63,990 nucleotides of DNA from Deltaproteobacteria bacterium. GTDB lineage: Bacteria; Desulfobacterota; Desulfobulbia; Desulfobulbales; Desulfurivibrionaceae. Both the position numbers and the translations under genes were made by a program. A model generated the notes under the pieces. That model was not told where the DNA came from. It saw only the letters and a list, made by a program, of their open reading frames with translations, and searched no databases. Below, in pieces: positions 1 to 63,990 of this stretch. Position 1 is the first letter of the stretch; each line of letters starts with the position of its first letter. Where the stretch lies: the NCBI GenBank assembly GCA_026388695.1, contig JAPLJH010000008.1:1-63990 (forward strand), written 5' to 3'.

Positions 1-491
1 ACAACCGTGCCGCTAGGCGTTTTCGCATCCCAACTCAAATCGTGCACGCCGGAGGGGACATAACCCAAGTTTGCAGTGTCGGCCAGGTTGCCTGCGGCGT
101 CATAAATATCCAACCTGCAGGAATCGGCGGCATCGGCCAAAGTGTACTGGGTCGTGGAAACCTTCCCAGCCACTACGCCCAAGCTGTTCCCGGTTCCCTG
201 GACCTCTTTGCCAATCAGGCTCAGGAGCTGGAGATTGTTCTGCGACACCTGGTAGCCAAGCAGCTTCTCCAGGTTGTCGGACATCTTCATGGTGGCTTCC
301 ATATTGGAAAACTGGGCGAGCTGCGAGGCCATCTGCGTACTGTCCATAGGCGCCAGCGGGTCCTGGTGCTGCATCTGGGTAATAAACAGCGTCATGAAAT
401 CACTACGATCCAGGGTTTTCTTGCCCACCGCCTTAACGGCTGTGGCATCCGGAGTAGGAATGGTTGCACTAGTGCTTGCTGTAGTCGTCAT
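1..491 (-). CDS. flgD: Flagellar hook-capping protein FlgD, C-terminus cut by window edge
   Basis: FlgD is the scaffold that caps the growing flagellar hook outside the cell so that FlgE subunits can assemble. Read leftwards from the ATG at 489-491 it begins MTTTASTSATIPTP. The family signature follows at about residues 25-60: a DFMTLFITQMQHQDPLAPMD segment and then the TQMASQLAQFSNMEA helix. After that comes the start of the FlgD Ig-like/tudor region. The frame is still open at base 1, so the C-terminal part lies outside the window. A GAGAGAGGAAAAAG Shine-Dalgarno region precedes the ATG. It starts 20 nt after the fliK stop, so it is probably co-transcribed with fliK. Domain order and neighbours make the call secure. 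Confidence 0.93.
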   Translation of the reverse strand, partial: MTTTASTSATIPTPDATAVKAVGKKTLDRSDFMTLFITQMQHQDPLAPMDSTQMASQLAQFSNMEATMKMSDNLEKLLGYQVSQNNLQLLSLIGKEVQGTGNSLGVVAGKVSTTQYTLADAADSCRLDIYDAAGNLADTANLGYVPSGVHDLSWDAKTPSGTV

Positions 492-511
492 TGCTTTTTC
501 CTCTCTCGTTC

Positions 512-2332
512 TCAGGCAAACAGATCCACGCCGGTTTCACGACCAGTTCCGGGCTGCACCCGCTGATAGAGAATATCATCGGGCAGGTCCGCCAGGGTTG
601 TCCTACGCTGAGCGGCTCCCTTGTCCAGCGAACCCGCCTGGAACTGCTGCCAGGCTTCGTTGCTGTCATTGTTCTGATTCAAGGACACATTGCACTGCCC
701 AAGGGCAAAGCCCTGCTTTGCCATATTTTCCTTGAACTGCTCCAAGTTGCTTTCCAGCACCTCTTTGACCCGGGAATTTTCCATGGCAAAGGAAACGGCC
801 ACCTGATTGTCGCGCACCGTCATCTCGACCTTGACCTCGCCCAATTCCTTGGGATAGAGCTTGAGGACCAAGTGATGCTCCTGGTTGCGCAACCCCTGAA
901 GCACACCCTGGGAAAGCTGAGCAAAACCCTGCTGCTGGAGGGCTGGGGGGAGGTTGGGAATATTCACGAAAGGTCTGGCCGCCTGGCTTGAAGCGGCAGC
1001 GGTGCCGCCGGTCTCGACCTTGGCCGCCACAGCGGCATCGGTTGAGAAGACGCCATTGTTTTCGACGAACAACTCCTTGCTGGTCCCGGTTTCTTTGACA
1101 GACACGCCAGAAGCCAGCGCATCCCGGCCCTCGGCGTGAGAATGTTCGGTTTCCGGCTCCTCGGCAACGGCAAGCACGGCCCCATCTCCTTTCTTAGCGG
1201 CACTTTCCTGCCAATGCTCCGCCGAGGCTTTCTTCTCCATCACCGCCTCGGCAAAAACGGAACCCTGCTGAGCCTTGACTCCCTGTTGCACCTTGACCTT
1301 GGCAAGATCAACACTTTCCATGAGCTTCTTAAAAACAGCAACCACCGAACCCTGGACAGCGGAAGACAGACTCGGCCCCTTGGTTTCAAAACCGGACTTA
1401 GTCAGCACCTCTTGAAGATCCGCGAGAAAGGTAAGGGGATCCGCCTGGAGCCGGTTGGCCTTCACCTCTTGAACAGCCTGCTCCAACACGTTTTTCAGGC
1501 GGTCCAGGGTGAGCGGCACCGGAGGAATTTCCTTAACCAAGCCTTCCACAACCGGCAGACGCTCGGGCAACAGGGCACGCTGCAACTGCTGGGAAACCCC
1601 GGCGTTGGCAAGAATATCCTGGAGCTGTTCTGCTTCCACCGCAGTGAGGTCGGTAATATTTTCCCCAGGCAATCCTTTCAACCCGGCCAGAATTTTTTGC
1701 AGATCAATGGTGTTATCCCCCCGCACCGCCGCTTCGCTGATCTTACCCACATCGGGGACAGGCACGCCAAGACGCTCCAGAACGTTCTGGAGAAGCGGCA
1801 GATCGGTTTCCGGTACAGTAACGGGCGCGTTATCCTGCAAGGTCTGGAAATGGCGGGAGAATGAGGAAAGAAAATCGTCAAGATTCACCTTGCCATCCTG
1901 ATTCTTCATTTTATCCATGAGCGCGGTCAGCTGGCTTTCGTTCATGCCGGCATCTTGGGCGATCTTCTGAAGAAGCGCCGGATCAGGCACCGGGAACGAC
2001 CATTCGCCTGGCCCCAGTTTTTGGTCGCCCGCAGTCTTCTGGAGATCCTGAACAAACTGCCCCAACAGGGCGGCGACGGTGGTTGCCGCATCGGCCTCTT
2101 TTTTCTCCGAAGCGGCGGCAGGCGTCTTCTTATCAGCGGCAGAGGCAGGAGTAGCCTTGGTTTTTTGCTGGCCCAGGAGATTGTTCTTGTCCCGTCGTTC
2201 CGTGGCCATCTTCTTTTCCATATAGTCGGAAAAATTCGACCCTGTTTTCTGGCCAGCAGGATTTTTCGCATCAACCGCTGCCGTTACCTGGGCCTTTGGG
2301 GCCTGGACAATGGGAATCATGAGTGCGTCCAC
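512..2332 (-). CDS. fliK: Flagellar hook-length control protein FliK
   Basis: FliK is the secreted molecular ruler that sets hook length and switches the export gate to filament substrates. The protein has a long, low-complexity Ala/Lys/Gln-rich N-terminal region and a conserved C-terminal Flg_hook domain (roughly the last 130 residues) with the block LVLKLYPKELGEVKVEM, followed by VSFAMENSRVKEVLESN. I chose a GTG start at 2330-2332 because AAGGAG lies 6 nt upstream and a longer reading would run through the sigma-54 promoter. ATG at 2318-2320 is the alternative. The predicted length is 606 residues, typical for the family. It is the first gene after the promoter at 2403-2418 and is followed by flgD. 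Confidence 0.9.
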   Translation of the reverse strand: MDALMIPIVQAPKAQVTAAVDAKNPAGQKTGSNFSDYMEKKMATERRDKNNLLGQQKTKATPASAADKKTPAAASEKKEADAATTVAALLGQFVQDLQKTAGDQKLGPGEWSFPVPDPALLQKIAQDAGMNESQLTALMDKMKNQDGKVNLDDFLSSFSRHFQTLQDNAPVTVPETDLPLLQNVLERLGVPVPDVGKISEAAVRGDNTIDLQKILAGLKGLPGENITDLTAVEAEQLQDILANAGVSQQLQRALLPERLPVVEGLVKEIPPVPLTLDRLKNVLEQAVQEVKANRLQADPLTFLADLQEVLTKSGFETKGPSLSSAVQGSVVAVFKKLMESVDLAKVKVQQGVKAQQGSVFAEAVMEKKASAEHWQESAAKKGDGAVLAVAEEPETEHSHAEGRDALASGVSVKETGTSKELFVENNGVFSTDAAVAAKVETGGTAAASSQAARPFVNIPNLPPALQQQGFAQLSQGVLQGLRNQEHHLVLKLYPKELGEVKVEMTVRDNQVAVSFAMENSRVKEVLESNLEQFKENMAKQGFALGQCNVSLNQNNDSNEAWQQFQAGSLDKGAAQRRTTLADLPDDILYQRVQPGTGRETGVDLFA

Positions 2333-2402
2333 TGAAAACTCCTTGCTGTAAGATTGACCTTCATCTTGGTGCCCGACTGGAGCACACTTGCCACCTTGCC
2401 AA

Positions 2403-2418
2403 AGCAAAAGGTGTGCCA
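2403..2418 (-). promoter_or_regulatory. Sigma-54 (-24/-12) promoter for fliK-flgD
   Basis: On the minus strand the sequence is TGGCACACCTTTTGCT, matching the sigma-54 consensus TGGCAC-N5-TTGCW with the exact 12-nt GG-to-GC spacing. It lies about 70 nt before the fliK GTG. A perfect 7-1-7 dyad, CGCCTGAATCAGGCG (2419-2433), directly abuts the -24 end. The nearby sigma-54 activator genes fit this promoter type. Confidence 0.8.
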
Positions 2419-2620
2419 CGCCTGAATCAGGCGACACTAAATACCGATATAATAATGAAAAAACAATGAGTTGCGCAATATTAGCAGACAGGGATACTCC
2501 CCGGTAATGAACCGCCAAAACAGTAAGAGAGGAAAAGAATTCCCCCACAAAAAGCCGAGAGAGAGAGATGAGAAAGCAGGGTTGGGCAAGAATTGCCGGG
2601 AGAAGACGGGGAGGACTATA

Positions 2621-3056
2621 AAAATCCCATTGGCACCCAGCCGAGCACCGAAGAGGCCTGCTTCAGACGATTAGTATGTTCATTTCTTTGCTTGCCCAAA
2701 GAAACGGAACCAAAGAAAAGGCCCCCTGTGTCTCTTGTCCCGCCGTTGGCGGGATTCCCTGTGCTCCTCGATGCTGCCGGGGCTTTGCAAACTCGCTTCG
2801 CTCAAACAGTGCAAATCCCTTTTCGGCAGCCTCTCCGGTGCTCGGCTGCGTGCCAATGGGATTTTCCCCTTCCCCATTTGTCCTGCCGCGCCTCGCAGAC
2901 GGGGGCAGGAAAAGACGCAAAAACTGTTTGAGGGCGAAGCCCGAGTTTTTTTGCGTCCCGCCCACGTCGAGAAGTAAGGGAAGCCCGCAGGGCCAGGACT
3001 GGCTGGGGTGCCTTTTTCTTGTTTCTTCTTTTGGGCACACAAAAGAAAAAAACAAA
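2621..3056. repeat. Composite inverted-repeat element, copy A
   Basis: This stretch between fliK and motE has no credible gene. Its left part (2621-2865) is bounded by inverted ends: AAAATCCCATTGGCACCCAG at 2621-2640, whose reverse complement returns at about 2846-2865. The right part (2866-3056) ends with a degenerate reverse complement of the CTTGCCCAAAGAAACGGAA block that sits near 2690, so the whole forms a second, larger palindrome. A shorter copy in the opposite orientation lies at 41997-42187. Similar CCAAAGAAA-type intergenic repeats are common in Proteobacteria. No transposase is present, so it would be a non-autonomous element. Confidence 0.7.
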
Positions 3057-3057
3057 A

Positions 3058-3094
3058 ACAAAAAAAGCCCCTCCGGCTAAACGCCGGAAGGGCT
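3058..3094 (-). terminator. Rho-independent terminator after motE
   Basis: AGCCCCTCCGGC (3066-3077) pairs with GCCGGAAGGGCT (3083-3094) around a TAAAC loop, with one internal mismatch. On the minus strand the stem is followed by a run of seven T residues. It lies just past the motE stop and should end the flgB-to-motE transcript, leaving fliK-flgD to its own promoter. Confidence 0.75.
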
Positions 3095-3127
3095 AAAAAA
3101 TCAAAAACGAAACAACTCTACTTCAGA

Positions 3128-3622
3128 TCAGGGCAGGCCAAGAAGCCTGCTCACCCGCACTGCCTTGTCCTGACTCAATTTGGGGATGATCTTCGCCACC
3201 GCCTCGGTCTTCATGGCTCGCAAAATCTCCACCGCCTCGACGTCTTCCATCTTGTCAAGCAGGGGGGCCACCTTGGATGGGCTCATGGCGCTATAAATCT
3301 TGATCAGATTCTTAAACTGCTGGTCCTTGCCCTTAACCGCCCCGCCAAGCTGCCCCTTAAGTTCTTCCTGGATGGCATTGACCTTGGTGTACTTCTCGTC
3401 CACTTCCTTGTTCAAGGCGGAGAGTTCCTTCTCCTTCTCGGCCATGGCCTTTTCCTTGGCAGCCAGGGCATCTTCACGCTCCTTCATCCCGGCGGCACCG
3501 GAAATCTCCTGGGGCGTGATCCTTACCGGGGTTTTCTCCTCGGTAAAAGCGGGGATGGTCACCACCAGGGTCAACAACACGGTGAGCAATTGGATGATGT
3601 ATCTGCAGTTGCGTTTTTTCAT
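3128..3622 (-). CDS. motE: MotE-like flagellar protein with MgtE-N-type domain
   Basis: The 164-residue protein has an N-terminal hydrophobic segment (about 9-27, RYIIQLLTVLLTLVVTIPAF), a charged Lys/Glu coiled coil (about 45-95) and a C-terminal helical domain (about 100-162) containing AMSPSKVAPLLDKMEDVEAV and KIIPKLSQDKAVRVSRLL. This layout matches MotE, the periplasmic chaperone that helps the stator protein MotC fold and find the motor. It may act in the same way here, but no stator genes are in the window. It is the last gene of the flgB operon, 38 nt after fliJ, with a GGACGGG Shine-Dalgarno-like sequence before the ATG. The family is clear; the exact partner is inferred. Confidence 0.75.
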   Translation of the reverse strand: MKKRNCRYIIQLLTVLLTLVVTIPAFTEEKTPVRITPQEISGAAGMKEREDALAAKEKAMAEKEKELSALNKEVDEKYTKVNAIQEELKGQLGGAVKGKDQQFKNLIKIYSAMSPSKVAPLLDKMEDVEAVEILRAMKTEAVAKIIPKLSQDKAVRVSRLLGLP

Positions 3623-3660
3623 GATCCCGTCCGGAATAGGTCGTGGAACCCAGTTCCTAC

Positions 3661-4110
3661 CTAGTGAAGATTGCCCTTGCGACCGAAACGAAGCACCATC
3701 ATCTCGTCCGCCTCGTTCTGCTCTTTCTTCAATCCGGCCAGGAGGAATTTTTGGTAATCCCGCTCCCTGGCCTTTTCCATCACCTTTTTATCCTGCACCT
3801 TGACGGTCAACTCAACCCTGGCCTGGGCAACCGCCCCCCGCTGGGCTTCTATCTGGGCTTGGCCAGCCTCGACCTCCTGCTCCTTGCGAAAGATTCCTTC
3901 CACATACAAAGCAAAGACCGGGGCCAGCATCTGTTGCTCCTTTTCTACTTCAAACTCGGCGATCAATTCCTGCCGCTGCTGCTGCAGTGCGGCAAGCTGT
4001 TGCTTCTGCTGTTCAAGCAGCGTGAGTTCTCGGCCAAGTTTCTGCTGGGCAAGCTCTTCGAGATTGCGCCGCAGACCAAGAACTGTTTCAAGCCTGAAAT
4101 GATACGCCAT
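3661..4110 (-). CDS. fliJ: Flagellar export protein FliJ
   Basis: FliJ is the central stalk of the flagellar export ATPase and escorts export chaperones at the cytoplasmic face of the basal body. The 149-residue product is almost entirely predicted coiled coil, rich in Gln, Glu, Leu and Lys, and opens with the family's typical MAYHFRLETVLGLRR. FliJ is usually about 145-150 residues. GAGAGGGAACA precedes the ATG. It lies 24 nt after fliI, the standard arrangement in flagellar operons. Sequence conservation in FliJ is low, so the call leans on the N-terminal motif, length and position. Confidence 0.88.
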   Translation of the reverse strand: MAYHFRLETVLGLRRNLEELAQQKLGRELTLLEQQKQQLAALQQQRQELIAEFEVEKEQQMLAPVFALYVEGIFRKEQEVEAGQAQIEAQRGAVAQARVELTVKVQDKKVMEKARERDYQKFLLAGLKKEQNEADEMMVLRFGRKGNLH

Positions 4111-4134
4111 TGTTCCCTCTCTATGGACCTTGCC

Positions 4135-5460
4135 CTAAACGCTCTGGCCGTCTGCGGCAAAAATCTCCGCCAGCTGCTGGGCGCTTTCAGCAAAGGAAAC
4201 TTTTTCCTCCACCGGCTGTTTGAGATAGCCGTTCAACCGGTCGATCATGGTGATGGCGTTATCGATCTTCGGATTGCTGCCCTTGGCATAGGCGCCGATA
4301 TTGATCAGGTCTTCCGAGCGGCGGTAGGTGGACATGACTTCCAAAAATTTATGGGCAACACGCACCTGCTCTTTGGGCACCACATCGGTCATACACCGGC
4401 TGATGCTGCCCATAACCTCGATGGACGGGTAATGCCCCTGGCTCGCCAGATCACGGCTCAAAATAATATGACCGTCCACGATGGAGCGCACCGCGTCGGC
4501 GATGGGCTCGTTCATGTCGTCGCCCTCCACCAGCACCGTGTAGATGCCGGTGATACTCCCCTTGCCCATGCAGGTTCCGGCCCGTTCCAGCAATTTGGGA
4601 AGCTGCCCGAACACCGAGGGGGTATAGCCCCGGGAGGTGGGCGGCTCGCCGATGGCCAGGCCAACCTCCCGGCTGGACATGGCAAAACGGGTGACGGAAT
4701 CCATCATCAAAATAACATCGCGACCTTTGTCGCGGAAAAACTCGGAGATGGCTGTGGCAAGATAGGCCCCGCGCATCCGCACCAGAGGCGGCTGATCCGA
4801 GGTGGCCACCACGACCACGGAACGGGCCAGCCCTTCGGGGCCGAGATCCCGCTCGATAAAGTCTTTCAACTCCCGGCCACGCTCGCCGATCAGGGCGATG
4901 ACGCTGATATCAGCGGCCGTGTGCCTGGCGATCATGCCAAGCAGAGTGCTTTTTCCCACCCCGGAACCGGCAAGAATCCCGATGCGCTGGCCCTTGCCCA
5001 AGGTCAACAGGCCATTGATCGCCCGCACCCCCACATCCACCGGCTCAAAGATGCGCTCCCGCTCCATGGGATTTAAGGGCGCAGCATAGAGGGGATACTG
5101 GGTCTCGGCCTGCAAAGGACCTTTGCCGTCCATGGGATTGCCCAGGCCGTCAATAACCCGGCCCAGCAAGGATTCGGCCACCGGCACCCCAGCCTGCTCA
5201 CCTACCAGCCGGATAGCGCTGCCCGGTTCAACCCCGCGCATCTCGCCCAGAGGCATGAGCAAAACCCGGCCCTCGCGAAAACCAACCACCTCGGCCAGCA
5301 CCGTGCCCTGATTCTTGAAAACCGAAACCTCGCAGATACTGCCCACCGGAATCCCCGGCCCCAGGCTCTCCAGAACCATGCCGATGACCTGATTCACCCG
5401 ACCGCCCACGCTGACGAGCGAGGTATCCTGGGCAACTTGGAGGCAGTGGGAAAGGTTCAT
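4135..5460 (-). CDS. fliI: Flagellum-specific export ATPase FliI
   Basis: FliI is the F1-beta-like hexameric ATPase that helps unload export substrates at the type III flagellar gate. The 441-residue protein shows an N-terminal beta-barrel region, Walker A AGSGVGKS at 164-171, Walker B VILMMDSVTRFA, and the family block EVGLAIGEPPTSRGYTPSVF. Length and domain order are normal, and catalytic residues look intact. AAGGATG lies upstream of the start. It is separated from fliH by a palindromic element at 5502-5610, so the usual tight fliH-fliI spacing is broken. This could lower or buffer fliI expression relative to upstream genes. Confidence 0.97.
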   Translation of the reverse strand: MNLSHCLQVAQDTSLVSVGGRVNQVIGMVLESLGPGIPVGSICEVSVFKNQGTVLAEVVGFREGRVLLMPLGEMRGVEPGSAIRLVGEQAGVPVAESLLGRVIDGLGNPMDGKGPLQAETQYPLYAAPLNPMERERIFEPVDVGVRAINGLLTLGKGQRIGILAGSGVGKSTLLGMIARHTAADISVIALIGERGRELKDFIERDLGPEGLARSVVVVATSDQPPLVRMRGAYLATAISEFFRDKGRDVILMMDSVTRFAMSSREVGLAIGEPPTSRGYTPSVFGQLPKLLERAGTCMGKGSITGIYTVLVEGDDMNEPIADAVRSIVDGHIILSRDLASQGHYPSIEVMGSISRCMTDVVPKEQVRVAHKFLEVMSTYRRSEDLINIGAYAKGSNPKIDNAITMIDRLNGYLKQPVEEKVSFAESAQQLAEIFAADGQSV

Positions 5461-5501
5461 GGCATCATCATCCTTGAATTATAAGCTATCGGTGGTCTCC
5501 G

Positions 5502-5610
5502 CGTAACTGTTCAGCAGTGCCGCAGATGCGCGGAAGAGGCCTGCGAACAATAGCCAGCCTATGTGAGCTGGCCGATGACAAAGCAGATGCGGTGCTGCTG
5601 AACAGTTACG
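5502..5610 (-). repeat. Dispersed ~108-bp palindromic element, copy 1 (fliH/fliI junction)
   Basis: A perfect 16-bp terminal inverted repeat, CGTAACTGTTCAGCAG and its complement, encloses a core beginning TGCCGCAGATGCGCGGAAGA and containing GAGCTGGCCGATGACAAAGC. The terminal TTA at 5606-5608 is the TAA stop codon of fliH read on the minus strand. Related copies lie at 16635-16785, 22114-22264 and 26577-26688, all in the same orientation. The central hairpin differs from the others (CAATAGCCAGCC in place of AGTGTGCTTTTGC). Confidence 0.85.
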
Positions 5611-6358
5611 TATCTGCAACCATGGCCGCGAGAAAAGCCTGCTCGACACCGGCGTACAGCCTTGCCTTGCAGTTTTCCAGGGTGGCGTCGATCTCGCCAA
5701 AATCTGTTTTCAGGAAACAGCCGCCCTCGGCAATGTTGGGGTCCTCGACCAACTGGATACGATTTTTGCCCTCAATCAGGCGGGAATTCTCCAGGCTCGC
5801 TTTTTTCAACCGCCCGAAATCATCGCCATGCAGATGGATCTGCACCGTGGAGTTTTCCACCACAAATTCCATGGCCTTTTTGAGACAGGCCTGAATAACC
5901 AGGGGATTCACGGAAACCTCATGGTACACCAACCGATCCACCATGGTGGTGATCAAGGCAAGCATGCTCTCCTGATGCTGCCGCAAAAGCGCTTCCCGCT
6001 CACCATCTAGGGCGGTGAGCAACGCATCAAGCTCTTGGAGCCGCTGCTCATATTGTGCCAACCCAGCTGCCTTGCCCTCGGCCTCGCCCGCAGCCTTTCC
6101 CTCGGCATAGGCGTCCTGCTTGAGTTTTTCCGCCTGATCCCCGGCCTGGCGAACAATCTCGACGGCTTCCTCCATGGCAATTTCCCGCGGAGACCTATGC
6201 TTTGCAAGCTTCTTGGCTTCAGCGCTGCCGGGCTTGACCTGCCAGAAATCCTCAAAGGACAGGAAATCGTCCGTTTCCAGGCTTGGCGCGGTCTGCACCA
6301 CACGATCCTGCTGCAATTTGATAATCTTAGACAAATTCGTCCTCGCCGCCGCCGCCAC
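5606..6358 (-). CDS. fliH: Flagellar assembly protein FliH
   Basis: FliH binds and restrains the export ATPase FliI and links it to the C-ring. The product has a Gln/Glu/Ala-rich helical middle with AEGKAAGEAEGKAAG-type repeats (about 105-125), which resemble the GxxxG repeats of FliH, and a C-terminal domain with VDRLVYHEVSVNPLVIQ and IQLVEDPNIAEGGCFLKTDF. The listed GTG start gives 250 residues and overlaps fliG by 32 nt. TTG at 6332-6334, directly at the fliG stop and after GAGGAC, would give an N-terminus SKIIKLQQ that fits the family better. The stop codon TAA is supplied by the palindromic repeat at 5502-5610, so the C-terminus (VADT) may have been reset by that insertion. Confidence 0.9.
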   Translation of the reverse strand: MAAAARTNLSKIIKLQQDRVVQTAPSLETDDFLSFEDFWQVKPGSAEAKKLAKHRSPREIAMEEAVEIVRQAGDQAEKLKQDAYAEGKAAGEAEGKAAGLAQYEQRLQELDALLTALDGEREALLRQHQESMLALITTMVDRLVYHEVSVNPLVIQACLKKAMEFVVENSTVQIHLHGDDFGRLKKASLENSRLIEGKNRIQLVEDPNIAEGGCFLKTDFGEIDATLENCKARLYAGVEQAFLAAMVADT

Positions 6359-7352
6359 TCATGAGCTGGATCTTGCCTTCCTGCTCCAAACGCTTGGCGA
6401 TCTTGATTATGGCCTGCTGGGCAGCCTCGACATCCTTCACCCGAGTCGGCCCCATGATTTCCATGTCTTCCTTGAGCATTTCCACGGCCCGTGAAGACAT
6501 GGCCCCAAATATCTTTTCCTTGAGCTCCTCGGAGGCGAGCTTAAGGGCCAATTTAAGATCGTCGGTGCTGACCTCCTTAAGAATGGACTGAACCCCGCGA
6601 TCATCCACGCCGATGAGATCTTCAAAGACAAACATCAGGCGGCGGATTTCATCGGCCAGGGTTTCCCGCTGTTCTTCAATCCCTTCAAGAATAGATGCCT
6701 CGAGCCCTCGATCGGCATTGTTCAGAATTTCGGCCACAGCCTCCACCCCGCCGAGACGCTGTCCCTCCATGCCTTCAACCGTGAGAAGCTCATCTTGCAG
6801 CACTCGGTCCACATCCACAAGAATCTCGGGGCTTACCTTATCGAGTTCCGCCATACGCATCATGACTTCCACCTGAACCTCCTCATTGAACTCCATGAGG
6901 ATCTGGGCCGACTGGACCGGCTCTAGAACAGAAAGAACCAGGGCCACGGTCTGGGGATGTTCGTTGCGCAGGAAGTTGACCAACACCTTGGGTTCGAGCT
7001 TGCGTGCCTTCTGGAAAAGCGTCAGCTTCCAGTCGGAACGGATTTCTTCCAATATCTCACTGGCCTTGTCGCTGGAAAGCGCTCGCTTCAGTGCGCCCTC
7101 CAGCATCTCGTTGCCGGAAAGAAAGATATCGGTATCACCGGTGTCGGCCTTGAACTCATTGACCAGGGCAGTCAGATCCTCTTTGTCGACTTTGTCGATC
7201 CTGGCCATCTGCCGACCAACACTCTTGATATCCTCGGGATCGAGCCGCTGGAAGACCTGGGAGGCAAACTCCTCGCCCACGGTGAGCAAAAAGACCGCCG
7301 CTTTCTCCGGCCCGGTGAGGGATTCACCGCTCTTTTTCTCCGCTTTGCTCAT
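6327..7352 (-). CDS. fliG: Flagellar motor switch protein FliG
   Basis: FliG forms the upper C-ring and converts stator movement into torque. At 341 residues it has full length. Visible blocks are LTGPEKAAVFLLTVGEEFAS at the N-terminus, the middle domain NEHPQTVALVLSVLEPVQSA, and the C-terminal torque helix region with MFVFEDLIGVDDRGVQSI and GPTRVKDVEAAQQAII. The charged residues that contact the stator (in DEIRRLMFVFEDL) are present. It ends GGGGEDEFV and overlaps the start of fliH. GAGGCC before the ATG lies within the end of fliF. No damage is visible. Confidence 0.97.
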   Translation of the reverse strand: MSKAEKKSGESLTGPEKAAVFLLTVGEEFASQVFQRLDPEDIKSVGRQMARIDKVDKEDLTALVNEFKADTGDTDIFLSGNEMLEGALKRALSSDKASEILEEIRSDWKLTLFQKARKLEPKVLVNFLRNEHPQTVALVLSVLEPVQSAQILMEFNEEVQVEVMMRMAELDKVSPEILVDVDRVLQDELLTVEGMEGQRLGGVEAVAEILNNADRGLEASILEGIEEQRETLADEIRRLMFVFEDLIGVDDRGVQSILKEVSTDDLKLALKLASEELKEKIFGAMSSRAVEMLKEDMEIMGPTRVKDVEAAQQAIIKIAKRLEQEGKIQLMSGGGGEDEFV

Positions 7353-7355
7353 GGA

Positions 7356-8963
7356 TTAGGCCTCTTCACGTAACCAGCGGCGCACCAGATCCGCAGCCCG
7401 GTCAGGATCGCTCTGGGCCAGCCGGTAAATTCGCTCCTGATCGCTGATCCCGCGCGGGGCAAGAGAAAGATCTTCCTCCTCCATCGCGACGCCACCGACC
7501 GCGGGACCATGTCCGCCAGGCCTGGACACACCGCCAGCGCGAGTCTCCAACTGTTTGGTTGCAAGAATTTTCAGAAACGGCTTGATGACAAAGAGGAGCA
7601 CAAGAACAGCACCCAACAGATAGACCAGGGGCATGGCCAGCCATTCCAGCATCGCCCGATATTTTTCCATGGGATCCACCTCCGGCTCGGGCACTGAGGA
7701 CAGGGCAAAGGGCAGACTCGCCACTTCCACCTGATCGCCACGCTCTTCGCTATAGCCAATGGCATTTCTAACCAACTTGTCCAAATTCTTCATTTCTTCC
7801 GGGCTTCGCGCCTGATATTTTAGGCTTGTCTTGCCATCCTTGTCAACGCTCTTTTCGTAGGAACCATCGACCATAACGGCTATGGACAGTTTTTTGACAG
7901 CCCCGCCCTTGTCCTGGGTGTGCTTGGTTTGCTTGCTGATTTCGTAATTACGGGTAACGTTGTTGCGATTGTACCCGGCTGCGGCCTTTCCTTCTCCGCC
8001 CGCCTCGGCAAAGGTGGCAAGCTCGCCCTTAACTCCCGGGATTCATTCGGGATTGGCACCGCCACGCTGATCGTTTTCCGTGAGCATCTGTTCGCTGCGC
8101 ACCACCTGGGCCTCGGGATCGAAACTCTCCTCGGTCCGCTCCACCTTGTTGAAATCCACTTCTGCAGTGACCCGCGCCCTGACCCGATTGACGCCAACCA
8201 CCTCCTCCAGCATGGTTTCCACCTTCTGCCGCAGGGTGTCTTCAATCTTTATCTGGTACTCCAACTGGTTTCCGGTAAGCACCCCCTCGCCATCACCCTG
8301 TTTCCGGTAGAGCAGACGGCCGCTGGTATCGACCAGGGTGATATTTTCCGTGGTCAGCCCAGGAACCGCGCTGGCCACCAAGTTGACAATGCTCTGAATC
8401 TCATGCTGGTTGAGTTTTTCCCGACCACGCAGCTTAACGCTGATCGAAGCGGTGGGGGGCTTTTCATCCTCGATGAACACCGATTCCTTGGGGGTGGCGA
8501 TATGCACCCTGGCCTCGATGACCTGCTGGAAATTGCGGATGGTTCGAGCGAGCTCTCCCTGCAAGGCCCGCTGATAGTTCAAACGCTGGACAAAATCGGT
8601 CTGCCCGAAGCTGGTCTGGTTGAAGATCTCAAAACCAACGCCGCCGCCCCTGGGCAACCCCTCCCCGGCCAAGGTCAATCGGACCTCGTACACCTGGGTG
8701 GCAGGAACCAGAATGGCCCCGCCGTCATCGGACAACTTGTAGGGGATGCGCTGGTCCTTGAGTTTCGTCAAAACCTCGCCGGCATCTTCCTGGTTCAACC
8801 CGGAAAAAAGAACCTTGTAGGAGGTTTCCTTGCTGCCTGTGGTCAGGCTCAACAGGCCGCCAACCACCACGGCGATCACCACAAGTCCGAGTATTTTTTG
8901 GGTCATACTCAGGCCCTTGGCAATGGAAGCGATCTGCTCAAGAATTTCTTTTGGGGTAGCCAT
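7356..8963 (-). pseudogene. fliF: Flagellar MS-ring protein FliF, interrupted by an in-frame TGA
   Basis: FliF builds the membrane-embedded MS ring that seeds the flagellum. Both halves are intact and in the same frame. The N-terminal part (8963-8046) has a TM segment (GLVVIAVVVGGLLSLTTG), VLFSGLNQEDAGEVL and the ring-building motif GFEIFNQTSFGQTDFVQ. The C-terminal part (8042-7356) has RNYEISKQTKH, a second TM (LVYLLGAVLVLLFVI) and the FliG-binding tail. They are separated only by a TGA at 8043-8045, in the context NPE-stop-IPGVKG. Without that stop the product is 535 residues, normal for FliF. A single GGA-to-TGA change would explain it. The site is in the variable periplasmic linker, not at a known cysteine. 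A true mutation would block flagellar assembly unless there is readthrough; a sequencing error is also possible. Confidence 0.85.
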
Positions 8964-9000
8964 GTTCTGTTCCCTTTACCTAAAAGTTTAGGATCACTTA

Positions 9001-9300
9001 CTAAATCTGCATCCTCATGATCTCACGGTACGCATCAATAACCTTCTGCTGTACCCTGGTCATCATCCGAAAGGAGATACCCGATTTTTCCATGGCGATC
9101 ATGGTTTCATGAATATTGGCGTGTTCACCGGTGGCAAGCCCTTGCACCAGTTGATCAGCCTCCTGGCTCTGGCCGTTCACCTCGGCAATCGACCGGCTGA
9201 GAATCTCGGAAAATCCCGTGCCCGCGACGCCTGGCGTGCCAGGAGACTTAAGCGGTGCGGCGCCGGGCAGGCTAATCGGCTGCATGGTTATCTCTTTCAT
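9001..9300 (-). CDS. fliE: Flagellar hook-basal body complex protein FliE
   Basis: FliE is the adaptor between the MS ring and the proximal rod. The 99-residue product carries the diagnostic C-terminal block HETMIAMEKSGISFRMMTRV followed by VIDAYREIMRMQI, which defines the family. GGAGGTATATAG before the ATG supports the start at 9300. It lies between flgC (62 nt upstream) and fliF (37 nt downstream), the usual position. Length is normal and nothing appears unusual. Confidence 0.95.
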   Translation of the reverse strand: MKEITMQPISLPGAAPLKSPGTPGVAGTGFSEILSRSIAEVNGQSQEADQLVQGLATGEHANIHETMIAMEKSGISFRMMTRVQQKVIDAYREIMRMQI

Positions 9301-9363
9301 CTATATACCTCCAGTTACACAGGGTTTGCTTGACAAATTAATCCAGCCAATTTCAACCAGCAA

Positions 9364-9801
9364 TTATCTGCCGATCTCCAGGGCCTTAAGCGCCATACTT
9401 TTGACAGCATCCAGAGCCGTAACATTGGCTTCATACGAGCGCTTCGCGCTCATCATGTCCACCATCTGCTCGGCCACGTTGACGTTGGGAAGGCGAACCA
9501 CCCCGTTGGCATCGGCGTCCGGGTGCGATGGATCATAGACCTCCTTGAATGGGGCCTTGTCTTCGCTTACCTGCACCACCTCAACCTTGCGGAGACGCTC
9601 GGTGGTGGAGTTGAGCGTGTCCTGAAAATTAACTCCCTCCACAGGCTTGGCCGCGAAGACCACGGATTTAGCCCTGTACGGCCCGCCCTCGATGGTCCGG
9701 GTGGTGTTGGCGTTGGCCAGGTTCATGGCCGCGATGTTGAGCCTAGCCCTCTCCGCCTTGAGCGCGGAGCCGCTGATCTGCATAGCTGTTAAAGTATCCA
9801 T
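9364..9801 (-). CDS. flgC: Flagellar basal-body rod protein FlgC
   Basis: FlgC is a proximal rod subunit exported through the flagellar gate. The 145-residue protein has the N-terminal rod/hook motif, here SALKAERARLNIAAMNLANA with the ANANTT segment, and the C-terminal helix VAEQMVDMMSAKRSYEANVT followed by AVKSMALKALEIGR. Both ends form the D0 coiled coil typical of axial proteins. Only one base separates the flgB stop from the flgC ATG, and GGGAGG lies inside the end of flgB, so translation is probably coupled. Confidence 0.96.
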   Translation of the reverse strand: MDTLTAMQISGSALKAERARLNIAAMNLANANTTRTIEGGPYRAKSVVFAAKPVEGVNFQDTLNSTTERLRKVEVVQVSEDKAPFKEVYDPSHPDADANGVVRLPNVNVAEQMVDMMSAKRSYEANVTALDAVKSMALKALEIGR

Positions 9802-9804
9802 TTA

Positions 9805-10191
9805 TTATTTGCCTCCCTCGTCAATGGCATAGCGCAGTGAATCGAATTTTTTCCCGATGGTCTTGGCTATCACCTGAAACATCAGCTGATTTTCAGCCAT
9901 CTTGACCATCTCCTGATCCAGGTCCACCGGCCGTTTCTCGCTGGCAAACTCCCTGGTTTTGCTGGCTTCCATGGCATCAAGCTGCATGTGCCCTTTGTCG
10001 GTTCTGGCCAACTCCCCTTGGCCGTTCATCACACTCTGCATGACCTTGGCAAAATTAAAATCCTGCCCCGTATAACCCGGAGTTTCAAGGTTTGCGACGT
10101 TGGATTGGATCAGCCCCTGCCGCTCCTGGCGCAAGGTAAGCGCCTGACGCATGGTTTCGATATTGACGTCGAACAATTTATTTATGGGCAT
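9805..10191 (-). CDS. flgB: Flagellar basal-body rod protein FlgB
   Basis: FlgB is the most proximal rod subunit. I place the start at ATG 10189-10191, because AAGGAGAATGCT sits directly before it and the longer frame would run through the sigma-54 promoter. The 128-residue protein shows RQERQGLIQSNVANLETPGY (the axial-protein N-terminal motif), FNFAKVMQSVMNG, and the C-terminal helix MVKMAENQLMFQVIAKTIGK. Length and motifs are typical. It is the first gene of the flgB-flgC-fliE-fliF-fliG-fliH-fliI-fliJ-motE transcript. Confidence 0.95.
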   Translation of the reverse strand: MPINKLFDVNIETMRQALTLRQERQGLIQSNVANLETPGYTGQDFNFAKVMQSVMNGQGELARTDKGHMQLDAMEASKTREFASEKRPVDLDQEMVKMAENQLMFQVIAKTIGKKFDSLRYAIDEGGK

Positions 10192-10233
10192 AGCATTCTC
10201 CTTTTGTGGATCAAACAGCTTGCCAGATTGTTC

Positions 10234-10249
10234 TGCAAAAAAAGTGCCA
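10234..10249 (-). promoter_or_regulatory. Sigma-54 (-24/-12) promoter for the flgB operon
   Basis: The minus-strand sequence TGGCACTTTTTTTGCA matches TGGCAC-N5-TTGCA exactly, with 12 nt between the GG and GC dinucleotides. Transcription should start near 10224, about 33 nt before the flgB ATG. The sigma-54 activator gene (FlrC type) lies just upstream at 10452-11891. The rest of 10192-10451 shows no other feature. Confidence 0.85.
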
Positions 10250-10451
10250 CCGCCCAATAAATTTTCCCCAACAGGGGGGGGAACATCGAAAAAAATGGCG
10301 TTTTCACAAAGGGAAAGGAATTACAGAAAGGATACGACCGAAAGAAAGACACGATATTGGGCGGGGTAAAACAACGCAACACATTGAAATACAACAATAA
10401 AAAAATCACAGACACCACAACAGCGACCACCACCGGCCAAAGCATGAGGCT

Positions 10452-11891
10452 TTAATCGATCATGCCCTGGGAACGATACTCATGCAGTTTATTACGCAAG
10501 GTGCGGACACTGATCCCGAGAATCTCGGCCGCATGTGTCCGATTATTGTCGTTTGCCTGCAAGGCCTGTAAGATCATTTGACGCTCCACCTCCCGCAAGG
10601 TCTGCATCCCGACATCCATGGCAGCGGAGGTGTTGGCCGCCGCCACTGCGGAATGGCCGGTTACCGGGGAAACAACAGCCACTGCGGATTCGATTCTGGT
10701 CGGCGGCTCGACATCATCCCAGAAATCCCACAGATCAAGCTCATGGCCCCGAGAAAGGAGCATGGCCCGCTCAATCAGGTTCTCCATCTCCCGCACATTG
10801 CCTGGCCAGCCATAGTCGGCAAACCTGGCCCAGACGGCGGCGGAAGGCTTTTTCACCGGCTTGCCATATTGAGCCGCGTACTTCAAAATGAAAAAGTCCA
10901 CCAGCGCCCCGACATCCTCCCGGCGTTCGCGCAGGGGAGGCAGTTTCAGGGGGATGACGTTCAAGCGATAATACAGATCCTGCCGAAACGTACCGTCCTT
11001 CACCGCCTGTTCCAGATCACGATTGGTGGTGGCCAGCACATGCACATCGATCTTAAAAGGGGCTCTGCCCCCCAACCGATCGACCTCTTCCTCCTGGAGC
11101 ACCCGCAGGAGTTTGGCCTGGAGGTGCAGGGGGAGCTCCCCGATCTCATCCAACAGCAGAGTGCCGCCGTCAGCCAGCTCGAATTTCCCTTTCTTGGTGA
11201 CAATGGCCCCGGTAAAAGCCCCCTTCTCATGGCCGAACAGCTCGCTTTCCAGGAGCCCTTCCGGCAAAGCGGCGCAGTTCAAGGCCACGAACGGCCCGTT
11301 TTTTCGCCCACTCTCCAGATGGATAAAGCGGGCAAAGACCTCCTTGCCCGTGCCGGATTCACCGAGGATGAGCACGGTTGCCTTACTGGAGGCCACGCTT
11401 CTGGCCCGGTCCATGAGTTGCAACAGTTTGGGGTTCTGACCGATGATCGGTTTTTCAAGGGCAGGCGCTTCCCCGGCTTTCTGCGGTCCTGGCCGGTCGG
11501 CCAGTTGCGGCAACCTGCGTGCCAGGGCAAAAACCCTGGCCACCGTCTCCTCGATAACCTCCACCGGAAACGGCTTTAAGAGATAATCAAAGGCCCCCTG
11601 CTTCATGGCCTCCACCGCTGTATCCACCGTGGCGAAACCGGTCATGATCACCACCGGCAGGTCTGGACGCAGCGCCTTTACCTGCCGCAAAAGCTCAAGG
11701 CCATCCATGCCCGGCATCTTTATATCGGTAATCACCAACTCAGGCGGCTGCCTGGCGATCATCTCCAGAGCCATTCCGCCATTTTCCGCAACCGCGACTT
11801 CGTGGCCATTGCGGCTCAGCGCCTCAAAAAGGGCAACACGCATGTTCTGCTCATCGTCCACAATCAGTATCTTATGGGTCTGTTCAGACAT
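10452..11891 (-). CDS. FlrC-like sigma-54-dependent flagellar response regulator
   Basis: This is a 479-residue NtrC-family activator that should switch on sigma-54 flagellar promoters such as those at 10.24 and 2.41 kb. It has an N-terminal receiver (about 6-120, phospho-acceptor D56 in VITDIKMPG), a central AAA+ domain with Walker A GESGTGKE at 177-184 and the sigma-54 contact loop GAFTGA at 224-229, and a C-terminal Fis-type helix-turn-helix (about 435-475, HAAEILGISVRTLRNKL). All key residues are present. It overlaps the kinase gene upstream by 8 nt, which pairs them as a two-component system. FleR/FlrC is the closest functional match; the assignment to flagella comes from context. Confidence 0.88.
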   Translation of the reverse strand: MSEQTHKILIVDDEQNMRVALFEALSRNGHEVAVAENGGMALEMIARQPPELVITDIKMPGMDGLELLRQVKALRPDLPVVIMTGFATVDTAVEAMKQGAFDYLLKPFPVEVIEETVARVFALARRLPQLADRPGPQKAGEAPALEKPIIGQNPKLLQLMDRARSVASSKATVLILGESGTGKEVFARFIHLESGRKNGPFVALNCAALPEGLLESELFGHEKGAFTGAIVTKKGKFELADGGTLLLDEIGELPLHLQAKLLRVLQEEEVDRLGGRAPFKIDVHVLATTNRDLEQAVKDGTFRQDLYYRLNVIPLKLPPLRERREDVGALVDFFILKYAAQYGKPVKKPSAAVWARFADYGWPGNVREMENLIERAMLLSRGHELDLWDFWDDVEPPTRIESAVAVVSPVTGHSAVAAANTSAAMDVGMQTLREVERQMILQALQANDNNRTHAAEILGISVRTLRNKLHEYRSQGMID

Positions 11892-13005
11892 CTTTTCCCC
11901 GACTGATTTCTGCTGCCGCCCCGGACTCTGATGGCAGCAGCACCCTGAAGGTGGCGCCCCTACCCGATTCGCTCTCTACCTCGATCAATCCGTGATGCGC
12001 CTCGGCAATAGCATGGCTGATGGCCAGACCTAGCCCGCGATTCCTGCCCTTAGTCGAGAAAAACGGATCAAAAATTTTCTGTAGGTTTTCCGGGGCAATC
12101 CCCGCCCCGAAGTCCTGCACCCTGATCTCCACCAAGGCGCCATGCTCACGGTCCGGTGGCAGGGTACGCAAGCCCAAGGAAAACGTTCCACCCTTCGGCA
12201 TGCTCTCCATGGCGTTCAAGCCGAGATTGAGCAGGAGCTGCCCCAGCAGGGCCTGGTCACCCAATAGATATGCCTGATCCGCCTCAATCCGGCTTTCCAT
12301 GAGTATACCATGCTCGCCGGCCATTTCACGGAGAGTTTCCATGCTTTTTTTGAGCACCGCGACCATATCCAACTCCTGCATCTGCGGGTGCAGAACCCCG
12401 GAAAAGGTCACAAAATTATCCAGCAAATGATGCATGGTTCGCACCGCCCCCAGCATCCGGGCTGCCACCCGCTCATTGTCTGGATCAGCCGCCAGCTCCC
12501 GCTTGAGAATCGAGGCGTACAGCTCAAGACTGCCCAGCGGATTCTTCAATTCCTGGCTCATGGCCTCGGCCATCTCCTGCATCGCGGCAAAACGTTTGCT
12601 CCGATCGAGATGCATCTCCATCAGAGCCGGAAAGGTCACATCCTCCAAAGAGAGGAAAAAACCGGCCACATGCAGGAATGGACTTTGCAAATCGTTACGA
12701 CTGATGAGGATACAGCGTTTTTCCGCCCCGCCGTTCGATGCCTGCACCTCACAGAGCAAGCGGCCCCCGGATAGACGTAAGGCCGCAAGCTCATGGGTCA
12801 GGCCGAACTTTTGGGAGAGCAATCCCCAGCAGGTTTTATTCTGGAGGGAAGCCCCGCCAAGACCGAGAAGCTGAGTGGCCCTCTGATTCACCGCCAGCAA
12901 GTTGCCCTGCCGGTCGGCAAGCAGAATCCCGCCCGGCAGACTTTCGATCATGGCAAAAAAGAATTCCTGCAGATGCTCAGGGGTGTCAAAGCTCACTTGC
13001 GCCAT
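11884..13005 (-). CDS. FlrB-like flagellar sensor kinase lacking the H-box histidine
   Basis: A cytoplasmic PAS-histidine kinase of 373 residues, counted from ATG 13003-13005. The PAS-like domain (about 15-130) contains SLPGGILLADRQGNLLAVNQ. The dimerisation region reads AMSQELKNPLGSLELYASIL, where relatives have H-E-x-K/R-N-P-L. The position of the phospho-accepting His is Gln151 (codon CAG at 12553-12555). The ATP-binding domain looks sound: N-box LLLNLGLNAMESM, G1 DFGAGI and G2 GLGLAI. No TM segment is seen. It pairs with the regulator gene downstream (8-nt overlap). With Gln it should not autophosphorylate in the normal way, so the regulator may get phosphate elsewhere or the protein may work by binding. 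Confidence 0.82.
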   Translation of the reverse strand: MAQVSFDTPEHLQEFFFAMIESLPGGILLADRQGNLLAVNQRATQLLGLGGASLQNKTCWGLLSQKFGLTHELAALRLSGGRLLCEVQASNGGAEKRCILISRNDLQSPFLHVAGFFLSLEDVTFPALMEMHLDRSKRFAAMQEMAEAMSQELKNPLGSLELYASILKRELAADPDNERVAARMLGAVRTMHHLLDNFVTFSGVLHPQMQELDMVAVLKKSMETLREMAGEHGILMESRIEADQAYLLGDQALLGQLLLNLGLNAMESMPKGGTFSLGLRTLPPDREHGALVEIRVQDFGAGIAPENLQKIFDPFFSTKGRNRGLGLAISHAIAEAHHGLIEVESESGRGATFRVLLPSESGAAAEISRGKDV

Positions 13006-13045
13006 CAGATAACCCGGCCTGGACAACGTATCTCGGTCACCATTT

Positions 13046-15154
13046 TCACCGGGCAGCCTTTCTCGATTTTCTTCCCAAATCAATTTCAATCTGATTCAGA
13101 ATAGTTTTCGCCTTTTTCTTGAGCAGCTCGTCCGGCCCAGCCTGCGCCTTCTGAAGATGCCCGCGGCCCTTCTCCATCTCCCCGGCCTTGCGGAACAGAT
13201 CACCCAACTGGAGATGGATCTGCTGGGCAGCCTTGCTGTCCTTGGGCATCTCCCCGTCGACTCCGGCCAAATAAGCGTCAATGGCCGACTGAGCGCCCTG
13301 TCCGGCCAAACCGTCGCCGAACTCTCGGTACCAGCCTTGCAAGGCCTCCGGCCCCAGCCATTTATTCTGCCGAGACCGAGAAAGAACCTCAACCCCCTCG
13401 GGATACAACCCAAGGGTGACCAGCATCCGCAGACGCGCTTCCACATAGACCTTTATTTTTGCCGGAACAGGAGCAGCAGCCGTGGCCTTGGCATACCAAC
13501 AAAGAGCCTCGTTTTTTTTCCCTTGGGCCTCATTGAGCTTGCCGGTCAGGTAAAGAAATTCCCCAAGATATTCGCTATCTTTATATATCTCCTGGGCATA
13601 GCGGAGCAGCCTCTCGGCGGCGGCCATATTTTTCTGGAGCAGATAGACCTCGGCCCTCCGGCTATAGAGATCGGCTTTGTCTTCATCTGCCAAGGGCAGA
13701 CCCTGGGCTCGAAAATAGACGGTGGAGGCCTGGTCAAGCAAGGACAACGCTTCGAGCGCCTGCCCAACCAGATAGAGAAAACGCCCATTGTCCAAGGTGC
13801 TGACTTGCCGGTATTCAGCAACATACAATTGATAGAGCTTCTCGTATTCTTTCCGGGCCAGAAACCCTTCCCCGAGATAGAGCAGTATCTTACCGGAAAA
13901 ATTTTCCTTTTTTCCGGGATTGAGTCCCGGCTTGTCGTGGTGCAGATAGCTCCCGCCAATATCAGCGGCAGACTCGGCGTTATTGCGGGCCTGATAGCGA
14001 AGAAACAATGCGCGCCGGGCGTCCTGGGCGATAGGCTCGCCAGGAAACGCCTCAACCACGGCGAGGAAAGGCTTATCGCCCTCCGGGTCGGTCAGGTCAG
14101 GAGCTGGCTGCCCCTTGGCCGTTCTCCGTTCCGGATTATCCATATACTCAGCCCGCCGGAACTTTGCCAGAACAGCGATCCGATCCTCACGGGTGCCATC
14201 TTCGAGCACTCGTTCATAGAGCTTCATGGCCGTACGTCCATCCCCCCCCCGCAGATAACTCTCGCCCAGCTCAAAAAGAATCTCCCCCCGGTCGGCAGGG
14301 TTCTCGGCCAGATTCAGATAATGAAACAGGGAATTCCTGGCATCCTCATCCCTGCCAACCCGCAGATAGACATAGCCGAGCTTGCGGAGCAACTGCGGAT
14401 CCCGGTAGTGATAGTCTGGATATTTTTCAAAAAGCGCGGCAAAGGTTTTCAAGGCTCCGACCGGATCCTTGCTGGCAGCCATCATCTCACCCAGACCCAT
14501 CATAGCCTTGGCCTTGATCTCGTCATTGCCGGACTCAGAAACCTTCTTATAAATCTCCAGCGCTTCAGCCACCTTGCCCACGGCAAAAAGGGTATCTGCC
14601 TGCGCAAGTCGTGCCTGATCCAACAAGGGGGAATCGGGATAGCGAGTGAGGAAAAGCTTAAAATAGATGAGCGCTTCACGGTAGAAACGCATGCGGTAAT
14701 GGGCGTAGCCGACCTCGTAATATGCCTCGGCCGCTCTTTTCGCCTTTGGAAAATCAGCGCCATATCTGCGGAAGATGTCGCGGACTTTGTCCCATTCCGG
14801 GGTTGCGCTCTTCATGGCCATCTGTTTCAAGATTTGGGCTGCCTGCCAGAGCGCCTCTTCCGCCTGATCCGTTTCGCGGAATTTTTCGTAGTATCGCTGA
14901 TACGCGGCAGAGGCCTTTGCCAGATCCCCGGCCTTTGCCGCCTCCACCGCCTCCTGCCAAACATCGGCCGGAATCTCCACAGGCACCGCCTTCTCCTTCT
15001 CCGCCTTGGCCTTGGCTGGAGACGGCGCGGCTTCCTTGGCCCAGCTCTGTTCCGACCCAAGCCCTCCCACAAGAAGGCCAAAGCCGAAAAGAATACAGAG
15101 CGGCAGGACACGAAGAGCATGGGATAGATGGATATTTTTCATGATTTCTTTCAC
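13046..15154 (-). CDS. TPR-repeat envelope protein of the flagellar locus
   Basis: A 702-residue protein with a signal-type N-terminus (hydrophobic core about 12-34, LRVLPLCILFGFGLLVGGLG), an Ala/Lys-rich linker, and then tetratricopeptide repeats over most of its length. Examples are AYYEVGYAHYRMRFYREALI, ILFELGESYLRGGDGRTAMK and HLQLGDLFRKAGEMEKGRGH. It is probably exported and acts as a protein-binding scaffold in the periplasm. Large TPR proteins sit next to sigma-54 regulators in many deltaproteobacterial flagellar loci, but the role is not known to me. ATG at 15140-15142 is a possible later start. It is followed by the FlrB-like kinase gene 40 nt downstream. Confidence 0.7.
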   Translation of the reverse strand: MKEIMKNIHLSHALRVLPLCILFGFGLLVGGLGSEQSWAKEAAPSPAKAKAEKEKAVPVEIPADVWQEAVEAAKAGDLAKASAAYQRYYEKFRETDQAEEALWQAAQILKQMAMKSATPEWDKVRDIFRRYGADFPKAKRAAEAYYEVGYAHYRMRFYREALIYFKLFLTRYPDSPLLDQARLAQADTLFAVGKVAEALEIYKKVSESGNDEIKAKAMMGLGEMMAASKDPVGALKTFAALFEKYPDYHYRDPQLLRKLGYVYLRVGRDEDARNSLFHYLNLAENPADRGEILFELGESYLRGGDGRTAMKLYERVLEDGTREDRIAVLAKFRRAEYMDNPERRTAKGQPAPDLTDPEGDKPFLAVVEAFPGEPIAQDARRALFLRYQARNNAESAADIGGSYLHHDKPGLNPGKKENFSGKILLYLGEGFLARKEYEKLYQLYVAEYRQVSTLDNGRFLYLVGQALEALSLLDQASTVYFRAQGLPLADEDKADLYSRRAEVYLLQKNMAAAERLLRYAQEIYKDSEYLGEFLYLTGKLNEAQGKKNEALCWYAKATAAAPVPAKIKVYVEARLRMLVTLGLYPEGVEVLSRSRQNKWLGPEALQGWYREFGDGLAGQGAQSAIDAYLAGVDGEMPKDSKAAQQIHLQLGDLFRKAGEMEKGRGHLQKAQAGPDELLKKKAKTILNQIEIDLGRKSRKAAR

Positions 15155-15223
15155 AGAGGTCCGGGTCGAGCGTGTCTGCTGATTACCAGGCCACGCACCA
15201 GACAGAAGGGGCGCACCCTTTTC

Positions 15224-16606
15224 CTACGCCTCGGCAGAAGAGGAAGCCAACTTGAATCGTTTCATCTTCTCAATCAGGGTGGTCCGGTTCACATTCAAAA
15301 GCTTGGCAGCCCTGTTCTTGACCCAGTCCGTCTGTTCAAGGGCTTGCAGGATCAAGCGTTTTTCAAAATCAGCCAGCACCTCATTGAGGAAAAATCCCTG
15401 CACGGGAAGTTCCTCAAACCGCTCGACCGGCACGGTTCCCGCCTCCAGCAAGCGCTCCGGCAGATCAGCCACAGAAAGCACATCGCTGCCAGCAAGAATC
15501 ACCATGCGTTCCAGCATGTTTTCAAGCTCCCGCACATTACCGGGCCAGGCATAGTGCGCGAACCGGACCATGACCTCATCCGCCACCCCCTTGATTTTTT
15601 TCTTCCGGAGCCGGTTAAACCTGGCCACGAAATGCTCGACCAGCAGAGGGATATCCTGGAGCCGCTCCCGCAGGGGCGGCGCCTCGATGGGAATAACATT
15701 GAGGCGGTAATAGAGATCTTCCCGAAAACGCCCGGCCTGTACCTCCTGCTCAAGATCCCTGTTGGTCGCGGCAATCACCCGAAAATCCGAACTGATGGTT
15801 TTGGTGCCGCCGATCCGTTCAAACTCTTTTTCCTGGAGAACCCGCAACAGTTTTACCTGGAGCATGGGACTCATCTCGGAGATCTCATCCAGAAAAACCG
15901 TGCCCCCATTGGCCAATTCAAAGCGGCCCAGCCGGGTCCGAATCGCGTGGGTAAACGCCCCTTTTTCATGGCCAAACAACTCGCTTTCCAGCAGCTCGCC
16001 AGGGATTGCCCCGCAATTCACCGGCACAAAAGGCCCGGCGCCGCGAACTCCTTCGTAATGGAGGGCCTGGGCTATAAGCTCTTTGCCGGTGCCGGATTCG
16101 CCCCTTACCAACACAGTGGTCTCGGCATCGCAGACTTTTTTGATCAGAGAAAAAACCTGCCGCATGGCGCTGCTGTTGCCGATGATGGCGGAGCACCCTT
16201 TCCCGGCCTTTACCGGAACCGGATCTGGCGAGGAAACCCGGCGGCTCACCCCGGCCTTGTCCAGAGCGGCATCGAGGCGGCTGTCGCTCACCGGCGCCTC
16301 AAGGTAATCGATCACCCCGGCCTGCAAGGCGACAACCGCATCCTTGACCGACGGGTCGCTTGCCGCCACGATAACCGCCACCGACGAAACGACATCTTGG
16401 AGATCACTCAGAAAAGAACCATGGGGCTGGAGCGAGGACACCGCGAGAAGGATCGCCTGACACTGGTTTTCGTCAAGCCAGCGCCGGGCTTCCGCCTCGG
16501 AACGGACCACAGCCAGGGCCAGGTCTTTTTTCTGTAGAGCTTTGACAAGCTCGGAAGAACGACCGGAAGAATCAAGAAGCAGAAGGAGCAGGGGATTGTG
16601 CGTCAT
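15224..16606 (-). CDS. FlrA/FleQ-like sigma-54 regulator with degenerate receiver
   Basis: The 460-residue protein has an N-terminal receiver-like domain (about 5-115) that lacks the acidic pocket and the phospho-acceptor Asp, as in FleQ and FlrA. The AAA+ domain (about 140-370) has Walker A GESGTGKE at 169-176 and Walker B TVFLDEISEM. The C-terminal Fis-type helix-turn-helix (about 415-455) reads NRAAKLLNVNRTTLIEKMKR. The sigma-54 loop reads GAFTHA (His220) instead of GAFTGA. From domain layout and position, it is a candidate flagellar master regulator not controlled by phosphorylation. c-di-GMP control, as in FleQ, is possible but not shown. Confidence 0.75.
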   Translation of the reverse strand: MTHNPLLLLLLDSSGRSSELVKALQKKDLALAVVRSEAEARRWLDENQCQAILLAVSSLQPHGSFLSDLQDVVSSVAVIVAASDPSVKDAVVALQAGVIDYLEAPVSDSRLDAALDKAGVSRRVSSPDPVPVKAGKGCSAIIGNSSAMRQVFSLIKKVCDAETTVLVRGESGTGKELIAQALHYEGVRGAGPFVPVNCGAIPGELLESELFGHEKGAFTHAIRTRLGRFELANGGTVFLDEISEMSPMLQVKLLRVLQEKEFERIGGTKTISSDFRVIAATNRDLEQEVQAGRFREDLYYRLNVIPIEAPPLRERLQDIPLLVEHFVARFNRLRKKKIKGVADEVMVRFAHYAWPGNVRELENMLERMVILAGSDVLSVADLPERLLEAGTVPVERFEELPVQGFFLNEVLADFEKRLILQALEQTDWVKNRAAKLLNVNRTTLIEKMKRFKLASSSAEA

Positions 16607-16964
16607 ACCACCATCATGAATTTCTTGTTTTCTTGTAACTATCCAGCTTGATGCCGGGATTGAACGAAAGCCACGGAACGTAACTGTTCAGCAGTGCCAC
16701 AGATGCGCGAAAGAGGCCTGCGAAGTGTGCTATTGCGCATGAGCAGGTCGATGACAAAGCAGATGCGGTGCTGCTGGATAGTTACCTGTTTTCTTTTAAT
16801 AAATTTCAGAGCTTATGTTCTTTTGCATACATTATTCACAAAAAAAGTGTCAATTTTTTTTCACATGCTATATTTTATCAATAATTATTAAAATGTTATG
16901 TATTAGTGTGGCTTGGCTGCCATCCGGAGGGCATTGCCTCCGTCCGACTAAAAAAGGTTTTCAC
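16607..16964. other. Divergent intergenic region between the FlrA-like gene and ftsE
   Basis: This 358-bp gap holds one palindromic element (16635-16785) and an AT-rich stretch (about 16786-16915) likely to carry the ftsE promoter. I could not pick a single convincing -35/-10 pair. No open frame here looks like a gene. Confidence 0.5.
16635..16785 (-). repeat. Dispersed palindromic element, copy 2 (upstream of ftsE)
   Basis: The core 16680-16785 runs from GTAACTGTTCAGCAGTGCCG to GCTGCTGGATAGTTAC. A further outer half-site, GTAACTATCCAGC at 16635-16647, is the exact complement of the right end, so this copy may extend over 151 bp. It is the only copy not placed at a stop codon. Confidence 0.8.
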
Positions 16965-17693
16965 ATGCCGAGAGACGCAAGCACGGACAAACCCCTGGTT
17001 GAGCTGGTAAACGTCACCAAGATCTATCCGCCCGATGTTGTTGCTGTAGAAGACGTTTCCCTGCGGATCTACAAGGGAGAGATTCTTTTTCTCACCGGCA
17101 TGAGCGGAGCGGGCAAAACAACCCTGATCAAACTGATCTGCCGCCTGGAAACGCCCACCCGCGGCCTCATTGAGGTGGCCGGTCGCGATCTTTCCCAGAT
17201 CAGCACGGCAGGCGTCCAACGCATGCGTCAAAAAATCGGCGTTGCCTACCAGGATTTCAGGCTGTTGGACAAACAAACCGTGCTCCAGAACATTGCCATG
17301 GCAATGGAGGTGACGTACGCAAGCACCAAGGTCATTCGAGCGAGGGTTGAGGAATTGCTGGCCCTGCTCAACCTCTCCGACAAACGGGATAAGCTGGCTA
17401 GCGAACTCTCCCGCGGAGAACAGCAACGGGTGGCCCTGGCGCGGGCCGCCGCCAATGGTCCAAGCCTGCTTCTGGCCGATGAGCCGACCGGCAACCTTGA
17501 CCCGGCGGCGACGGAATTGGTCATCAATCTCTTCCGGCACCTCAACGAAAAAAATGGTTCGACCATCGTGGTCGCCACCCATGATCCGTCGATTTACGCG
17601 GAAACGGAGCACCGGGTCATGACGCTTAATAACGGACAGCTTTCCGCCCATCCCAACCGCTCGCCACGTCAGATCGAACTTTTTGAAGCGTAG
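16965..17693 (+). CDS. ftsE: Cell-division ATP-binding protein FtsE
   Basis: FtsE is the ATPase of the FtsEX complex, which transmits division-ring signals across the inner membrane to activate peptidoglycan hydrolases. The 242-residue protein has Walker A GMSGAGKT, a Q-loop in VAYQDFRLL, a signature motif LSRGEQQR (most ABC proteins have LSGGQ; FtsE often varies) and Walker B LLLADEPTGNLD. I chose ATG 16965 because AAAAAGG lies 7 nt upstream and the ABC domain begins shortly after. It is first in the operon ftsE-ftsX-envC-ctpA. Confidence 0.93.
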   Translation: MPRDASTDKPLVELVNVTKIYPPDVVAVEDVSLRIYKGEILFLTGMSGAGKTTLIKLICRLETPTRGLIEVAGRDLSQISTAGVQRMRQKIGVAYQDFRLLDKQTVLQNIAMAMEVTYASTKVIRARVEELLALLNLSDKRDKLASELSRGEQQRVALARAAANGPSLLLADEPTGNLDPAATELVINLFRHLNEKNGSTIVVATHDPSIYAETEHRVMTLNNGQLSAHPNRSPRQIELFEA

Positions 17694-17732
17694 CCGCCGC
17701 TAAGCCCCCCAAGTTTTAAGGAGCACCAGACC

Positions 17733-18620
17733 ATGCAGTTTCTGGCCTATATCTTACGCCAAACCGGAAAAAATCTCAGGCAAACCTGGGGGACACAGGT
17801 CATGACTCTGCTGACCGTGACCCTCTCGGTGCTCATCTTTGCCTTTTTCTTTCTCATCTACACCAATATGCTCAGGGCCAGCGCCCGGCTTGGCGACGAT
17901 GTCCGCCTCATTGTCTATCTGGACCAGGAGGTTACTGAGCAGATGCGCCCAGGGCTCGAAAAAAAGATTCATGATTTTGGGCCGGTGGAAAAAATCGTTT
18001 TTGTCTCCCGAACCGAGGCCTTTGCCCGACTCAGCGCCCAGCTGGGCAAGGAAAAAGATATATTAAACGACCTGGGCCCCGACTTTCTCCCGCCCTCCAT
18101 CGAAGTATACCCATTAAAAAACCTTAACGACCTCACCAGGATCAGCCAATTTTCCGACTTCCTCCTAACCCTTCCCCACGCAGCCAAGGTCCAATCCGGC
18201 AGCGACTGGCTCCGGCGTTTCGGCTATTTCACCAATCTTCTTCGGATCGTGGTTCTGTTAAGCGGGAGCCTGCTCATCATCAGCATGACCTTTATCGTTT
18301 CATACACCCTCCGCCTCACCGTGCTTTCCAGACAGGGCGAGCTTGAGATTCTCAGGCTGCTTGGCGCCACCAGCGCCTATATCCGCCTGCCGCTTCTGCT
18401 CGAAGGCATGCTGCAGGGGCTTCTCGGCTCAGGCCTGGGGCTTACCGCGCTGTACTTCCTCTATCAATGGATTGCCAGCCGATTCAGCGGCCCAGGCTTC
18501 TTGAAACTCTTTGATTTCGCCTTCTTCCCCCCGGAACTCACGGGCGCAATCCTGCTGGCCGGCGTCGTTCTATGCACGGTCGGCAGCCTTTTCTCAATCC
18601 GCAGATTCATCCGCATCTGA
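17733..18620 (+). CDS. ftsX: Cell-division protein FtsX
   Basis: FtsX is the membrane subunit of FtsEX. The 295-residue protein has an N-terminal cytoplasmic stretch, a TM segment (about 22-45, TLLTVTLSVLIFAFFFLIYT), a periplasmic domain (about 50-165) that would contact EnvC-type activators, and three more TM segments in the C-terminal FtsX domain (about 170-290, including VVLLSGSLLIISMTFIVSY). This four-TM plan is standard for FtsX. AAGGAGCACCAGACC precedes the ATG. The stop lies 3 nt before the envC ATG, so translation of the division set is probably coupled. Confidence 0.93.
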   Translation: MQFLAYILRQTGKNLRQTWGTQVMTLLTVTLSVLIFAFFFLIYTNMLRASARLGDDVRLIVYLDQEVTEQMRPGLEKKIHDFGPVEKIVFVSRTEAFARLSAQLGKEKDILNDLGPDFLPPSIEVYPLKNLNDLTRISQFSDFLLTLPHAAKVQSGSDWLRRFGYFTNLLRIVVLLSGSLLIISMTFIVSYTLRLTVLSRQGELEILRLLGATSAYIRLPLLLEGMLQGLLGSGLGLTALYFLYQWIASRFSGPGFLKLFDFAFFPPELTGAILLAGVVLCTVGSLFSIRRFIRI

Positions 18621-18623
18621 CGC

Positions 18624-19907
18624 ATGATTTCTTTTTTTCGCCGTCCATACCTTCCTGTCTGCGTCTTGACTCTGACCCTGGCCATCTGCGTCGGTCAACG
18701 CCTGTGTCTGGCCGTGGAACCCACCCCCGTGGACGCCAAGATTATCGAGGAACAAAAAAAGATTCAGCGCCTGAAGAAAGGCATCGAAGATCAGAAATCC
18801 AGAGTACAGACCACCAAAAAACAGGAAAGCTCCCTGCTCACCGAGCTTGACCGCTTGAACGGAAATATCCAGAATGAAGGCGACAAGCTCACCCGTCTCA
18901 AGAAAGACCTGACCAAGCACGAACAGCTCATGGTGGCCAAACAGGATGAAGCCGCCCAGGCAAAAGAAGCCAAGGAACAGGCAAAGCGCCATATCAAAAA
19001 ACGGCTCAATTCCTTTTACCGGATGGGAGATATCGGCGTGATGAACGTGATCTTTTCCACCAGTGAGCTGCCCGATCTTCTTGCCTTTCGCGAGTATTTT
19101 GACGCCCTGCTCAAGCGGGATCAAGACGTTATCCGGGAATACCGGGAAAAAGTAGCAACGCTTGAGAAAACACAGATCAGCCTCCACCAGGAAAAGCAGG
19201 TCCTGGTGGAAACCATCACCAAGGTCAAGGGGCAGGAAGAGCAATTGGCCTCCACCCGCGAGGAACGGATGCGCCTGCTGCAAAAGGTGAAAACCGAGAA
19301 AAAACTCTACCAAATGGCGCTGGATGAACTCGAAGGCGCGGCCGACAGGCTGACCAACACCCTTGAGCAACTCAAGACCGAAGCAGCCAAAGCCCGGCAA
19401 AAAGAAGTGCGCCCCAAAGAGACCCGCCCTGCCACCGCCCAGAAATCCCGCCCGGATAATCTCGGCTTTGCCGCCCAGAAAGGCCGCCTCGCCCCACCGG
19501 CACCGGGCACGGTTACAACCCTGTTCGGTAAAAGCGTCCAGGAAAAATTCGGCATTGCCACCTTTGCCAACGGCATTGACATCAAGACCGCGCCGGGCAC
19601 GGAAATCACCGCCATCTACGAAGGCAAGGTCATCTACGCCAAATTCCTGCGCGGCTATGGCAACCTGCTCATCATTGACCATGGCCAGCAGTATCTCAGT
19701 CTTGTTTCCCGGGCCGCAAAATTTTACAAGGAAGAAGGCGACACGGTTGCCAGGGGCGAAGTGGTCGGCATCATGAGCGACCAGGAAGGCTTGCTGGGAG
19801 AGGGCCTTCATTTTGAGATCCGCCATGGCACAACGCCGGAAAATCCCCTGCAATGGGTGAACAACGCCAAACTCACCATCAAGGCAACCCCAAAAACGCC
19901 GCACTGA
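18624..19907 (+). CDS. envC: EnvC-type murein hydrolase activator
   Basis: A 427-residue secreted protein: signal peptide (about 1-30), long coiled coil (about 38-250, rich in Lys/Gln/Glu, which would bind the FtsX periplasmic loop) and a C-terminal LytM/M23-type fold (about 310-425). The catalytic zinc residues of active M23 enzymes are largely missing: the usual H-x-G-x-D reads FANGIDI and the later His region reads SLVSRAAKF, though GLHFEIRHG remains. This degenerate state is known for EnvC, which activates amidases instead of cutting peptidoglycan. The position directly after ftsEX supports that role. The amidase partner is not in the window. Confidence 0.88.
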   Translation: MISFFRRPYLPVCVLTLTLAICVGQRLCLAVEPTPVDAKIIEEQKKIQRLKKGIEDQKSRVQTTKKQESSLLTELDRLNGNIQNEGDKLTRLKKDLTKHEQLMVAKQDEAAQAKEAKEQAKRHIKKRLNSFYRMGDIGVMNVIFSTSELPDLLAFREYFDALLKRDQDVIREYREKVATLEKTQISLHQEKQVLVETITKVKGQEEQLASTREERMRLLQKVKTEKKLYQMALDELEGAADRLTNTLEQLKTEAAKARQKEVRPKETRPATAQKSRPDNLGFAAQKGRLAPPAPGTVTTLFGKSVQEKFGIATFANGIDIKTAPGTEITAIYEGKVIYAKFLRGYGNLLIIDHGQQYLSLVSRAAKFYKEEGDTVARGEVVGIMSDQEGLLGEGLHFEIRHGTTPENPLQWVNNAKLTIKATPKTPH

Positions 19908-20032
19908 TCGTGGGCCTTGCCAGCCCAGATAAATCGTTGTTTCCCGGCATGAAACATGCTAGGATAAAGGCATTGCTCCCACTACAGACAACAAACAAGC
20001 CTTTTTTGGCATTTTTCGGTTAAGGACCAGTC

Positions 20033-21412
20033 ATGAAAAGTACGACAAAACGGTCGGTTATAAAAATTATCGCTGTCACCCTCTGTGTAGCCGCCGGTTC
20101 GTTACTGGCTTGGAATTACTCATTGGTCACCGCGACCACCCAGGACACCTACGAAAGTCTTGAAGCCTTTTCCAACGTGCTCAATCTGGTCCAAGAAAAC
20201 TATGTCGAAGAGGTGGACAGCCAGAAGGCCATTGAAGGGGCGATTCGTGGCATGCTCAACACCCTGGATCCGCACTCTTCCTACATGAAACCGGATGACT
20301 TCAAGGAATTGCAGGTAGAAACCCAGGGAAGCTTCACCGGCATCGGCATTGAAATAACCATGAAGGACAACATCCTCACGGTTGTTTCCCCCATCGAAGG
20401 AACCCCGGCCTTTGCCAAAGGGCTCAAGGCGGGCGATAAAATCGTCAAGATCGGCGACGAGATGACCCAGGACATGAGCCTCATGGAGGCGGTGAAACGC
20501 CTCCGGGGTCCAAAAGGCTCGGAGGTGACCATCTCCATCCATCGCAAGGGTTGGGCCGACATCAAGGAGATCACCTTGGTCCGCGATATTATCCCCATCC
20601 ACAGCGTCAAATCAAAACTGTTGGAGCCGGGATATCCCTACATCCGCATCATAAACTTCCAGGCACAGACCACGGTTGATTTCAAAAAAGCGCTCGCCGA
20701 CCTGGAAAAGCAAGGAAAGGTAAAAGGACTCATCGTTGATCTTCGCAACAACCCGGGCGGTCTTCTCGACCAGTCCGTGAAGATTGCCGATATCTTCATC
20801 GACGAGGGCGTGATTGTTTCCACCAAGGGCCGGATCAAAGAACAAAACTCCGTATTCTATGCCCGCGACAACAACCCCAAGTACACCTTTCCTCTCGTAG
20901 TACTGGTGAACGAAGGCAGTGCCAGCGCCTCCGAGATCGTGGCCGGTGCCCTGCAGGATCACAAAAAAGCGGTAATCATCGGCGCCCAGACCTTTGGCAA
21001 GGGCTCGGTGCAGACCATCATCCCCATGGATAGCGGCGCAGGTCTCAGACTGACCACGGCCAGATATTACACCCCCAGCGGTCGCTCGATCCAGGCAACG
21101 GGCATTACCCCGGACGTCATCGTTGCTTCTTCCACGAGCATGCCCGTCGAAGCCGACGAGAAAGAGGATGAGCAGGACAAGAAACCGAAATACTTGCGGG
21201 AAAAGGATCTGAAGCACCACATCGGCAACGGCTTAAAAGAAGATGTGACGCAAAAAGAGGAAAAGCCCAAACCAGAGGAAAAATCCAAAGCAAAGGTAAA
21301 GGCCCCGACGAGCAAAGAAAAGTCTGAGTCTGAAGACATGAGCAAGGATCAACAGTTGAACACCGCGCTCACGCTGCTCAAAGGATTGAACGTTTTCGGT
21401 GGGAAGAAGTAA
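20033..21412 (+). CDS. ctpA: S41-family C-terminal processing protease
   Basis: This periplasmic serine protease trims or degrades exported proteins and often controls peptidoglycan hydrolases. The 459-residue protein has an N-terminal signal/anchor (about 10-28), a PDZ domain (about 95-180, TGIGIEITMKDNILTVVSPI), and the S41 domain with Ser298 in GSASASE and Lys323 in FGKGSVQT as the catalytic dyad. The last 80 residues are a Lys/Glu/Pro-rich tail. CtpA partners elsewhere regulate cell-wall hydrolases, so its place after ftsEX-envC suggests a shared role in wall turnover. The gap from envC is 125 nt, and AAGGACCAGTC precedes the ATG. Confidence 0.92.
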   Translation: MKSTTKRSVIKIIAVTLCVAAGSLLAWNYSLVTATTQDTYESLEAFSNVLNLVQENYVEEVDSQKAIEGAIRGMLNTLDPHSSYMKPDDFKELQVETQGSFTGIGIEITMKDNILTVVSPIEGTPAFAKGLKAGDKIVKIGDEMTQDMSLMEAVKRLRGPKGSEVTISIHRKGWADIKEITLVRDIIPIHSVKSKLLEPGYPYIRIINFQAQTTVDFKKALADLEKQGKVKGLIVDLRNNPGGLLDQSVKIADIFIDEGVIVSTKGRIKEQNSVFYARDNNPKYTFPLVVLVNEGSASASEIVAGALQDHKKAVIIGAQTFGKGSVQTIIPMDSGAGLRLTTARYYTPSGRSIQATGITPDVIVASSTSMPVEADEKEDEQDKKPKYLREKDLKHHIGNGLKEDVTQKEEKPKPEEKSKAKVKAPTSKEKSESEDMSKDQQLNTALTLLKGLNVFGGKK

Positions 21413-21460
21413 CGACACAGAACAGAGACTCAGCCTTGAGGGCTGACCATTGATCGATTC

Positions 21461-21492
21461 AAAAGGAGAGGCTCAGCCCTCTCCTTTTTTTT
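21461..21492 (+). terminator. Strong rho-independent terminator after ctpA
   Basis: AAAAGGAGAGG (21461-21471) pairs with CCTCTCCTTTT (21478-21488) around CTCAGC, followed by a T run to 21492. It closes the ftsE-ctpA operon. The mirrored A run on the left gives a T run on the minus strand too, so it probably also ends the fumarase transcript, whose stop codon lies inside the loop. Confidence 0.85.
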
Positions 21493-22066
21493 GTGCTGCG
21501 GCAACCAGCTCGTAGTAATCACGACCGGCCAGATCGTTGATCACCACGGCCGGAAAATTTTCCACCTCGAACCGGAACAGGGCCTCCGGACCGGCATCGG
21601 CAAAAGCGACCAGCTCGGATTTCTTGATACATCTGGACAAAAATGCCCCGGCCCCGCCAATGGCGGCGAGATACACGGCGCCATGCGCCAGCATCGCCTG
21701 ACGCACCTCGGCGGAACGCGCCCCCTTGCCCATGGTCGCCGCAAGCCCCAAGGCAAGCAGGCGCGGGGTATAGCTGTCCATCCGGTAGCTGGTGGTGGGA
21801 CCAGCCGCGCCAATTACCCGACCGGGCCTGGCCGGACTCGGCCCGACATAGTAGAGCAACTGCCCCTTGAGGTCCACGGGCAGCTCCTTCCCCTCGTCCA
21901 GCAAGGCACAGAGTCGGCGATGGGTCTGATCCCGACCGGTGTACAGCGTCCCGCTCAGGCTCACCAGTTGCCCGGCCTTGAGCGAGGCCAGGGCCTCTGA
22001 AGTAAAAGGCAAGCGCACCTCGGGCAGGTTGTCAAAAAAAGCAGGTTCACTGCGCAGTAGCGACAT
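21473..22066 (-). CDS. Class I fumarate hydratase, beta (C-terminal) subunit
   Basis: This is the smaller subunit of the two-component Fe-S hydro-lyase that interconverts fumarate and malate in the TCA cycle or its reductive form. The 197-residue product begins with LPFTSEALASLKAGQLVSLS and has the family blocks GRDQTHRR, YYVGPSPARPGRVIGAAGPT and TSYRMDSYTPRLLALG. It ends close to AVVINDLAGRDYY. L(+)-tartrate dehydratase subunits look similar and cannot be excluded from sequence alone. The stop codon TGA lies in the loop of the bidirectional terminator. It is separated from the alpha-subunit gene by a palindromic repeat. Confidence 0.88.
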   Translation of the reverse strand: MSLLRSEPAFFDNLPEVRLPFTSEALASLKAGQLVSLSGTLYTGRDQTHRRLCALLDEGKELPVDLKGQLLYYVGPSPARPGRVIGAAGPTTSYRMDSYTPRLLALGLAATMGKGARSAEVRQAMLAHGAVYLAAIGGAGAFLSRCIKKSELVAFADAGPEALFRFEVENFPAVVINDLAGRDYYELVAAAQKKGEG

Positions 22067-22113
22067 AATTATTACGGTCCTCAGCCTTCGGCACTCAGTT
22101 TCTACAAGACAAT

Positions 22114-22264
22114 GTAACTATCCAACTCGTAGCCAGGAAATAAGGAAACCCCTAAGCTGTAACTGTTCAGCAGTGCCGCAGGTGCTAGGAAGAGGTCTGC
22201 GAAGTGTGCTGTTGCACATGAACAGGCCGATGACAACGCAGATGCGGTGCTGCTGGACAGTTAC
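22114..22264 (-). repeat. Dispersed palindromic element, copy 3 (fumarase alpha/beta junction)
   Basis: The core 22159-22264 runs GTAACTGTTCAGCAG to CTGCTGGACAGTTAC, with 14 of 15 positions complementary. An outer half-site, GTAACTATCCAAC, starts at 22114. Its final TTA (22261-22263) is the stop codon of the fumarase alpha gene. It almost fills the 194-bp gap between the two fumarase genes. Confidence 0.85.
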
Positions 22265-23097
22265 AAAACGATTTCTTTGTGCCGGTGGGCGTGGCACTGG
22301 ATATTAATGGCCACGGGCAAACTGGCGATATGGCAGGGAAAGGTCTCCATATGCACGGCCAGGGCCGTGGTGATCCCGCCAAAGCCGTGGGCTCCCTGAC
22401 CCTTGGCATTGATCTCCCGCAGCATTCTTTCCTCAAGCGCGGCCACATCCTCCCTGTCGCTTTTCTCGCCAACCGGCCGCAACAGGGCCTTTTTGGCCAG
22501 CAGGGCCGCCTTTTCAAAAGAGCCGCCAAGCCCCACCCCGACAATCATAGGCGGACAGGGGTTCGAGCCTGCGGCCAGCACCCGGTCGATCACATGCCGC
22601 ACCACCCCTTCCGTTCCGGCGGAAGGCGGCAGCATGACCAGACTGCTCATGTTCTCGCTGCCGCAGCCCTTGGGCAGAAAACGGATGGTGAGGCGGTCGC
22701 CTACAACCATCTCCATGTGTACCACGGCCGGGGTGTTGGTTCCGGTATTCTTGCGAGTCAGCGGATCGCAAACCGATTTGCGCAGATAGCCTTCCTCGTA
22801 GCCGAGCCGTACCCCCTCCTGCAACGCCTCGTTCAGATCGCCCCGGATATGAATCTCCTGGCCGAGTTCAAGGAAGAGGATGCCGGTGCCGGTATCCTGG
22901 CACACCGGAATCCGCTCCCGGCTGGCAATATCGGCATTGGTGAGAAGAAGGTCCAGAATGTTTCCGGCAAGCTCCCCGGTTTCCCGATCCCGCGCGGCTA
23001 GCAGGGCATCCAGGATATCCGGCTCCAGGTCGTGGGCCGCGGCAATGGCCAGATCACGCACGGCCTGGCAAATCTCGTTGCTGTCAATCTCTCGCAT
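22261..23097 (-). CDS. Class I fumarate hydratase, alpha (N-terminal, Fe-S) subunit
   Basis: The catalytic subunit carries the [4Fe-4S] cluster that activates water for fumarate hydration. The 278-residue protein, counted from ATG 23095-23097, shows the three conserved cysteines in PVCQDTG, PKGCGSENMS and SNPCPPMIVGVG, plus the QGAHGFGG motif. It ends CHAHRHKEIVL. The stop codon belongs to the palindromic repeat at 22114-22264. Upstream, a second palindromic element occupies 23135-23239, and I see no strong Shine-Dalgarno sequence. Tartrate dehydratase is the main alternative. The beta subunit gene follows directly. Confidence 0.9.
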   Translation of the reverse strand: MREIDSNEICQAVRDLAIAAAHDLEPDILDALLAARDRETGELAGNILDLLLTNADIASRERIPVCQDTGTGILFLELGQEIHIRGDLNEALQEGVRLGYEEGYLRKSVCDPLTRKNTGTNTPAVVHMEMVVGDRLTIRFLPKGCGSENMSSLVMLPPSAGTEGVVRHVIDRVLAAGSNPCPPMIVGVGLGGSFEKAALLAKKALLRPVGEKSDREDVAALEERMLREINAKGQGAHGFGGITTALAVHMETFPCHIASLPVAINIQCHAHRHKEIVL

Positions 23098-23134
23098 GGT
23101 TCGAAAAATACTCAACGATTGGGGATGGCTAAGC

Positions 23135-23239
23135 AAAAAGTTTGATATGCAAGGCGCGGTGTGCTTTTGCGAATGAGGCTATACACACGGTATGCCGAAT
23201 GAGCAAAAGTGCGCCGCAACGCAGCAGATCGGACTTTTC
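23135..23239. repeat. Imperfect palindrome of a second type between fumarase alpha and PilZ genes
   Basis: The left arm, AAAAAGTTTGATATGC then GGCGCGGTGTGCTTTTGC, is matched on the right by the reverse complement of GAAAAGTCCGATCTGC then GGCGCACTTTTGC. The arms are about 45 bp with several mismatches, around a loop near 23181-23192. It differs in sequence from the ~108-bp element family but shares the GTGTGCTTTTGC string. It would form a long hairpin in RNA. Confidence 0.6.
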
Positions 23240-23275
23240 GGAGTCTCGCTGCTGGCTCGCTTACCTGCGACGCCA

Positions 23276-23866
23276 TCAGGGATTGAGCCTGCGGTTGCGT
23301 AACGCCAGGCTTTGTTGCTTGAAGGTATGCTGGATAATTTTTTCCCGGTCTTCATCAAGCAGGAAGGTAAATTCCAGGGCCACCCGGAAGTTGCAGTCGG
23401 ACTCTTCCCCTTCCTGGGTCGGATCGCAGGCAATGATCTTGCCAAAGGAATACACATAGGTATAAGACGGGAGCAGGACAAGATGGATCTCGACAATCTC
23501 ATCCAGCCTGGCAGGCGCATCGCTACAGAAGGCGATACCATTGGCGCTGATATTGGCCTTGCGCATGACCAAAACATCCAGGGGGCTCTCTCCCCCCTTG
23601 ACCTGTTTGAGCATCATGTTCATCTTGTGGTCCAGATGCTGCAAAAAATCAGCCAGATCCGCATCCCGTTCCCGCAAGCTGGCCAGGGCGCTCTGGGCGC
23701 CGATGAACATCTGGATATCGGTAAGCCCTTCCTGGTTGTAAGGAGAGATTCCCTGCTGGAAATCCTTGGCAATCGCCTGCATCTTCTCCTCGGAAACCGG
23801 ATGAATTGCCAGCATAATCCTGTCCGTAACCCGAACCGACTGTCTGCGATTTAAACCTTCCGTCAT
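23276..23866 (-). CDS. PilZ-domain protein, probably of the atypical long-helix type
   Basis: A 196-residue cytoplasmic protein beginning MTEGLNRRQSVRVTDRI (ATG 23864-23866). It carries both c-di-GMP motifs of PilZ domains: R-x3-R in RRQSVR near residue 7 and an N/D-x-S-x2-G motif, NISANG, near residue 107. The roughly 95 residues between them are helical, with ADLADFLQHLDHKMNMML. Typical PilZ domains have a short gap, so this resembles the tetrameric (tPilZ) form. It probably senses c-di-GMP, and flagellar or surface control would be logical, but the target is unknown. It is last in a minus-strand run after panB. Confidence 0.7.
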   Translation of the reverse strand: MTEGLNRRQSVRVTDRIMLAIHPVSEEKMQAIAKDFQQGISPYNQEGLTDIQMFIGAQSALASLRERDADLADFLQHLDHKMNMMLKQVKGGESPLDVLVMRKANISANGIAFCSDAPARLDEIVEIHLVLLPSYTYVYSFGKIIACDPTQEGEESDCNFRVALEFTFLLDEDREKIIQHTFKQQSLALRNRRLNP

Positions 23867-23932
23867 GTCTGCACCCCACCCCGTCAAATGATATCCCTTA
23901 AACAGCACGAAAACATCGGTGGCAAAACGAGA

Positions 23933-24781
23933 TCAACCCTTGTCCTGCCTGAGCAAATCCTCCACCTCACCCTGCATGACAAAACTATGCTCGGCATCCG
24001 GATACACGCCAGCCTTGACCTCATCCCGAAAAGCGGTAATGGCCCCGGCAATCTGGGGAGCCAGATCCGCATACCGTTTCACAAAACTGGGCACGAATTT
24101 TTCAAACATCCCCAGAAGATCGTGACTGACCAGTACCTGCCCGTCGCACTGCGCCCCAGCCCCGATACCGATGGTGGGGATGGCGATGCTTGCGGTGATG
24201 GCCGCAGCCAGCTTGTCGGGGATGCACTCCAGGACAATGGCGAAGGCACCGGCCTCGGCCAGCCCCTTGGCCTCGGCCAGCAACCGTCGGGCCGATTGGG
24301 CATCGCGACCCTGCACCTTGTAGCCACCCAACGCTCCCGCAGTCTGCGGGGTCAGACCGATATGGCCCATCACCGGAATCCCGGCACGGACCATGGCCGC
24401 AACGGTTTCGCAGATCTCCAGGCCGCCTTCAAGCTTCACCGCGTCGCAGCCCGCCTCTTTCAGGAAACGGCCGCCGTTGCTGATAGCCTCCCGCTTATCG
24501 ACCTGATAGGAGAGAAAGGGCATATCGCCGACCAGCAGCGCCCGCTCCACCCCGTGCTTCACCGCCCGTGAGTGGTGCAGCATCTCCTCCATGGTCACCG
24601 GTACTGTGGATTCATAGCCCAGGGCCACCATGCCCAGGGAATCGCCGACCAAGACGATCTCGACGCCATTGCGGTCCAGAAAGCGGGCGAAGCTGGCATC
24701 ATAGGCCGTCAGCACGACGATTTTGTCCGCCGCGTTTTTCATGTCGATGATGTCGCGGACTGTCAGTTTTTTTCCGATCAT
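23933..24781 (-). CDS. panB: 3-methyl-2-oxobutanoate hydroxymethyltransferase
   Basis: PanB adds a hydroxymethyl group from 5,10-methylene-THF to alpha-ketoisovalerate, the first step of pantothenate (CoA) synthesis. The 282-residue protein has normal length. Family motifs include VVLTAYDASFARFLD, VGDSLGMVALGYESTVPVTM, DMPFLSYQ, MGHIGLTPQT, LECIPDKLAAAITASI and GIGAGAQCDGQVLVSHD; the metal-binding aspartates and the active-site Glu are present. GGAGAGG lies before the ATG. It starts 30 nt after ruvB, suggesting co-transcription with the DNA-repair genes. No panC is in the window. Confidence 0.96.
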   Translation of the reverse strand: MIGKKLTVRDIIDMKNAADKIVVLTAYDASFARFLDRNGVEIVLVGDSLGMVALGYESTVPVTMEEMLHHSRAVKHGVERALLVGDMPFLSYQVDKREAISNGGRFLKEAGCDAVKLEGGLEICETVAAMVRAGIPVMGHIGLTPQTAGALGGYKVQGRDAQSARRLLAEAKGLAEAGAFAIVLECIPDKLAAAITASIAIPTIGIGAGAQCDGQVLVSHDLLGMFEKFVPSFVKRYADLAPQIAGAITAFRDEVKAGVYPDAEHSFVMQGEVEDLLRQDKG

Positions 24782-24811
24782 ATGCGCCTCTCCTTGTTTC
24801 CCGATCTGCCA

Positions 24812-25861
24812 TCAAGAAGGCAGAGTGGCCGCTTCGCCGTTGCACGGGTCCGCATCCTGCCTGCGGATAAAAGGCCTGCCGAAATGCTCATAGGCCGCCT
24901 GCGTCGCCATCCGGCCCCGTGGGGTGCGCATCAGCAAGCCCATCTGGATGAGAAATGGCTCGTAGACATCCTCCAGAGTGGTCTTTTCCTCGCAGGCCAT
25001 GGTGGCCAGGGTTTCCAGACCGATGGGACCGCCCTGGAACTTATCGATGATTGTGAGGAGAATCCGCCGGTCCATCTCGTCAAGCCCCTCCTGATCCACG
25101 CCCAGCATGTTCAGGGCCTCGTCCGCCACCTTGGCCGTAATGCTGCCCTGGGCCTTGACCTCGGCAAAATCACGCAGCCGTTTGAGCAGCCGGTTGGCTA
25201 TCCGCGGGGTGCCCCGGGAACGGCGGCCGATCTCGAGAGCCCCGCCCTCGTCCATGGGCACGCCCAGGAGATGGGCCGAGCGTTTGACAATGGTCACCAG
25301 CTCGTCCGGCGTATAAAAATCAAGGCGTAGCACCATGCCGAAACGGTCCCGCAAGGGCGGGGTCAAAAGGCCGGTGCGGGTAGTCGCCCCAACGAGGGTA
25401 AAGCGCGGCAGATCCATCTTGACGCTGCGCGCCCCCGGCCCCTGGCCGATGATCAGATCCAGCTGATAATCCTCCATGGCCGGATAGAGAATCTCCTCCA
25501 CCACATGGTTGAGGCGGTGGATCTCATCAATGAAGAGCACATCGCCTTCCTGGAGGCTGGTGAGGATGGCGGCCAAATCCCCGGCCCGCTCGATCACCGG
25601 CCCGGAGGTCACCCGGATATTGGCGCCCATCTCGTTGGCGATGACGTAGGCAAGGGTGGTCTTGCCCAGACCGGGAAAGCCATGCAACAGGACATGGTCC
25701 AGAGCCTCGCCCCTGGCCTGCGCGGCCTTGAGGGCAATGCCAAGATTACTTTTCAACTGCTCCTGGCCGATGTACTGGTCAAGCAATTTGGGTCGCAGCG
25801 CATGATCAACCGGCTCAACCTCGACCGCCACCGGAGAAACCAACCGTTCTTCGTGATTCAC
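24812..25861 (-). CDS. ruvB: Holliday junction branch-migration ATPase RuvB
   Basis: RuvB is the hexameric motor that drives Holliday junction migration with RuvA. The 349-residue protein has Walker A GFPGLGKT, Walker [12 protein letters not shown], the arginine-finger region [20 protein letters not shown] and the winged-helix C-terminus with [15 protein letters not shown]. The start is GTG (25859-25861), which overlaps the ruvA stop in GTGA, so the two are translationally coupled. All catalytic features are intact. Confidence 0.97.
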
Positions 25862-26475
25862 ACCAGAGCCCTCAAGGTTTGCCGGAGCAGTTCTTCAAGC
25901 CGCATGGCAGCAAAGGCCTCAGCCCCTGCCTGCTGCCTGACCGCAGCGAGTGCTTCTCTCGCCCGAACCACGGGATAGCCGAGATTGAGCAGGGCGGAGA
26001 TCGCATCATGCACCCGTTCGTCTTCGCCCGGCACAATAAGGCCGGGAGAAGCGGCGGACAACGCCTCGGGCACGAACTGCACCTTGTCTTTGAGTTCCAG
26101 ACAGAGCCGCTCCGCGGTTTTCTTGCCCACTCCAGGCAACCGGGTAAGACGGGCCAGATCATCGTGCAGGATGGCGCGAGCCATCTCCAGCGGAGAGATC
26201 CCGGCAAGGATATGCATGGCCAGCTTCGGCCCTATCCCGGAAACCGTGTTCAGCAAGAGGAACATCTCCTTTTCCATGGTCTCAAGAAAACCGTAGAGGT
26301 TGAAGGCGTCCTCGCGCACCACGGTCTGGATGTGAAGAAAAACCTCCTCCCCCACCCCCGGCAACCGAGCCTGCCCGCTCTGGGGGAAAAAAACCTCGTA
26401 CCCCACTCCGCCCACGTCCACAATGATGGATTCGGGTAATTTTTGAAACAGTATTCCTCGTAGGCAGGCAATCAT
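25858..26475 (-). CDS. ruvA: Holliday junction-binding protein RuvA
   Basis: RuvA forms a tetramer that clamps the four-way junction and loads RuvB. The 205-residue protein has an N-terminal OB domain ([20 protein letters not shown]), two helix-hairpin-helix motifs ([17 protein letters not shown] and [19 protein letters not shown]) and a C-terminal UBA-like domain that binds RuvB ([18 protein letters not shown]). The acidic pin region is present. It lies 206 nt after ruvC; more than half of that gap is the palindromic element at 26577-26688. Confidence 0.96.
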
Positions 26476-26576
26476 TATGGGGTCTATTATGGAAGAATTT
26501 TAGCAAGAAGAGAAGTAAAAAGCCTGTGCGTGCGCAATCTACCAGTAAATCTGGTCAATCGCCTAAACAATCTCTT

Positions 26577-26688
26577 CCGGTAAGCGTCCACCAGTGCCGC
26601 AGATGCGCGAAAGAGGTCTTCGAAGTGTGCTTTTGCACATGAGCTGGCCGATGACAAAGCAGATGTGGTGCTGGTGGACGCTTACCGG
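26577..26688 (-). repeat. Dispersed palindromic element, copy 4 (ruvC/ruvA junction), divergent arms
   Basis: A perfect 18-bp terminal inverted repeat, CCGGTAAGCGTCCACCAG and its complement, encloses the same core as the other copies (TGCCGCAGATGCGCGAAAGA ... GAGCTGGCCGATGACAAAGC). The arms differ in sequence from copies 1-3 but are fully self-complementary. TTA at 26682-26684 is the ruvC stop codon. Confidence 0.85.
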
Positions 26689-27182
26689 TGGCTGGCGCGG
26701 CAGATGGCCACGGCCAAAGCGTCGGCTGCGTCATGGCTGGGCGAGGCGACAAGCTTCAAGAGAACCCGAACCATCTGCTGCACCTGCTCTTTCGGCGCCT
26801 GGCCATACCCGGTCACCGCCTGTTTCACCACGCTGGGGCTGTATTCCTCCAGGAGCAGGCCATGCTGCCTGGCGGCCAGGATAAGCACCCCGCGGGCATG
26901 GCCGAGCTTCAAAGCCGAACGGGGATTGATGGCGGTGAAGATATCCTCAATCCCGGCCAGCTGCGGCTTATGGGCGGCAATGACCTCGCGGATGCCGTCG
27001 TAAATCTCTTCAAGCCGCTCGGGAAACGGCTTTTTTTCCGAGGTCCGGATCACCCCGCAGGTGACAAAGGTAAGGGCATGGCCCTGGCGGTCGATCACCC
27101 CGTAGCCGGTAGCGCGCGAGCCGGGATCAATCCCGAGGATGCGGACTATTTCCGCCCCTGCCTTGGCTTTGCCTGGGGTCAT
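26682..27182 (-). CDS. ruvC: Crossover junction endodeoxyribonuclease RuvC
   Basis: RuvC cuts Holliday junctions symmetrically. The 166-residue protein has the RNase H-like core: ILGIDPGSRATGYGV with the first catalytic Asp, GIEDIFTAINPRSALKLGHA with the Glu, and PSHDAADALAVAICRA with the two C-terminal Asp residues. The last codons, ASHR then TAA, run into the palindromic arm, so the C-terminus appears to have been reset by the insertion without loss of the catalytic core. It follows yebC by 3 nt. Confidence 0.96.
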   Translation of the reverse strand: MTPGKAKAGAEIVRILGIDPGSRATGYGVIDRQGHALTFVTCGVIRTSEKKPFPERLEEIYDGIREVIAAHKPQLAGIEDIFTAINPRSALKLGHARGVLILAARQHGLLLEEYSPSVVKQAVTGYGQAPKEQVQQMVRVLLKLVASPSHDAADALAVAICRASHR

Positions 27183-27185
27183 AGC

Positions 27186-27935
27186 TTAGGAAATTTTTTC
27201 CATCAACTCATCGGGGATATCGAAATTGGCATGCACCTTTTGCACATCATCAAAATCCTCCAGGTTGTCGAGGAGCTTCATCAACGAGATGGCCGTCTTT
27301 TCCTCGGCAACCTCAATGGTGTTCTTGGGGATCATGGTGAGGGATGCCTCGACAAAAACGACTCCTGCTTTCTCCAGCGCCTCCCGCACCGCGTTGAACT
27401 CCTCGATAGCGGTCACCACCTGGAAGATCTCGCCGTCATCGATCATATCCTCGGCTCCGGCCTCGAGAGCCAGTTCCAGGAGCTTTTCCTCGTCAATCGC
27501 TCCCTTTTCCACCAAAATGGAGCCCTTCTTGTCAAACATATAGGAGACGCAGCCTGTCTCACCCAGGTTCCCGCCGGACTTGCCGAAGAAGAAGCGCACC
27601 TCGCCCACGGTCCGATTCCGGTTGTCGGTAAGACAATCAACAAGAACCGCCACCCCGCCCGGCCCGTAGCCTTCGTAGGTGATCTCCTCGTAGTTTACCC
27701 CTTCCAGCCCGCCTATCCCCTTCTTGATGGCCCGATCGATATTGTCCTTGGGCATGTTCACGGCTCTGGCCGAGACAATACCGGCCCGCAGCCGTGGATT
27801 GGCCTCGGGGTCACCGCCGCCCATGCGGGCAGCCACGGCGATTTCCTTGGCAAGCTTGGTGAACATCTTGCCGCGCTTGGCGTCCTGGGCGCCTTTACGA
27901 TGCTTGGTGTTGGCCCATTTTGAATGTCCGGACAT
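27186..27935 (-). CDS. yebC: YebC/TACO1-family protein
   Basis: YebC-family proteins are cytoplasmic; different members act as transcription factors or help translation through proline stretches. The 249-residue product begins with the diagnostic [20 protein letters not shown] and contains [34 protein letters not shown] and [19 protein letters not shown]. Length is normal. AAGGAGTAAATC precedes the ATG. yebC directly upstream of ruvC is a widespread arrangement and opens the yebC-ruvC-ruvA-ruvB-panB run. Confidence 0.96.
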
Positions 27936-28009
27936 GATTTACTCCTTGAGGTTAAAAATTAAAAATGCAGAGCTAGAAAAACCGGCCGTACCATCGCCCT
28001 CTGCATTGA

Positions 28010-28669
28010 TCATTCTGCCCTATTCATCTTCTTGAATCCCATCCCCAGCACAAAGACCTCACGGCTTTCCGGACGGGAACTTTTCGGCTTCACGATCTTG
28101 GTCAGGTTGAAATGGGGGCGAACCTCATCCACAAAGGCCTTGAAATCCTCGCCCTCAAACACCTTGCAATAAAAATTACCGCCCAGCTGCAACATCTCCT
28201 GGGCAATTGCCAGAACCCGCCGGGAAAGGTCCAAGGAGTGCTGCTGATCCGACCATTTGTTGCCGGTGGTGCGCGGGGCCATATCGCTGATAATCACCGC
28301 AAACTCCGGGCAAATACCGCGCACCTTGCCCAGCACCTCGGCACTCATGATGTCGCCGTGCAAAAAGGAAAACTTGGCGCTGTTGCCCTTGGTATTGATC
28401 TGCCCGAAGTTGAGGTCAACCCCAACCACTAGCCCCTGTGGGCCAACGGCCTGTGCCGCATACATGGACCAGCTACCCGGCTGGCAGCCCAGATCGAGCA
28501 CCGTGTCGCCCTTCTTCAGCAGCCCGTGTTTCTGCTGGGCCTCTTCCAGCTTGTACACCGAACGGGCGGGATAGCCTTCTTTTTTGGCCTTTTTGAAGTA
28601 GTGATCCTGAACTTCTTTCACAGGCCTGCCGCCTTGGTTGGGGTCTGCACGATTTCGAGAGTGCTCCAC
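28010..28669 (-). CDS. rlmE: 23S rRNA 2'-O-methyltransferase RlmE (FtsJ/RrmJ)
   Basis: RlmE methylates the ribose of U2552 in 23S rRNA late in 50S assembly, using S-adenosylmethionine. The 219-residue protein has the SAM site LDLGCQPGSWSMYAAQ and the K-D-K-E catalytic tetrad: Lys in ARSVYKL, Asp in ISDMAP, Lys in CKVFEG, and Glu in SRPESRE. The listed start is GTG 28667-28669. No clear Shine-Dalgarno sequence is seen, so the exact start is less sure. A possible sigma-70 promoter lies at 28694-28722. Confidence 0.93.
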   Translation of the reverse strand: MEHSRNRADPNQGGRPVKEVQDHYFKKAKKEGYPARSVYKLEEAQQKHGLLKKGDTVLDLGCQPGSWSMYAAQAVGPQGLVVGVDLNFGQINTKGNSAKFSFLHGDIMSAEVLGKVRGICPEFAVIISDMAPRTTGNKWSDQQHSLDLSRRVLAIAQEMLQLGGNFYCKVFEGEDFKAFVDEVRPHFNLTKIVKPKSSRPESREVFVLGMGFKKMNRAE

Positions 28670-28693
28670 AAAAACATCGTTGAAAAGCGGTTA

Positions 28694-28722
28694 TATTTAG
28701 CCTGTTTGTCGCGTCTTGACAA
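28694..28722 (-). promoter_or_regulatory. Possible sigma-70 promoter for rlmE
   Basis: On the minus strand TTGTCA (28722-28717) and TAAATA (28699-28694) are separated by 17 nt, ending 25 nt before the rlmE start. The -10 is only a fair match. The rest of 28723-28914 shows nothing notable. Confidence 0.4.
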
Positions 28723-28914
28723 GCATAATCCCTAGGGGATTGCGAGGGTGTTTGCGGAATTGACGAGGGCTAATAAGTAGGACAGCAGGCGAGGGACTAA
28801 TACAGAGTGGGATGGGAAGATCAATGCCGCCATTTCATTCACAGTCCCGCCAGCCACGACCCGATTCGCTTCGCACCGCCTTTCCCCTGATGCGGAACTT
28901 ACATGATGGCAGTC

Positions 28915-30015
28915 TCATTTCGAATCGACGAACCGTCCGGCGATAGCCTTCATCTCATCGGCAATAGCGGCAAAAGCATCGGTTACGTCCGGGTCGAAAT
29001 GACTTCCCTTGCCCGCCAGCATTATCTCAAGGGCCTTTTCGTGGGGGAGACTTTCCTTGTATACCCGACGACTGATCAGTGCATCAAAAACGTCTGCCAG
29101 GGCCATCAACCGGGCACAAATGGGAATCGCATCCCCGGACAACCCTTGGGGATACCCGCTGCCGTCCCATTTTTCATGGTGGCTCAGGGCAATCTGCTTG
29201 GAGCAGAACAAAAATTCTATCTCCATGCCGAGTTCGGCCTCGGCACGTTCAATAGCTTCCTTACCCAAGGTGGTGTGCGTCTTCATGATTTCGAACTCTT
29301 CCGGCTCAAATTTCCCAGGTTTGAGCAGGATGCTGTCGGGAATACCGATCTTGCCGATATCGTGAAGCGGGGCAGACTTGCACAGAATCTCTATCTGGCG
29401 TTGCGTTAGATAGGCGGAAAAACGCGGATGCGTTTTCAGTTTCTCGGCCAAGGCCCTGACGTACTGCTGGGTACGCCGTATATGGTTGCCGGTTTCATTG
29501 TCACGCGTTTCGGCAAGGGAAGCCATTGCCAGGATCGTCACATTCTGGATTGCCGTCACTTCCTGCGTTCGCCTAACAACCTCATTTTCCAGAAAGGTAT
29601 TTTGATCCCTGAGGAAATCACGGGCTACCTTATTTTCAAGGTGCGTCTTGACGCGGGCCAAAACGATGGGAGGACTGACCGGTTTTGTGATGTAGTCAAC
29701 CGCTCCCATTTCCAGACCCAGCTTTTCATCCTCCATTTCGCTCATCGCAGTCAGAAAAATGATGGGAATGTCGCCCGTGGCCGGATCTGACTTCAATTCC
29801 CGACAGACCTCGTAACCGGAAAGACCCGGCATCATGATATCAAGCAGAATAAGGTCGGGAGGATTTTCGCTCCGCGCAATCTTCAAGGCCCGTTCCCCGT
29901 TGCTGGCTCCCTTGACGGTGTAATGTTCCTTGAGCAGATTAAACATAAGGGTCAGGTTGTCGGGCGTGTCGTCTACGACGAGAACCGATGGTTTTGGTAA
30001 ATCGGACGGAGTCAT
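28915..30015 (-). CDS. Response regulator with HD-GYP c-di-GMP phosphodiesterase domain
   Basis: The 366-residue protein (ATG 30013-30015, after GGAGGTAACAAGGGA) joins a receiver (about 10-125, phospho-acceptor in [10 protein letters not shown]) to an HD-GYP domain (about 155-355). The HD motif [13 protein letters not shown] and the [14 protein letters not shown] motif are complete, so c-di-GMP hydrolysis is likely. It starts 7 nt after the stop of the large hybrid kinase gene, which should be its cognate phosphodonor. The pair would lower c-di-GMP in response to a signal, which links to the PilZ protein at 23.3 kb and to motility. Confidence 0.9.
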
Positions 30016-30022
30016 TCCCTTG

Positions 30023-33000
30023 TTACCTCCTTTCCCTTGATCCGTTGATGCCCCGCAAGGCCTCAATGGCGGCTTCAACATCAAAGCCTGCAACAGCCAA
30101 CGCTACCTTTTTTACCTCCTCGGCCAGAGGCGTTCCTTTAGTTGCCGCCACAAGCTCTTCGGCGGCATCACCGGCCGCGAGGTCATCGTTTTCCAGCAGC
30201 GCCAGCAGTCTTTCGAGCAGGGGTTGCAGCTCCCTTGTGTCAAGCGGAGCGGTATCAGCCACCGCCATATCTGCATCCAGGATTGCCAGGCCGTCGATAA
30301 CCGGCTGTAACGCATCAAGCGTCGCAGCCAACAAGCGGTCGATTTCATCCTGTGGGGCCATATCGCGACAGGCGCATTCCAATTGACCGGCGGTACGCTG
30401 CACCTCCTTTGCACCGATATTGCCGGCGGTTCCCTTGAGTGTGTGCGCCGCTCTAGCCGCTGCCGTGGAATCCGGATCCCGCCGCGCCAGCTCGAACGCC
30501 TCGGCAAAGTTGCCCTGGCTGCTCCGAAACTTGAGGAGCAATCTTCGGTAGAACGAAGGGTTGTTCATGGTGGTGGCAAGTCCGGCATTCGTGTCGATTC
30601 CGGGCAGATTCGGCAGCATCTCGAGAGGCATTTCGCTCATCGGCTGCGGGTCCGTGTCCGGCGCTGGGCCAACCGAGTTGGCCGGCACGATCCAGCGGGC
30701 GAGGGTCTCGAACATGGCATTAACGTTGAGCGGCTTGCCGATATGATCGCACATGCCCACGCTAAGAACCTTTTCCCGCTCTCCGGCGATGACATTGGCG
30801 GTCATCGCAATGATCGGCAACGTCGCCCAAGCCGGATTCAGGCGTATCCGGCGGGTTGCCGTGTAGCCGTCCATCACCGGCATCTGGCAGTCCATCAGCA
30901 CTCCGTCGAATCGAGCATCCTCGGCCAGCACGTCAAGCGCTTCCTGGCCGTTCGTGGCCAGCACGACCTCTATGCCGACATTTTCCAGCAGTTCCATCGC
31001 AAGTTCCTGATTCATTTCGTTGTCCTCCACCAGCAGCAGCCGTGCCCCCCGGAGTTTGCGCATGGCTTCGCTCTGCTGCAAAGCCCTTTTCGCTGTTCGT
31101 CCGCAGGGAATGACCGTCTTGCCCATCGTTTCGCCAATAGCCTCCAGCAGGGCCGAGGCGGTCACCGGCTTGGTCAGCACCGTGTGCACGGGGACGCCTC
31201 GCTTCTCTGCGGAGTTGAGCACATCCTCCCTACCGTAACCGGTGACCATGAGGACCTTCGGTTCATGGACAAATCCCGCTTCCCGCATCTTCTGGATACA
31301 TTCGACGCCATCGATGGAGGGCATCTTCCAATCCATGAGGACGAGGCCATAGGGCGCAGCCTGTCTGTCCGCCAAGTCGATCATTTCCAGCGCCTGGCGG
31401 CCATCGGTAGCCACTTCGACTTCCATGCCGTAGGTCTTGCACATGGTGGCCAAAATTTCCCGGGCAGCGGCGCTGTCATCGGCAACCAATACCCGGATTC
31501 CGGCCAATTCATCGGCGCGGATCATGCGGCGCGGCGTCTGCTCAGACTGAAGGCCGAACCTGGTATTAAAATGGAAGGTTGATCCCTTACCGTATTCGCT
31601 CTCCACCCATATTTTGCCATCCATCAGTTCCACAAGATTCTTGGAAATCACTAGTCCCAGGCCGGTGCCGCCATACTTACGGGTTGTCGAGCTGTCGGCC
31701 TGACTGAAGGATTGGAAGAGCTTCTGCTGATGTTCCTCGGTCATGCCGATCCCTGAATCCCGCACCCAGAAATGCAATTCCACCTCCTGGGGGGTGAGCG
31801 CCACGGGTTCAATACCGACGATGATTTCTCCGTACTCGGTGAATTTCAGGGCGTTATTGCCAAGATTCACGAGGACCTGTCCCAAACGTAACGGGTCACC
31901 TATGAGCGCGGTGGGAACCTCCGGGGAAATATTGAAGAGCAGCTCCAACCCCTTGTCCTCCGCCCGGATACCGAGCAGGTTGGCCAGGTTGTCCATGACG
32001 TCTTCCAACTGGAAACCAATCGTCTCCATTGACAGCTTGCCCGCCTCGATCTTGGAAAAATCGAGAATTTCGTTGATGATGCCAAGGAGGTTGTCGGCAG
32101 CGCGATGAATTTTCTGAACGTAGTTCTGCTGCTTGGCAGTAAGTTCCGTCTGTAGTGTCAGATACGACATGCCGATGATGGCATTCATCGGCGTACGGAT
32201 CTCGTGGCTCATGTTGGCCAAAAAATCCGCCTTGGCCTGGGACGCCCGCTCCGCTGCCTCCCGGGCGGCGGCCAGTTCGTCTTCGAACTGTTTACGCTCC
32301 GTCTGGTCCAGAACCACCTCAATCGCCCCGGTGATGATGCCGTCCGCATCGCGCAGTATCCCCGCACTGCCCTGGAGCCAGGCATTGCGTCCGCTCCGCA
32401 TGGTGACATTGCTCTCGGCAAAGAGCGTATCTCCCGTTTTCCGAACATGGCTGTAGGTGCTCTGCAGCAGTTCATGTTCCGGCAGGAATACCAGGTCGAT
32501 AAGAATCGGTCGGCGTTTGCCGTAGAACGCCACGGCATATTCGTGATCGCCCTTGCCAATGATGTCGGCAGCCTCAACGCCGGTCATCTGTTCAGCAGCG
32601 CGATTCCAAGCGGTGACGATACCGTCGCGGTCGATGACGAAAGTGGCTCCCGGCAGCAGGTCGATGATCTGGGTCAACTGGCGTTCCGATGCCTGCAACT
32701 CTTCCTCAAGTTGCTTGTGTTCCGTTATGTCGCGCACCGTCTCGATGCCGCCGGTGACGTTGCCCTGTGCGTCGTGCAGCAAGGTGGCGTAGGCCTGAAT
32801 CCAAAGCTCCTTGCCGTTGGGACGGATATAGGCCTCACCGGAGATGACATCGCCGTCAAGGCGGACGTACTGATATCTCTCATAGGCTTTCTGGGCGGGA
32901 AACAAGACAAAATCAATCATGATCGGTCGCCGTTCGCCGTAGAATGGTATCGCGTATTCGCGATTCCCCTTTCCGATCATGTCGATTGCCTTGGCGCCGG

Positions 33001-34177
33001 TCATCCGCTCGGCTGCACGGTTCCAGGCGGTGATGACGCCATTTTTGTCGACAACGAAGGCGGCGTCCGGAAATAGATCGATGATGTCGGCCAGCCTATG
33101 CTTGGATGCCTCCAACTCAATCTGGATGTTTTTGCGGTCGGTGATGTCCCGAACCGTTTCGATTCCGCCTACAATGTTGCCTAAGGCGTCGCGCAGCGGC
33201 GAGGCGCTGGCCTCGAACCACAGGCCGCGCGAGGCAATGAAGCCCTCGCCAACAAGAGTGTCTCCCCGCCTTGTGAAATGGCTGTATATTTTTTGGCACT
33301 CACTATCCGCCGCAGATAACAGGTCGATGAGGATTGGTCTGCGTTCGCCATAAAACGCCACAGTATATTCGTAATTGCCCTTGCCGATAATCTCTGCGGC
33401 TTTAACACCGGTCATCTCTTCGGCGGCCTGATTCCAAGCGGTGACAATGCCGCTGCTGTCGATGGCAAAGGTAGCGTCCGGCAAGTTATTGAGAATGGCC
33501 GCCATATGGTGATGCTGCTGTTCAGCGGCGGCTGTCAGGATTTCATTTTGGATGCGGAGACGCAAGGACTGCCCGATGGACATTGCGATATTTCTGGATG
33601 TAGCGAGATAGGCCACACCTACGACAACGGTACAAAACGCTATAAAATAATTGTAAAATCCTCCCTCAACAGCATGAAACGCCGCCATCACGAACAAAGG
33701 CGGAATAGCAAAATATGGGTAAAGCCCTGGAACAAGCGTCATGGAACCCAATGCTGCGCCACATGCCGACATTACTACTATATCGAAGAATCCCCACCGT
33801 TCATTATTTAATGCCATGTAGCCGACCATTTCCATCGCAACAAAAACACTCCCGCTAAAAATCGCCATCCTGACAAAACGGTTTTTCCAGGCGGGGATAT
33901 TGATTTCAAGGGGCGGGAGTTTCGAAAATTCCGTGATGGAACGGACACGGGCCACTATAACGATTGCCGCTAATACCTGTATCACTATCAAATGGTTTAA
34001 CGGGGCGGTTCCCCATAAAAAAATGGTCATGCAGAGGATAGTAACAGCCATCGCGACAAGCAGATGCTTTTGCTTGCAAAACAAAAACATCTGCTCGATG
34101 GCCACACGATCATCCAAGGTAAGGGAAGAGCCCGGGGCTTGCTCCTTGGATTTCTTCGACGATTTAAGGTTTTGCAC
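30023..34177 (-). CDS. Giant hybrid sensor kinase with three PAS domains, two receivers and Hpt
   Basis: At 1384 residues this is an unorthodox phosphorelay kinase. Order: membrane domain (about 40-200, five to six TM segments), three tandem PAS domains (about 225-610), HisKA with His near 657 in [13 protein letters not shown], HATPase with [11 protein letters not shown], receiver 1 (Asp near 949, VLMDWKMP), receiver 2 (Asp near 1095, VLMDCQMP) and a C-terminal Hpt domain (His near 1246, [10 protein letters not shown]). All phosphotransfer residues are present. The PAS copies share motifs such as FYGERRPI and [11 protein letters not shown]/D, indicating internal duplication. The HD-GYP regulator gene follows 7 nt later and is the likely output. 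The ligand is unknown. Confidence 0.9.
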
Positions 34178-34284
34178 TTTCTGTCCTCAGTGACCAAATT
34201 AAGCAACTAAAGCATCAGGTGTTCAATGACGTATTCAGCAAATCGTGGCCCACGAAAAATTTTATGCAAATAACATTTTAGGGC

Positions 34285-34455
34285 TTACGGTGTTGGCAAC
34301 CGCTCTTCAAACATGATGCTAAACTGGTTCAGGACGACTTTCCAGTTTTTTCTCGGCATCGCCCATTTTCTCAAGGTATTAGTCAGGAACAACCAGGGCA
34401 GCTTGAACGCGAAATACGAGATAATCCGTTGCCAGTTGCTCTGCACGATCAGGAC
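34285..34455 (-). pseudogene. Remnant of an IS256-family transposase C-terminus
   Basis: The 34178-34575 gap contains a minus-strand frame that ends with TLRKWAMPRKNWKVVLNQF then SIMFEERLPTP and a TAA at 34285-34287. This resembles the KKWTMPIRNWK-type tail of IS256-family transposases. Further upstream NWQRIISYFAFKLPW recalls the WERVIPFFAFP region. About 30 residues expected between the two parts are missing and there is no start codon or catalytic domain. No terminal inverted repeats were found. It is a dead fragment. Confidence 0.5.
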
Positions 34456-34575
34456 ATGCCATTATTATGAGCAAAATCTGTAAAATACCTTACAGTTAAA
34501 AAAGTCACCTGCTGGACTGGCTTATGCTGCCGCCGACAGGGCAACCCCAGAAAATCCCTACAGAGGTATCACCCG

Positions 34576-35304
34576 ATGAACGCAAGCAAGAAAATGACAT
34601 TCCGCGCCTGTTTGGTGCTCGCCGCCTCCCTGCTCCTGTGGAATCCTCTTCAGGCCAGCGCCGGAGCGGGAATGAGCGGAGGCGATGACCAAGCGATGCA
34701 GGGAGTCTCCGGCAAGGTGGTCGAAACCATGAACAGCGGCGGCTATACCTATGTCCTGGTGGAAAAGGATGCCACCAAGACCTGGGTGGCTCTGCCCCAG
34801 AGCGCAATCACGGTGGGCAGTGTAATCGCCTGCAAGCCGGGCATGGAGATGAACAACTTCAAAAGCACCTCGCTGAACCGGTCCTTCGAAAGCATCGTGT
34901 TTTCAGAAGGACTTGCCCCTGTCGGCCCCGTCGCCGCGTCAGCCCCAGCCGCTCCGTCAACTCCGTCTGAGGTAATCACGGTGAGCAAGGCCGATGGACC
35001 CAGTGCCCAAACCGTCGGCGAGATTTTTGAAAAGAAAGATACCCTGGCGAATAAGCCGGTGGCGATCCAGGGCAAGGTGGTCAAGGTCAGCCGCGGCATC
35101 ATGGGCAAGAACTGGCTGCATCTGCAAGACGGCACAGGCAGTCAGGCCGCAGGGACCAACGACCTGGTGGTCACCACCGATTCGCTGCCCGAAGTTGGGG
35201 CGGTGGTCACCATCAAGGGCAATCTTTCACGGGACCGCGACTTCGGCGCGGGATACCGTTACGGCGTGATTATCGAGAATGCCGAGGTGACCGGCAACAA
35301 GTGA
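34576..35304 (+). CDS. Exported protein with two OB-fold (NrfJ-like) regions
   Basis: A 242-residue protein with a signal peptide (about 1-30, LVLAASLLLWNPLQASA). A first OB-like segment follows (about 43-110, VSGKVVETMNSGGYTYVLVE), then a Pro/Ala-rich linker (about 115-135) and a second OB segment (about 150-235, GKVVKVSRGIMGKNWLHLQD). The G-Y-T-Y-V-x-V and GKNWLHLQDG motifs occur in small secreted DNA-binding-like/NrfJ-type proteins found in many anaerobes. The function is not known to me; a role in envelope redox or metal processes is only a guess. It appears to be monocistronic, with AGAGG before the ATG. Confidence 0.65.
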   Translation: MNASKKMTFRACLVLAASLLLWNPLQASAGAGMSGGDDQAMQGVSGKVVETMNSGGYTYVLVEKDATKTWVALPQSAITVGSVIACKPGMEMNNFKSTSLNRSFESIVFSEGLAPVGPVAASAPAAPSTPSEVITVSKADGPSAQTVGEIFEKKDTLANKPVAIQGKVVKVSRGIMGKNWLHLQDGTGSQAAGTNDLVVTTDSLPEVGAVVTIKGNLSRDRDFGAGYRYGVIIENAEVTGNK

Positions 35305-35388
35305 GGCTCAGGCTGCCAGGAAAGAAGGACGTGCATCATCCACTCTTCCTGGCAGTCCCTTGCGCACAGCAAACTTAGGTGAAAAAGC

Positions 35389-36528
35389 ATGATCCGTTTC
35401 CTGCTTCTTTATCTCTCCGTCTATCCCCTGGTCCACTACTATGCCCTCCGCAAGATTCGAGCGGCCTTTCTCCTTAGCAAAAAAGCCCATCTCTGCCTAG
35501 TCCTGTTCATGGCAACCATGATCGCGGCGCCGATCATGGTCCGGCTGGCCGAGCGGGCCGGGATCGAAACAGGCGCCAGATTCTGGGCCTATACAAGTTT
35601 TAGCTGGATGGGCTTGTTGTTCCTTTTCACAACCATTTCCGCTGCGGTTGATACGGTCTGTTACGCCATCCTGGCAACGGAAAAAATCCAAAAACGAAAA
35701 TTTTCCCTGCCGCGAGTATCGCCCCGGCAACTCTTTGCGAACCAGGCAATGCTGGCACTTGCCATGTACGGCTACGGGTTGTTCGAGGCAGCGAATATCC
35801 GTCTGGAACATATCGAGATCGCCAGCCCCAAGATTACGGCCAGCACCGGCAGGATCCGCATTGCCCAAATCTCGGACGTGCATCTGGGGCTCATTATCCG
35901 GGAGGAAAGACTCAAGCAAATCATTGCCCGAATACAGGAAGCACAACCCGATATTCTAGTCTCCACCGGCGATTTGCTCGACGGCCAGCTCAACCACCTC
36001 ACCACGGAAGCCGGGCTGCTGGCGGCGATCAACCCGCCCCTGGGCAAATTCGCCATCACCGGCAACCATGAGTTCTACGCCGGGATACAGGACGCCCTGG
36101 ATTTTACCAACGCCTCGGGCTTCACCATTCTGCGCCAACAGGGGATGATGGTCGGCGGCATCACTATTGTCGGGGTGGATGACCCGGCAGTCAAAGCTTT
36201 TGGCAACGGCCATGCCGAGTCGGAACACGATCTTCTCGCTACCCAGCCCAAAGAAAACTTCACGCTCCTGCTCAAACACCGGCCTGCGATTGATCCAAAC
36301 AGTCTGGGGCTTTTCGACCTCCAGCTCTCCGGCCACACCCACAAGGGCCAAATATTTCCCTTCAACCTGCTCACCTGGATTTTTTATCCCCAGCGGGCGG
36401 GACAGCTCACCGCGCTGAACAGCGGCCTTCTCTATCTAAGCCGAGGCACCGGCACCTGGGGTCCACCCATCCGCTTCTTGGCCCCGCCGGAGGTGACCAT
36501 CATCGATCTGCTGCCTGCAAAAAACTAA
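35389..36528 (+). CDS. Membrane-anchored metallophosphoesterase (YkuE/YaeI-like)
   Basis: The 379-residue protein has four hydrophobic segments in its first 130 residues and then a calcineurin-like phosphoesterase domain (about 155-375). The dimetal site is complete: ISDVHLG, VSTGDLLDG, ITGNHEF, a His in LLLKHRPAI and LSGHTHKGQ. Members act on phospholipid headgroups or nucleotides; the substrate here cannot be told. AGGTGA lies before the ATG. It is followed by a patatin-like gene about 100 nt downstream, so a shared role in membrane lipid turnover is possible. Confidence 0.85.
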   Translation: MIRFLLLYLSVYPLVHYYALRKIRAAFLLSKKAHLCLVLFMATMIAAPIMVRLAERAGIETGARFWAYTSFSWMGLLFLFTTISAAVDTVCYAILATEKIQKRKFSLPRVSPRQLFANQAMLALAMYGYGLFEAANIRLEHIEIASPKITASTGRIRIAQISDVHLGLIIREERLKQIIARIQEAQPDILVSTGDLLDGQLNHLTTEAGLLAAINPPLGKFAITGNHEFYAGIQDALDFTNASGFTILRQQGMMVGGITIVGVDDPAVKAFGNGHAESEHDLLATQPKENFTLLLKHRPAIDPNSLGLFDLQLSGHTHKGQIFPFNLLTWIFYPQRAGQLTALNSGLLYLSRGTGTWGPPIRFLAPPEVTIIDLLPAKN

Positions 36529-36625
36529 CTATCTTCCCATAATTGCGAGGCTATTGACAACAGCAACAGATTCCGCTACCTAACAAAGAAGAAGTCTCCT
36601 GCCAACCCACACATTTGGAGGGAAT

Positions 36626-37651
36626 ATGGCCTACAACTTCCGAAATCTGATCTTCGAAGGGGGCGGCGTCAAGGGCATTGCCTATCTCGGCGCCATGGAC
36701 GTGCTGGACAAAAAGGGAATCGTAGCACAGGTCGAGCGGGTCGGCGGCACCTCTGCCGGGGCGATCAACGCCATCCTGGTCGGCCTTGGCTTCACCCCGG
36801 AGGAAACACGGGACATCCTCTGGTCCCTGGACTTCAACCGGTTCATGGATGACGACTGGGGCATAGTGCGCGATGCCGAGCGGCTTATCGAACAGTATGG
36901 CTGGTACAAAGGCGATTTCTTCAGAAACTGGGTCGGCAACCTGATCCGCGAAAAGACCGGCAACAGCGAAAGCACCTTTGCGGACATCGAGGCCCTGAAA
37001 GAAAAAAAGAAGTTCAGATCGCTCTACTTCATGGGCACCAATCTCTCCACCCGCTTCTCCGAGGTGTTTTCCGCCGAACACACTCCCAGGGTCTGCGTTG
37101 CCGACGCGGTGCGGATTTCCATGTCGATTCCGCTGTTCTTCGCGGCCAAGCGCAGCCCGCGCGGCGATGTTTACGTAGACGGCGGAGTACTCGACAACTA
37201 CCCCGTAAAACTCTTTGACCGGGACAAATACGTCACCCCAGAAAACTCCTTTATCCCCGAATACTACGCCCGGATCAACACCGACCTCCAGGGCCAGGAC
37301 CGCGCCATCGCCGACTATGTCTACAACAAGGAGACCCTTGGCTTTCGGCTCGACACCAAGGAGGAGATTGCCGTGTTTCGCGACCACGCCGAGCCGCCCC
37401 ACGAAAAAATCGACAATTTCTTCAACTATGCCTGGTCGCTGGTCAGCACCATCATGGATGCCCAGCAAAACGACCATCTGCACAGCGACGACTGGCACCG
37501 GACCATTTATATCGATACCCTCGGGGTCAAAACCACCGAGTTTGACCTCTCCGACGAAAAGAAAAAAGCCCTGGTCCAATCGGGCACGGATGGGGCTGAA
37601 GCATATTTTCGCTGGTTCGATGACGCAGCCGCAACACCGATCAACAAATAA
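36626..37651 (+). CDS. Patatin-like phospholipase
   Basis: A 341-residue soluble protein with the full patatin catalytic set: oxyanion loop EGGGVKG (11-17), nucleophile Ser43 in GGTSAGA, and the dyad Asp in VDGGVLDNYP near residue 188. No signal peptide is visible, so it would act in the cytoplasm or be exported by another route. It should hydrolyse acyl esters of phospholipids. TTGGAGGGAAT precedes the ATG. It is followed 16 nt later by a PEBP-family gene, suggesting co-transcription. Confidence 0.9.
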   Translation: MAYNFRNLIFEGGGVKGIAYLGAMDVLDKKGIVAQVERVGGTSAGAINAILVGLGFTPEETRDILWSLDFNRFMDDDWGIVRDAERLIEQYGWYKGDFFRNWVGNLIREKTGNSESTFADIEALKEKKKFRSLYFMGTNLSTRFSEVFSAEHTPRVCVADAVRISMSIPLFFAAKRSPRGDVYVDGGVLDNYPVKLFDRDKYVTPENSFIPEYYARINTDLQGQDRAIADYVYNKETLGFRLDTKEEIAVFRDHAEPPHEKIDNFFNYAWSLVSTIMDAQQNDHLHSDDWHRTIYIDTLGVKTTEFDLSDEKKKALVQSGTDGAEAYFRWFDDAAATPINK

Positions 37652-37667
37652 GCAAAAAGGAAAAACC

Positions 37668-38231
37668 ATGACTCCCAACGCATTGCACAAGCATCTCATC
37701 CTGGCAACTCTGGCGATTCTACTGGCCGCCTCTTTGGCCCAGGCGGAGAACTTCACCCTCACCAGCAAGGATCTCGGCGGCCAGCTCTCAGACCAACAGG
37801 TCTGTTCCGGCTTTGGCTGCACCGGCAAAAACATCTCGCCCCAGCTTCTCTGGAAAAATGCGCCGGTCGGCACAAAGAGTTTCGCCATCACCGTGCATGA
37901 TCCCGATGCCCCGACCGGCAGCGGCTGGTGGCACTGGGTTGTCTTCAACATCCCGGCCACGGTCACGCAACTGGCCGCCGATGCGGGCAACCCGGCCAAA
38001 GATCTCGCGCCCAAGGGGAGCATCCAAAGCGTCACCGATTACGGCAAGCCCGGCTTTGGCGGCGCCTGCCCGCCGGTGGGCGACAAACCGCACCGCTACA
38101 TCTTCACCGTCTATGCGCTCAAAATAGAAAAACTGGAGCTGGACAGCACCTCGCCGCCAGCCATGGTCGGCTACTACCTCAACCAAAACGCTCTGGCCAA
38201 GGCCTCGCTGATTTCCTATTACGGCCGTTGA
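37668..38231 (+). CDS. Exported YbhB/YbcL-type (PEBP family) protein
   Basis: A 187-residue protein with a signal peptide (about 1-26, LILATLAILLAASLAQA) and a PEBP domain. The conserved features are DPDAPTGSGWWHWVVFNIP and GGACPPVGDKPHRYIFTVYAL. Bacterial PEBP proteins bind small anionic ligands; their roles are poorly known, and the kinase-inhibitor name is only historical. AAAAAGG precedes the ATG. It sits directly after the patatin gene and before a REP-like palindrome. Confidence 0.88.
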   Translation: MTPNALHKHLILATLAILLAASLAQAENFTLTSKDLGGQLSDQQVCSGFGCTGKNISPQLLWKNAPVGTKSFAITVHDPDAPTGSGWWHWVVFNIPATVTQLAADAGNPAKDLAPKGSIQSVTDYGKPGFGGACPPVGDKPHRYIFTVYALKIEKLELDSTSPPAMVGYYLNQNALAKASLISYYGR

Positions 38232-38255
38232 TCAGCCCACTTCGCAGTATTATGA

Positions 38256-38304
38256 GGGGGCATATCTTAAAAATAAGTTTTACGATATTTCAAGATCTGC
38301 CCCC
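38256..38304. repeat. REP-like palindrome after the PEBP gene
   Basis: GGGGGCATATCTTAAAAAT pairs imperfectly with ATATTTCAAGATCTGCCCCC around AAGTTTTACG. Its right end, GATATTTCAAGATCTGCCCC, is repeated in inverted orientation at 39143-39164, so the lipoprotein gene is bracketed by inverted copies. Confidence 0.65.
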
Positions 38305-38418
38305 AATATTTTCCTGGTATCTCCTCACGAACCAGTTTCTGCTCATAAAACCCATCGCCAAGCCGCTTTTGAATCATGGCGAAACCGGGCTCCGCCCCCT
38401 ATTTCCCCAGCGCGGGCA

Positions 38419-39105
38419 TCAGATTAACCCGTAAGCCTTCAATGCCTTCTCAAAACACTGTCCCGAGATTGCGTCTGCCTCCTGGCGCAGGAGTTGGTAG
38501 TCATCCGCCTGCCACTTATCCAGCGGCATCCTGGCGGCCGCACTCCCCGCGCAAGAGACGTGGCTGATTACGCGCGATTTCTCGCCGCCAGACTCCGTTG
38601 CCAGGACTTCCATCTCGTAGCTCAATACGTAGTCGCTGCTGGACAAAAAAGATTCATATGCCAGCTCCCACCTCTTTCCCCGCACGGTCAGTTGAATCGA
38701 GCCGGGCGCCGCGTCGGTGCCAGCCCATTGGAAGCGCTCGGCAAGACGTTGTGCAAGCGCTATGTCTGCACTCCGGTTCGCGCCAGCTTCGTAGCCAGTG
38801 GGCAGGGCCTGATTCAACTGCCGTCCAAACTCCTGACTGATCTGGGTATTTGCCTGGAAGGTTTGAGGATTTGTCGCCTTACCGGCGCTCCCTGCCGCAC
38901 TGGAAACCAGGCTCGCCACCAGAAAGTTTCCAACGGCAGTCGACTTGGTACGCTCGATCAGTGGCGTCGGTGCGGTCACGGGGCTCACCGCAACCGGGTT
39001 CCGCTGGAACTTCGCCAGGACCTCTTCCGCTCCCGGCAACCTCGCCGTACCCTGCGTCGCACACCCGGTCAACAGCAACATCAACAACGCACTTGCTTTT
39101 TTCAT
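38419..39105 (-). CDS. Lipoprotein of unknown function
   Basis: A 228-residue predicted lipoprotein. From ATG 39103-39105 it reads MKKASALLMLLLTGCATQG, with the lipobox LLTGC giving Cys15 as the lipidation site. No Asp follows the Cys, so outer-membrane sorting is plausible. The remainder is soluble with one small Gly/Ala-rich stretch (VASLVSSAAGSAG) and no motif I recognise. GGGAGAGG lies 6 nt before the ATG, which rules out the upstream TTG. The gene is isolated between two REP-like palindromes that are inverted relative to each other. Confidence 0.7.
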   Translation of the reverse strand: MKKASALLMLLLTGCATQGTARLPGAEEVLAKFQRNPVAVSPVTAPTPLIERTKSTAVGNFLVASLVSSAAGSAGKATNPQTFQANTQISQEFGRQLNQALPTGYEAGANRSADIALAQRLAERFQWAGTDAAPGSIQLTVRGKRWELAYESFLSSSDYVLSYEMEVLATESGGEKSRVISHVSCAGSAAARMPLDKWQADDYQLLRQEADAISGQCFEKALKAYGLI

Positions 39106-39111
39106 GATCAA

Positions 39112-39490
39112 CCTCTCCCTGATTGTGATGCACGAATAACTGTGGGGTCAGGTCTTGAAATATCACAAAACTCTCTTTCAACACCTGACCTAAAAACACC
39201 TCTTACGCCAGCATCCACATGCTTCATCAAAAAGCCATAAGCATACCGGGAGTATCATCAAAGAGTCAGGAAGTCAACCGAGAAAATCTCACACGAAATT
39301 TTATTATGCAACACCACTTTGAAACGCCAGTCTCTCCTGCCTTCCAACTAAAAACATCCTTTCCCAACGCACTGAGACAACACCTTTTCTGGACAAAATA
39401 ATCTCCCATACAGTATAGAAAGAACATCATCCTGCCCGATGACCGGCGCCTGCCGCCATTGCTTAGCCCGTATCCCTTTGGAGGACTTTC
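39112..39490. other. Intergenic region with one palindrome
   Basis: This 379-bp gap holds the REP-like hairpin at 39146-39190. Beyond that it is plain AT-rich sequence, probably the promoter region for the gene at 39491. I see no open frame that looks coding. Confidence 0.5.
39146..39190. repeat. REP-like palindrome upstream of the lipoprotein gene
   Basis: GGTCAGGTCTTGAAA (39146-39160) pairs with TTTCAACACCTGACC (39176-39190), 14 of 15 positions. The left end, GGGGTCAGGTCTTGAAATAT, matches the inverted end of the element at 38256-38304. The GGGGTCAGGTCTTG string is typical of REP-type repeats moved by Y1-type transposases; none is in the window. Confidence 0.65.
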
Positions 39491-39715
39491 ATGCCGCGCC
39501 TGATCTGTTACTGTTTTGGTTTTACCGAAGAGAATTTACGCCAGGATGTTCTGGAGCATGGCCGTTCGTTGATCATGGAGCGCATTGTTTGCGAGAAGAA
39601 AAACGGCCGCTGCCAATGCGCGGAGAAAAACCCCGCAGGCCGCTGATGTCTGGCTGAAGTCCGCCAGGTGGTGGACGCAGTGCTGAAAAACACTTCCAAC
39701 ACGGAGAACCGCTGA
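39491..39715 (+). CDS. Candidate selenoprotein: small CopZ/BFD-like [2Fe-2S] protein with in-frame UGA
   Basis: The frame begins MPRLICYCFGFTEENL with GGAGGACTTTC directly before the ATG. It carries Cys6, Cys8, Cys34, Cys41 and Cys43 and then AEKNPAGR, a TGA at 39644-39646, and CLAEVRQVVDAVLKN to a second TGA. BFD-like/CopZ N-terminal domains usually have Cys-Cys at this point (GRCCLGDVR type). The TGA therefore replaces the first Cys, giving U52-C53 in a 74-residue protein. The second TGA overlaps the ATG of the permease gene in TGATG, which supports translation through the first one. A hairpin at 39659-39676 has an AGGU loop, as expected of a bacterial SECIS. The alternative is a nonsense mutation (TGT to TGA) or an error. 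Likely role: metal or sulfur handling with the permease. Confidence 0.72.
39659..39676 (+). promoter_or_regulatory. Candidate bacterial SECIS hairpin
   Basis: GTCCGCC pairs with GGTGGAC (7 bp, one G-T wobble) around an AGGT tetraloop. The loop begins 20 nt after the UGA, similar to the 17-nt spacing and AGGU-type loop of the E. coli fdhF element. A competing fold, CTGGC with GCCAG, exists in the same stretch. Confidence 0.55.
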
Positions 39716-40671
39716 TGTATTTCCCGGTTGCCAATATCGAGGCCAACCCGCTGCTGCCACCGCTGGTTGCCTTTGTCATCTCTTTTTTCACCTCCATGGG
39801 CGGGGTGAGCGGGGCCTTCCTGCTGCTGCCCTTTCAGGTAAGCGTGTTGGGGTTCACCAGCCCGGCGGTCAGCTCGACCAACCAATTGTTCAACATCGTG
39901 GCCATCCCCAGCGGCGTGTACCGTTACATCAAAGAAGGCCGGATGCTCTGGCCCCTGACCTGGATCGTGATCATCGGCACCCTGCCCGGAGTGCTGGTCG
40001 GAGCCATCGTTCGGATCAAATACCTGCCCGACCCGAAAAACTTCAAGCTCTTTGCCGGACTGGTCCTTCTCTATATGGGCGGAAGGCTGCTCAAAGATCT
40101 GGCGTTTACCAAAAAAAATGGGGACACGCCCACCACCGAAGAGCGCTTCCATCAACGACACAAAAAGCAAGACCAGGCAACCGAAAGCGAACCGCCCGCC
40201 TCCTGCGAGCACTCGTCCTGCGTCACGGTCCGGCAATGGACCCCCACCCGGCTCGTCTATGATTTTTACGGGGAAACCTTCACGGTCAACGCCGTGGGAC
40301 TCATGGCCTTGAGTCTTGTTGTCGGCATGGTGGGAGGGGTGTACGGCATCGGCGGCGGGGCGATCATTGCCCCGTTTTTGGTTAGTTTCTTCGGCCTGCC
40401 GGTCTACACCGTGGCCGGCGCGGCTCTGATGGGAACCTTTGTCACCTCGGTGGCAGGGGTGATCTTTTACCAGATTCTGGCCCCCCACTTTCCCGGCATG
40501 GTCATCGCCCCGGATTGGCTCCTGGGCTTTCTCTTCGGGATCGGCGGCTTCGCAGGCATGTATTGCGGGGCGCGGCTGCAAAAATTCGTACCGGCCAAAT
40601 TCATCAAATGGATTCTGGTGGTGTGCCTGCTGTTCACGGCAGGCAAGTATATCTGGTCTTTCCTTTTTTAG
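39715..40671 (+). CDS. TauE/SafE (TSUP) family permease
   Basis: A 318-residue integral membrane protein with about eight TM segments in two halves. Each half carries a family motif: SFFTSMGGVSGAFLLLPFQV near the start and VGMVGGVYGIGGGAIIAPFL near 205-225. A hydrophilic loop between them (about 130-180) is rich in His, Glu and Lys and includes CEHSSC. TSUP proteins export sulfite or other sulfur-containing anions, or import them; direction and substrate here are unknown. Its ATG overlaps the stop of the candidate selenoprotein gene (TGATG), so the two are translationally coupled. A 9-bp hairpin (40670-40701) overlaps the stop but lacks a T tract. Confidence 0.88.
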   Translation: MYFPVANIEANPLLPPLVAFVISFFTSMGGVSGAFLLLPFQVSVLGFTSPAVSSTNQLFNIVAIPSGVYRYIKEGRMLWPLTWIVIIGTLPGVLVGAIVRIKYLPDPKNFKLFAGLVLLYMGGRLLKDLAFTKKNGDTPTTEERFHQRHKKQDQATESEPPASCEHSSCVTVRQWTPTRLVYDFYGETFTVNAVGLMALSLVVGMVGGVYGIGGGAIIAPFLVSFFGLPVYTVAGAALMGTFVTSVAGVIFYQILAPHFPGMVIAPDWLLGFLFGIGGFAGMYCGARLQKFVPAKFIKWILVVCLLFTAGKYIWSFLF

Positions 40672-40720
40672 GAGCCGTTACGTTGTCCTGTTACGGCTCC
40701 TTAGCCATGCTTACAACGAG

Positions 40721-41557
40721 TTAAACGGAAAGGATCAGTCGGTTCAGTTGGTTTGAAATCTCCGGCAAGCCCCCCGCAGGCCGTTCTTCCATCTCCTCAA
40801 GCAGGCGCAGGCTGGCGATACCATACCAGGAGGCATCAAGAAAAGGCGCGGCCCTCGGACTCCGGCCAAATCCGCCTCTTCCGGTCTGGCAGCTCACGAC
40901 AAACGCCCTGGCGCTGTCCAAATCAATGGGCCTTGCACCCAAAAGGCCTAAGCCCGCAAGCCCGGCGTGGCAATTCTCGATGAACGAAGTGGTTCCCGGA
41001 AAAAAGCCAAACCCGCCATCGCCGTTCTGCGTGCGCTGAAGCCAGCCGGCCAGCTCCCCCGCACCCGCCACCGATTGACCATCCATCTTTTTCACAAACA
41101 AATATCGGGCCACATCCCCCACCGCGCAAGAGGCAGGCAGCAGCAAAGATCGGCCGGAGCCACGGAAGTCCGGCTCCTCCTCAAGAATCTCCCTGGCTAT
41201 TCGGCGCACATAATAGAAGGCGGCAAGGGAGGTGTCCCTGGCCAGGCAAGCGACGAGATGGGAGCGCACCCGCTCGGCATCCAGGGCAACTCCGCAGATA
41301 TGGCAGGTCATCAGCAGACGAAAGGTGGTGTCGATTCCCAGCCAGGGCACGGCCAGCATTCGGGCGAGATATTCGGCCAGCGCAGGCTCTGATTTGGGGG
41401 TGGGCGGGTCTTGGCCCAGGACAAGGCCGATGGCCACGGCCTGAAAGGTGTCTTGGATGGTGGCGGGTAGCCGCGGCGTAGCGCCGTAACCGCCCGTGGC
41501 CTTGCGCCGCTTGAGCACGAAATCCATGAGTGCGACATGATTAACCTGACGAGGCAT
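40721..41557 (-). CDS. Prenyltransferase/squalene-cyclase-like repeat protein
   Basis: A 278-residue soluble protein with alpha/alpha-barrel repeats like those of prenyltransferase beta subunits. WLQRTQNGDGGFGFFPGT and VVSCQTGRGGFGRSPR are classic QxxDGGF/G-type repeats, and a CHICG motif lies near residue 85. The key zinc ligands of eukaryotic enzymes are not clearly present, so catalysis is doubtful; a binding or structural role is equally possible. GGAGGGG precedes the ATG. It follows the DUF190 gene by 33 nt and may be co-transcribed with it. I cannot name a function. Confidence 0.6.
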   Translation of the reverse strand: MPRQVNHVALMDFVLKRRKATGGYGATPRLPATIQDTFQAVAIGLVLGQDPPTPKSEPALAEYLARMLAVPWLGIDTTFRLLMTCHICGVALDAERVRSHLVACLARDTSLAAFYYVRRIAREILEEEPDFRGSGRSLLLPASCAVGDVARYLFVKKMDGQSVAGAGELAGWLQRTQNGDGGFGFFPGTTSFIENCHAGLAGLGLLGARPIDLDSARAFVVSCQTGRGGFGRSPRAAPFLDASWYGIASLRLLEEMEERPAGGLPEISNQLNRLILSV

Positions 41558-41590
41558 ACATCCCCTCCGTTTCGGGAGAATCTCAATCCA

Positions 41591-41932
41591 TCACTTCACG
41601 TCCTTATTCCGGTAGGCAATCACCCGGACTTTTTCCAGGGTGACCATCCCCTTGTCGAGCATGGCATCCAGGTCCGGCAGAAAAGCAGCGATCCGTTCCG
41701 GCCGGTCAACGATTTCGATGACCACAGGCAGGTCTTCGGAGAGCCGCAAAATCTTGGCTGTGTGGATGCGGCTATTCTTGCCAAAACCCATGATCCCACG
41801 GGTGACGGTGGCCCCGGCCAAGCCGCGTTTCCTGGCCTCTTCGACAATGAGTTCGTACAACGGACGCTGGCCGAGTTTGGCGGTTTCACCGATGAAGATG
41901 CGGAGCAGTTCCGCTTCCGAGGGGAGTTCCAT
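41591..41932 (-). CDS. DUF190 protein associated with CrcB/Fluc
   Basis: A small 113-residue cytoplasmic protein of the DUF190 family. The conserved parts are LLRIFIGETAKLGQRPLYEL, RGLAGATVTRGIMGFGKNSR and SEDLPVVIEIVDRPERI, a ferredoxin-like/PII-like fold. I use ATG 41930-41932 because AGGAG is 8 nt upstream; an ATG 6 nt earlier lies too close to it. DUF190 proteins often sit beside or fuse to CrcB, and here crcB is the next gene upstream. That suggests a link to fluoride export, though the biochemical role is not established. Confidence 0.85.
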   Translation of the reverse strand: MELPSEAELLRIFIGETAKLGQRPLYELIVEEARKRGLAGATVTRGIMGFGKNSRIHTAKILRLSEDLPVVIEIVDRPERIAAFLPDLDAMLDKGMVTLEKVRVIAYRNKDVK

Positions 41933-41996
41933 CGTCATGTCTCCTTTTTTGATTAGCAGGCAATCTCAATCAAGTTCTGTGCTTCATATGCAGTCA

Positions 41997-42187
41997 AAAT
42001 CCCATTGGCCCGCAGCCGAGCACCGGAGAGGCTGCCGAAAAGGGGATTTGCACTGTTTGAGGCGCAGCCGAGTTTGCAAAGCCCCGGCAGCATCGAGGAG
42101 CACAGGGCATCCCGCCTTCGGCGGGACAAGGGACACAGGGGGCCTTTTCTTTTGGTTCGTTTTCTTTGGGCAAGCAAAGAAAATGAA
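41997..42187. repeat. Composite inverted-repeat element, copy B
   Basis: This is the reverse-orientation counterpart of part of the 2621-3056 element. It starts AAAATCCCATTGGCCCGCAG and contains GCACCGGAGAGGCTGCC, AAAGCCCCGGCAGCATCGAG, a 7-bp GTCCCGC-type hairpin near 42115 and CTTTGGGCAAGCAAAGAAAA at the right end. Identity to copy A is high over about 190 bp. It fills the 41933-42242 gap between DUF190 and crcB. Confidence 0.8.
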
Positions 42188-42242
42188 CAGAAGCATACAG
42201 CGTATTCCTCTGGCTCCGGAGATTACTTGGTAAGCAGATTTC

Positions 42243-42620
42243 TTAAATCAACCGGCCCAACGCCATGCCCAGAAAAAACAACACCAACCCCACCCCGTTC
42301 TGCAACAAGATATTGCCCAACCCGTACCAATACTGGCCATCAGCCAGAAGATTTCCGCTCTCGGCAACAAAGGTGGAAAAGGTGGTGAAGGCGCCCATGA
42401 AACCGGTGAGCAGGATAATCCGCACCTCGCCGGTGCCGACGAAACGCTCGCTGGTCATGGTCCAGATCAAGCCGAAAAGCAGGCAGCCCAAACCATTCAC
42501 CGAAGCAGTGCCCCAAGGAAAACTTGCCCCGGCCACCCGCTGCACCAGCCCGGCCAAACCGTAACGGGCCAGAGTGCCGCAGGCTCCGGCCACGGCGAGA
42601 TAGATCAATTTTTGCAGCAT
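42243..42620 (-). CDS. crcB: Fluoride channel/exporter CrcB (Fluc)
   Basis: CrcB forms a dual-topology dimer in the inner membrane that lets fluoride leave the cell. The 125-residue protein has four TM segments. Signature residues appear in GACGTLARYGLAG, FPWGTASVNGLGCLLFG with the conserved Asn, and GFMGAFTTFSTFVAE with the Phe-box and Na+ site. AAGGAG lies 8 nt before the ATG. It sits 5 nt downstream of rsmI. No fluoride riboswitch was recognised upstream. Confidence 0.94.
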   Translation of the reverse strand: MLQKLIYLAVAGACGTLARYGLAGLVQRVAGASFPWGTASVNGLGCLLFGLIWTMTSERFVGTGEVRIILLTGFMGAFTTFSTFVAESGNLLADGQYWYGLGNILLQNGVGLVLFFLGMALGRLI

Positions 42621-42625
42621 CTATG

Positions 42626-43513
42626 TTACTCCTTCCACACCGCCAGGGCTTTTTGATACACCTCGGAACGGGACAGGTCGAGATCCTTGGCAATGCTCGC
42701 CACCGCGTCTTTCAGGCTGAGCCCGGATTGCCCCCGATACCAGCGCAGCAGGTCCTCAAGATTATCCGGCCGCTGTGGGGCAGAGGCGCGCAGCCCTGCG
42801 ATGAGCACCACGAATTCTCCCTTGATGGCCTCCCGAACCTTAAGCCCGGCCAGGAGTTGCGCCAGCTCGCCTGCGCTAATCTCCTCATGCATCTTGGTGA
42901 GTTCCCTGCCGATCACCGCCTGCCGATCCCCTAGTTCCGCGAGGCAGTCGGCAAGACTTGCTGTGATCCGCCGGGGCGACTCATAAAACACCAGGGGATG
43001 GACATCATTTTTCAAGCCCCGCAGCAATTTCCGCCGCTCAGTCCCCTTGGCCGGAAGAAATCCCAGAAAAAGATGGGAAGGTTCGGTCAGGCCCGCAACG
43101 CTGAGAAGGGTCGCCAGGGCGGAAACCCCTGGGACCGGCACCACGGGAATGCCATGCGCCTGGGCGCTCTGCACCAAAATCCCGCCCGGATCGGAGATGC
43201 CAGGCGTTCCGGCATCGGAAACCAGGGCCACCTGCGCCCCGGAAAGCAGCCGGGCCACAATCTCCTGGGCGCGGCTCGCCTCCTTTTCCTTATAGTAGCT
43301 GATAAGCGGGGTATGGATATCGAAATGGGTAAGGAGCTTTCTGGTGTGCCGGGTATCCTCGGCGGCGATCAGGTCCACCTCCTTGAGGATGCGCAAGGCC
43401 CGGAGGGTGATATCCTCCAGATTGCCGATGGGAGTAGCCACCACAAACAGGGTGCCCGGCTTGCCGCTGCCTCCGATAACGGCCTTGCCCTCTTTCACGC
43501 TGGTCTGCCTCAT
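42626..43513 (-). CDS. rsmI: 16S rRNA 2'-O-methyltransferase RsmI
   Basis: RsmI methylates the ribose of C1402 of 16S rRNA at the decoding centre. The 295-residue protein (ATG 43511-43513) has the tetrapyrrole-methylase fold motifs GTLFVVATPIGNLEDITLRA, LIAAEDTRHTRKLL, VALVSDAGTPGISDPG and VVPVPGVSALATLLSVAGL. Length is normal. The ATG overlaps the stop of the sensor-kinase gene in ATGA, indicating translational coupling, which is an unusual partner for an rRNA enzyme. Confidence 0.95.
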   Translation of the reverse strand: MRQTSVKEGKAVIGGSGKPGTLFVVATPIGNLEDITLRALRILKEVDLIAAEDTRHTRKLLTHFDIHTPLISYYKEKEASRAQEIVARLLSGAQVALVSDAGTPGISDPGGILVQSAQAHGIPVVPVPGVSALATLLSVAGLTEPSHLFLGFLPAKGTERRKLLRGLKNDVHPLVFYESPRRITASLADCLAELGDRQAVIGRELTKMHEEISAGELAQLLAGLKVREAIKGEFVVLIAGLRASAPQRPDNLEDLLRWYRGQSGLSLKDAVASIAKDLDLSRSEVYQKALAVWKE

Positions 43514-44301
43514 GCTTGCATGGCCTCCGTGGGAACAAACAGACGGAAGCTGGTGCAACCGGGGCTGCTCTCGCAGGAAATCTCCCCGCCGCAACGGGAA
43601 ATGAGTGTTTTTGCCAAATACAGCCCGAGGCCGAGATGTCTTTCCCCAACTTTGGTCGAATAAAACGGTTCGTAGAGATGCGCCGCAGCCTCACTGGAAA
43701 GCCCTGGGCCGTTGTCCTGCACCCGCACCCCGATGCCCTCGCCTTCGGTGATGGATTCGACCACGATCTCCGCTCCTTCCATGCCCTGCATGGCTTCCAG
43801 GGCGTTGGCCAGCAGAATATACATGATCTGGTGCAACTCAAGTTGAAAACGGGTCAGGGACGGCAACGCCTCGGCCAGGGTAATTTTCTTGCCCACCTTG
43901 TGCTTGAAGGTCGAATCGGCAGACATAAACTCCACCTCGGTCTCGATAACCGAATTGACCGTATAGGGAACGCCGCCGGGAAGCTGCCGAAACTCCGGCA
44001 AAATCAGGGTCCGCTGCAAGATCTGCTGGCTCTGCCGCACCCTCTCCTGCATCTGGGAAAGGGCATCTGCCCGACGGGAGAGAAGATCGTGCAGGGTATC
44101 CACCTCCGGCGACGGCCCGGTCTGGCGCATCTGCTCCAATACCGCCATCGCCTTGTCCAGCATCATCCCGGAGAGATCGGTGTGCAGGGAAAAAACCTGA
44201 ATAATCCCGCTGAGATTATGAATGATCCCACGGAACATCCGCCCCAGCGCGGCATCCTGACTCTGCGCCAGATACGCCTCTTCCCATTTTTCTGCCTGCA
44301 T
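43510..44301 (-). CDS. Small cytoplasmic sensor histidine kinase
   Basis: A 263-residue soluble kinase (ATG 44299-44301). The N-terminal region (about 20-60) carries a His in RGIIHNLSGIIQVFSLHTDL, matching the short H-N-L type H-box. The C-terminal HATPase domain has YILLANALEAMQG (N-box), DNGPGLS (G1) and HLGLGLYLAKTLI (G2). There is no membrane segment, no receiver and no adjacent regulator gene, so it is an orphan kinase that should sense a cytoplasmic cue. It is the first gene before rsmI and crcB. Confidence 0.8.
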   Translation of the reverse strand: MQAEKWEEAYLAQSQDAALGRMFRGIIHNLSGIIQVFSLHTDLSGMMLDKAMAVLEQMRQTGPSPEVDTLHDLLSRRADALSQMQERVRQSQQILQRTLILPEFRQLPGGVPYTVNSVIETEVEFMSADSTFKHKVGKKITLAEALPSLTRFQLELHQIMYILLANALEAMQGMEGAEIVVESITEGEGIGVRVQDNGPGLSSEAAAHLYEPFYSTKVGERHLGLGLYLAKTLISRCGGEISCESSPGCTSFRLFVPTEAMQA

Positions 44302-44504
44302 TGCCCCTCCGATGCGCAAGGATAAAGGCCCAAACGGCTGACCTCAGTACAGTTTACCCGGAATGGGGGTATAAAATCCAGGCTATTGTCGGCCCGGCTT
44401 GAAAACAGATGGACCACCCGCCACTGGCCCCGGCCGGAACAATGGTGTACAGTAAACGCAGACGTATCCCATTGCCAGAACCTTGCACCCGCCGGAGAAC
44501 CCCT

Positions 44505-45569
44505 ATGCTCCTGCTCGATGTCCCATTCCTGCCCGACCCGCATTACGTGGAATTTCTTGCCGATCTCCAGCCTGCGCTCCATTGCGTCCATTTCAGCCTG
44601 TATCTCGACAACATCCCCGATGGCCGCCATCGCCCCGGCACCGTCCCGGAGTTTGCCGACCTGGCCCCTGCCCTGACCCGACTGCCAGTCCCTAAAAAAT
44701 ACGCCCTGCTCAACAGCCGCTTCCACCATCCCCAACTCTATGGCGACAAAGCCGCACTGCACAAAATCATCACAGCGCTGGACACCCTGCTCACGGCAGG
44801 CACCCTCCACGGCATCGCCATTGTCGATTTCTATCTGTTGCAGGCCCTGAGCGATACCAGCCCCGAAACCTGCGGCCAGCTTGAGGCGGTGCCTGGGATC
44901 AACTGCATGCTGGATTCCTTTGCGCGGATTCAAGCATACTGCCAAGCCGTTGCCAATACCGCCTTCAAGCCCCCGGCCAAACTCAATCTGGACCGCTCAC
45001 TAAACCGCGACCTTCCCGAACTTGCGGAGATCTCCCTGCAATGCCGCCAACACCTCCCCGGAGTCAAACTGACCCTGCTGGCCAACGAAGGCTGCCTGGA
45101 CCGCTGCCCCTTCAAGCTGACCCACGACGCCCAGATCGCCTTTGCCAACACGGGACTTATCGCCAACGAAACCCATGCCGCCAACCAAGAACTCGGCTGC
45201 ATCCGGGAACTCACCGCGCGTCCGGCGGAGCTGTTCAAGTCGCCCTTTATCCGGCCCGAGGATCTGGAGCATTATGAGGGAATGGTGGAGGTGATCAAGC
45301 TCTGCGGTAGAACCCTGGGACCCGCCTTTCTGCAACGGGTGGTGCGGGCCTATGCGACCCGGAAGTATGAAGGCAATCTGCTGGACTTGATGGATACCAT
45401 GGAATGGCTGGCCAAGCGGCTGCATGTGGCCAATGAAGGACTGCCTGCGAATTTTCTGGCCAGAATTACCGGTTGCGACAAGAACTGCCGCGCCTGTTCG
45501 TACTGTCGGGAGCTGCTAAACAAGAGTGCTAGGCCATTACCGTTTCAGCTTGAAGATCTTCGCCCATGA
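44505..45569 (+). CDS. U32-peptidase-like protein with two cysteine clusters, function unknown
   Basis: The 354-residue protein (ATG 44505-44507, GGAGAA upstream) has a likely TIM-barrel beginning LLLDVPFLPDPHYVEFL. Two Cys motifs stand out: NEGCLDRCPF near residue 205 (C-x3-C), as in U32-family proteins, and GCDKNCRACSYC near the C-terminus (C-x3-C-x2-C-x2-C). U32-like proteins such as UbiU/UbiV carry [4Fe-4S] clusters, so a cluster is plausible here. The reaction is unknown, and radical-SAM C-x3-C-x2-C at the N-terminus is absent. A terminator follows at 45576-45597. It is divergent from the kinase gene at 43510. Confidence 0.55.
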   Translation: MLLLDVPFLPDPHYVEFLADLQPALHCVHFSLYLDNIPDGRHRPGTVPEFADLAPALTRLPVPKKYALLNSRFHHPQLYGDKAALHKIITALDTLLTAGTLHGIAIVDFYLLQALSDTSPETCGQLEAVPGINCMLDSFARIQAYCQAVANTAFKPPAKLNLDRSLNRDLPELAEISLQCRQHLPGVKLTLLANEGCLDRCPFKLTHDAQIAFANTGLIANETHAANQELGCIRELTARPAELFKSPFIRPEDLEHYEGMVEVIKLCGRTLGPAFLQRVVRAYATRKYEGNLLDLMDTMEWLAKRLHVANEGLPANFLARITGCDKNCRACSYCRELLNKSARPLPFQLEDLRP

Positions 45570-45575
45570 AAAAAC

Positions 45576-45597
45576 AGCGGCGATGTCGCTAATTTTT
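45576..45597 (+). terminator. Probable terminator after the U32-like gene
   Basis: AGCGGC pairs with GTCGCT (one wobble) around a GAT loop, followed by AATTTTT. The stem is short, so termination is probable but not strong. Confidence 0.5.
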
Positions 45598-45671
45598 ATC
45601 ACGCCAAAAAAATATGGGGGATGTCCCTTTTTTTACTATTTTGTATTCTCGACTCGCAGATAAAATTCTCT

Positions 45672-46937
45672 TCAGCACCTACAGACGCCTGTCTTGCGAT
45701 CAGAACTTAGGCGAAGAAGGAGTAAGAGTATCCCCTCGGCTCGATTGAGTAAAACTGCCAATGCGGCATCTGCACCAAGATTTGCTACATGCGTACCTTT
45801 GTTCAGCAGATCGAAAAGCTCTATTGCAGTGCGAATGTCAGCGTCGATGAACTTCTTCAAAGCCGGTTGCGAGATCGGGCTATATAGGTACTGAATACGA
45901 GCATGCCGAGTGGGCTTGCCATTGTGGTAGTGTGAAGGATTTTGCGTCCACGCATTCATCTCTGCATCAGAGGCAACTTGACGGAGAGCGTGCCCCAGTA
46001 ACTCCCGAAGGGAAATACAAAGGTGCCGCGCCTTGTCGGGATTTTGGGAATTCGCCGCTGCACGAGCGCCCTTTAAGAGTGTTAGCAGTTGAGGGTCGAG
46101 GGTTGATAGGTATCCTTCAAGTTCGTCGAACGTCTTTTTGGCAAGACCGCTGCGTTCTTTCTCCACAACTTCCTGCGCCCCCCCGGGGAGTGCTATGTCG
46201 AGGTCTAGCGCACGAAAGACTTCTGATGGCATTTCAGCCATCATATCTGCTGTTCCATCTTCAAAGGAGGACGCCAAGAAGGAATTGCCAGCAGCAACCA
46301 CCCTGCATGAACCTTTAAAGACAGGTTCAAAAATGTGCGGAACTAGTTTGGATATGCCTGCAGATGCGAGACAGGCCATCTCTGCCTTTTCAACCAAGTG
46401 ACCATGCTGGAGAGCGGCTTCGAGCACCGTTGTTCCGCAGGAAAAAATCTGTGCCGTGCGTGCGAATGCTGTCATGGATGCCAACGTTGGCATATCAGGC
46501 ATATGAACACTATATACCCGGGCTGCCCGTGCCATCGCTTCGCTTAGTGTCAAAGGTATATCCAGCTTGGCTACCGAGAAGCTCTGGATAGCTTCCATTG
46601 CCTCATGCATTCCTCTTAGCATCGAAGGATCTACAAAGTCCCGAAGTCGCGCCTCTTGTTCACGAATTTCCCTCAATGCAGGAAGGTCCATCATATTTCG
46701 ACAACGATCCTCCAGCTCTCGTATTGCTCGTAGCGCTGGAGGATCTATGAGGTTTCGCAGTCGCTCCTCTTGCTCCCTGATTACCCTAAGTGCAGGAGGG
46801 TCGATCATATCTCGATAGCGCTCCTCCTGATCTCGCATTGCCCGAAGCAAAGGAGCATCTGCAAGGTCTCGAAGTCGCTCTTGCTGGCGTATCATTTCAG
46901 TAATTCTGTCTGGCTTATCAAAAGGATCTCGTGTCAT
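45672..46937 (-). CDS. Tandem-repeat protein with C-terminal domain resembling pPIWI-associated nucleases
   Basis: A 421-residue protein. Residues 16-110 hold five 19-residue repeats of the form R-E-Q-E-E-R-x-R-N-L-I-D-P-P-A-L-R-A-I. The middle (about 120-280) is Ala/Met-rich. The C-terminus (about 285-420) shows ARHLCISLRELLGHALRQVA, HYHNGKPTRHARIQYL and TAIELFDLLNKGTHVANLG. This pattern recalls the predicted pPIWI-associating nuclease (pP_pnuc) domains of bacterial conflict systems; that is from memory and not verified. Base composition looks lower in GC than in the neighbours. No RT, PIWI or other partner gene is adjacent, so it would be an orphan. Confidence 0.45.
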   Translation of the reverse strand: MTRDPFDKPDRITEMIRQQERLRDLADAPLLRAMRDQEERYRDMIDPPALRVIREQEERLRNLIDPPALRAIRELEDRCRNMMDLPALREIREQEARLRDFVDPSMLRGMHEAMEAIQSFSVAKLDIPLTLSEAMARAARVYSVHMPDMPTLASMTAFARTAQIFSCGTTVLEAALQHGHLVEKAEMACLASAGISKLVPHIFEPVFKGSCRVVAAGNSFLASSFEDGTADMMAEMPSEVFRALDLDIALPGGAQEVVEKERSGLAKKTFDELEGYLSTLDPQLLTLLKGARAAANSQNPDKARHLCISLRELLGHALRQVASDAEMNAWTQNPSHYHNGKPTRHARIQYLYSPISQPALKKFIDADIRTAIELFDLLNKGTHVANLGADAALAVLLNRAEGILLLLLRLSSDRKTGVCRC

Positions 46938-47287
46938 AAAGACTCCGAAGCATCAGATAGGAGAAAACTCGGGACACTCCCCAGTTTTTTTCGCCTTCAC
47001 GGGCCAACCAGGGAGTGAAGTCAGCGTTTCGAATATTCATCCAAATCGACGTAATCGCCCCCCGAAGCACACGAATGATTCACCCTAGCAAACCTCCGCA
47101 CCAACCACAACCCAGAAAAAACACTGGAGTGCATCCGGAGCAGTCCGCAACGAACACCGCCCCACCTACCTGCCTCATTCTTTTTCCCGATCAATACCAA
47201 GCAGTTGTTTCGTTATTACCTATTGGCCAACCCCTCCTCCCTGCTGGTACATACACATCTCAACTTTCACCCCTACGGAGGAATACC
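46938..47287. other. Intergenic region without recognised features
   Basis: I see no gene, clear hairpin or promoter pair in these 350 bases. It probably holds divergent promoters for the two flanking genes. Confidence 0.4.
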
Positions 47288-47704
47288 ATGCTCAAACGAA
47301 TCGCACTGTCCCTGGCCTTTACCCTGCTGGCTGCCGCGCCCGCAATGGCAACCAACTACATAACCCCGGCAAATCTCAAAAAAACGCTGGATGCAAAACA
47401 GGAGGTAATCCTGGTGGATATCCAGCCCGCCGCCGACTTTACCAAACAGCACCTACCCGGCTCCATCGAAACCAACGCCTTCCCCGGCAAAAGCGACGAG
47501 GAAAAAGCCCGTCTGGATAAGGCGCTGCCGACCATCAATGCCAGCAAGGCGCAGGTCATTGTCCTCTGTCCCAAAGGCAAGGGCGGGGCAAAAAACAGCT
47601 ACGATTACCTCCAGAGCAAGGGGGTGCCTGAAAACCGGCTTCAGATACTAGAGGGGGGAATTTCGGACTGGCCGTATGCCGAGATGTTCGTCAAGGGCCG
47701 CTAG
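47288..47704 (+). CDS. Periplasmic rhodanese-like protein
   Basis: A 138-residue protein with a signal peptide (about 1-21, SLAFTLLAAAPAMA) and one rhodanese domain. Motifs are EVILVDIQPAADFTKQHLPG and the active-site loop VLCPKGKGG with the catalytic Cys. Active rhodaneses usually have CRxGxR-type loops, so substrate choice may differ; sulfur transfer in the periplasm is likely. ACGGAGGAATACC precedes the ATG. It ends NRLQILEGGISDW, a normal C-terminal block. A single-gene unit. Confidence 0.87.
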   Translation: MLKRIALSLAFTLLAAAPAMATNYITPANLKKTLDAKQEVILVDIQPAADFTKQHLPGSIETNAFPGKSDEEKARLDKALPTINASKAQVIVLCPKGKGGAKNSYDYLQSKGVPENRLQILEGGISDWPYAEMFVKGR

Positions 47705-47749
47705 GATCAACCGGGGGAAGTGGGCATCCTGTTGGTTACCCATTTTTTT

Positions 47750-48358
47750 TTAACCCCGCTCGTCTTCCTGCTTGGGCTGCAACTTGATGTAGACAAAGAT
47801 GATCAGGGCAGAAAGACCAAGCACCCCGTAAAGGGCCTGATGCGAGTATTTCATGATCAGGTCCTGATTGCTGCCGATGAAATAGCCGAGCCAGGTGAGG
47901 ACCGTCACCCATATTCCCGCGCCGAGCAGGGTGTAGAGAGAAAACTTCAGGTGGTTCATCCCGGCAAGGCCTGCCGGAAGCGAAATAAGATGGCGGACCA
48001 CCGGCAACAGGCGGCCGATAAAGGTCGAGATCTCGCCGTGCCGCAAGAAAAACGTCTCGACCTTGGCAAACTTCTCCTCGGTAATCCAGACATACTTCCC
48101 ATATTTCAAAAGCAGCGGCCTGCCCAGATAATGGGAGGCGAAGTAATTCAGGTAAGCGCCGAATAGGCTGCCCAGGGTGCCGCAGAGAATAACAGGCAGC
48201 ATCTCCATCTTCCCCGCCTGAACAAGATACCCGGCCGGGGGCATGACGACCTCGCTGGGGATCGGGATTACCGAACTCTCCATGGCCATCAGAATAAAGA
48301 TCCCCGGATAGCCCATGGCTCCGATACTTTCCACGAGCCAGTTGATGAGATTATGCAT
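47750..48358 (-). CDS. DedA-family (SNARE-associated/VTT) membrane protein
   Basis: DedA proteins are inner-membrane transporters or flippases that affect envelope stress and undecaprenyl-phosphate recycling. The 202-residue product (ATG 48356-48358, AAGGAG upstream) has MAMESSVIPIPSEVVMPPAG, LGSLFGAYLNYFASHYLG, FIGRLLPVVRHLISLPAGLA and four to five hydrophobic segments. The motif residues E, R and G are intact. The substrate is not predictable from sequence. Confidence 0.92.
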   Translation of the reverse strand: MHNLINWLVESIGAMGYPGIFILMAMESSVIPIPSEVVMPPAGYLVQAGKMEMLPVILCGTLGSLFGAYLNYFASHYLGRPLLLKYGKYVWITEEKFAKVETFFLRHGEISTFIGRLLPVVRHLISLPAGLAGMNHLKFSLYTLLGAGIWVTVLTWLGYFIGSNQDLIMKYSHQALYGVLGLSALIIFVYIKLQPKQEDERG

Positions 48359-48512
48359 GCAGCGCTCCTTGCTTAGATGATGGAGCGCCATTCTATACGG
48401 TTCGTGGCAAAAAAACGATCAATTATAACGGGCGATCGGGTTGAAACATAAAGGCGCAGACACCCCCGGATGCAACGCAAAAACGTCAAACCGAAGGGGC
48501 CGCCTCGATTCA

Positions 48513-48656
48513 TTACAGCAAAATCAACGTGGCAATATCTCCGATAAAACGACTGATAATCGCGAGCACAATTGCCCCCACGCCATAGGTGAGCCATGCC
48601 CACCAAGGAATCGTCCGGCAACCTGTCCAGATACAGTTCAGCATGTGTTTTTCCAT
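48513..48656 (-). CDS. Possible small membrane protein
   Basis: A 47-residue frame reads MEKHMLNCIWTGCRTIPWWA and continues with one hydrophobic segment (WLTYGVGAIVLAIISRFIG). ATG 48654-48656 or the next ATG at 48642-48644 could start it. No clear Shine-Dalgarno sequence is present. It lies 89 nt after the large gene at 48746, in the same direction. Coding status is uncertain. Confidence 0.35.
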   Translation of the reverse strand: MEKHMLNCIWTGCRTIPWWAWLTYGVGAIVLAIISRFIGDIATLILL

Positions 48657-48745
48657 ACCAGATAATTTTGTTTTCGTGAAAGCGGTCGAGCCAAGGGACG
48701 AGGAGTCCACCGGCTCGACCGCAAGGTCAAGATCAACGCTGTGCA

Positions 48746-51700
48746 TCAATTGTTGTTGCGCACATTTTTCACCGAGATGCTGAGCACGCCCGCGTCGGGG
48801 TCGCCCTCGTCGGTATTGGTGATGGTGAGCGTCGCCCCGGCGGTATTGCCCACCGGGCTTTGGAAGGTGAGCCCGCCTGTGCCGTCGAGATCGTCGGTGT
48901 CTTCGCTGGTTCCCTCGTAGAGCGTGCCCTGCACGGCGACATCGATGGTATTGTTGACAAGCAGGCGGACGGTGATGTCGTACTCCACCCTGACCTCGCC
49001 GCCCCATTTATAGGTGCGGTGCGCGGAGTTCACCATTTTATCCGGCCCCAGTTCCAGCTCGAAATATTCGGGACCTGGGTCGGTGATCTCGTCATCCGCC
49101 CAAAATTCGTCATCACGCCCCCAAAAATCGATGAAGACCTGGGCAATGCGATAGCGATCAGCAGGCTGTTGCAAATGAAGGTCCTTGATAAGCTCGGCAA
49201 CATTAAGGGTCACGCTGACCTGGACGGACTGGAGGACGCCGTCAATTACCTTGGAAGATTTAAGCATGTAGGAACCAAACGGCACATCGGTCAGCACAAA
49301 ACTGCCGTCGCCTGCGGTAAATGTGGTTTTGCCGTCGTAGACCTGCACCAGGGCGCCGCCCACGGGATTGCCGTTTGCATTAAACACCTTGCCGCGGACG
49401 GTTCCACGGGTGAGCACCTTCTTCCATCTGCTGACGGTATAGCTTTCGATCCGGGGTTCGCGGTACAGCGCCGGCTCGGCGTATCCGTACAGTCCGCCCT
49501 GGTCCGGGCCATCCCACCACAACAGGTTATCCGGCGAAACGGCATCGGCGACCACGGCGGTTTCCCAGTCGGTGCTGTCCTTTCCGTCCGCATCATCGTT
49601 GGCAAAGGCGTTGAGAAACTGGTTGGCAACGTCATCCGCGCCATCGGTGAGAATCTCGCCGAACCAGCCCGCTTTTTCGTAGGCCTGATTGTAGATCATG
49701 TCGTACAGCCAGTGGGCCGCGTGGTCGCGTTCCTCGGCGGAATAGGTGTAGAGTCCGTCCGGGGTGACGGGCCGCACCATGGCGCCTTGATCGATATCGC
49801 TTTGCTCCAGGTCCGTAGGCATTACCAGCGCCTGATCGGTTTCAAGATGCGCGTTGCGGCCCTTGGCCTGAAGCCAGATAAACGACGAACACACCGAAGG
49901 GCGGGTACCGGCTGCCCAGCCTGCGCCTGGGCCTTCGGGAGCGCCTTTTCCGATGGTCGGGTCGGTGTAGCAATACCAGCGATAATGGTATTTCGAGGTT
50001 ACCCCCGGCCTGCCGCCCGCACTGCGGGCATCCGTGGCAATGGCATGGAGTGCTGCCCGCACCGCCGGGGTTTCTTGCATGGGATCGGGCTTGATCACCA
50101 GCGGCGGGATCATCTTCATCTGATCGTTGTGGGTGATGCCGATCATGTGCGGCCCAAAAGACGAAATCGAGTAAGATTTGTCGTATTCCGGGTCAGGAAA
50201 GATCTCGCCTTCGACAGAGGCTTGCACGGTTTGCGTTACCGCCCCTGGCCAGACATATTTCAAGACACTCGGTTCAAAACCGTCGGATCCGTCGGAAAGC
50301 ACGCCGATCATATGGTCCATCAAACGGCCTTGGCTGCCGGTACTGTGGGTGATCTCCTCATAGTTTTTGGTCATCATGCCGGAATGGCTGTAAAACTGCG
50401 ACGGGTTCACATTGAGCAGCAACCCGCCGATGATTCCTTCTCCTCCGGGGGACAGAATGATATCGCCTTTGCGGGCGTTCATCCAGCGAGCGGGTAGCTC
50501 GTAGTCATCGGTTTCATCGGTGAGCTGACAGACCAGTTGGCCTTGCTCGGCCAAGGCAAGCTCATCCTCGGTGAGGTTGTCCGGGTCGCAGACCTGCCCC
50601 TCCCCGACAAAACCAGGAGCAGGCGGCGTCTTTTTGCGCAGGTAATACCCCCCGGAATCCCTGCGGCCCGCTGGGATGCGGGGCAGAAAAACGATAGTCT
50701 CCGCTATAGTTGCCTTGAGAATCTCCGCGACAGTTGCCTTGGCAGCGACTTTACTCCGCTGCGCTGACTTTACTTTCGTTTTCTTGGACCGATCCTCCAT
50801 CATCAGGGTATCCAGCGGCGCGTAGACAGCAGACAGCACCTGCAAGGCCTGTGCGCGCGTCTGCGATGCGGCGTTCTGGCTCCGGAAATCGCCCAAGGAA
50901 ACAGCCAGGGTGCCGGTTTTCTTGTCGAGGGCCACATCCCCAGGGTTTATCACCTTTTCCGCCGGGTTTACGATGGTGCCGAGGATATCCTCCACCAACT
51001 CCCAGGGCCATGGTTTGCGGGTCAGATCCGGGGGTTGCAGATCTCCAAAAGGCGACTCCGGCTTGAGTCCCCACTCGGGCACAGGGATGTCGAAAACAGC
51101 GCTGCAACGGACCGGATGGCTGCCAGTGGAGCCGGCATACAGCACGGAGAAGCCCTTGACGTCATAATGCAACTGGCCGTTCTGCGGAGCGCCGGTAACA
51201 AACGGAACATTGACCGCAACCATGGATGCCGATTGCGGGGCGATGGTGATCGGGCTCTTCAGGGTGACAAAAGGCTTGGGGATGGCAGGCGCATCGCCGT
51301 CATCGGAGAGCGGGGTTACTGAAAGCCGATCGAGAACGATCGGGGTATCTTCAACATTGTAAACGGTGAACGTGCCGTTGACCATGTTGTAACGCTTGTG
51401 CGCAAAAATCTCGGCGCTCACATGCGGCACAACGGTTCCGGTGCGTTTGCAGATCGCATAGGCGGAATGAATGGTAAGGGTTCGCTTCACCGTGATGCCG
51501 AGATGCTTGATGCGGCAGGTTACCACGAACTGGCCGATGCCGGTTTTGTGATCGATGGCTGGGAAGAAATCGTGTCTGATCAGAGGAGAACTTGTGGTTT
51601 GGCTGGAGCCATCACCGAAGTCCCATTCAAACTGGGGCTTGACCTTCGCGCCGGGGCCAAAAATCGTCTCATGATCTATTTCTGTCAGATCATACACCGT

Positions 51701-52315
51701 CGCAATCGAAATTTTTGCCGGACGTATCGGCGTTGCCCTTGCCCCCGACTCCAAAGGAGTTGATCGTTGCGCGGTGACACCGGAAAGCCGTCGTGCTTCC
51801 ACGCGTGCCGGGCTGGCGGCATTTTCCGCCATGGCGATGGCAAGCGGACTCCGCTTGACGAGACGTGTGGCAAGTGACTTTTTGCCGAGGGTCCGACTGA
51901 TATGCGTTGCCATCGAAGACGATGGCGACAACACAGGCAAGGTTCGTGTGTCGATGAACGAACCGAGGGTGAGCAGGGCGTCATATGGGTGGGTCGGCGA
52001 CTGCGAAACCCCGATCATGGCGATATCGTTTTTGTTTTTTTGGTAGGAAAACTGCAGCGGCCCTCCCTGCACATCCAGAAGCGCCACCTGGCGCTCCGAA
52101 TCGCCATTGGCCGCAATCGCCCGAACCACCAAACGTCGCTGCCCCACCGAGGGAAACTGAAGATACTGCACGGCGCCGGGTACGCCATTGATGACCACCG
52201 ACATCCCCGTGTTCTGCATGGTTTTATCTTCGTTGTCGAAGACCTCGACCCGCACCGTCTCTCCAGGTCGTGGAGAAGACGGTTGTAATGCGATACGACC
52301 GATAAGACTAGACAT
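48746..52315 (-). CDS. 1189-residue multidomain protein: PKD, permuted papain-like and regulatory-like domains
   Basis: Visible parts in order: an Ig-like N-terminal region (about 1-95, PRPGETVRVEVFDNED); a PKD-type domain (about 200-285, EWDFGDGSSQTT); a region with KGDIILSPGGEGIIGG near 615 and FYSHSGMMTKNYEEITHSTG near 641; a Cys in RPSVCSSFIWLQAKGRNAHL near 810; and a carboxypeptidase-regulatory-like domain (about 968-1018, RGKVFNANGNPVGGALVQVY). The His-before-Cys order fits circularly permuted NlpC/P60-type enzymes (YiiX/LRAT-like). No signal peptide or TM is seen, which is odd for PKD and regulatory domains. A secreted or effector-like hydrolase is possible; I do not recognise a named family for the whole. 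Confidence 0.6.
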   Translation of the reverse strand: MSSLIGRIALQPSSPRPGETVRVEVFDNEDKTMQNTGMSVVINGVPGAVQYLQFPSVGQRRLVVRAIAANGDSERQVALLDVQGGPLQFSYQKNKNDIAMIGVSQSPTHPYDALLTLGSFIDTRTLPVLSPSSSMATHISRTLGKKSLATRLVKRSPLAIAMAENAASPARVEARRLSGVTAQRSTPLESGARATPIRPAKISIATVYDLTEIDHETIFGPGAKVKPQFEWDFGDGSSQTTSSPLIRHDFFPAIDHKTGIGQFVVTCRIKHLGITVKRTLTIHSAYAICKRTGTVVPHVSAEIFAHKRYNMVNGTFTVYNVEDTPIVLDRLSVTPLSDDGDAPAIPKPFVTLKSPITIAPQSASMVAVNVPFVTGAPQNGQLHYDVKGFSVLYAGSTGSHPVRCSAVFDIPVPEWGLKPESPFGDLQPPDLTRKPWPWELVEDILGTIVNPAEKVINPGDVALDKKTGTLAVSLGDFRSQNAASQTRAQALQVLSAVYAPLDTLMMEDRSKKTKVKSAQRSKVAAKATVAEILKATIAETIVFLPRIPAGRRDSGGYYLRKKTPPAPGFVGEGQVCDPDNLTEDELALAEQGQLVCQLTDETDDYELPARWMNARKGDIILSPGGEGIIGGLLLNVNPSQFYSHSGMMTKNYEEITHSTGSQGRLMDHMIGVLSDGSDGFEPSVLKYVWPGAVTQTVQASVEGEIFPDPEYDKSYSISSFGPHMIGITHNDQMKMIPPLVIKPDPMQETPAVRAALHAIATDARSAGGRPGVTSKYHYRWYCYTDPTIGKGAPEGPGAGWAAGTRPSVCSSFIWLQAKGRNAHLETDQALVMPTDLEQSDIDQGAMVRPVTPDGLYTYSAEERDHAAHWLYDMIYNQAYEKAGWFGEILTDGADDVANQFLNAFANDDADGKDSTDWETAVVADAVSPDNLLWWDGPDQGGLYGYAEPALYREPRIESYTVSRWKKVLTRGTVRGKVFNANGNPVGGALVQVYDGKTTFTAGDGSFVLTDVPFGSYMLKSSKVIDGVLQSVQVSVTLNVAELIKDLHLQQPADRYRIAQVFIDFWGRDDEFWADDEITDPGPEYFELELGPDKMVNSAHRTYKWGGEVRVEYDITVRLLVNNTIDVAVQGTLYEGTSEDTDDLDGTGGLTFQSPVGNTAGATLTITNTDEGDPDAGVLSISVKNVRNNN

Positions 52316-52543
52316 AGCATCCCCCTAATTGTGTTTTTTGGCCTAACAATGCGCCGGGCAACATACCCGAACAATGTCGCTCAAAAATATGCGCGCAGAT
52401 GTTAGGAAAACCTTTCGCCACAAAAAACAACTAACACTACACGCAAGGCACAAATGTATGCAATGGGGTTTTACCTGACAAGTTTTTTCTGTGTAAAACG
52501 TAATATTTTTTCACCGCAGAAATCTTGACTATCTGTAACTCCA

Positions 52544-52582
52544 TTGACAGACATGCCAAAACAACATATGATCAGTTGCTCA
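52544..52582 (+). promoter_or_regulatory. Sigma-70 promoter with overlapping ArsR-type operator
   Basis: TTGACA (52544-52549), 17 nt, then TATGAT (52567-52572) is a near-perfect sigma-70 promoter. An imperfect 6-2-6 dyad, TGATCAGTTGCTCA (52569-52582), overlaps the -10 and start site, where an ArsR-family repressor would block polymerase. The regulator ATG is at 52604. Confidence 0.65.
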
Positions 52583-52603
52583 GACATTTTACAAGGAGGA
52601 GCC

Positions 52604-52954
52604 ATGCCGACAGATCAATGCCTGTGCCGGATCATTCACCAGAGTCGGGTGGAAAAAGCCCGCCAGACCATGCCGCCGAACCAAGAAATAGACCGGCTCA
52701 CCTTGCTTTTCAAAGCAATGGCAGACCAGAGCCGCCTGAAAATCCTCATGGCCTTGCACCAGGAAGAGATGTGCGTCTGCGATTTGGCCGCCTTTCTTGG
52801 GGTAAGCGAATCGGCGGTGAGCCATCAGCTGCGGATGCTCCGACAGATGGCTCTGGTGGCCAACCGCCGCGAGGGACCGGTGCTCTATTACCGGCTCACC
52901 GATGCGCATATCAGCCAGCTTGTCCTTGTGGCGCTAGATCATATCAGGGAGTAA
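52604..52954 (+). CDS. ArsR/SmtB-family metal-responsive repressor
   Basis: A 116-residue winged-helix repressor that should release DNA on metal or metalloid binding. The DNA-binding helix is in SESAVSHQLRMLRQM. The ArsR/CadC-type metal site CVCDLA lies in the alpha-3 region (MCVCDLAAFLGV), and an N-terminal CLC motif (residues 6-8) may add ligands, as in CadC. AGGAGGAGCC precedes the ATG. It heads a two-gene operon with the permease 3 nt downstream and probably represses itself through the dyad over its -10. Confidence 0.9.
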   Translation: MPTDQCLCRIIHQSRVEKARQTMPPNQEIDRLTLLFKAMADQSRLKILMALHQEEMCVCDLAAFLGVSESAVSHQLRMLRQMALVANRREGPVLYYRLTDAHISQLVLVALDHIRE

Positions 52955-52957
52955 ACC

Positions 52958-54082
52958 ATGCACCTTCTTATCAACATCCTCAACGAATCCTGGCAGCTCC
53001 TTCTAGACGCCGCCGTCTACATCCTCTTCGGCATCCTCATAGGCGGCCTGCTCAAGGTCTTTCTCTCCCCCGCCTATGTGGCCCACCATCTGGGCCAGGG
53101 CCGGTACAGCTCGGTGTTCAAGGCGGCCCTGTTCGGGGTTCCCCTGCCCCTGTGTTCCTGCGGGGTGCTGCCTGCGGCGGCGGCCCTGAAACGGCAGGGG
53201 GCCAACAACGGCGCCACCACCGCCTTTCTCATCTCCACCCCGGAATCGGGCATCGACTCCATCAGCGTCAGCTATGCCTTGCTGGACCCGATCATGACCG
53301 TGGCCCGGCCCCTGGCCGCCTTTGTCTCCGCCATGATTGCCGGGTGCATCGAAAACACCTTCAACCCGCCCAGGCCCCAATTGGCCATGGCTGCCGATCT
53401 TTCCTGCGCGGTGGATGGCTGTTGCAGCGGGGTGGACTGCCCGCCTGCGGAACACGCCAAACACCACACCTTGCCTGAAAAAATCCGGGCCGGAATGCGC
53501 TATGCCTTTGGCGAACTCTGGGGCGATCTGGCTGGCTGGTTTTTCATCGGCCTGCTGCTGGCCGGACTGATCTCCGCCCTGGTGCCCGACGACCTGATCA
53601 CCAACTATCTGGGCGGGGGCTTTGTGGCGATGCTCCTGATGCTGGCCTTCGGCATTCCGCTGTATATCTGCGCCACCGCCTCCACCCCCATTGCCGCCGC
53701 CATGATCCTCAAAGGCGTCAGCCCCGGCGCGGCCCTGGTCTTCATGCTCGCTGGCCCGGCCACCAACATGGCCACCATCTCGGTGCTGGTCGGACTGCTG
53801 GGCCGTCGCGCCACTACGGTCTACCTGACTTGCATTGCCGTTACCGCCGTGGTCTTCGGCCTGGCCCTTGATTCCGTCTACGCGGCTTATGGCATCTCGG
53901 CCAAGGCCGTGGTCGGTCAAGCCGGGGAGCTTGTGCCCTATTCGGTGCAACTGGGTGCGGCTCTGGTGATTCTTGCCCTGTCAGTCAGGCCGATGGTTGC
54001 GATGATTCGGAGGTGGTTTGGGAAAGGTGCTGGCGTATCGGACAACGGTTGCGGCTGTGACGGTGGTTGTGGGAGCAAATGA
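52958..54082 (+). CDS. SO_0444/ArsP-type metal efflux permease
   Basis: A 374-residue inner-membrane permease (predicted permease/DUF318 family) with about ten TM segments. Conserved parts are VPLPLCSCGVLPAAAALKRQ and GIPLYICATASTPIAAAMIL, each with the central Cys/Ser/Pro residues. Metal-rich soluble parts include AVDGCCSGVDCPP with a following HAKHH, and a C-terminal DNGCGCDGGCGSK. Relatives export Cu/Zn (SO_0444) or organoarsenicals (ArsP); the extra Cys and His suggest a thiophilic metal. Control by the ArsR protein 3 nt upstream is likely. Confidence 0.85.
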   Translation: MHLLINILNESWQLLLDAAVYILFGILIGGLLKVFLSPAYVAHHLGQGRYSSVFKAALFGVPLPLCSCGVLPAAAALKRQGANNGATTAFLISTPESGIDSISVSYALLDPIMTVARPLAAFVSAMIAGCIENTFNPPRPQLAMAADLSCAVDGCCSGVDCPPAEHAKHHTLPEKIRAGMRYAFGELWGDLAGWFFIGLLLAGLISALVPDDLITNYLGGGFVAMLLMLAFGIPLYICATASTPIAAAMILKGVSPGAALVFMLAGPATNMATISVLVGLLGRRATTVYLTCIAVTAVVFGLALDSVYAAYGISAKAVVGQAGELVPYSVQLGAALVILALSVRPMVAMIRRWFGKGAGVSDNGCGCDGGCGSK

Positions 54083-54108
54083 GACCCGATGAGGCTCTTG
54101 CATTTGTG

Positions 54109-54184
54109 GTTCGACAGGCTCACTACGAACGGAAGATATCTATTATATCAATGTGACCACCGTTCGCCCTGAGCCGGTCGAAGG
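54109..54184. repeat. Widespread palindromic repeat (CGACAGGCTCA type)
   Basis: GTTCGACAGGCTCACTACGA and CGTTCGCCCTGAGCCGGTCG form imperfect inverted arms around an AT-rich loop (54133-54159). This sequence type is common between genes in many Proteobacteria. It lies between convergent genes and may help end transcription. Confidence 0.65.
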
Positions 54185-54214
54185 GTGTTTGAAAATTTCA
54201 CAGAAGCGCCACTA

Positions 54215-55945
54215 CTACTTAAAAATCGGCAAAAAATCCGCTTCCCCGGGAACCCCGTCAATGGGCAGGGTGATGGTGAACAGCGCCCCTTTACCGCGGG
54301 CGCTCTTGGCCGTGATATCCCCGCCGTGCCGCTTGACAATGCCGTAGCTCACGGACAACCCCAGGCCGGTGCCCTCCACTGCGGGCTTGGTTGAAAAGAA
54401 CGGCTCAAAGATCAAGCCCATGTCCTTTGGCCGAATGCCCTTGCCCGTATCCTGGATGAGAATCCGGACATTTTCCCCAGCCACCTCGGTGGAGATGGTG
54501 ATGGTACCGCCGGTTTTGGGGATGGCCTCCTCGGCGTTGCCGATCACATTGAGGAGCACCTGCTTGATCTGATCCGGCACCGCCTGGACCATGGGCAGCT
54601 CCCGGGCAAAATGCCGCTCCACCATGATATGCTTATCGCTGAGCTTCTTTTTGCCAAGCAGCAACAGCTCCTCGATGATCCGGTGCAGATCCACCGAGGC
54701 CACCTTGCCGGTGGTGGGCCGGTTGAAGTCCTGCAAGGTGCTGATCAGATCCTTAACCCGCACGCATTCACCGATGGCCACATCGAGCATCTCGGCGTCG
54801 CCCTTCTCCAGCTTCACGTATTTGCGCAGACCCTGCAAAAAATTGCGGATACCGATGATCGGATTGCCGAACTCATGGGCAATGGAGGCGGCCAGCTTGC
54901 CCACCGCGCTGAATTTCTCGGCATGGAGCAGTTGCTCGTAGGTGCGGGAAAGCTGATTGGTCCGCTCCTCGACCCGCGCCTCCAAGGCATCGTTCATCCG
55001 CCGGACCTCCGCCTCCATGCGCTTGCGGTCCGTGATGTCCTGCAAGGTTTCGATGGCACCGATGATGTCCCCGGACAGGTTTTTGATGGGTGCGGCGGTG
55101 AAAAACAGCCACTTGCTCTCGTGGCCGAAGTCAAAAAAATCCTCCACCTCATAGGCCCCCTTTACCAGGGAGGAAGGCCGGTACTTGCCGGTGTAGAACT
55201 TGGCGATATCCGCCTCTTCAGCGCCGTTGAGCACCAGGTCGGCCAAAATGGGCCGCTGGTACAGATAAAAAGCCTTCCACTGGTTCTGGGTCCCCACCAT
55301 CTCGCTGGCCGTAAGCCCGGTCATCACGGCGCAGGCCTTGTTCCAGTGGGTAAGGGTATGGTTTTCGTCGATAACAAAGGTGGGGATGGAACTGGCCTGC
55401 AAGATCTGGCTCAACCGCTCCCCACTTTCCAAAAGATCCTCCTCGGCCTGTTGCCGCTCGATGATCTCCTGGGCCAGAATCGCGTTGTACTCCTGATAGC
55501 TGCGGGTCCGAGCAGTAAGCTGCTTCTCCAGAGCGTCATAGGCCTGGCGCAGTTCTGCCTCCCTTCTTCGCTCCACGGTCACATCCCGGATCACCTCGGA
55601 AAATCCGGCCAACCGACCATTATGGTGCACTGGGGCAAATGAACGCTCAAAGGTGCAGACCCCGCCCTCCGGGCAGGTCCGGTTGAAATCCACGGTGAAC
55701 TTCTTGCCGGAAAGCGCGCGCTGGTAGAGATCGCTGGCCCAGGCCCGCTGGCTGCTGGGCAAAACGTACTGGTGGCGCGAGCCCGGACCCACCGTGAGAT
55801 TAAAAACCTCTTTCAGCAGGCGGACGTAGGCGGGATTGACAAAAACAAACCGTGCCTCGGTATCAAGCAGGGCCATGCCTTCCTGCCTGCTTTCCAAAAG
55901 CGCGTTTGCATCAAGAGCCGTTTGCGAAATAAGAGAATCTACCAT
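54215..55945 (-). CDS. Cytoplasmic PAS sensor histidine kinase
   Basis: A 576-residue kinase without membrane segments (ATG 55943-55945). It has PAS 1 (about 10-130, RQEGMALLDTEARFVFVNPA), a coiled linker, PAS 2 (about 180-310, with FYLYQRPILADLVL and IIGAIETLQDITDRK), HisKA with LAASIAHEFGNPIIGI, and HATPase with NVIGNAEEAIPK and GTGLGLSVSYGIVK. It belongs to the NtrB-like group that pairs with sigma-54 regulators. PAS 2 resembles the PAS repeats of the giant kinase at 30 kb. No regulator gene is adjacent. It is divergent from the hybrid kinase at 56.1 kb. Confidence 0.9.
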   Translation of the reverse strand: MVDSLISQTALDANALLESRQEGMALLDTEARFVFVNPAYVRLLKEVFNLTVGPGSRHQYVLPSSQRAWASDLYQRALSGKKFTVDFNRTCPEGGVCTFERSFAPVHHNGRLAGFSEVIRDVTVERRREAELRQAYDALEKQLTARTRSYQEYNAILAQEIIERQQAEEDLLESGERLSQILQASSIPTFVIDENHTLTHWNKACAVMTGLTASEMVGTQNQWKAFYLYQRPILADLVLNGAEEADIAKFYTGKYRPSSLVKGAYEVEDFFDFGHESKWLFFTAAPIKNLSGDIIGAIETLQDITDRKRMEAEVRRMNDALEARVEERTNQLSRTYEQLLHAEKFSAVGKLAASIAHEFGNPIIGIRNFLQGLRKYVKLEKGDAEMLDVAIGECVRVKDLISTLQDFNRPTTGKVASVDLHRIIEELLLLGKKKLSDKHIMVERHFARELPMVQAVPDQIKQVLLNVIGNAEEAIPKTGGTITISTEVAGENVRILIQDTGKGIRPKDMGLIFEPFFSTKPAVEGTGLGLSVSYGIVKRHGGDITAKSARGKGALFTITLPIDGVPGEADFLPIFK

Positions 55946-56054
55946 CAACGTATGTGCCGAAAAGGTGAAGGTTAGAGGGAAAGCGTCTCCGAGGTACCGT
56001 AAAGCAGAACTGCTGAGTTTTCCATCAAAAAAGAACCAGCTCCACAGCTAGTCC

Positions 56055-58184
56055 ATGATTTACATCCGCCCCGGGAATTGGTATCAATCAGATATGGTAG
56101 AAAAAAGTGCGCCCCCCATGAAATACAGCCTGCAACACCGCTACATCGCCACCGTGCTTGCCCTGGTGCTTGGCGCTGTCCTGGCTCTGGGAGGGGTCTT
56201 TTTCATAACCCTGCGCTCCGCCACCCGCTCAATCACCAACCAGAGCATAGACACCATCCGGGAAGTCATGTTCGACCAGTTCCGGCATCGTGGCACCGTC
56301 ATGGTCAATCTGTTGACCAATAATCTCGCCGCCCCCCTCTCCCGTGGTGATCTGGAGGCAATCCACCACCTGGGCGTCTCCGCCCTGGAACAAAAGGATG
56401 TGCAGTACTTCTATGTCTTCACTCCCCAAGGCGAGATTCTTGACGATGGCCAGGCAGATGCCCCCACCCCCGGCAAACGCCTGACAGACGCGGTCTCAGA
56501 ACAGGCGATGACCGCAAACACCACCCTGGTGCAGATCAGAGACGAGGCCATGGATGTGTCCATGCCCATTTTTGTTGGCGATACCCACCTCGGCGGGGTC
56601 CGGGTCGGCTTTTCTCTAAAAACCGTCAACCGGGAAATGGAAGAACGGATCTCCGCCTTTCATGAGCTGGGGCAGAAAAAGCACGATGAAGCCCTGACCA
56701 TGCTGACCTTGCTCTCCACTTGTTTTATCGCCATCGGGATCATCCTCGCCTATGTTCTTGCAAAAAACATGAGCAATCCGGTTCTGGAGCTGGCCCATTA
56801 CGCCCAACGCATCGGCCAGGGCGATTTCGGCTTTCGCTTTTCCCTGAAACGCAAAGACGAGTTGGGGTTGCTCTCAAGAACCATGAACGAAATGGCCCTA
56901 CAGATCAACGAGAAGAACAAGGCCCTGCTTGAGGCCCACACTCTACTAGAAAAACGGGTGCAGGACCGCACCAGGGAGCTCCTGCTCGCCAAGGACAAGG
57001 CCGAGGCTGCCAACCGGGCCAAATCTAATTTCTTGGCCAACATGAGCCATGAAATCCGCACCCCGATGAACGGGGTGATCGGCATGACCCAGCTTGCCCT
57101 GCTGGCCTCCCCGCCCCCGGAACAGCGCGAATACCTGGAGCTTATCGAAAAATCCTCCTACCGGCTCCTGAATGTGGTCAACGATATCCTGGATTTCTCA
57201 AAGATAGAGGCCGACAAGCTTGAGTTGACGGTTGCGCGCTTTGACCTGCGGGACACCATTGCCACAACCATCCGCGAGTTCTCCTTCAAGGCCAAGGAAA
57301 AAGGCCTTGCCCTCGACTGGAGCGTTGCCGACGAAATTCCCAACGCCTTTATGGGGGATGCGGGCAGGTTGAGCCAGATCCTCATCAACCTCATCGGCAA
57401 CGCCCTCAAGTTCACGAAGACGGGGCGGATCTCGGTGCGGGTTGAAAAGGAATACGCCGAGTTGGATGAGCTCATCGCGCATTTCTCAATCACCGACACC
57501 GGCATCGGCGTTTCCCCCGAATATCAAGCCTCGATCTTCGAGGCCTTTTCCCAGGCCGATGAATCCCACAGCCGCCCCTACGAAGGCACCGGCCTGGGTC
57601 TTGCCATCTGCGCCAAGCTGGTTGCCCTGATGAGCGGCCAGATCTGGGTGGAAAGCACCGAAGGCCAGGGCTCTGTTTTTCACTTCACTGCCCTGCTGAA
57701 AAAAGCGACGGCTGAACAGCCCGTCCTGGACGAAGGCGCAACGCTGGGGCTGCCTGCCGAATCACCCCAAGGGCAACCCGGCCCACAGCTTGCGATTCTT
57801 CTAGTGGAAGACAATCTGGTCAATCAGAAGGTGGCCGCAAAGATGCTGGAACGCTCCGGCCATCGGGTGACCATTGCCAACAATGGCCAAGAAGGGGTTG
57901 ACGTCTTTGCCTGCCAGCCCTTTGATCTGGTGCTGATGGATATCCAGATGCCGGTGATGGATGGGTTTGAAGCGACCCAGGCAATCCGCGACCTGGAAAA
58001 AGCATCCGGCAAGCACACGCCCATCGTCGCCCTCACCGCCCACGCCATCAGCGGATACCGGGAAAAATGCCTGGAACTGGGGCTGGACGACTATCTCTCC
58101 AAGCCGATGAAGATCGCCGACCTCAACGCCAAGATCGCCGAACATCTTCCGCACAGGCCGGACACCCCCACGGAAACCGCCTGA
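56055..58184 (+). CDS. Membrane hybrid sensor kinase with HAMP and one receiver
   Basis: A 709-residue kinase. After an uncertain N-terminus (ATG 56094 and 56118 are alternatives) come TM 1 (about 30-53), a periplasmic sensor domain (about 60-215), TM 2 (about 217-240), HAMP (about 242-295), HisKA with [20 protein letters not shown], HATPase (IGNALKFTKTGRISV and GTGLGLAICAKL) and a C-terminal receiver with VLMDIQMPVMDG. All phosphotransfer residues are present. The sensor domain contains DVQYFYVFTPQGEILDDGQA, a Cache-like stretch. No Hpt or DNA-binding output is visible; the partner is elsewhere. It ends 2 nt before the convergent cusA-type gene. Confidence 0.9.
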   Translation: MIYIRPGNWYQSDMVEKSAPPMKYSLQHRYIATVLALVLGAVLALGGVFFITLRSATRSITNQSIDTIREVMFDQFRHRGTVMVNLLTNNLAAPLSRGDLEAIHHLGVSALEQKDVQYFYVFTPQGEILDDGQADAPTPGKRLTDAVSEQAMTANTTLVQIRDEAMDVSMPIFVGDTHLGGVRVGFSLKTVNREMEERISAFHELGQKKHDEALTMLTLLSTCFIAIGIILAYVLAKNMSNPVLELAHYAQRIGQGDFGFRFSLKRKDELGLLSRTMNEMALQINEKNKALLEAHTLLEKRVQDRTRELLLAKDKAEAANRAKSNFLANMSHEIRTPMNGVIGMTQLALLASPPPEQREYLELIEKSSYRLLNVVNDILDFSKIEADKLELTVARFDLRDTIATTIREFSFKAKEKGLALDWSVADEIPNAFMGDAGRLSQILINLIGNALKFTKTGRISVRVEKEYAELDELIAHFSITDTGIGVSPEYQASIFEAFSQADESHSRPYEGTGLGLAICAKLVALMSGQIWVESTEGQGSVFHFTALLKKATAEQPVLDEGATLGLPAESPQGQPGPQLAILLVEDNLVNQKVAAKMLERSGHRVTIANNGQEGVDVFACQPFDLVLMDIQMPVMDGFEATQAIRDLEKASGKHTPIVALTAHAISGYREKCLELGLDDYLSKPMKIADLNAKIAEHLPHRPDTPTETA

Positions 58185-58186
58185 CC

Positions 58187-61100
58187 TTAGCGGATGACCT
58201 CAGTCTTTTCAAAATCCCGCTGTTTCCAAAGCAAATAGATCGCCGGATAGATAAGCAGTTCAAGGATGGCCGAGGTGCCGATCCCTCCCACCATGGGCGC
58301 GGCGATCCTTTTCATCACATCGGCGCCGGTGCCGGTGCTAAACATGATGGGAACCAGACCGAGCAGCATGGTGCACACCAGCATGAGCTTGGGACGAATC
58401 CTTTTCACCGACCCATACATGATTGCCTCTTTCAGATCGTCGAGGCTCTGCAATTTCCCAGCCTTCTGCCATTTGTCACAGGCCAAGTCGAGGTAGAGGA
58501 GCATAACCACCCCGGTCTCCGCGTCGATACCGGCCAGGGCGATGATACCCACCCAAACCGCGATGCTCATGTTGTAACCGAGGATATACAAAAGCCAGAA
58601 GGAGCCGACCAACGAAAAGGGCACGGCAAGCAAGACAATGGCCGTCTTGATCACCGACTTGGTGTTTAAAAAGATGAGCACGAAGATGACCAGCAGAGTG
58701 AGGGGAATAACGAGCTTCAGCCGCTCATGGGTCTTGACCAGGTGCTCGTATTCCCCGCTCCACTCCAGACGGTAGCCCTCGGGAATCTTCAGCGAGGCAA
58801 CCCGCTGTTTGGCCTCGTCCACGAAACCGCCCACATCCCTGCCGGAAAAATCGATGTACACGTACGAGGCCAGAAGGCCAGCCTCGCTCTTGATCATGGG
58901 CGGCCCCTTGACGATCTGGATGTCGGCCAACGCCCCCAGAGGAACCTGGAGAGCCTCTCCGGTGGGCGGGGGAGCAGGCTGGGGCGAAGACATACCGCCT
59001 GGGGTCGGCGCCGCCATGGCCACGGGCACTGGGACCAACACCCTTTTCAGCTGTTCGACATCGCCCCGCAACTCCCGAGCATAACGAACATTCACCGGAT
59101 AGCGCTCCCTGCCCTCCACGGTCACGGTGAGGTTCATCCCGCCGATGGCCGACTGGATAACCTCCTGCACCTCATCCACGGACAGGCCGTAGCGGGCCAC
59201 CTCCTCCCGCTTGATATTGCAGTCGAGGAAATACCCGGTGGTCACCCGCTCGGCATAGACGCTGCGGAGGCCGGAGATGCCGTTAAGCCGAGCCTCAATG
59301 GCAGTACCCAGCCGCTCAAGCTCTTCCAACTTCGGCCCCATGACCTTGATCCCCACCGGGGTTCTGATGCCGGTGGAGAGCATGTCGATCCGGGCCTTGA
59401 TCGGCATGGTAAAGGAGTTGGCTACCCCCGGAATAGACAGGGCATCATTCATCTCATTTTTCAGGCTCTCCACCGTCACGCCAGGCCGCCATTGCGATTC
59501 AGGCTTGAGATTGATCACGGTCTCAAACATCTCCAGAGGCGCGGGGTCCGTGGCGGTTTCCGCCCTGCCGGCCTTGCCGAAGACCTGAGCCACCTCGGGG
59601 ATCTCCTTCAAGATCTTGTCTTGGAGCTGAAGCAGCTTCGAGACCTCAGAAATGGCTGCGCCCGGCGAGGTCACGGGCATGTAGAGAAGCGCGCCCTCGT
59701 ACAGCGGCGGCATGAACTCGGAGCCGAGCTTGAGGAATGGGTACACGCTCACGGCCATGGTGATGAGCGCGGCAACGATCACCGTCCTTTTAAAACGGAG
59801 AACAAACCGCACGATGGGTTCATACAACCGATGGAGAAAGATGCTGATGGGATTTTTATCCTCATGCATGATCTTGCCCCGGATGAAAATGGTCATCAGC
59901 ACCGGGGTCAGGGTGATGGCAAGAAAGGCCGAAAACAGCATGGCAAAGGTCTTGGTGTAGGCCAGGGGCTTGAACAGCCGCCCGGCTTGGGCCTGCAAGG
60001 TAAAGACCGGCAGAAAGGCCACGGTGATCACCAGCAGAGAAAAGAACAAGGACGGCCCCACCTCCTTGGCCGCCTCGATGATCACCTCGGCGCGATCCCC
60101 CGGCTTGCCCGCGATTTCCCACTCCTCCAGCTTTTTATGGGCATTCTCCACCATGATGATCGAGGCGTCCACCATGGCCCCGATGGCGATGGCAATGCCG
60201 CTCAGGCTCATGATGTTCGCCGTCACCCCCAGGTAGAACATGCAGATAAACGAGATAATGATCGCAATGGGCAGGGTGAAAATAACCACCAGGGCACTGG
60301 GCAGATGAAAAAGAAACACCAGGCAGACCACGCTCACCGCCAGGGAGATCTTGATCAGCTCTTCGGTGAGGGTGTCGATGGACCGGTGGATAAGATCGGA
60401 GCGGTCATAGGTGACAACGAGCTTCACCCCCGCAGGCAGGCTCGGCTCAACGCTTTCTTTGATCTTTTCCTTGACCCGGTCAATGACACTGAGGACGTTC
60501 TCGCCGAACCGGACCACCACAATCCCGCCCGCAACCTCGCCCCGCCCGTCAAGCTCGGCAAGGCCGCGCCTGATCTCAGGCCCGAGTTGGATACTGGCGA
60601 CATCTTTAAGGAAGACCGGGGTGCCGTTGCCGTTGCTGCGCACCGCGATATCCTCCAGGTCCTTGATGCCCTTGAGATATCCGCGGCCGCGCACCATGTA
60701 TTCGACCCCGGAAAACTCCAGCACCCTGCCCTCCACATCCTTGTTGCTCTTGCGGATGGCATCCATGACCATGGTGATGGGCAGGTTATAGGCCTGGAGC
60801 CGATTGGGATCGATGCTCACCTGATACTGCCGGACAAAGCCGCCGATGCTTGCGACCTGGGAGACCCCAGGCACGCTTTCCAGGGCCAGCTTGATGTTCC
60901 AGTCCTGCATGGAACGGAGTTCGGCCAAATTGTGCCCCCCGGTCTCATCCACCAGGGCATAGGAAAATCCCCAGCCCACGCTGGTGGCGTCCGGCCCGAG
61001 CACGGGATTCACCGAAGCAGGGAGCTTATTCTTCACCGCCTGGAGATATTCCAACACCCGACTTCGGGCCCAGTAGATGTCGGTCCCTTCCTCGAAAATA

Positions 61101-61384
61101 GCATAGATGAAAGAAGTGCCGAAAAAGGAGAACCCGCGCACCACCTTGACCTTTGGCGCGGCAAGGAGGGTGGAGGTGATCGGGTAGGTGATCTGGTCTT
61201 CGATCAAGTCGGGGCTGCGGCCTTCCCAATCGGTGAAGATGATGACCTGGGTATCGCTCAAATCGGGGATCGCATCGAGCGGCGTGTTGCGGATGGCCCA
61301 GATTCCCCAGCCGGTGAGGGCAAACACCAGCAGGAAGATGAAAAACCTGTTGCGGGCGCTGAAATCGATAACCCGGGCGATCAT
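58187..61384 (-). CDS. Heavy-metal efflux RND pump (CusA/CzcA type)
   Basis: A 1065-residue inner-membrane proton antiporter of the HME-RND class, full length with 12 TM segments. Motifs: RNRFFIFLLVFALTGWGIWA at TM 1, IPDLSDTQVIIFTDWEGRSP, SGIAIAIGAMVDASIIMVEN in TM 4 and GIDAETGVVMLLYLDLACDK near the C-terminus. A Pro/Gly-rich insertion occurs near residues 795-815. Cu/Ag (CusA) against Zn/Co/Cd (CzcA) cannot be settled by eye. It overlaps the adaptor gene by 4 nt and is third in the operon. Confidence 0.93.
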   Translation of the reverse strand: MIARVIDFSARNRFFIFLLVFALTGWGIWAIRNTPLDAIPDLSDTQVIIFTDWEGRSPDLIEDQITYPITSTLLAAPKVKVVRGFSFFGTSFIYAIFEEGTDIYWARSRVLEYLQAVKNKLPASVNPVLGPDATSVGWGFSYALVDETGGHNLAELRSMQDWNIKLALESVPGVSQVASIGGFVRQYQVSIDPNRLQAYNLPITMVMDAIRKSNKDVEGRVLEFSGVEYMVRGRGYLKGIKDLEDIAVRSNGNGTPVFLKDVASIQLGPEIRRGLAELDGRGEVAGGIVVVRFGENVLSVIDRVKEKIKESVEPSLPAGVKLVVTYDRSDLIHRSIDTLTEELIKISLAVSVVCLVFLFHLPSALVVIFTLPIAIIISFICMFYLGVTANIMSLSGIAIAIGAMVDASIIMVENAHKKLEEWEIAGKPGDRAEVIIEAAKEVGPSLFFSLLVITVAFLPVFTLQAQAGRLFKPLAYTKTFAMLFSAFLAITLTPVLMTIFIRGKIMHEDKNPISIFLHRLYEPIVRFVLRFKRTVIVAALITMAVSVYPFLKLGSEFMPPLYEGALLYMPVTSPGAAISEVSKLLQLQDKILKEIPEVAQVFGKAGRAETATDPAPLEMFETVINLKPESQWRPGVTVESLKNEMNDALSIPGVANSFTMPIKARIDMLSTGIRTPVGIKVMGPKLEELERLGTAIEARLNGISGLRSVYAERVTTGYFLDCNIKREEVARYGLSVDEVQEVIQSAIGGMNLTVTVEGRERYPVNVRYARELRGDVEQLKRVLVPVPVAMAAPTPGGMSSPQPAPPPTGEALQVPLGALADIQIVKGPPMIKSEAGLLASYVYIDFSGRDVGGFVDEAKQRVASLKIPEGYRLEWSGEYEHLVKTHERLKLVIPLTLLVIFVLIFLNTKSVIKTAIVLLAVPFSLVGSFWLLYILGYNMSIAVWVGIIALAGIDAETGVVMLLYLDLACDKWQKAGKLQSLDDLKEAIMYGSVKRIRPKLMLVCTMLLGLVPIMFSTGTGADVMKRIAAPMVGGIGTSAILELLIYPAIYLLWKQRDFEKTEVIR

Positions 61385-62634
61385 TGCTTCACCACCCCCT
61401 TGAGACGCGCTTCGGAATCGATGAGGAAGGTGGCGGCAGAGGCCACTTTTTCCCCGGCCTGCAAGCCGCTTAGGATCTCCGCCATGCCCTCGGCCTTGAC
61501 GCCGACGCCGACCTCGCGGGGCTCGAAATAGCCATCGCCCTTGTCCACATAAACAAGCTGCCGGGTGCCGGTGTTGATCAGCGCATCCTCGGGCACCACG
61601 AGCCTGCGGCTCAGGTCCACCTTCAATGCCACCTTGGCAAACATCTGGGGTTTCAGGTCTCCGGCCTGATTATCAAGGGTGAAACGAATCTTCGCCGTTC
61701 GCGTTTCTCCGGCAAGCAGCGGAGAGACATAGTCGATGCTGGCGACAAACACCTTACCCGGCAAGGAATCCAGGGTGATCTCCGCCTTCTGCCCGGTCTT
61801 GACCAGGGCCAGCTCATGCTCGTAGATATCAGACACCACCCAGAGCGTGGAGGTATCCACCAAATCAAAGAGCCTTTCGCCGGGCTGCACCTTCATGCCC
61901 TGCACCGCCAGTTTCTGCACCACATACCCGCTCACCGGGCTGAATACGGCCAGGGTCCGCAGGGGGGAGCCGGTCTCTTCAATCTTGCGAATCTGGGCCT
62001 CGCTGATGTCTAAAAATCTCAGCCGCTGCCGGGCAGCCTGGCGCATGGCTTCGGCATCCTGCGCCAGCATCCGGTTCATGGCCGATGATTCCTCTGCTCC
62101 GGCGGGAGCAGCACCCTGCCGCGACCACTTGAGAATATTGAGGTATTCCTGCTGGCTGGCAACCAGCTCCGGGCTGTAGATTTCAGCAAGCACTTCGCCT
62201 CTTTTGACATACCTGCCCGTGTAGTTGACCCGGATGGTTTCGATCCAGCCCTCTATCTTGGTGTTGACCGTGGCGATCCGTTTTTCGTCATATTCAACCC
62301 GGCCCACGGTCCTGATGGTTCTGGTCAGCGCTTTCACCGCAGCCACGGTGGTTTTTACCCCGATGAACCGCTGCCCAGCCTCGGGTATCTCAACGGTCTG
62401 CGGCTCTTCCTGGGAAGCTGCGCCGCTTTCAATTCCACCCGGAGGCGGCACGGTTTGGGGCAGGACAGGACTGCCACCGTGGCCCTGGTGTTCTGACGGA
62501 GCCGCCTGCCCCGCAGACTCCTGGGCCTTTTTCCGAAACACCCCGCCACCCTTGCCAGAAAGACCAACAAAGAGGACGCCCGCGATAAAAAGAAAAAGGA
62601 TCACCATGGTGATCATGCTGTTCTTCTTGTTCAT
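61381..62634 (-). CDS. Periplasmic adaptor of the metal efflux pump (CusB type)
   Basis: The membrane-fusion protein links pump and outer-membrane channel. The 417-residue product has an N-terminal TM anchor (about 8-28), a Gly/His/Pro stretch (about 40-65) with EHQGHGG, then barrel-sandwich and hairpin parts: TVGRVEYDEKRIATVNTKIE, GWIETIRVNYTGRYVKRGEV, LAVFSPVSGYVVQKLAVQGM and a C-terminal GLQAGEKVASAATFLIDSEA. These are typical of CusB. The His and Met residues near the N-terminus could bind metal. It overlaps both neighbours by 4 nt (ATGA type), so the three proteins are made together. Confidence 0.93.
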   Translation of the reverse strand: MNKKNSMITMVILFLFIAGVLFVGLSGKGGGVFRKKAQESAGQAAPSEHQGHGGSPVLPQTVPPPGGIESGAASQEEPQTVEIPEAGQRFIGVKTTVAAVKALTRTIRTVGRVEYDEKRIATVNTKIEGWIETIRVNYTGRYVKRGEVLAEIYSPELVASQQEYLNILKWSRQGAAPAGAEESSAMNRMLAQDAEAMRQAARQRLRFLDISEAQIRKIEETGSPLRTLAVFSPVSGYVVQKLAVQGMKVQPGERLFDLVDTSTLWVVSDIYEHELALVKTGQKAEITLDSLPGKVFVASIDYVSPLLAGETRTAKIRFTLDNQAGDLKPQMFAKVALKVDLSRRLVVPEDALINTGTRQLVYVDKGDGYFEPREVGVGVKAEGMAEILSGLQAGEKVASAATFLIDSEARLKGVVKQ

Positions 62635-63929
62635 TGTTGCCCTTCCTCCATGCGGGAATCAGTCTTCCCCGATAAGGCCCCCAGCCTGGCCCGCGCCTTC
62701 TCCCGTTCCACCAACTGCCCCCAATAGGAGGTCTCAATCTCGGCAATGGTTTTGAGCCGGGAGAGCACGGTCAAGGCATCGGCTTTTCCTGTGGCGTACG
62801 AGGCCAATGCGGCCTGAAAATCCTGATGGGTCTTTTGGTTGAGGCCCTGCCGGTAGAGCTCCATCAGCCGCTCCGTGGTCTGGAGCATGGCATGGTTCTC
62901 CCGGATGGCGGCAGCAAGCCGCAGCTTGACTGCCTGCAGCTCATTTTTCGCCTCGCTCAAGGAGGCCTCGGCTTCATGCACGGCCGGTCGCTGTTTGGTG
63001 GTGTAGTACAGGGGGATGTTGAGTGTGGTGCTCAGGCTCCACATATCGGCATTTTCGTAGGCCGGACCCTTGAGGCCATAATTGCCGGTAACGGTGATGT
63101 CGGGATAATACTCCCGTTCCGCCACCCGCACCCTGGCGTTGGTCGCGGCCACCATCTTCTCCCTGGCCTTGACCTCCGGGGAGTTCTCGTAGGCTGCGGC
63201 AATCAAATCGGGCAGGGCCTGGGAATACGGAGCAAACACCGGCGCCTCCGGCCTGTCCAGGGGCGCGGCCTGCTCCCTCCCCACTGCGGAGTTCAGCAGG
63301 GCTTCCAGGGTTTGGATCTTCTGCTTGAGCATCGCTTCCCGCTCAAAAAGCATGTACTTCTCGGTTTGCGCCATGAGAACATCCTGCTGCATGCCTCTTC
63401 CGGCGGCATACCGTGCCAGGGCGGCATCCTCGAGCTTGCGGAGAAGAATGCCTTTCTCCCGGATCAAATCCATGCTCTGATGGGCAAAAAACAGATCGAA
63501 GTAAAGCTCCTTGATAGTAAGGACTGTCCGCAACTGCACCGCTTTCGCGGAGGCGGAAAGACTTTCCGCCTCCCTGGACGCAGCCTCTCCCTTCAAGGCG
63601 CGTTTGCCCGGGAAAAAGAACTGCTGGGAAGCGGAAAAAAGGTATTGGGAATCAGGCGACTCGTTGTAGGTGAAACGGCTTGTCCCTTCATTCTGGTAGC
63701 CGACCATGACCATGGGGTCCGGCAGGCTCATGGACTGGGGCACCTTAAAGCCGGAGGCCGAGGCCTTTGCGCGGGCGGCCAGTATCTCGGGGCTGGCTTG
63801 CAAGGCCTCATCAATGAGGTCTTGCAACCGCAGCTCCCCAGCCCAAACCGGGGCCTGCGAAACAAACAAAAGAACCCCTCCGGCAAAAAGGAAACACAAC
63901 CTTTTCATCCCCACGGAACCATCTCCCAT
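62631..63929 (-). CDS. Outer-membrane channel of the metal efflux pump (CusC/TolC type)
   Basis: This OEP-family protein forms the outer-membrane tunnel of the CusCBA-type tripartite pump. The 432-residue product has a signal peptide (about 8-31, LCFLFAGGVLLFVSQAPVWA) and two OEP repeats (about 35-215 and 220-420), with LQDLIDEALQASPEILAARA and NSPEVKAREKMVAATNARVR as the paired N-terminal helices. There is no lipobox, so it is not lipidated like CusC of E. coli. ATG 63906-63908 is an alternative start. It is the first gene of the operon; its promoter would lie beyond 63930, where only 61 bases are visible. Confidence 0.9.
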   Translation of the reverse strand: MGDGSVGMKRLCFLFAGGVLLFVSQAPVWAGELRLQDLIDEALQASPEILAARAKASASGFKVPQSMSLPDPMVMVGYQNEGTSRFTYNESPDSQYLFSASQQFFFPGKRALKGEAASREAESLSASAKAVQLRTVLTIKELYFDLFFAHQSMDLIREKGILLRKLEDAALARYAAGRGMQQDVLMAQTEKYMLFEREAMLKQKIQTLEALLNSAVGREQAAPLDRPEAPVFAPYSQALPDLIAAAYENSPEVKAREKMVAATNARVRVAEREYYPDITVTGNYGLKGPAYENADMWSLSTTLNIPLYYTTKQRPAVHEAEASLSEAKNELQAVKLRLAAAIRENHAMLQTTERLMELYRQGLNQKTHQDFQAALASYATGKADALTVLSRLKTIAEIETSYWGQLVEREKARARLGALSGKTDSRMEEGQQ

Positions 63930-63990
63930 GACCCATCCCCTCGTTTGGCCTTAGAGGCTACTGCACATCGACACTGAACTTTGTCGAGAC

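Follow-up and report, generated by a model that had tools for sequence, protein, structure and literature searches.

A UGA-encoded CopZ-type iron-sulfur protein paired with a TSUP permease in a Desulfurivibrionaceae bacterium, with relatives among arsenic and mercury genes

The window considered here is the whole 63,990-nucleotide stretch of contig JAPLJH010000008.1 (C19 in our numbering) from a Desulfurivibrionaceae bacterium, known from a draft assembly of 2.58 Mb in 114 contigs that is 87% complete (GCA_026388695.1). Positions 39491-40671 form a two-gene unit, in which the gene of a 74-residue selenoprotein is followed by that of a TSUP permease (Table 1). The host, a relative of the sulfate reducers, almost certainly makes this tiny selenocysteine (Sec) iron-sulfur protein together with the membrane permease. 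What might such a protein do? Because relatives of it lie among arsenic and mercury genes, and because a Cys form shares one frame with MerA, a role with thiophilic metal(loid)s is the most likely one. As a Sec/[2Fe-2S] accessory, the protein may bind or reduce such metal(loid)s in the service of exchangeable exporters, a proposal with about an even chance of being right.

Table 1. Coordinates of the features of the two-gene unit, given as positions in the window
Feature	Position	Strand	Remarks
Sec/[2Fe-2S] protein gene	39491..39715	+	74 residues, U52; translated past the first TGA as far as the one at 39713-39715
Probable ribosome binding site GGAGGA	39480..39485	+	5 bases ahead of the ATG; read from sequence
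UGA codon, selenocysteine 52 (near certain)	39644..39646	+	TGA 151, TGC 2, TGT 1 among 154 unique loci
SECIS-like hairpin GUCCGCC-AGGU-GGUGGAC	39659..39676	+	loop 39666-39669
TauE/SafE (TSUP) permease	39715..40671	+	318 aa; PF01925 132.5 bits against a cut-off of 32.6

In standard ORF calling with translation table 11, the selenoprotein gene amounts to only 51 codons. Read through to the second TGA, its product is MPRLICYCFGFTEENLRQDVLEHGRSLIMERIVCEKKNGRCQCAEKNPAGRUCLAEVRQVVDAVLKNTSNTENR. A preliminary description of this DNA had proposed that the frame continues past the first TGA with a C-terminal helix, and that its stop overlaps the start of the permease in the sequence TGATG. Both points hold: an AlphaFold2 model in which Cys replaces Sec (mean pLDDT 92.3) places the helix at residues 54-72, and the permease ATG begins with the A of the second TGA.

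That the TGA at 39644-39646 is read as selenocysteine is near certain from the comparison of homologous sequences. In the order, a profile search gave 120 matches of the selenoprotein family in 112 of 257 genomes, and among the 110 matches examined the codon is TGA in 109 and TGC in one. The ten that were omitted from the order loci (G084, G111, G101:C195, G172:C65 in two pieces, G110, G112, G118, G106 and G034) are of three kinds: a single TGA is present in eight, among them one that has a TAA as well, another has three TGA, and the last is a stop-free N-terminal piece. In the named genomes, TGA stands at the codon in 80 of 80 loci, these being the best 80 of 87 matches; the cultured strains Nitratidesulfovibrio oxamicus NCIMB 9442 and N. 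liaohensis XJ01 are among the carriers of such TGA loci. The phylum sample had 66 matches, of which 10 loci (the window and one order genome among them) were included along with 20 further stretches. The merged set holds 220 loci; 215 were matched and 154 of them are unique in sequence, and the remaining five (L275-L279), for which tblastn gave no match, stand outside the 154. With TGA at exactly the same codon in 151 of the 154, the observation is far beyond chance, and the Cys codons found in the other three (TGC, TGT and TGC) bear out the view that the UGA takes the place of the first Cys of a Cys-Cys pair. C6, C8, S26, C41, C43, the Sec position and C53 are identical in all 143 unique TGA loci (C6 of L047 by an alignment gap only); the distant TGC locus L130 was excluded from the conservation and SECIS counts. 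On viral contigs there were 10 pattern matches, none of them a relative.

In each of the genomes G010, G101, G145, G179, G209 and G214 the selenoprotein gene is present twice, at separate places. At L047 (G166:C140) the start of the gene looks decayed, with the normal ATG missing and the first CxC changed; the TGA and the TSUP gene are kept.

Downstream of the UGA, the hairpin with an AGGU loop that had been noticed at bacterial SECIS distance proved to be conserved, with compensatory changes, over 143 loci. In the window (39659-39676) it has a free energy of -16.4 kcal/mol and a z-score of -2.69, and the first base of its GUCCGCC/GGUGGAC stem lies 15 nt past the U of UGA. Standard pairs fill 94% of the stem cells over the 143 loci, and sliding one side lowers this to 32-64%; all seven pairs are present in 88 loci and at least six in 137, and the apical loop has GG in 119. 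Compensatory changes occur at two stem pairs. Pair 17-30 is C-G in 94 loci and T-A in 39. Pair 18-29 is C-G in 133, all five loci with Asn (AAC) face GTT, and the sole Tyr locus (TAC) faces GTA; at pairs 15-32, 16-31 and 20-27 pairing is no more frequent than from independent columns. In the stem, CGC is used for Arg58 in 119 of 120 cases, compared with 205 of the 592 Arg codons upstream, and GTG for Val61 in 121 of 129, compared with 55 of 207 upstream. Measured against synonymous-codon controls, stem stability has a mean z of -1.53 (below -1 in 95 of the 143 loci, above +1 in none), and the stretch upstream of the UGA, under the same controls, a mean z of -0.35 (below -1 in 41). An Rfam scan of 39300-40700 gave no match to a SECIS family.

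The genome also has the machinery for Sec, with selA (617.2 bits), selB (366.9), selD (374.2) and tRNA-Sec (72.5) all over their cut-offs; selB occurs at two loci, and selD carries an in-frame TGA of its own. The product thus shows the marks of a bacterial selenoprotein, as the preliminary description had thought probable: an in-frame UGA kept as UGA or Cys across homologs (154 unique loci), a downstream SECIS hairpin with a conserved G-bearing apical loop, here also covarying, and sel genes in the same genome. The two selB regions (L002 and L003, on G000:C77 and C99) are 89.8% identical over 4.9 kb, and represent either a duplication or an assembly that mixes two close genomes.

Does the gene travel with selA elsewhere? 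In the phylum sample, selA was found in all 66 genomes with a selenoprotein match, compared with 355 of the sample's 395 genomes (p 4e-4, the overlap being compared by eye); 60 of these 66 matches have an in-frame TGA and six have none. The order sample gives little support for such co-occurrence and partly contradicts a simple rule: a selA match is missing in 13 of the 112 selenoprotein genomes and in 46 of the 257 overall, the overlap again being judged by eye. A laxer selA search of those 13 genomes returned only a fragment, in one of them. Twelve of the 13 have a selB match, over the cut-off in 11, and one of the 13, G182, is that of the TGC locus. Four near-complete genomes (G114, G118, G127 and G171; loci L312-L315) possess the TGA gene and selB and gave no selA match at E 1e-3, and their selB regions are free of N runs; possibly they are Sec users that lack selA, or the selA gene was missed.

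As for its fold, the 74-residue product consists, to judge from its sequence, of one domain related to the [2Fe-2S] domain of Archaeoglobus CopZ. When the PDB sequences were searched with the family profile, the only match up to E 1 was 2hu9 (E 2.7e-4), an entry for the N-terminal domain of that CopZ, and with the model Foldseek gave the same entry as best (E 0.49), followed by Bfd 6e6r (E 0.84, TM 0.53 of the query), both fold matches being weak. The CopZ-like [2Fe-2S] domain recognised at the outset is supported. A Pfam search of the protein gave no BFD model up to E 1 and nothing else of use. The alignment to 2hu9 sets C6/C8 on C75/C77, C43 on C109, U52 on C118 and C53 on C119. We take the cluster of CopZ to be held by C75, C77, C109 and C119; if so, Sec52 would adjoin a ligand without being one itself, and C41 would be an extra thiol of the family. 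The CopZ of Archaeoglobus fulgidus differs in having neither a Sec nor a counterpart of C41, and in its longer chain (130 residues). It is called a copper chaperone in a title cited in PMC7558416, and the title of a paper has CopZ carrying Zn2+.

A small [2Fe-2S] selenoprotein of this type had first been taken as undescribed, a view that has to be given up. CopZ-family selenoproteins, in forms 1 and 2, stand in the tables of a 2026 catalogue (PMC13188914) and of PMC9312934, where form 1 is entered as a (2Fe-2S)-binding selenoprotein of the copper chaperone CopZ family (cd10141, motif GxUC, WP_245779778.1). The window protein shares with form 1 the CopZ-like [2Fe-2S] domain, the single Sec and the GxUC motif, which here is G50-R51-U52-C53, and it is probably a member of that catalogued family, assigned by its motif against the table entry. 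Unlike the present case, the tabulated row comes without operon, SECIS, TSUP, ars or mer context. PMC2398784, which PMC13188914 cites for the CopZ forms, mentions neither CopZ nor 2Fe-2S in its main text. Form 2, the Csac_0668 family (NF045877, motif CU), has a related domain, to which the window protein scores 38.2 bits; however, the Sec is second in the pair there and first here, and the score, from positions 97-160 of 161, lies far below the cut-off of 190 and thus outside the family. The same is true of NF047645 (CopZ_Nterm_CC), with 52.9 bits against a cut-off of 100 and only positions 86-137 of 138 of the profile.

Another point of comparison is the Sec-assisted organometallic (SAO) system, whose selenoproteins are likewise grouped with metal(loid) transport (PMC13188914). 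The ArsP-like permease next to the selenoprotein gene at locus L160 has SaoE as its nearest family in NCBIfam, but its score of 131 is below the cut-off of 325. Only the two proteins of the window unit were compared with the Sao families, and neither matched, so that the SAO selenoprotein set was not found in them.

With a PF01925 score above the gathering score, the second gene of the unit encodes a TSUP permease. The coupling of the selenoprotein to it, which the preliminary description had put forward, is real but specific to certain lineages, TSUP being the next gene in only 28 of the 154 unique loci. The subfamily is present in 135 of the 257 genomes of the order, mostly away from the selenoprotein gene (24 of the 142 permease matches in the order were placed beside it). 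In genus g1 the permease lies directly downstream in 13 of 14 loci, 12 of these 13 with TGATG, and at L023 (also g1; the same as L132) a pair of chromate transporter genes occupies its place. In g45, which belongs to another family, an intact TSUP is directly downstream in nine of 15 loci and none adjoins in five (L077, L083, L089, L097 and L102); at L037 (the same as L148) a chromate transporter gene pair lies between remnants of TSUP, its first 24 residues on one side and its last 45 on the other. The spacing between the selenoprotein stop and the permease start ranges from -1 to 27 nt at the g1 and g45 loci and from 3 to 98 nt at L160, L219, L261 and L264; it is 127 nt at L091 and 383 nt at L268. 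A tree was made of 49 TSUP sequences, of which 29 came from case loci and 20 were chosen from the non-adjacent copies. The copies beside the gene occupy three positions in it, namely g1 with g45, then L160, L219, L261, L264 and L268, and finally L091; the splits that separate these three groups have a support of 0.99, and the inner splits less. The pairing thus arose repeatedly, or was inherited and often lost. In two of the three clades the gene-TSUP pair lies among arsenic genes. A Cys loop of the permease, CEHSSC, was considered as a metal site and rejected as a family trait, its two Cys being kept in 8 of 29 and 7 of 29 permeases.

The permease also occurs in other settings. A second copy in the same assembly, 92% identical (L289, G000:C55:3365-12315; TSUP at ~3988-4951 of the locus), has a chromate transporter gene upstream and, between the two, the last ~13 codons of a selenoprotein gene that has lost its start and UGA; it is a decayed paralog or the contig of a close strain. 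Since this copy has no intact selenoprotein gene, the permease may function without the selenoprotein. Around 20 non-adjacent TSUP loci, the 40 neighbours scanned include nine TOBE-domain proteins, eight integrase-family matches and four chromate transporters. TSUP is often divergent from a TOBE and integrase-like protein, and L290, L302, L305, L306, L307 and L308 were checked singly. These neighbours hint at a control of TSUP by oxyanions of the molybdate or tungstate type, and their layout presumably resembles that of TunR, a tungstate regulator; the word TunR does not occur among the literature matches listed for this layout.

Which genes, then, surround the selenoprotein across its family? 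The neighbours within 4.1 kb of the 154 unique loci were scored for nine families, with profiles that were made from recurring neighbours and hence detect only families first seen there. At least one arsenic, mercury, chromate-transport or TSUP gene was found by these nine profiles at 77 of the 154 loci and in none of 40 control regions, the controls all being of the window's order and the case loci reaching wider. Flanks are unequal, with at least 3.5 kb on both sides in 93 of the 154 loci, 50 of which have a hit. Genes of ArsP, ArsC or ACR3 type occur at 43 loci, at least two ars families at 34, mer-type genes at 10 (the Cys loci L273 and L274 among them), TSUP at 30 and ChrA at seven, counts that include related loci and are hence not independent; a p-value calculated for the contrast with the controls, on a nearly identical count of 76, is therefore a rough guide only. 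The other 77 loci have none of the scored families in their available flanks, which are often cut by contig ends; at 71 loci with no hit to eight of the profiles, 43 nearby genes on the same strand revealed no common theme in the 25 families listed of 74.

Representative neighbours, named by Pfam or NCBIfam, make the picture more concrete. At L160 a single strand carries arsR, an arsC of pI258 type (below the NCBIfam cut-off), an ArsP_1 permease, the selenoprotein gene, TSUP, an ArsE-type thioredoxin and acr3. L261 has the same order, without ArsR up to the contig end, L264 and L268 have it without ACR3, L219 has ArsR and ArsP as its only ars genes, and at L091 ArsR, ACR3 and ArsC precede the gene-TSUP pair; in these five loci the ars genes share the strand of the pair. 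At L122 the selenoprotein gene lies between a MerR-type gene and those of MerT, an HMA protein and MerA. A further case is L273 (2531-4558, minus strand), where one open frame, from its apparent start, joins a CopZ-type zinc domain, the Cys form of the [2Fe-2S] domain and MerA, the last with 568 bits to TIGR02053 against a cut-off of 454. Full-length chromate transporters are found upstream in seven loci, two of them confirmed by Pfam. The window unit has no adjoining ars or mer gene.

How could these parts work together? The selenoprotein would probably be cytosolic, and its single domain would bind a [2Fe-2S] cluster. Sec52, beside the probable cluster ligand C53 and with the family-specific C41, may form a soft, strongly nucleophilic site, at which a thiophilic metal(loid) akin to arsenic or mercury, whether as such or once reduced, would be captured, the cluster supplying or tuning electrons. 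The cargo would then be handed to the exporter or reductase encoded alongside, which would be TSUP in the window and ArsP, ACR3 or ArsC, or MerT or MerA, elsewhere. The window TSUP may act as the exporter; that its cargo would be a metal(loid) is an argument by analogy, drawn from the arsenic clusters in which this gene-TSUP pair is found and not from the window neighbours. We would rank a metal(loid) carrier with redox help above a reductase. The export of sulfur, selenium or metal had been suggested in the preliminary description; the neighbourhoods favour metal(loid)s, and sulfur and selenium are not favoured. A broader proposal is tentative, and falls short of an even chance: the Sec-[2Fe-2S] protein would be an adaptor exchangeable among unrelated systems (TSUP, ArsP, ACR3, ChrA, MerT/MerA), and its TSUP an unrecognised arsenic/metalloid exporter of anaerobes.

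Other explanations have to be weighed against the carrier. The protein could be chiefly an electron carrier, in which a Bfd-like [2Fe-2S] cluster and a Cys41/Sec52 redox pair would reduce As(V), Hg(II), Cr(VI) or a disulfide of a partner, while the permease exports the product. The weak second fold match to Bfd, the single frame that holds both a Cys homolog and the flavoprotein MerA, the ArsC and the thioredoxin-like protein in the L160 cluster and the seven loci with chromate transporters upstream would all fit this. However, the best relative is a copper chaperone by title (PMC7558416), a ligand carrier would serve the ArsP, ACR3 and MerT neighbours equally well, and no reductase gene adjoins the window gene; a role chiefly in electron transfer appears somewhat unlikely. 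A unit for sulfur or selenium oxyanions is an improbable reading. In that case TSUP would move sulfite, thiosulfate or a selenium analogue that the Sec protein carries or reduces, as might be thought from the naming of PF01925 after sulfite exporters and from those TSUP relatives that adjoin chromate transporters, a MOT1 molybdate transporter or TOBE-domain regulators. Against it, the gene-TSUP pair is found among arsenic genes in L091, L160, L219, L261, L264 and L268, and no sulfur-metabolism gene recurs beside the selenoprotein (25 of 74 families listed) or the non-adjacent TSUP (25 of 39).

Is the permease simply a chance neighbour, co-transcribed with a selenoprotein that acts alone? The minority of loci in which TSUP adjoins the gene (28 of 154), and the many order genomes, as well as the second copy L289, in which it occurs without an intact selenoprotein gene beside it, speak for this. 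Yet three separate clades of TSUP show the adjacency, 12 of the 13 g1 loci with TSUP preserve TGATG, and chromate transporter genes replace the permease in L023 and L037; chance association is very improbable. The last alternative, that the TGA is the true stop of a 51-residue protein, a sequencing error or the mark of a pseudogene, is a formal possibility only, and a practically negligible one. TGA is present in 151 of 154 loci and Cys codons in three relatives, C53 and the residues that follow are conserved, and the codon census together with the covariation of the SECIS hairpin led to its rejection.

Returning to the metal(loid) accessory, what is new is its setting. A tie of selenoproteins to these elements has been published at the level of the group, since PMC13188914 describes other selenoproteins, mostly for transport, as implicated in mercury and arsenic resistance. 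For the CopZ-type family, a role with TSUP, ars or mer partners was not found in print: no such link appears in the titles and abstract openings of the literature matches listed, and two papers of Haft (PMC12013261, PMC9879109) may cover it. As far as these sources go, the combination with TSUP and metal(loid) genes is new, and the CopZ-type selenoprotein itself is already catalogued. A 2015 survey of the transporters of ars operons (PMC4435449) names ACR3, ArsB, ArsP, MFS and MIP, plus 20 other transporters, and the words sulfite, TSUP, DUF81 and PF01925 are absent from its main text. In this setting, the TSUP permease is nominated as a new type of transporter for ars operons, and a catalogued selenoprotein family gains a testable role in the handling of soft metal(loid)s, where the chemistry of selenium is obviously advantageous.
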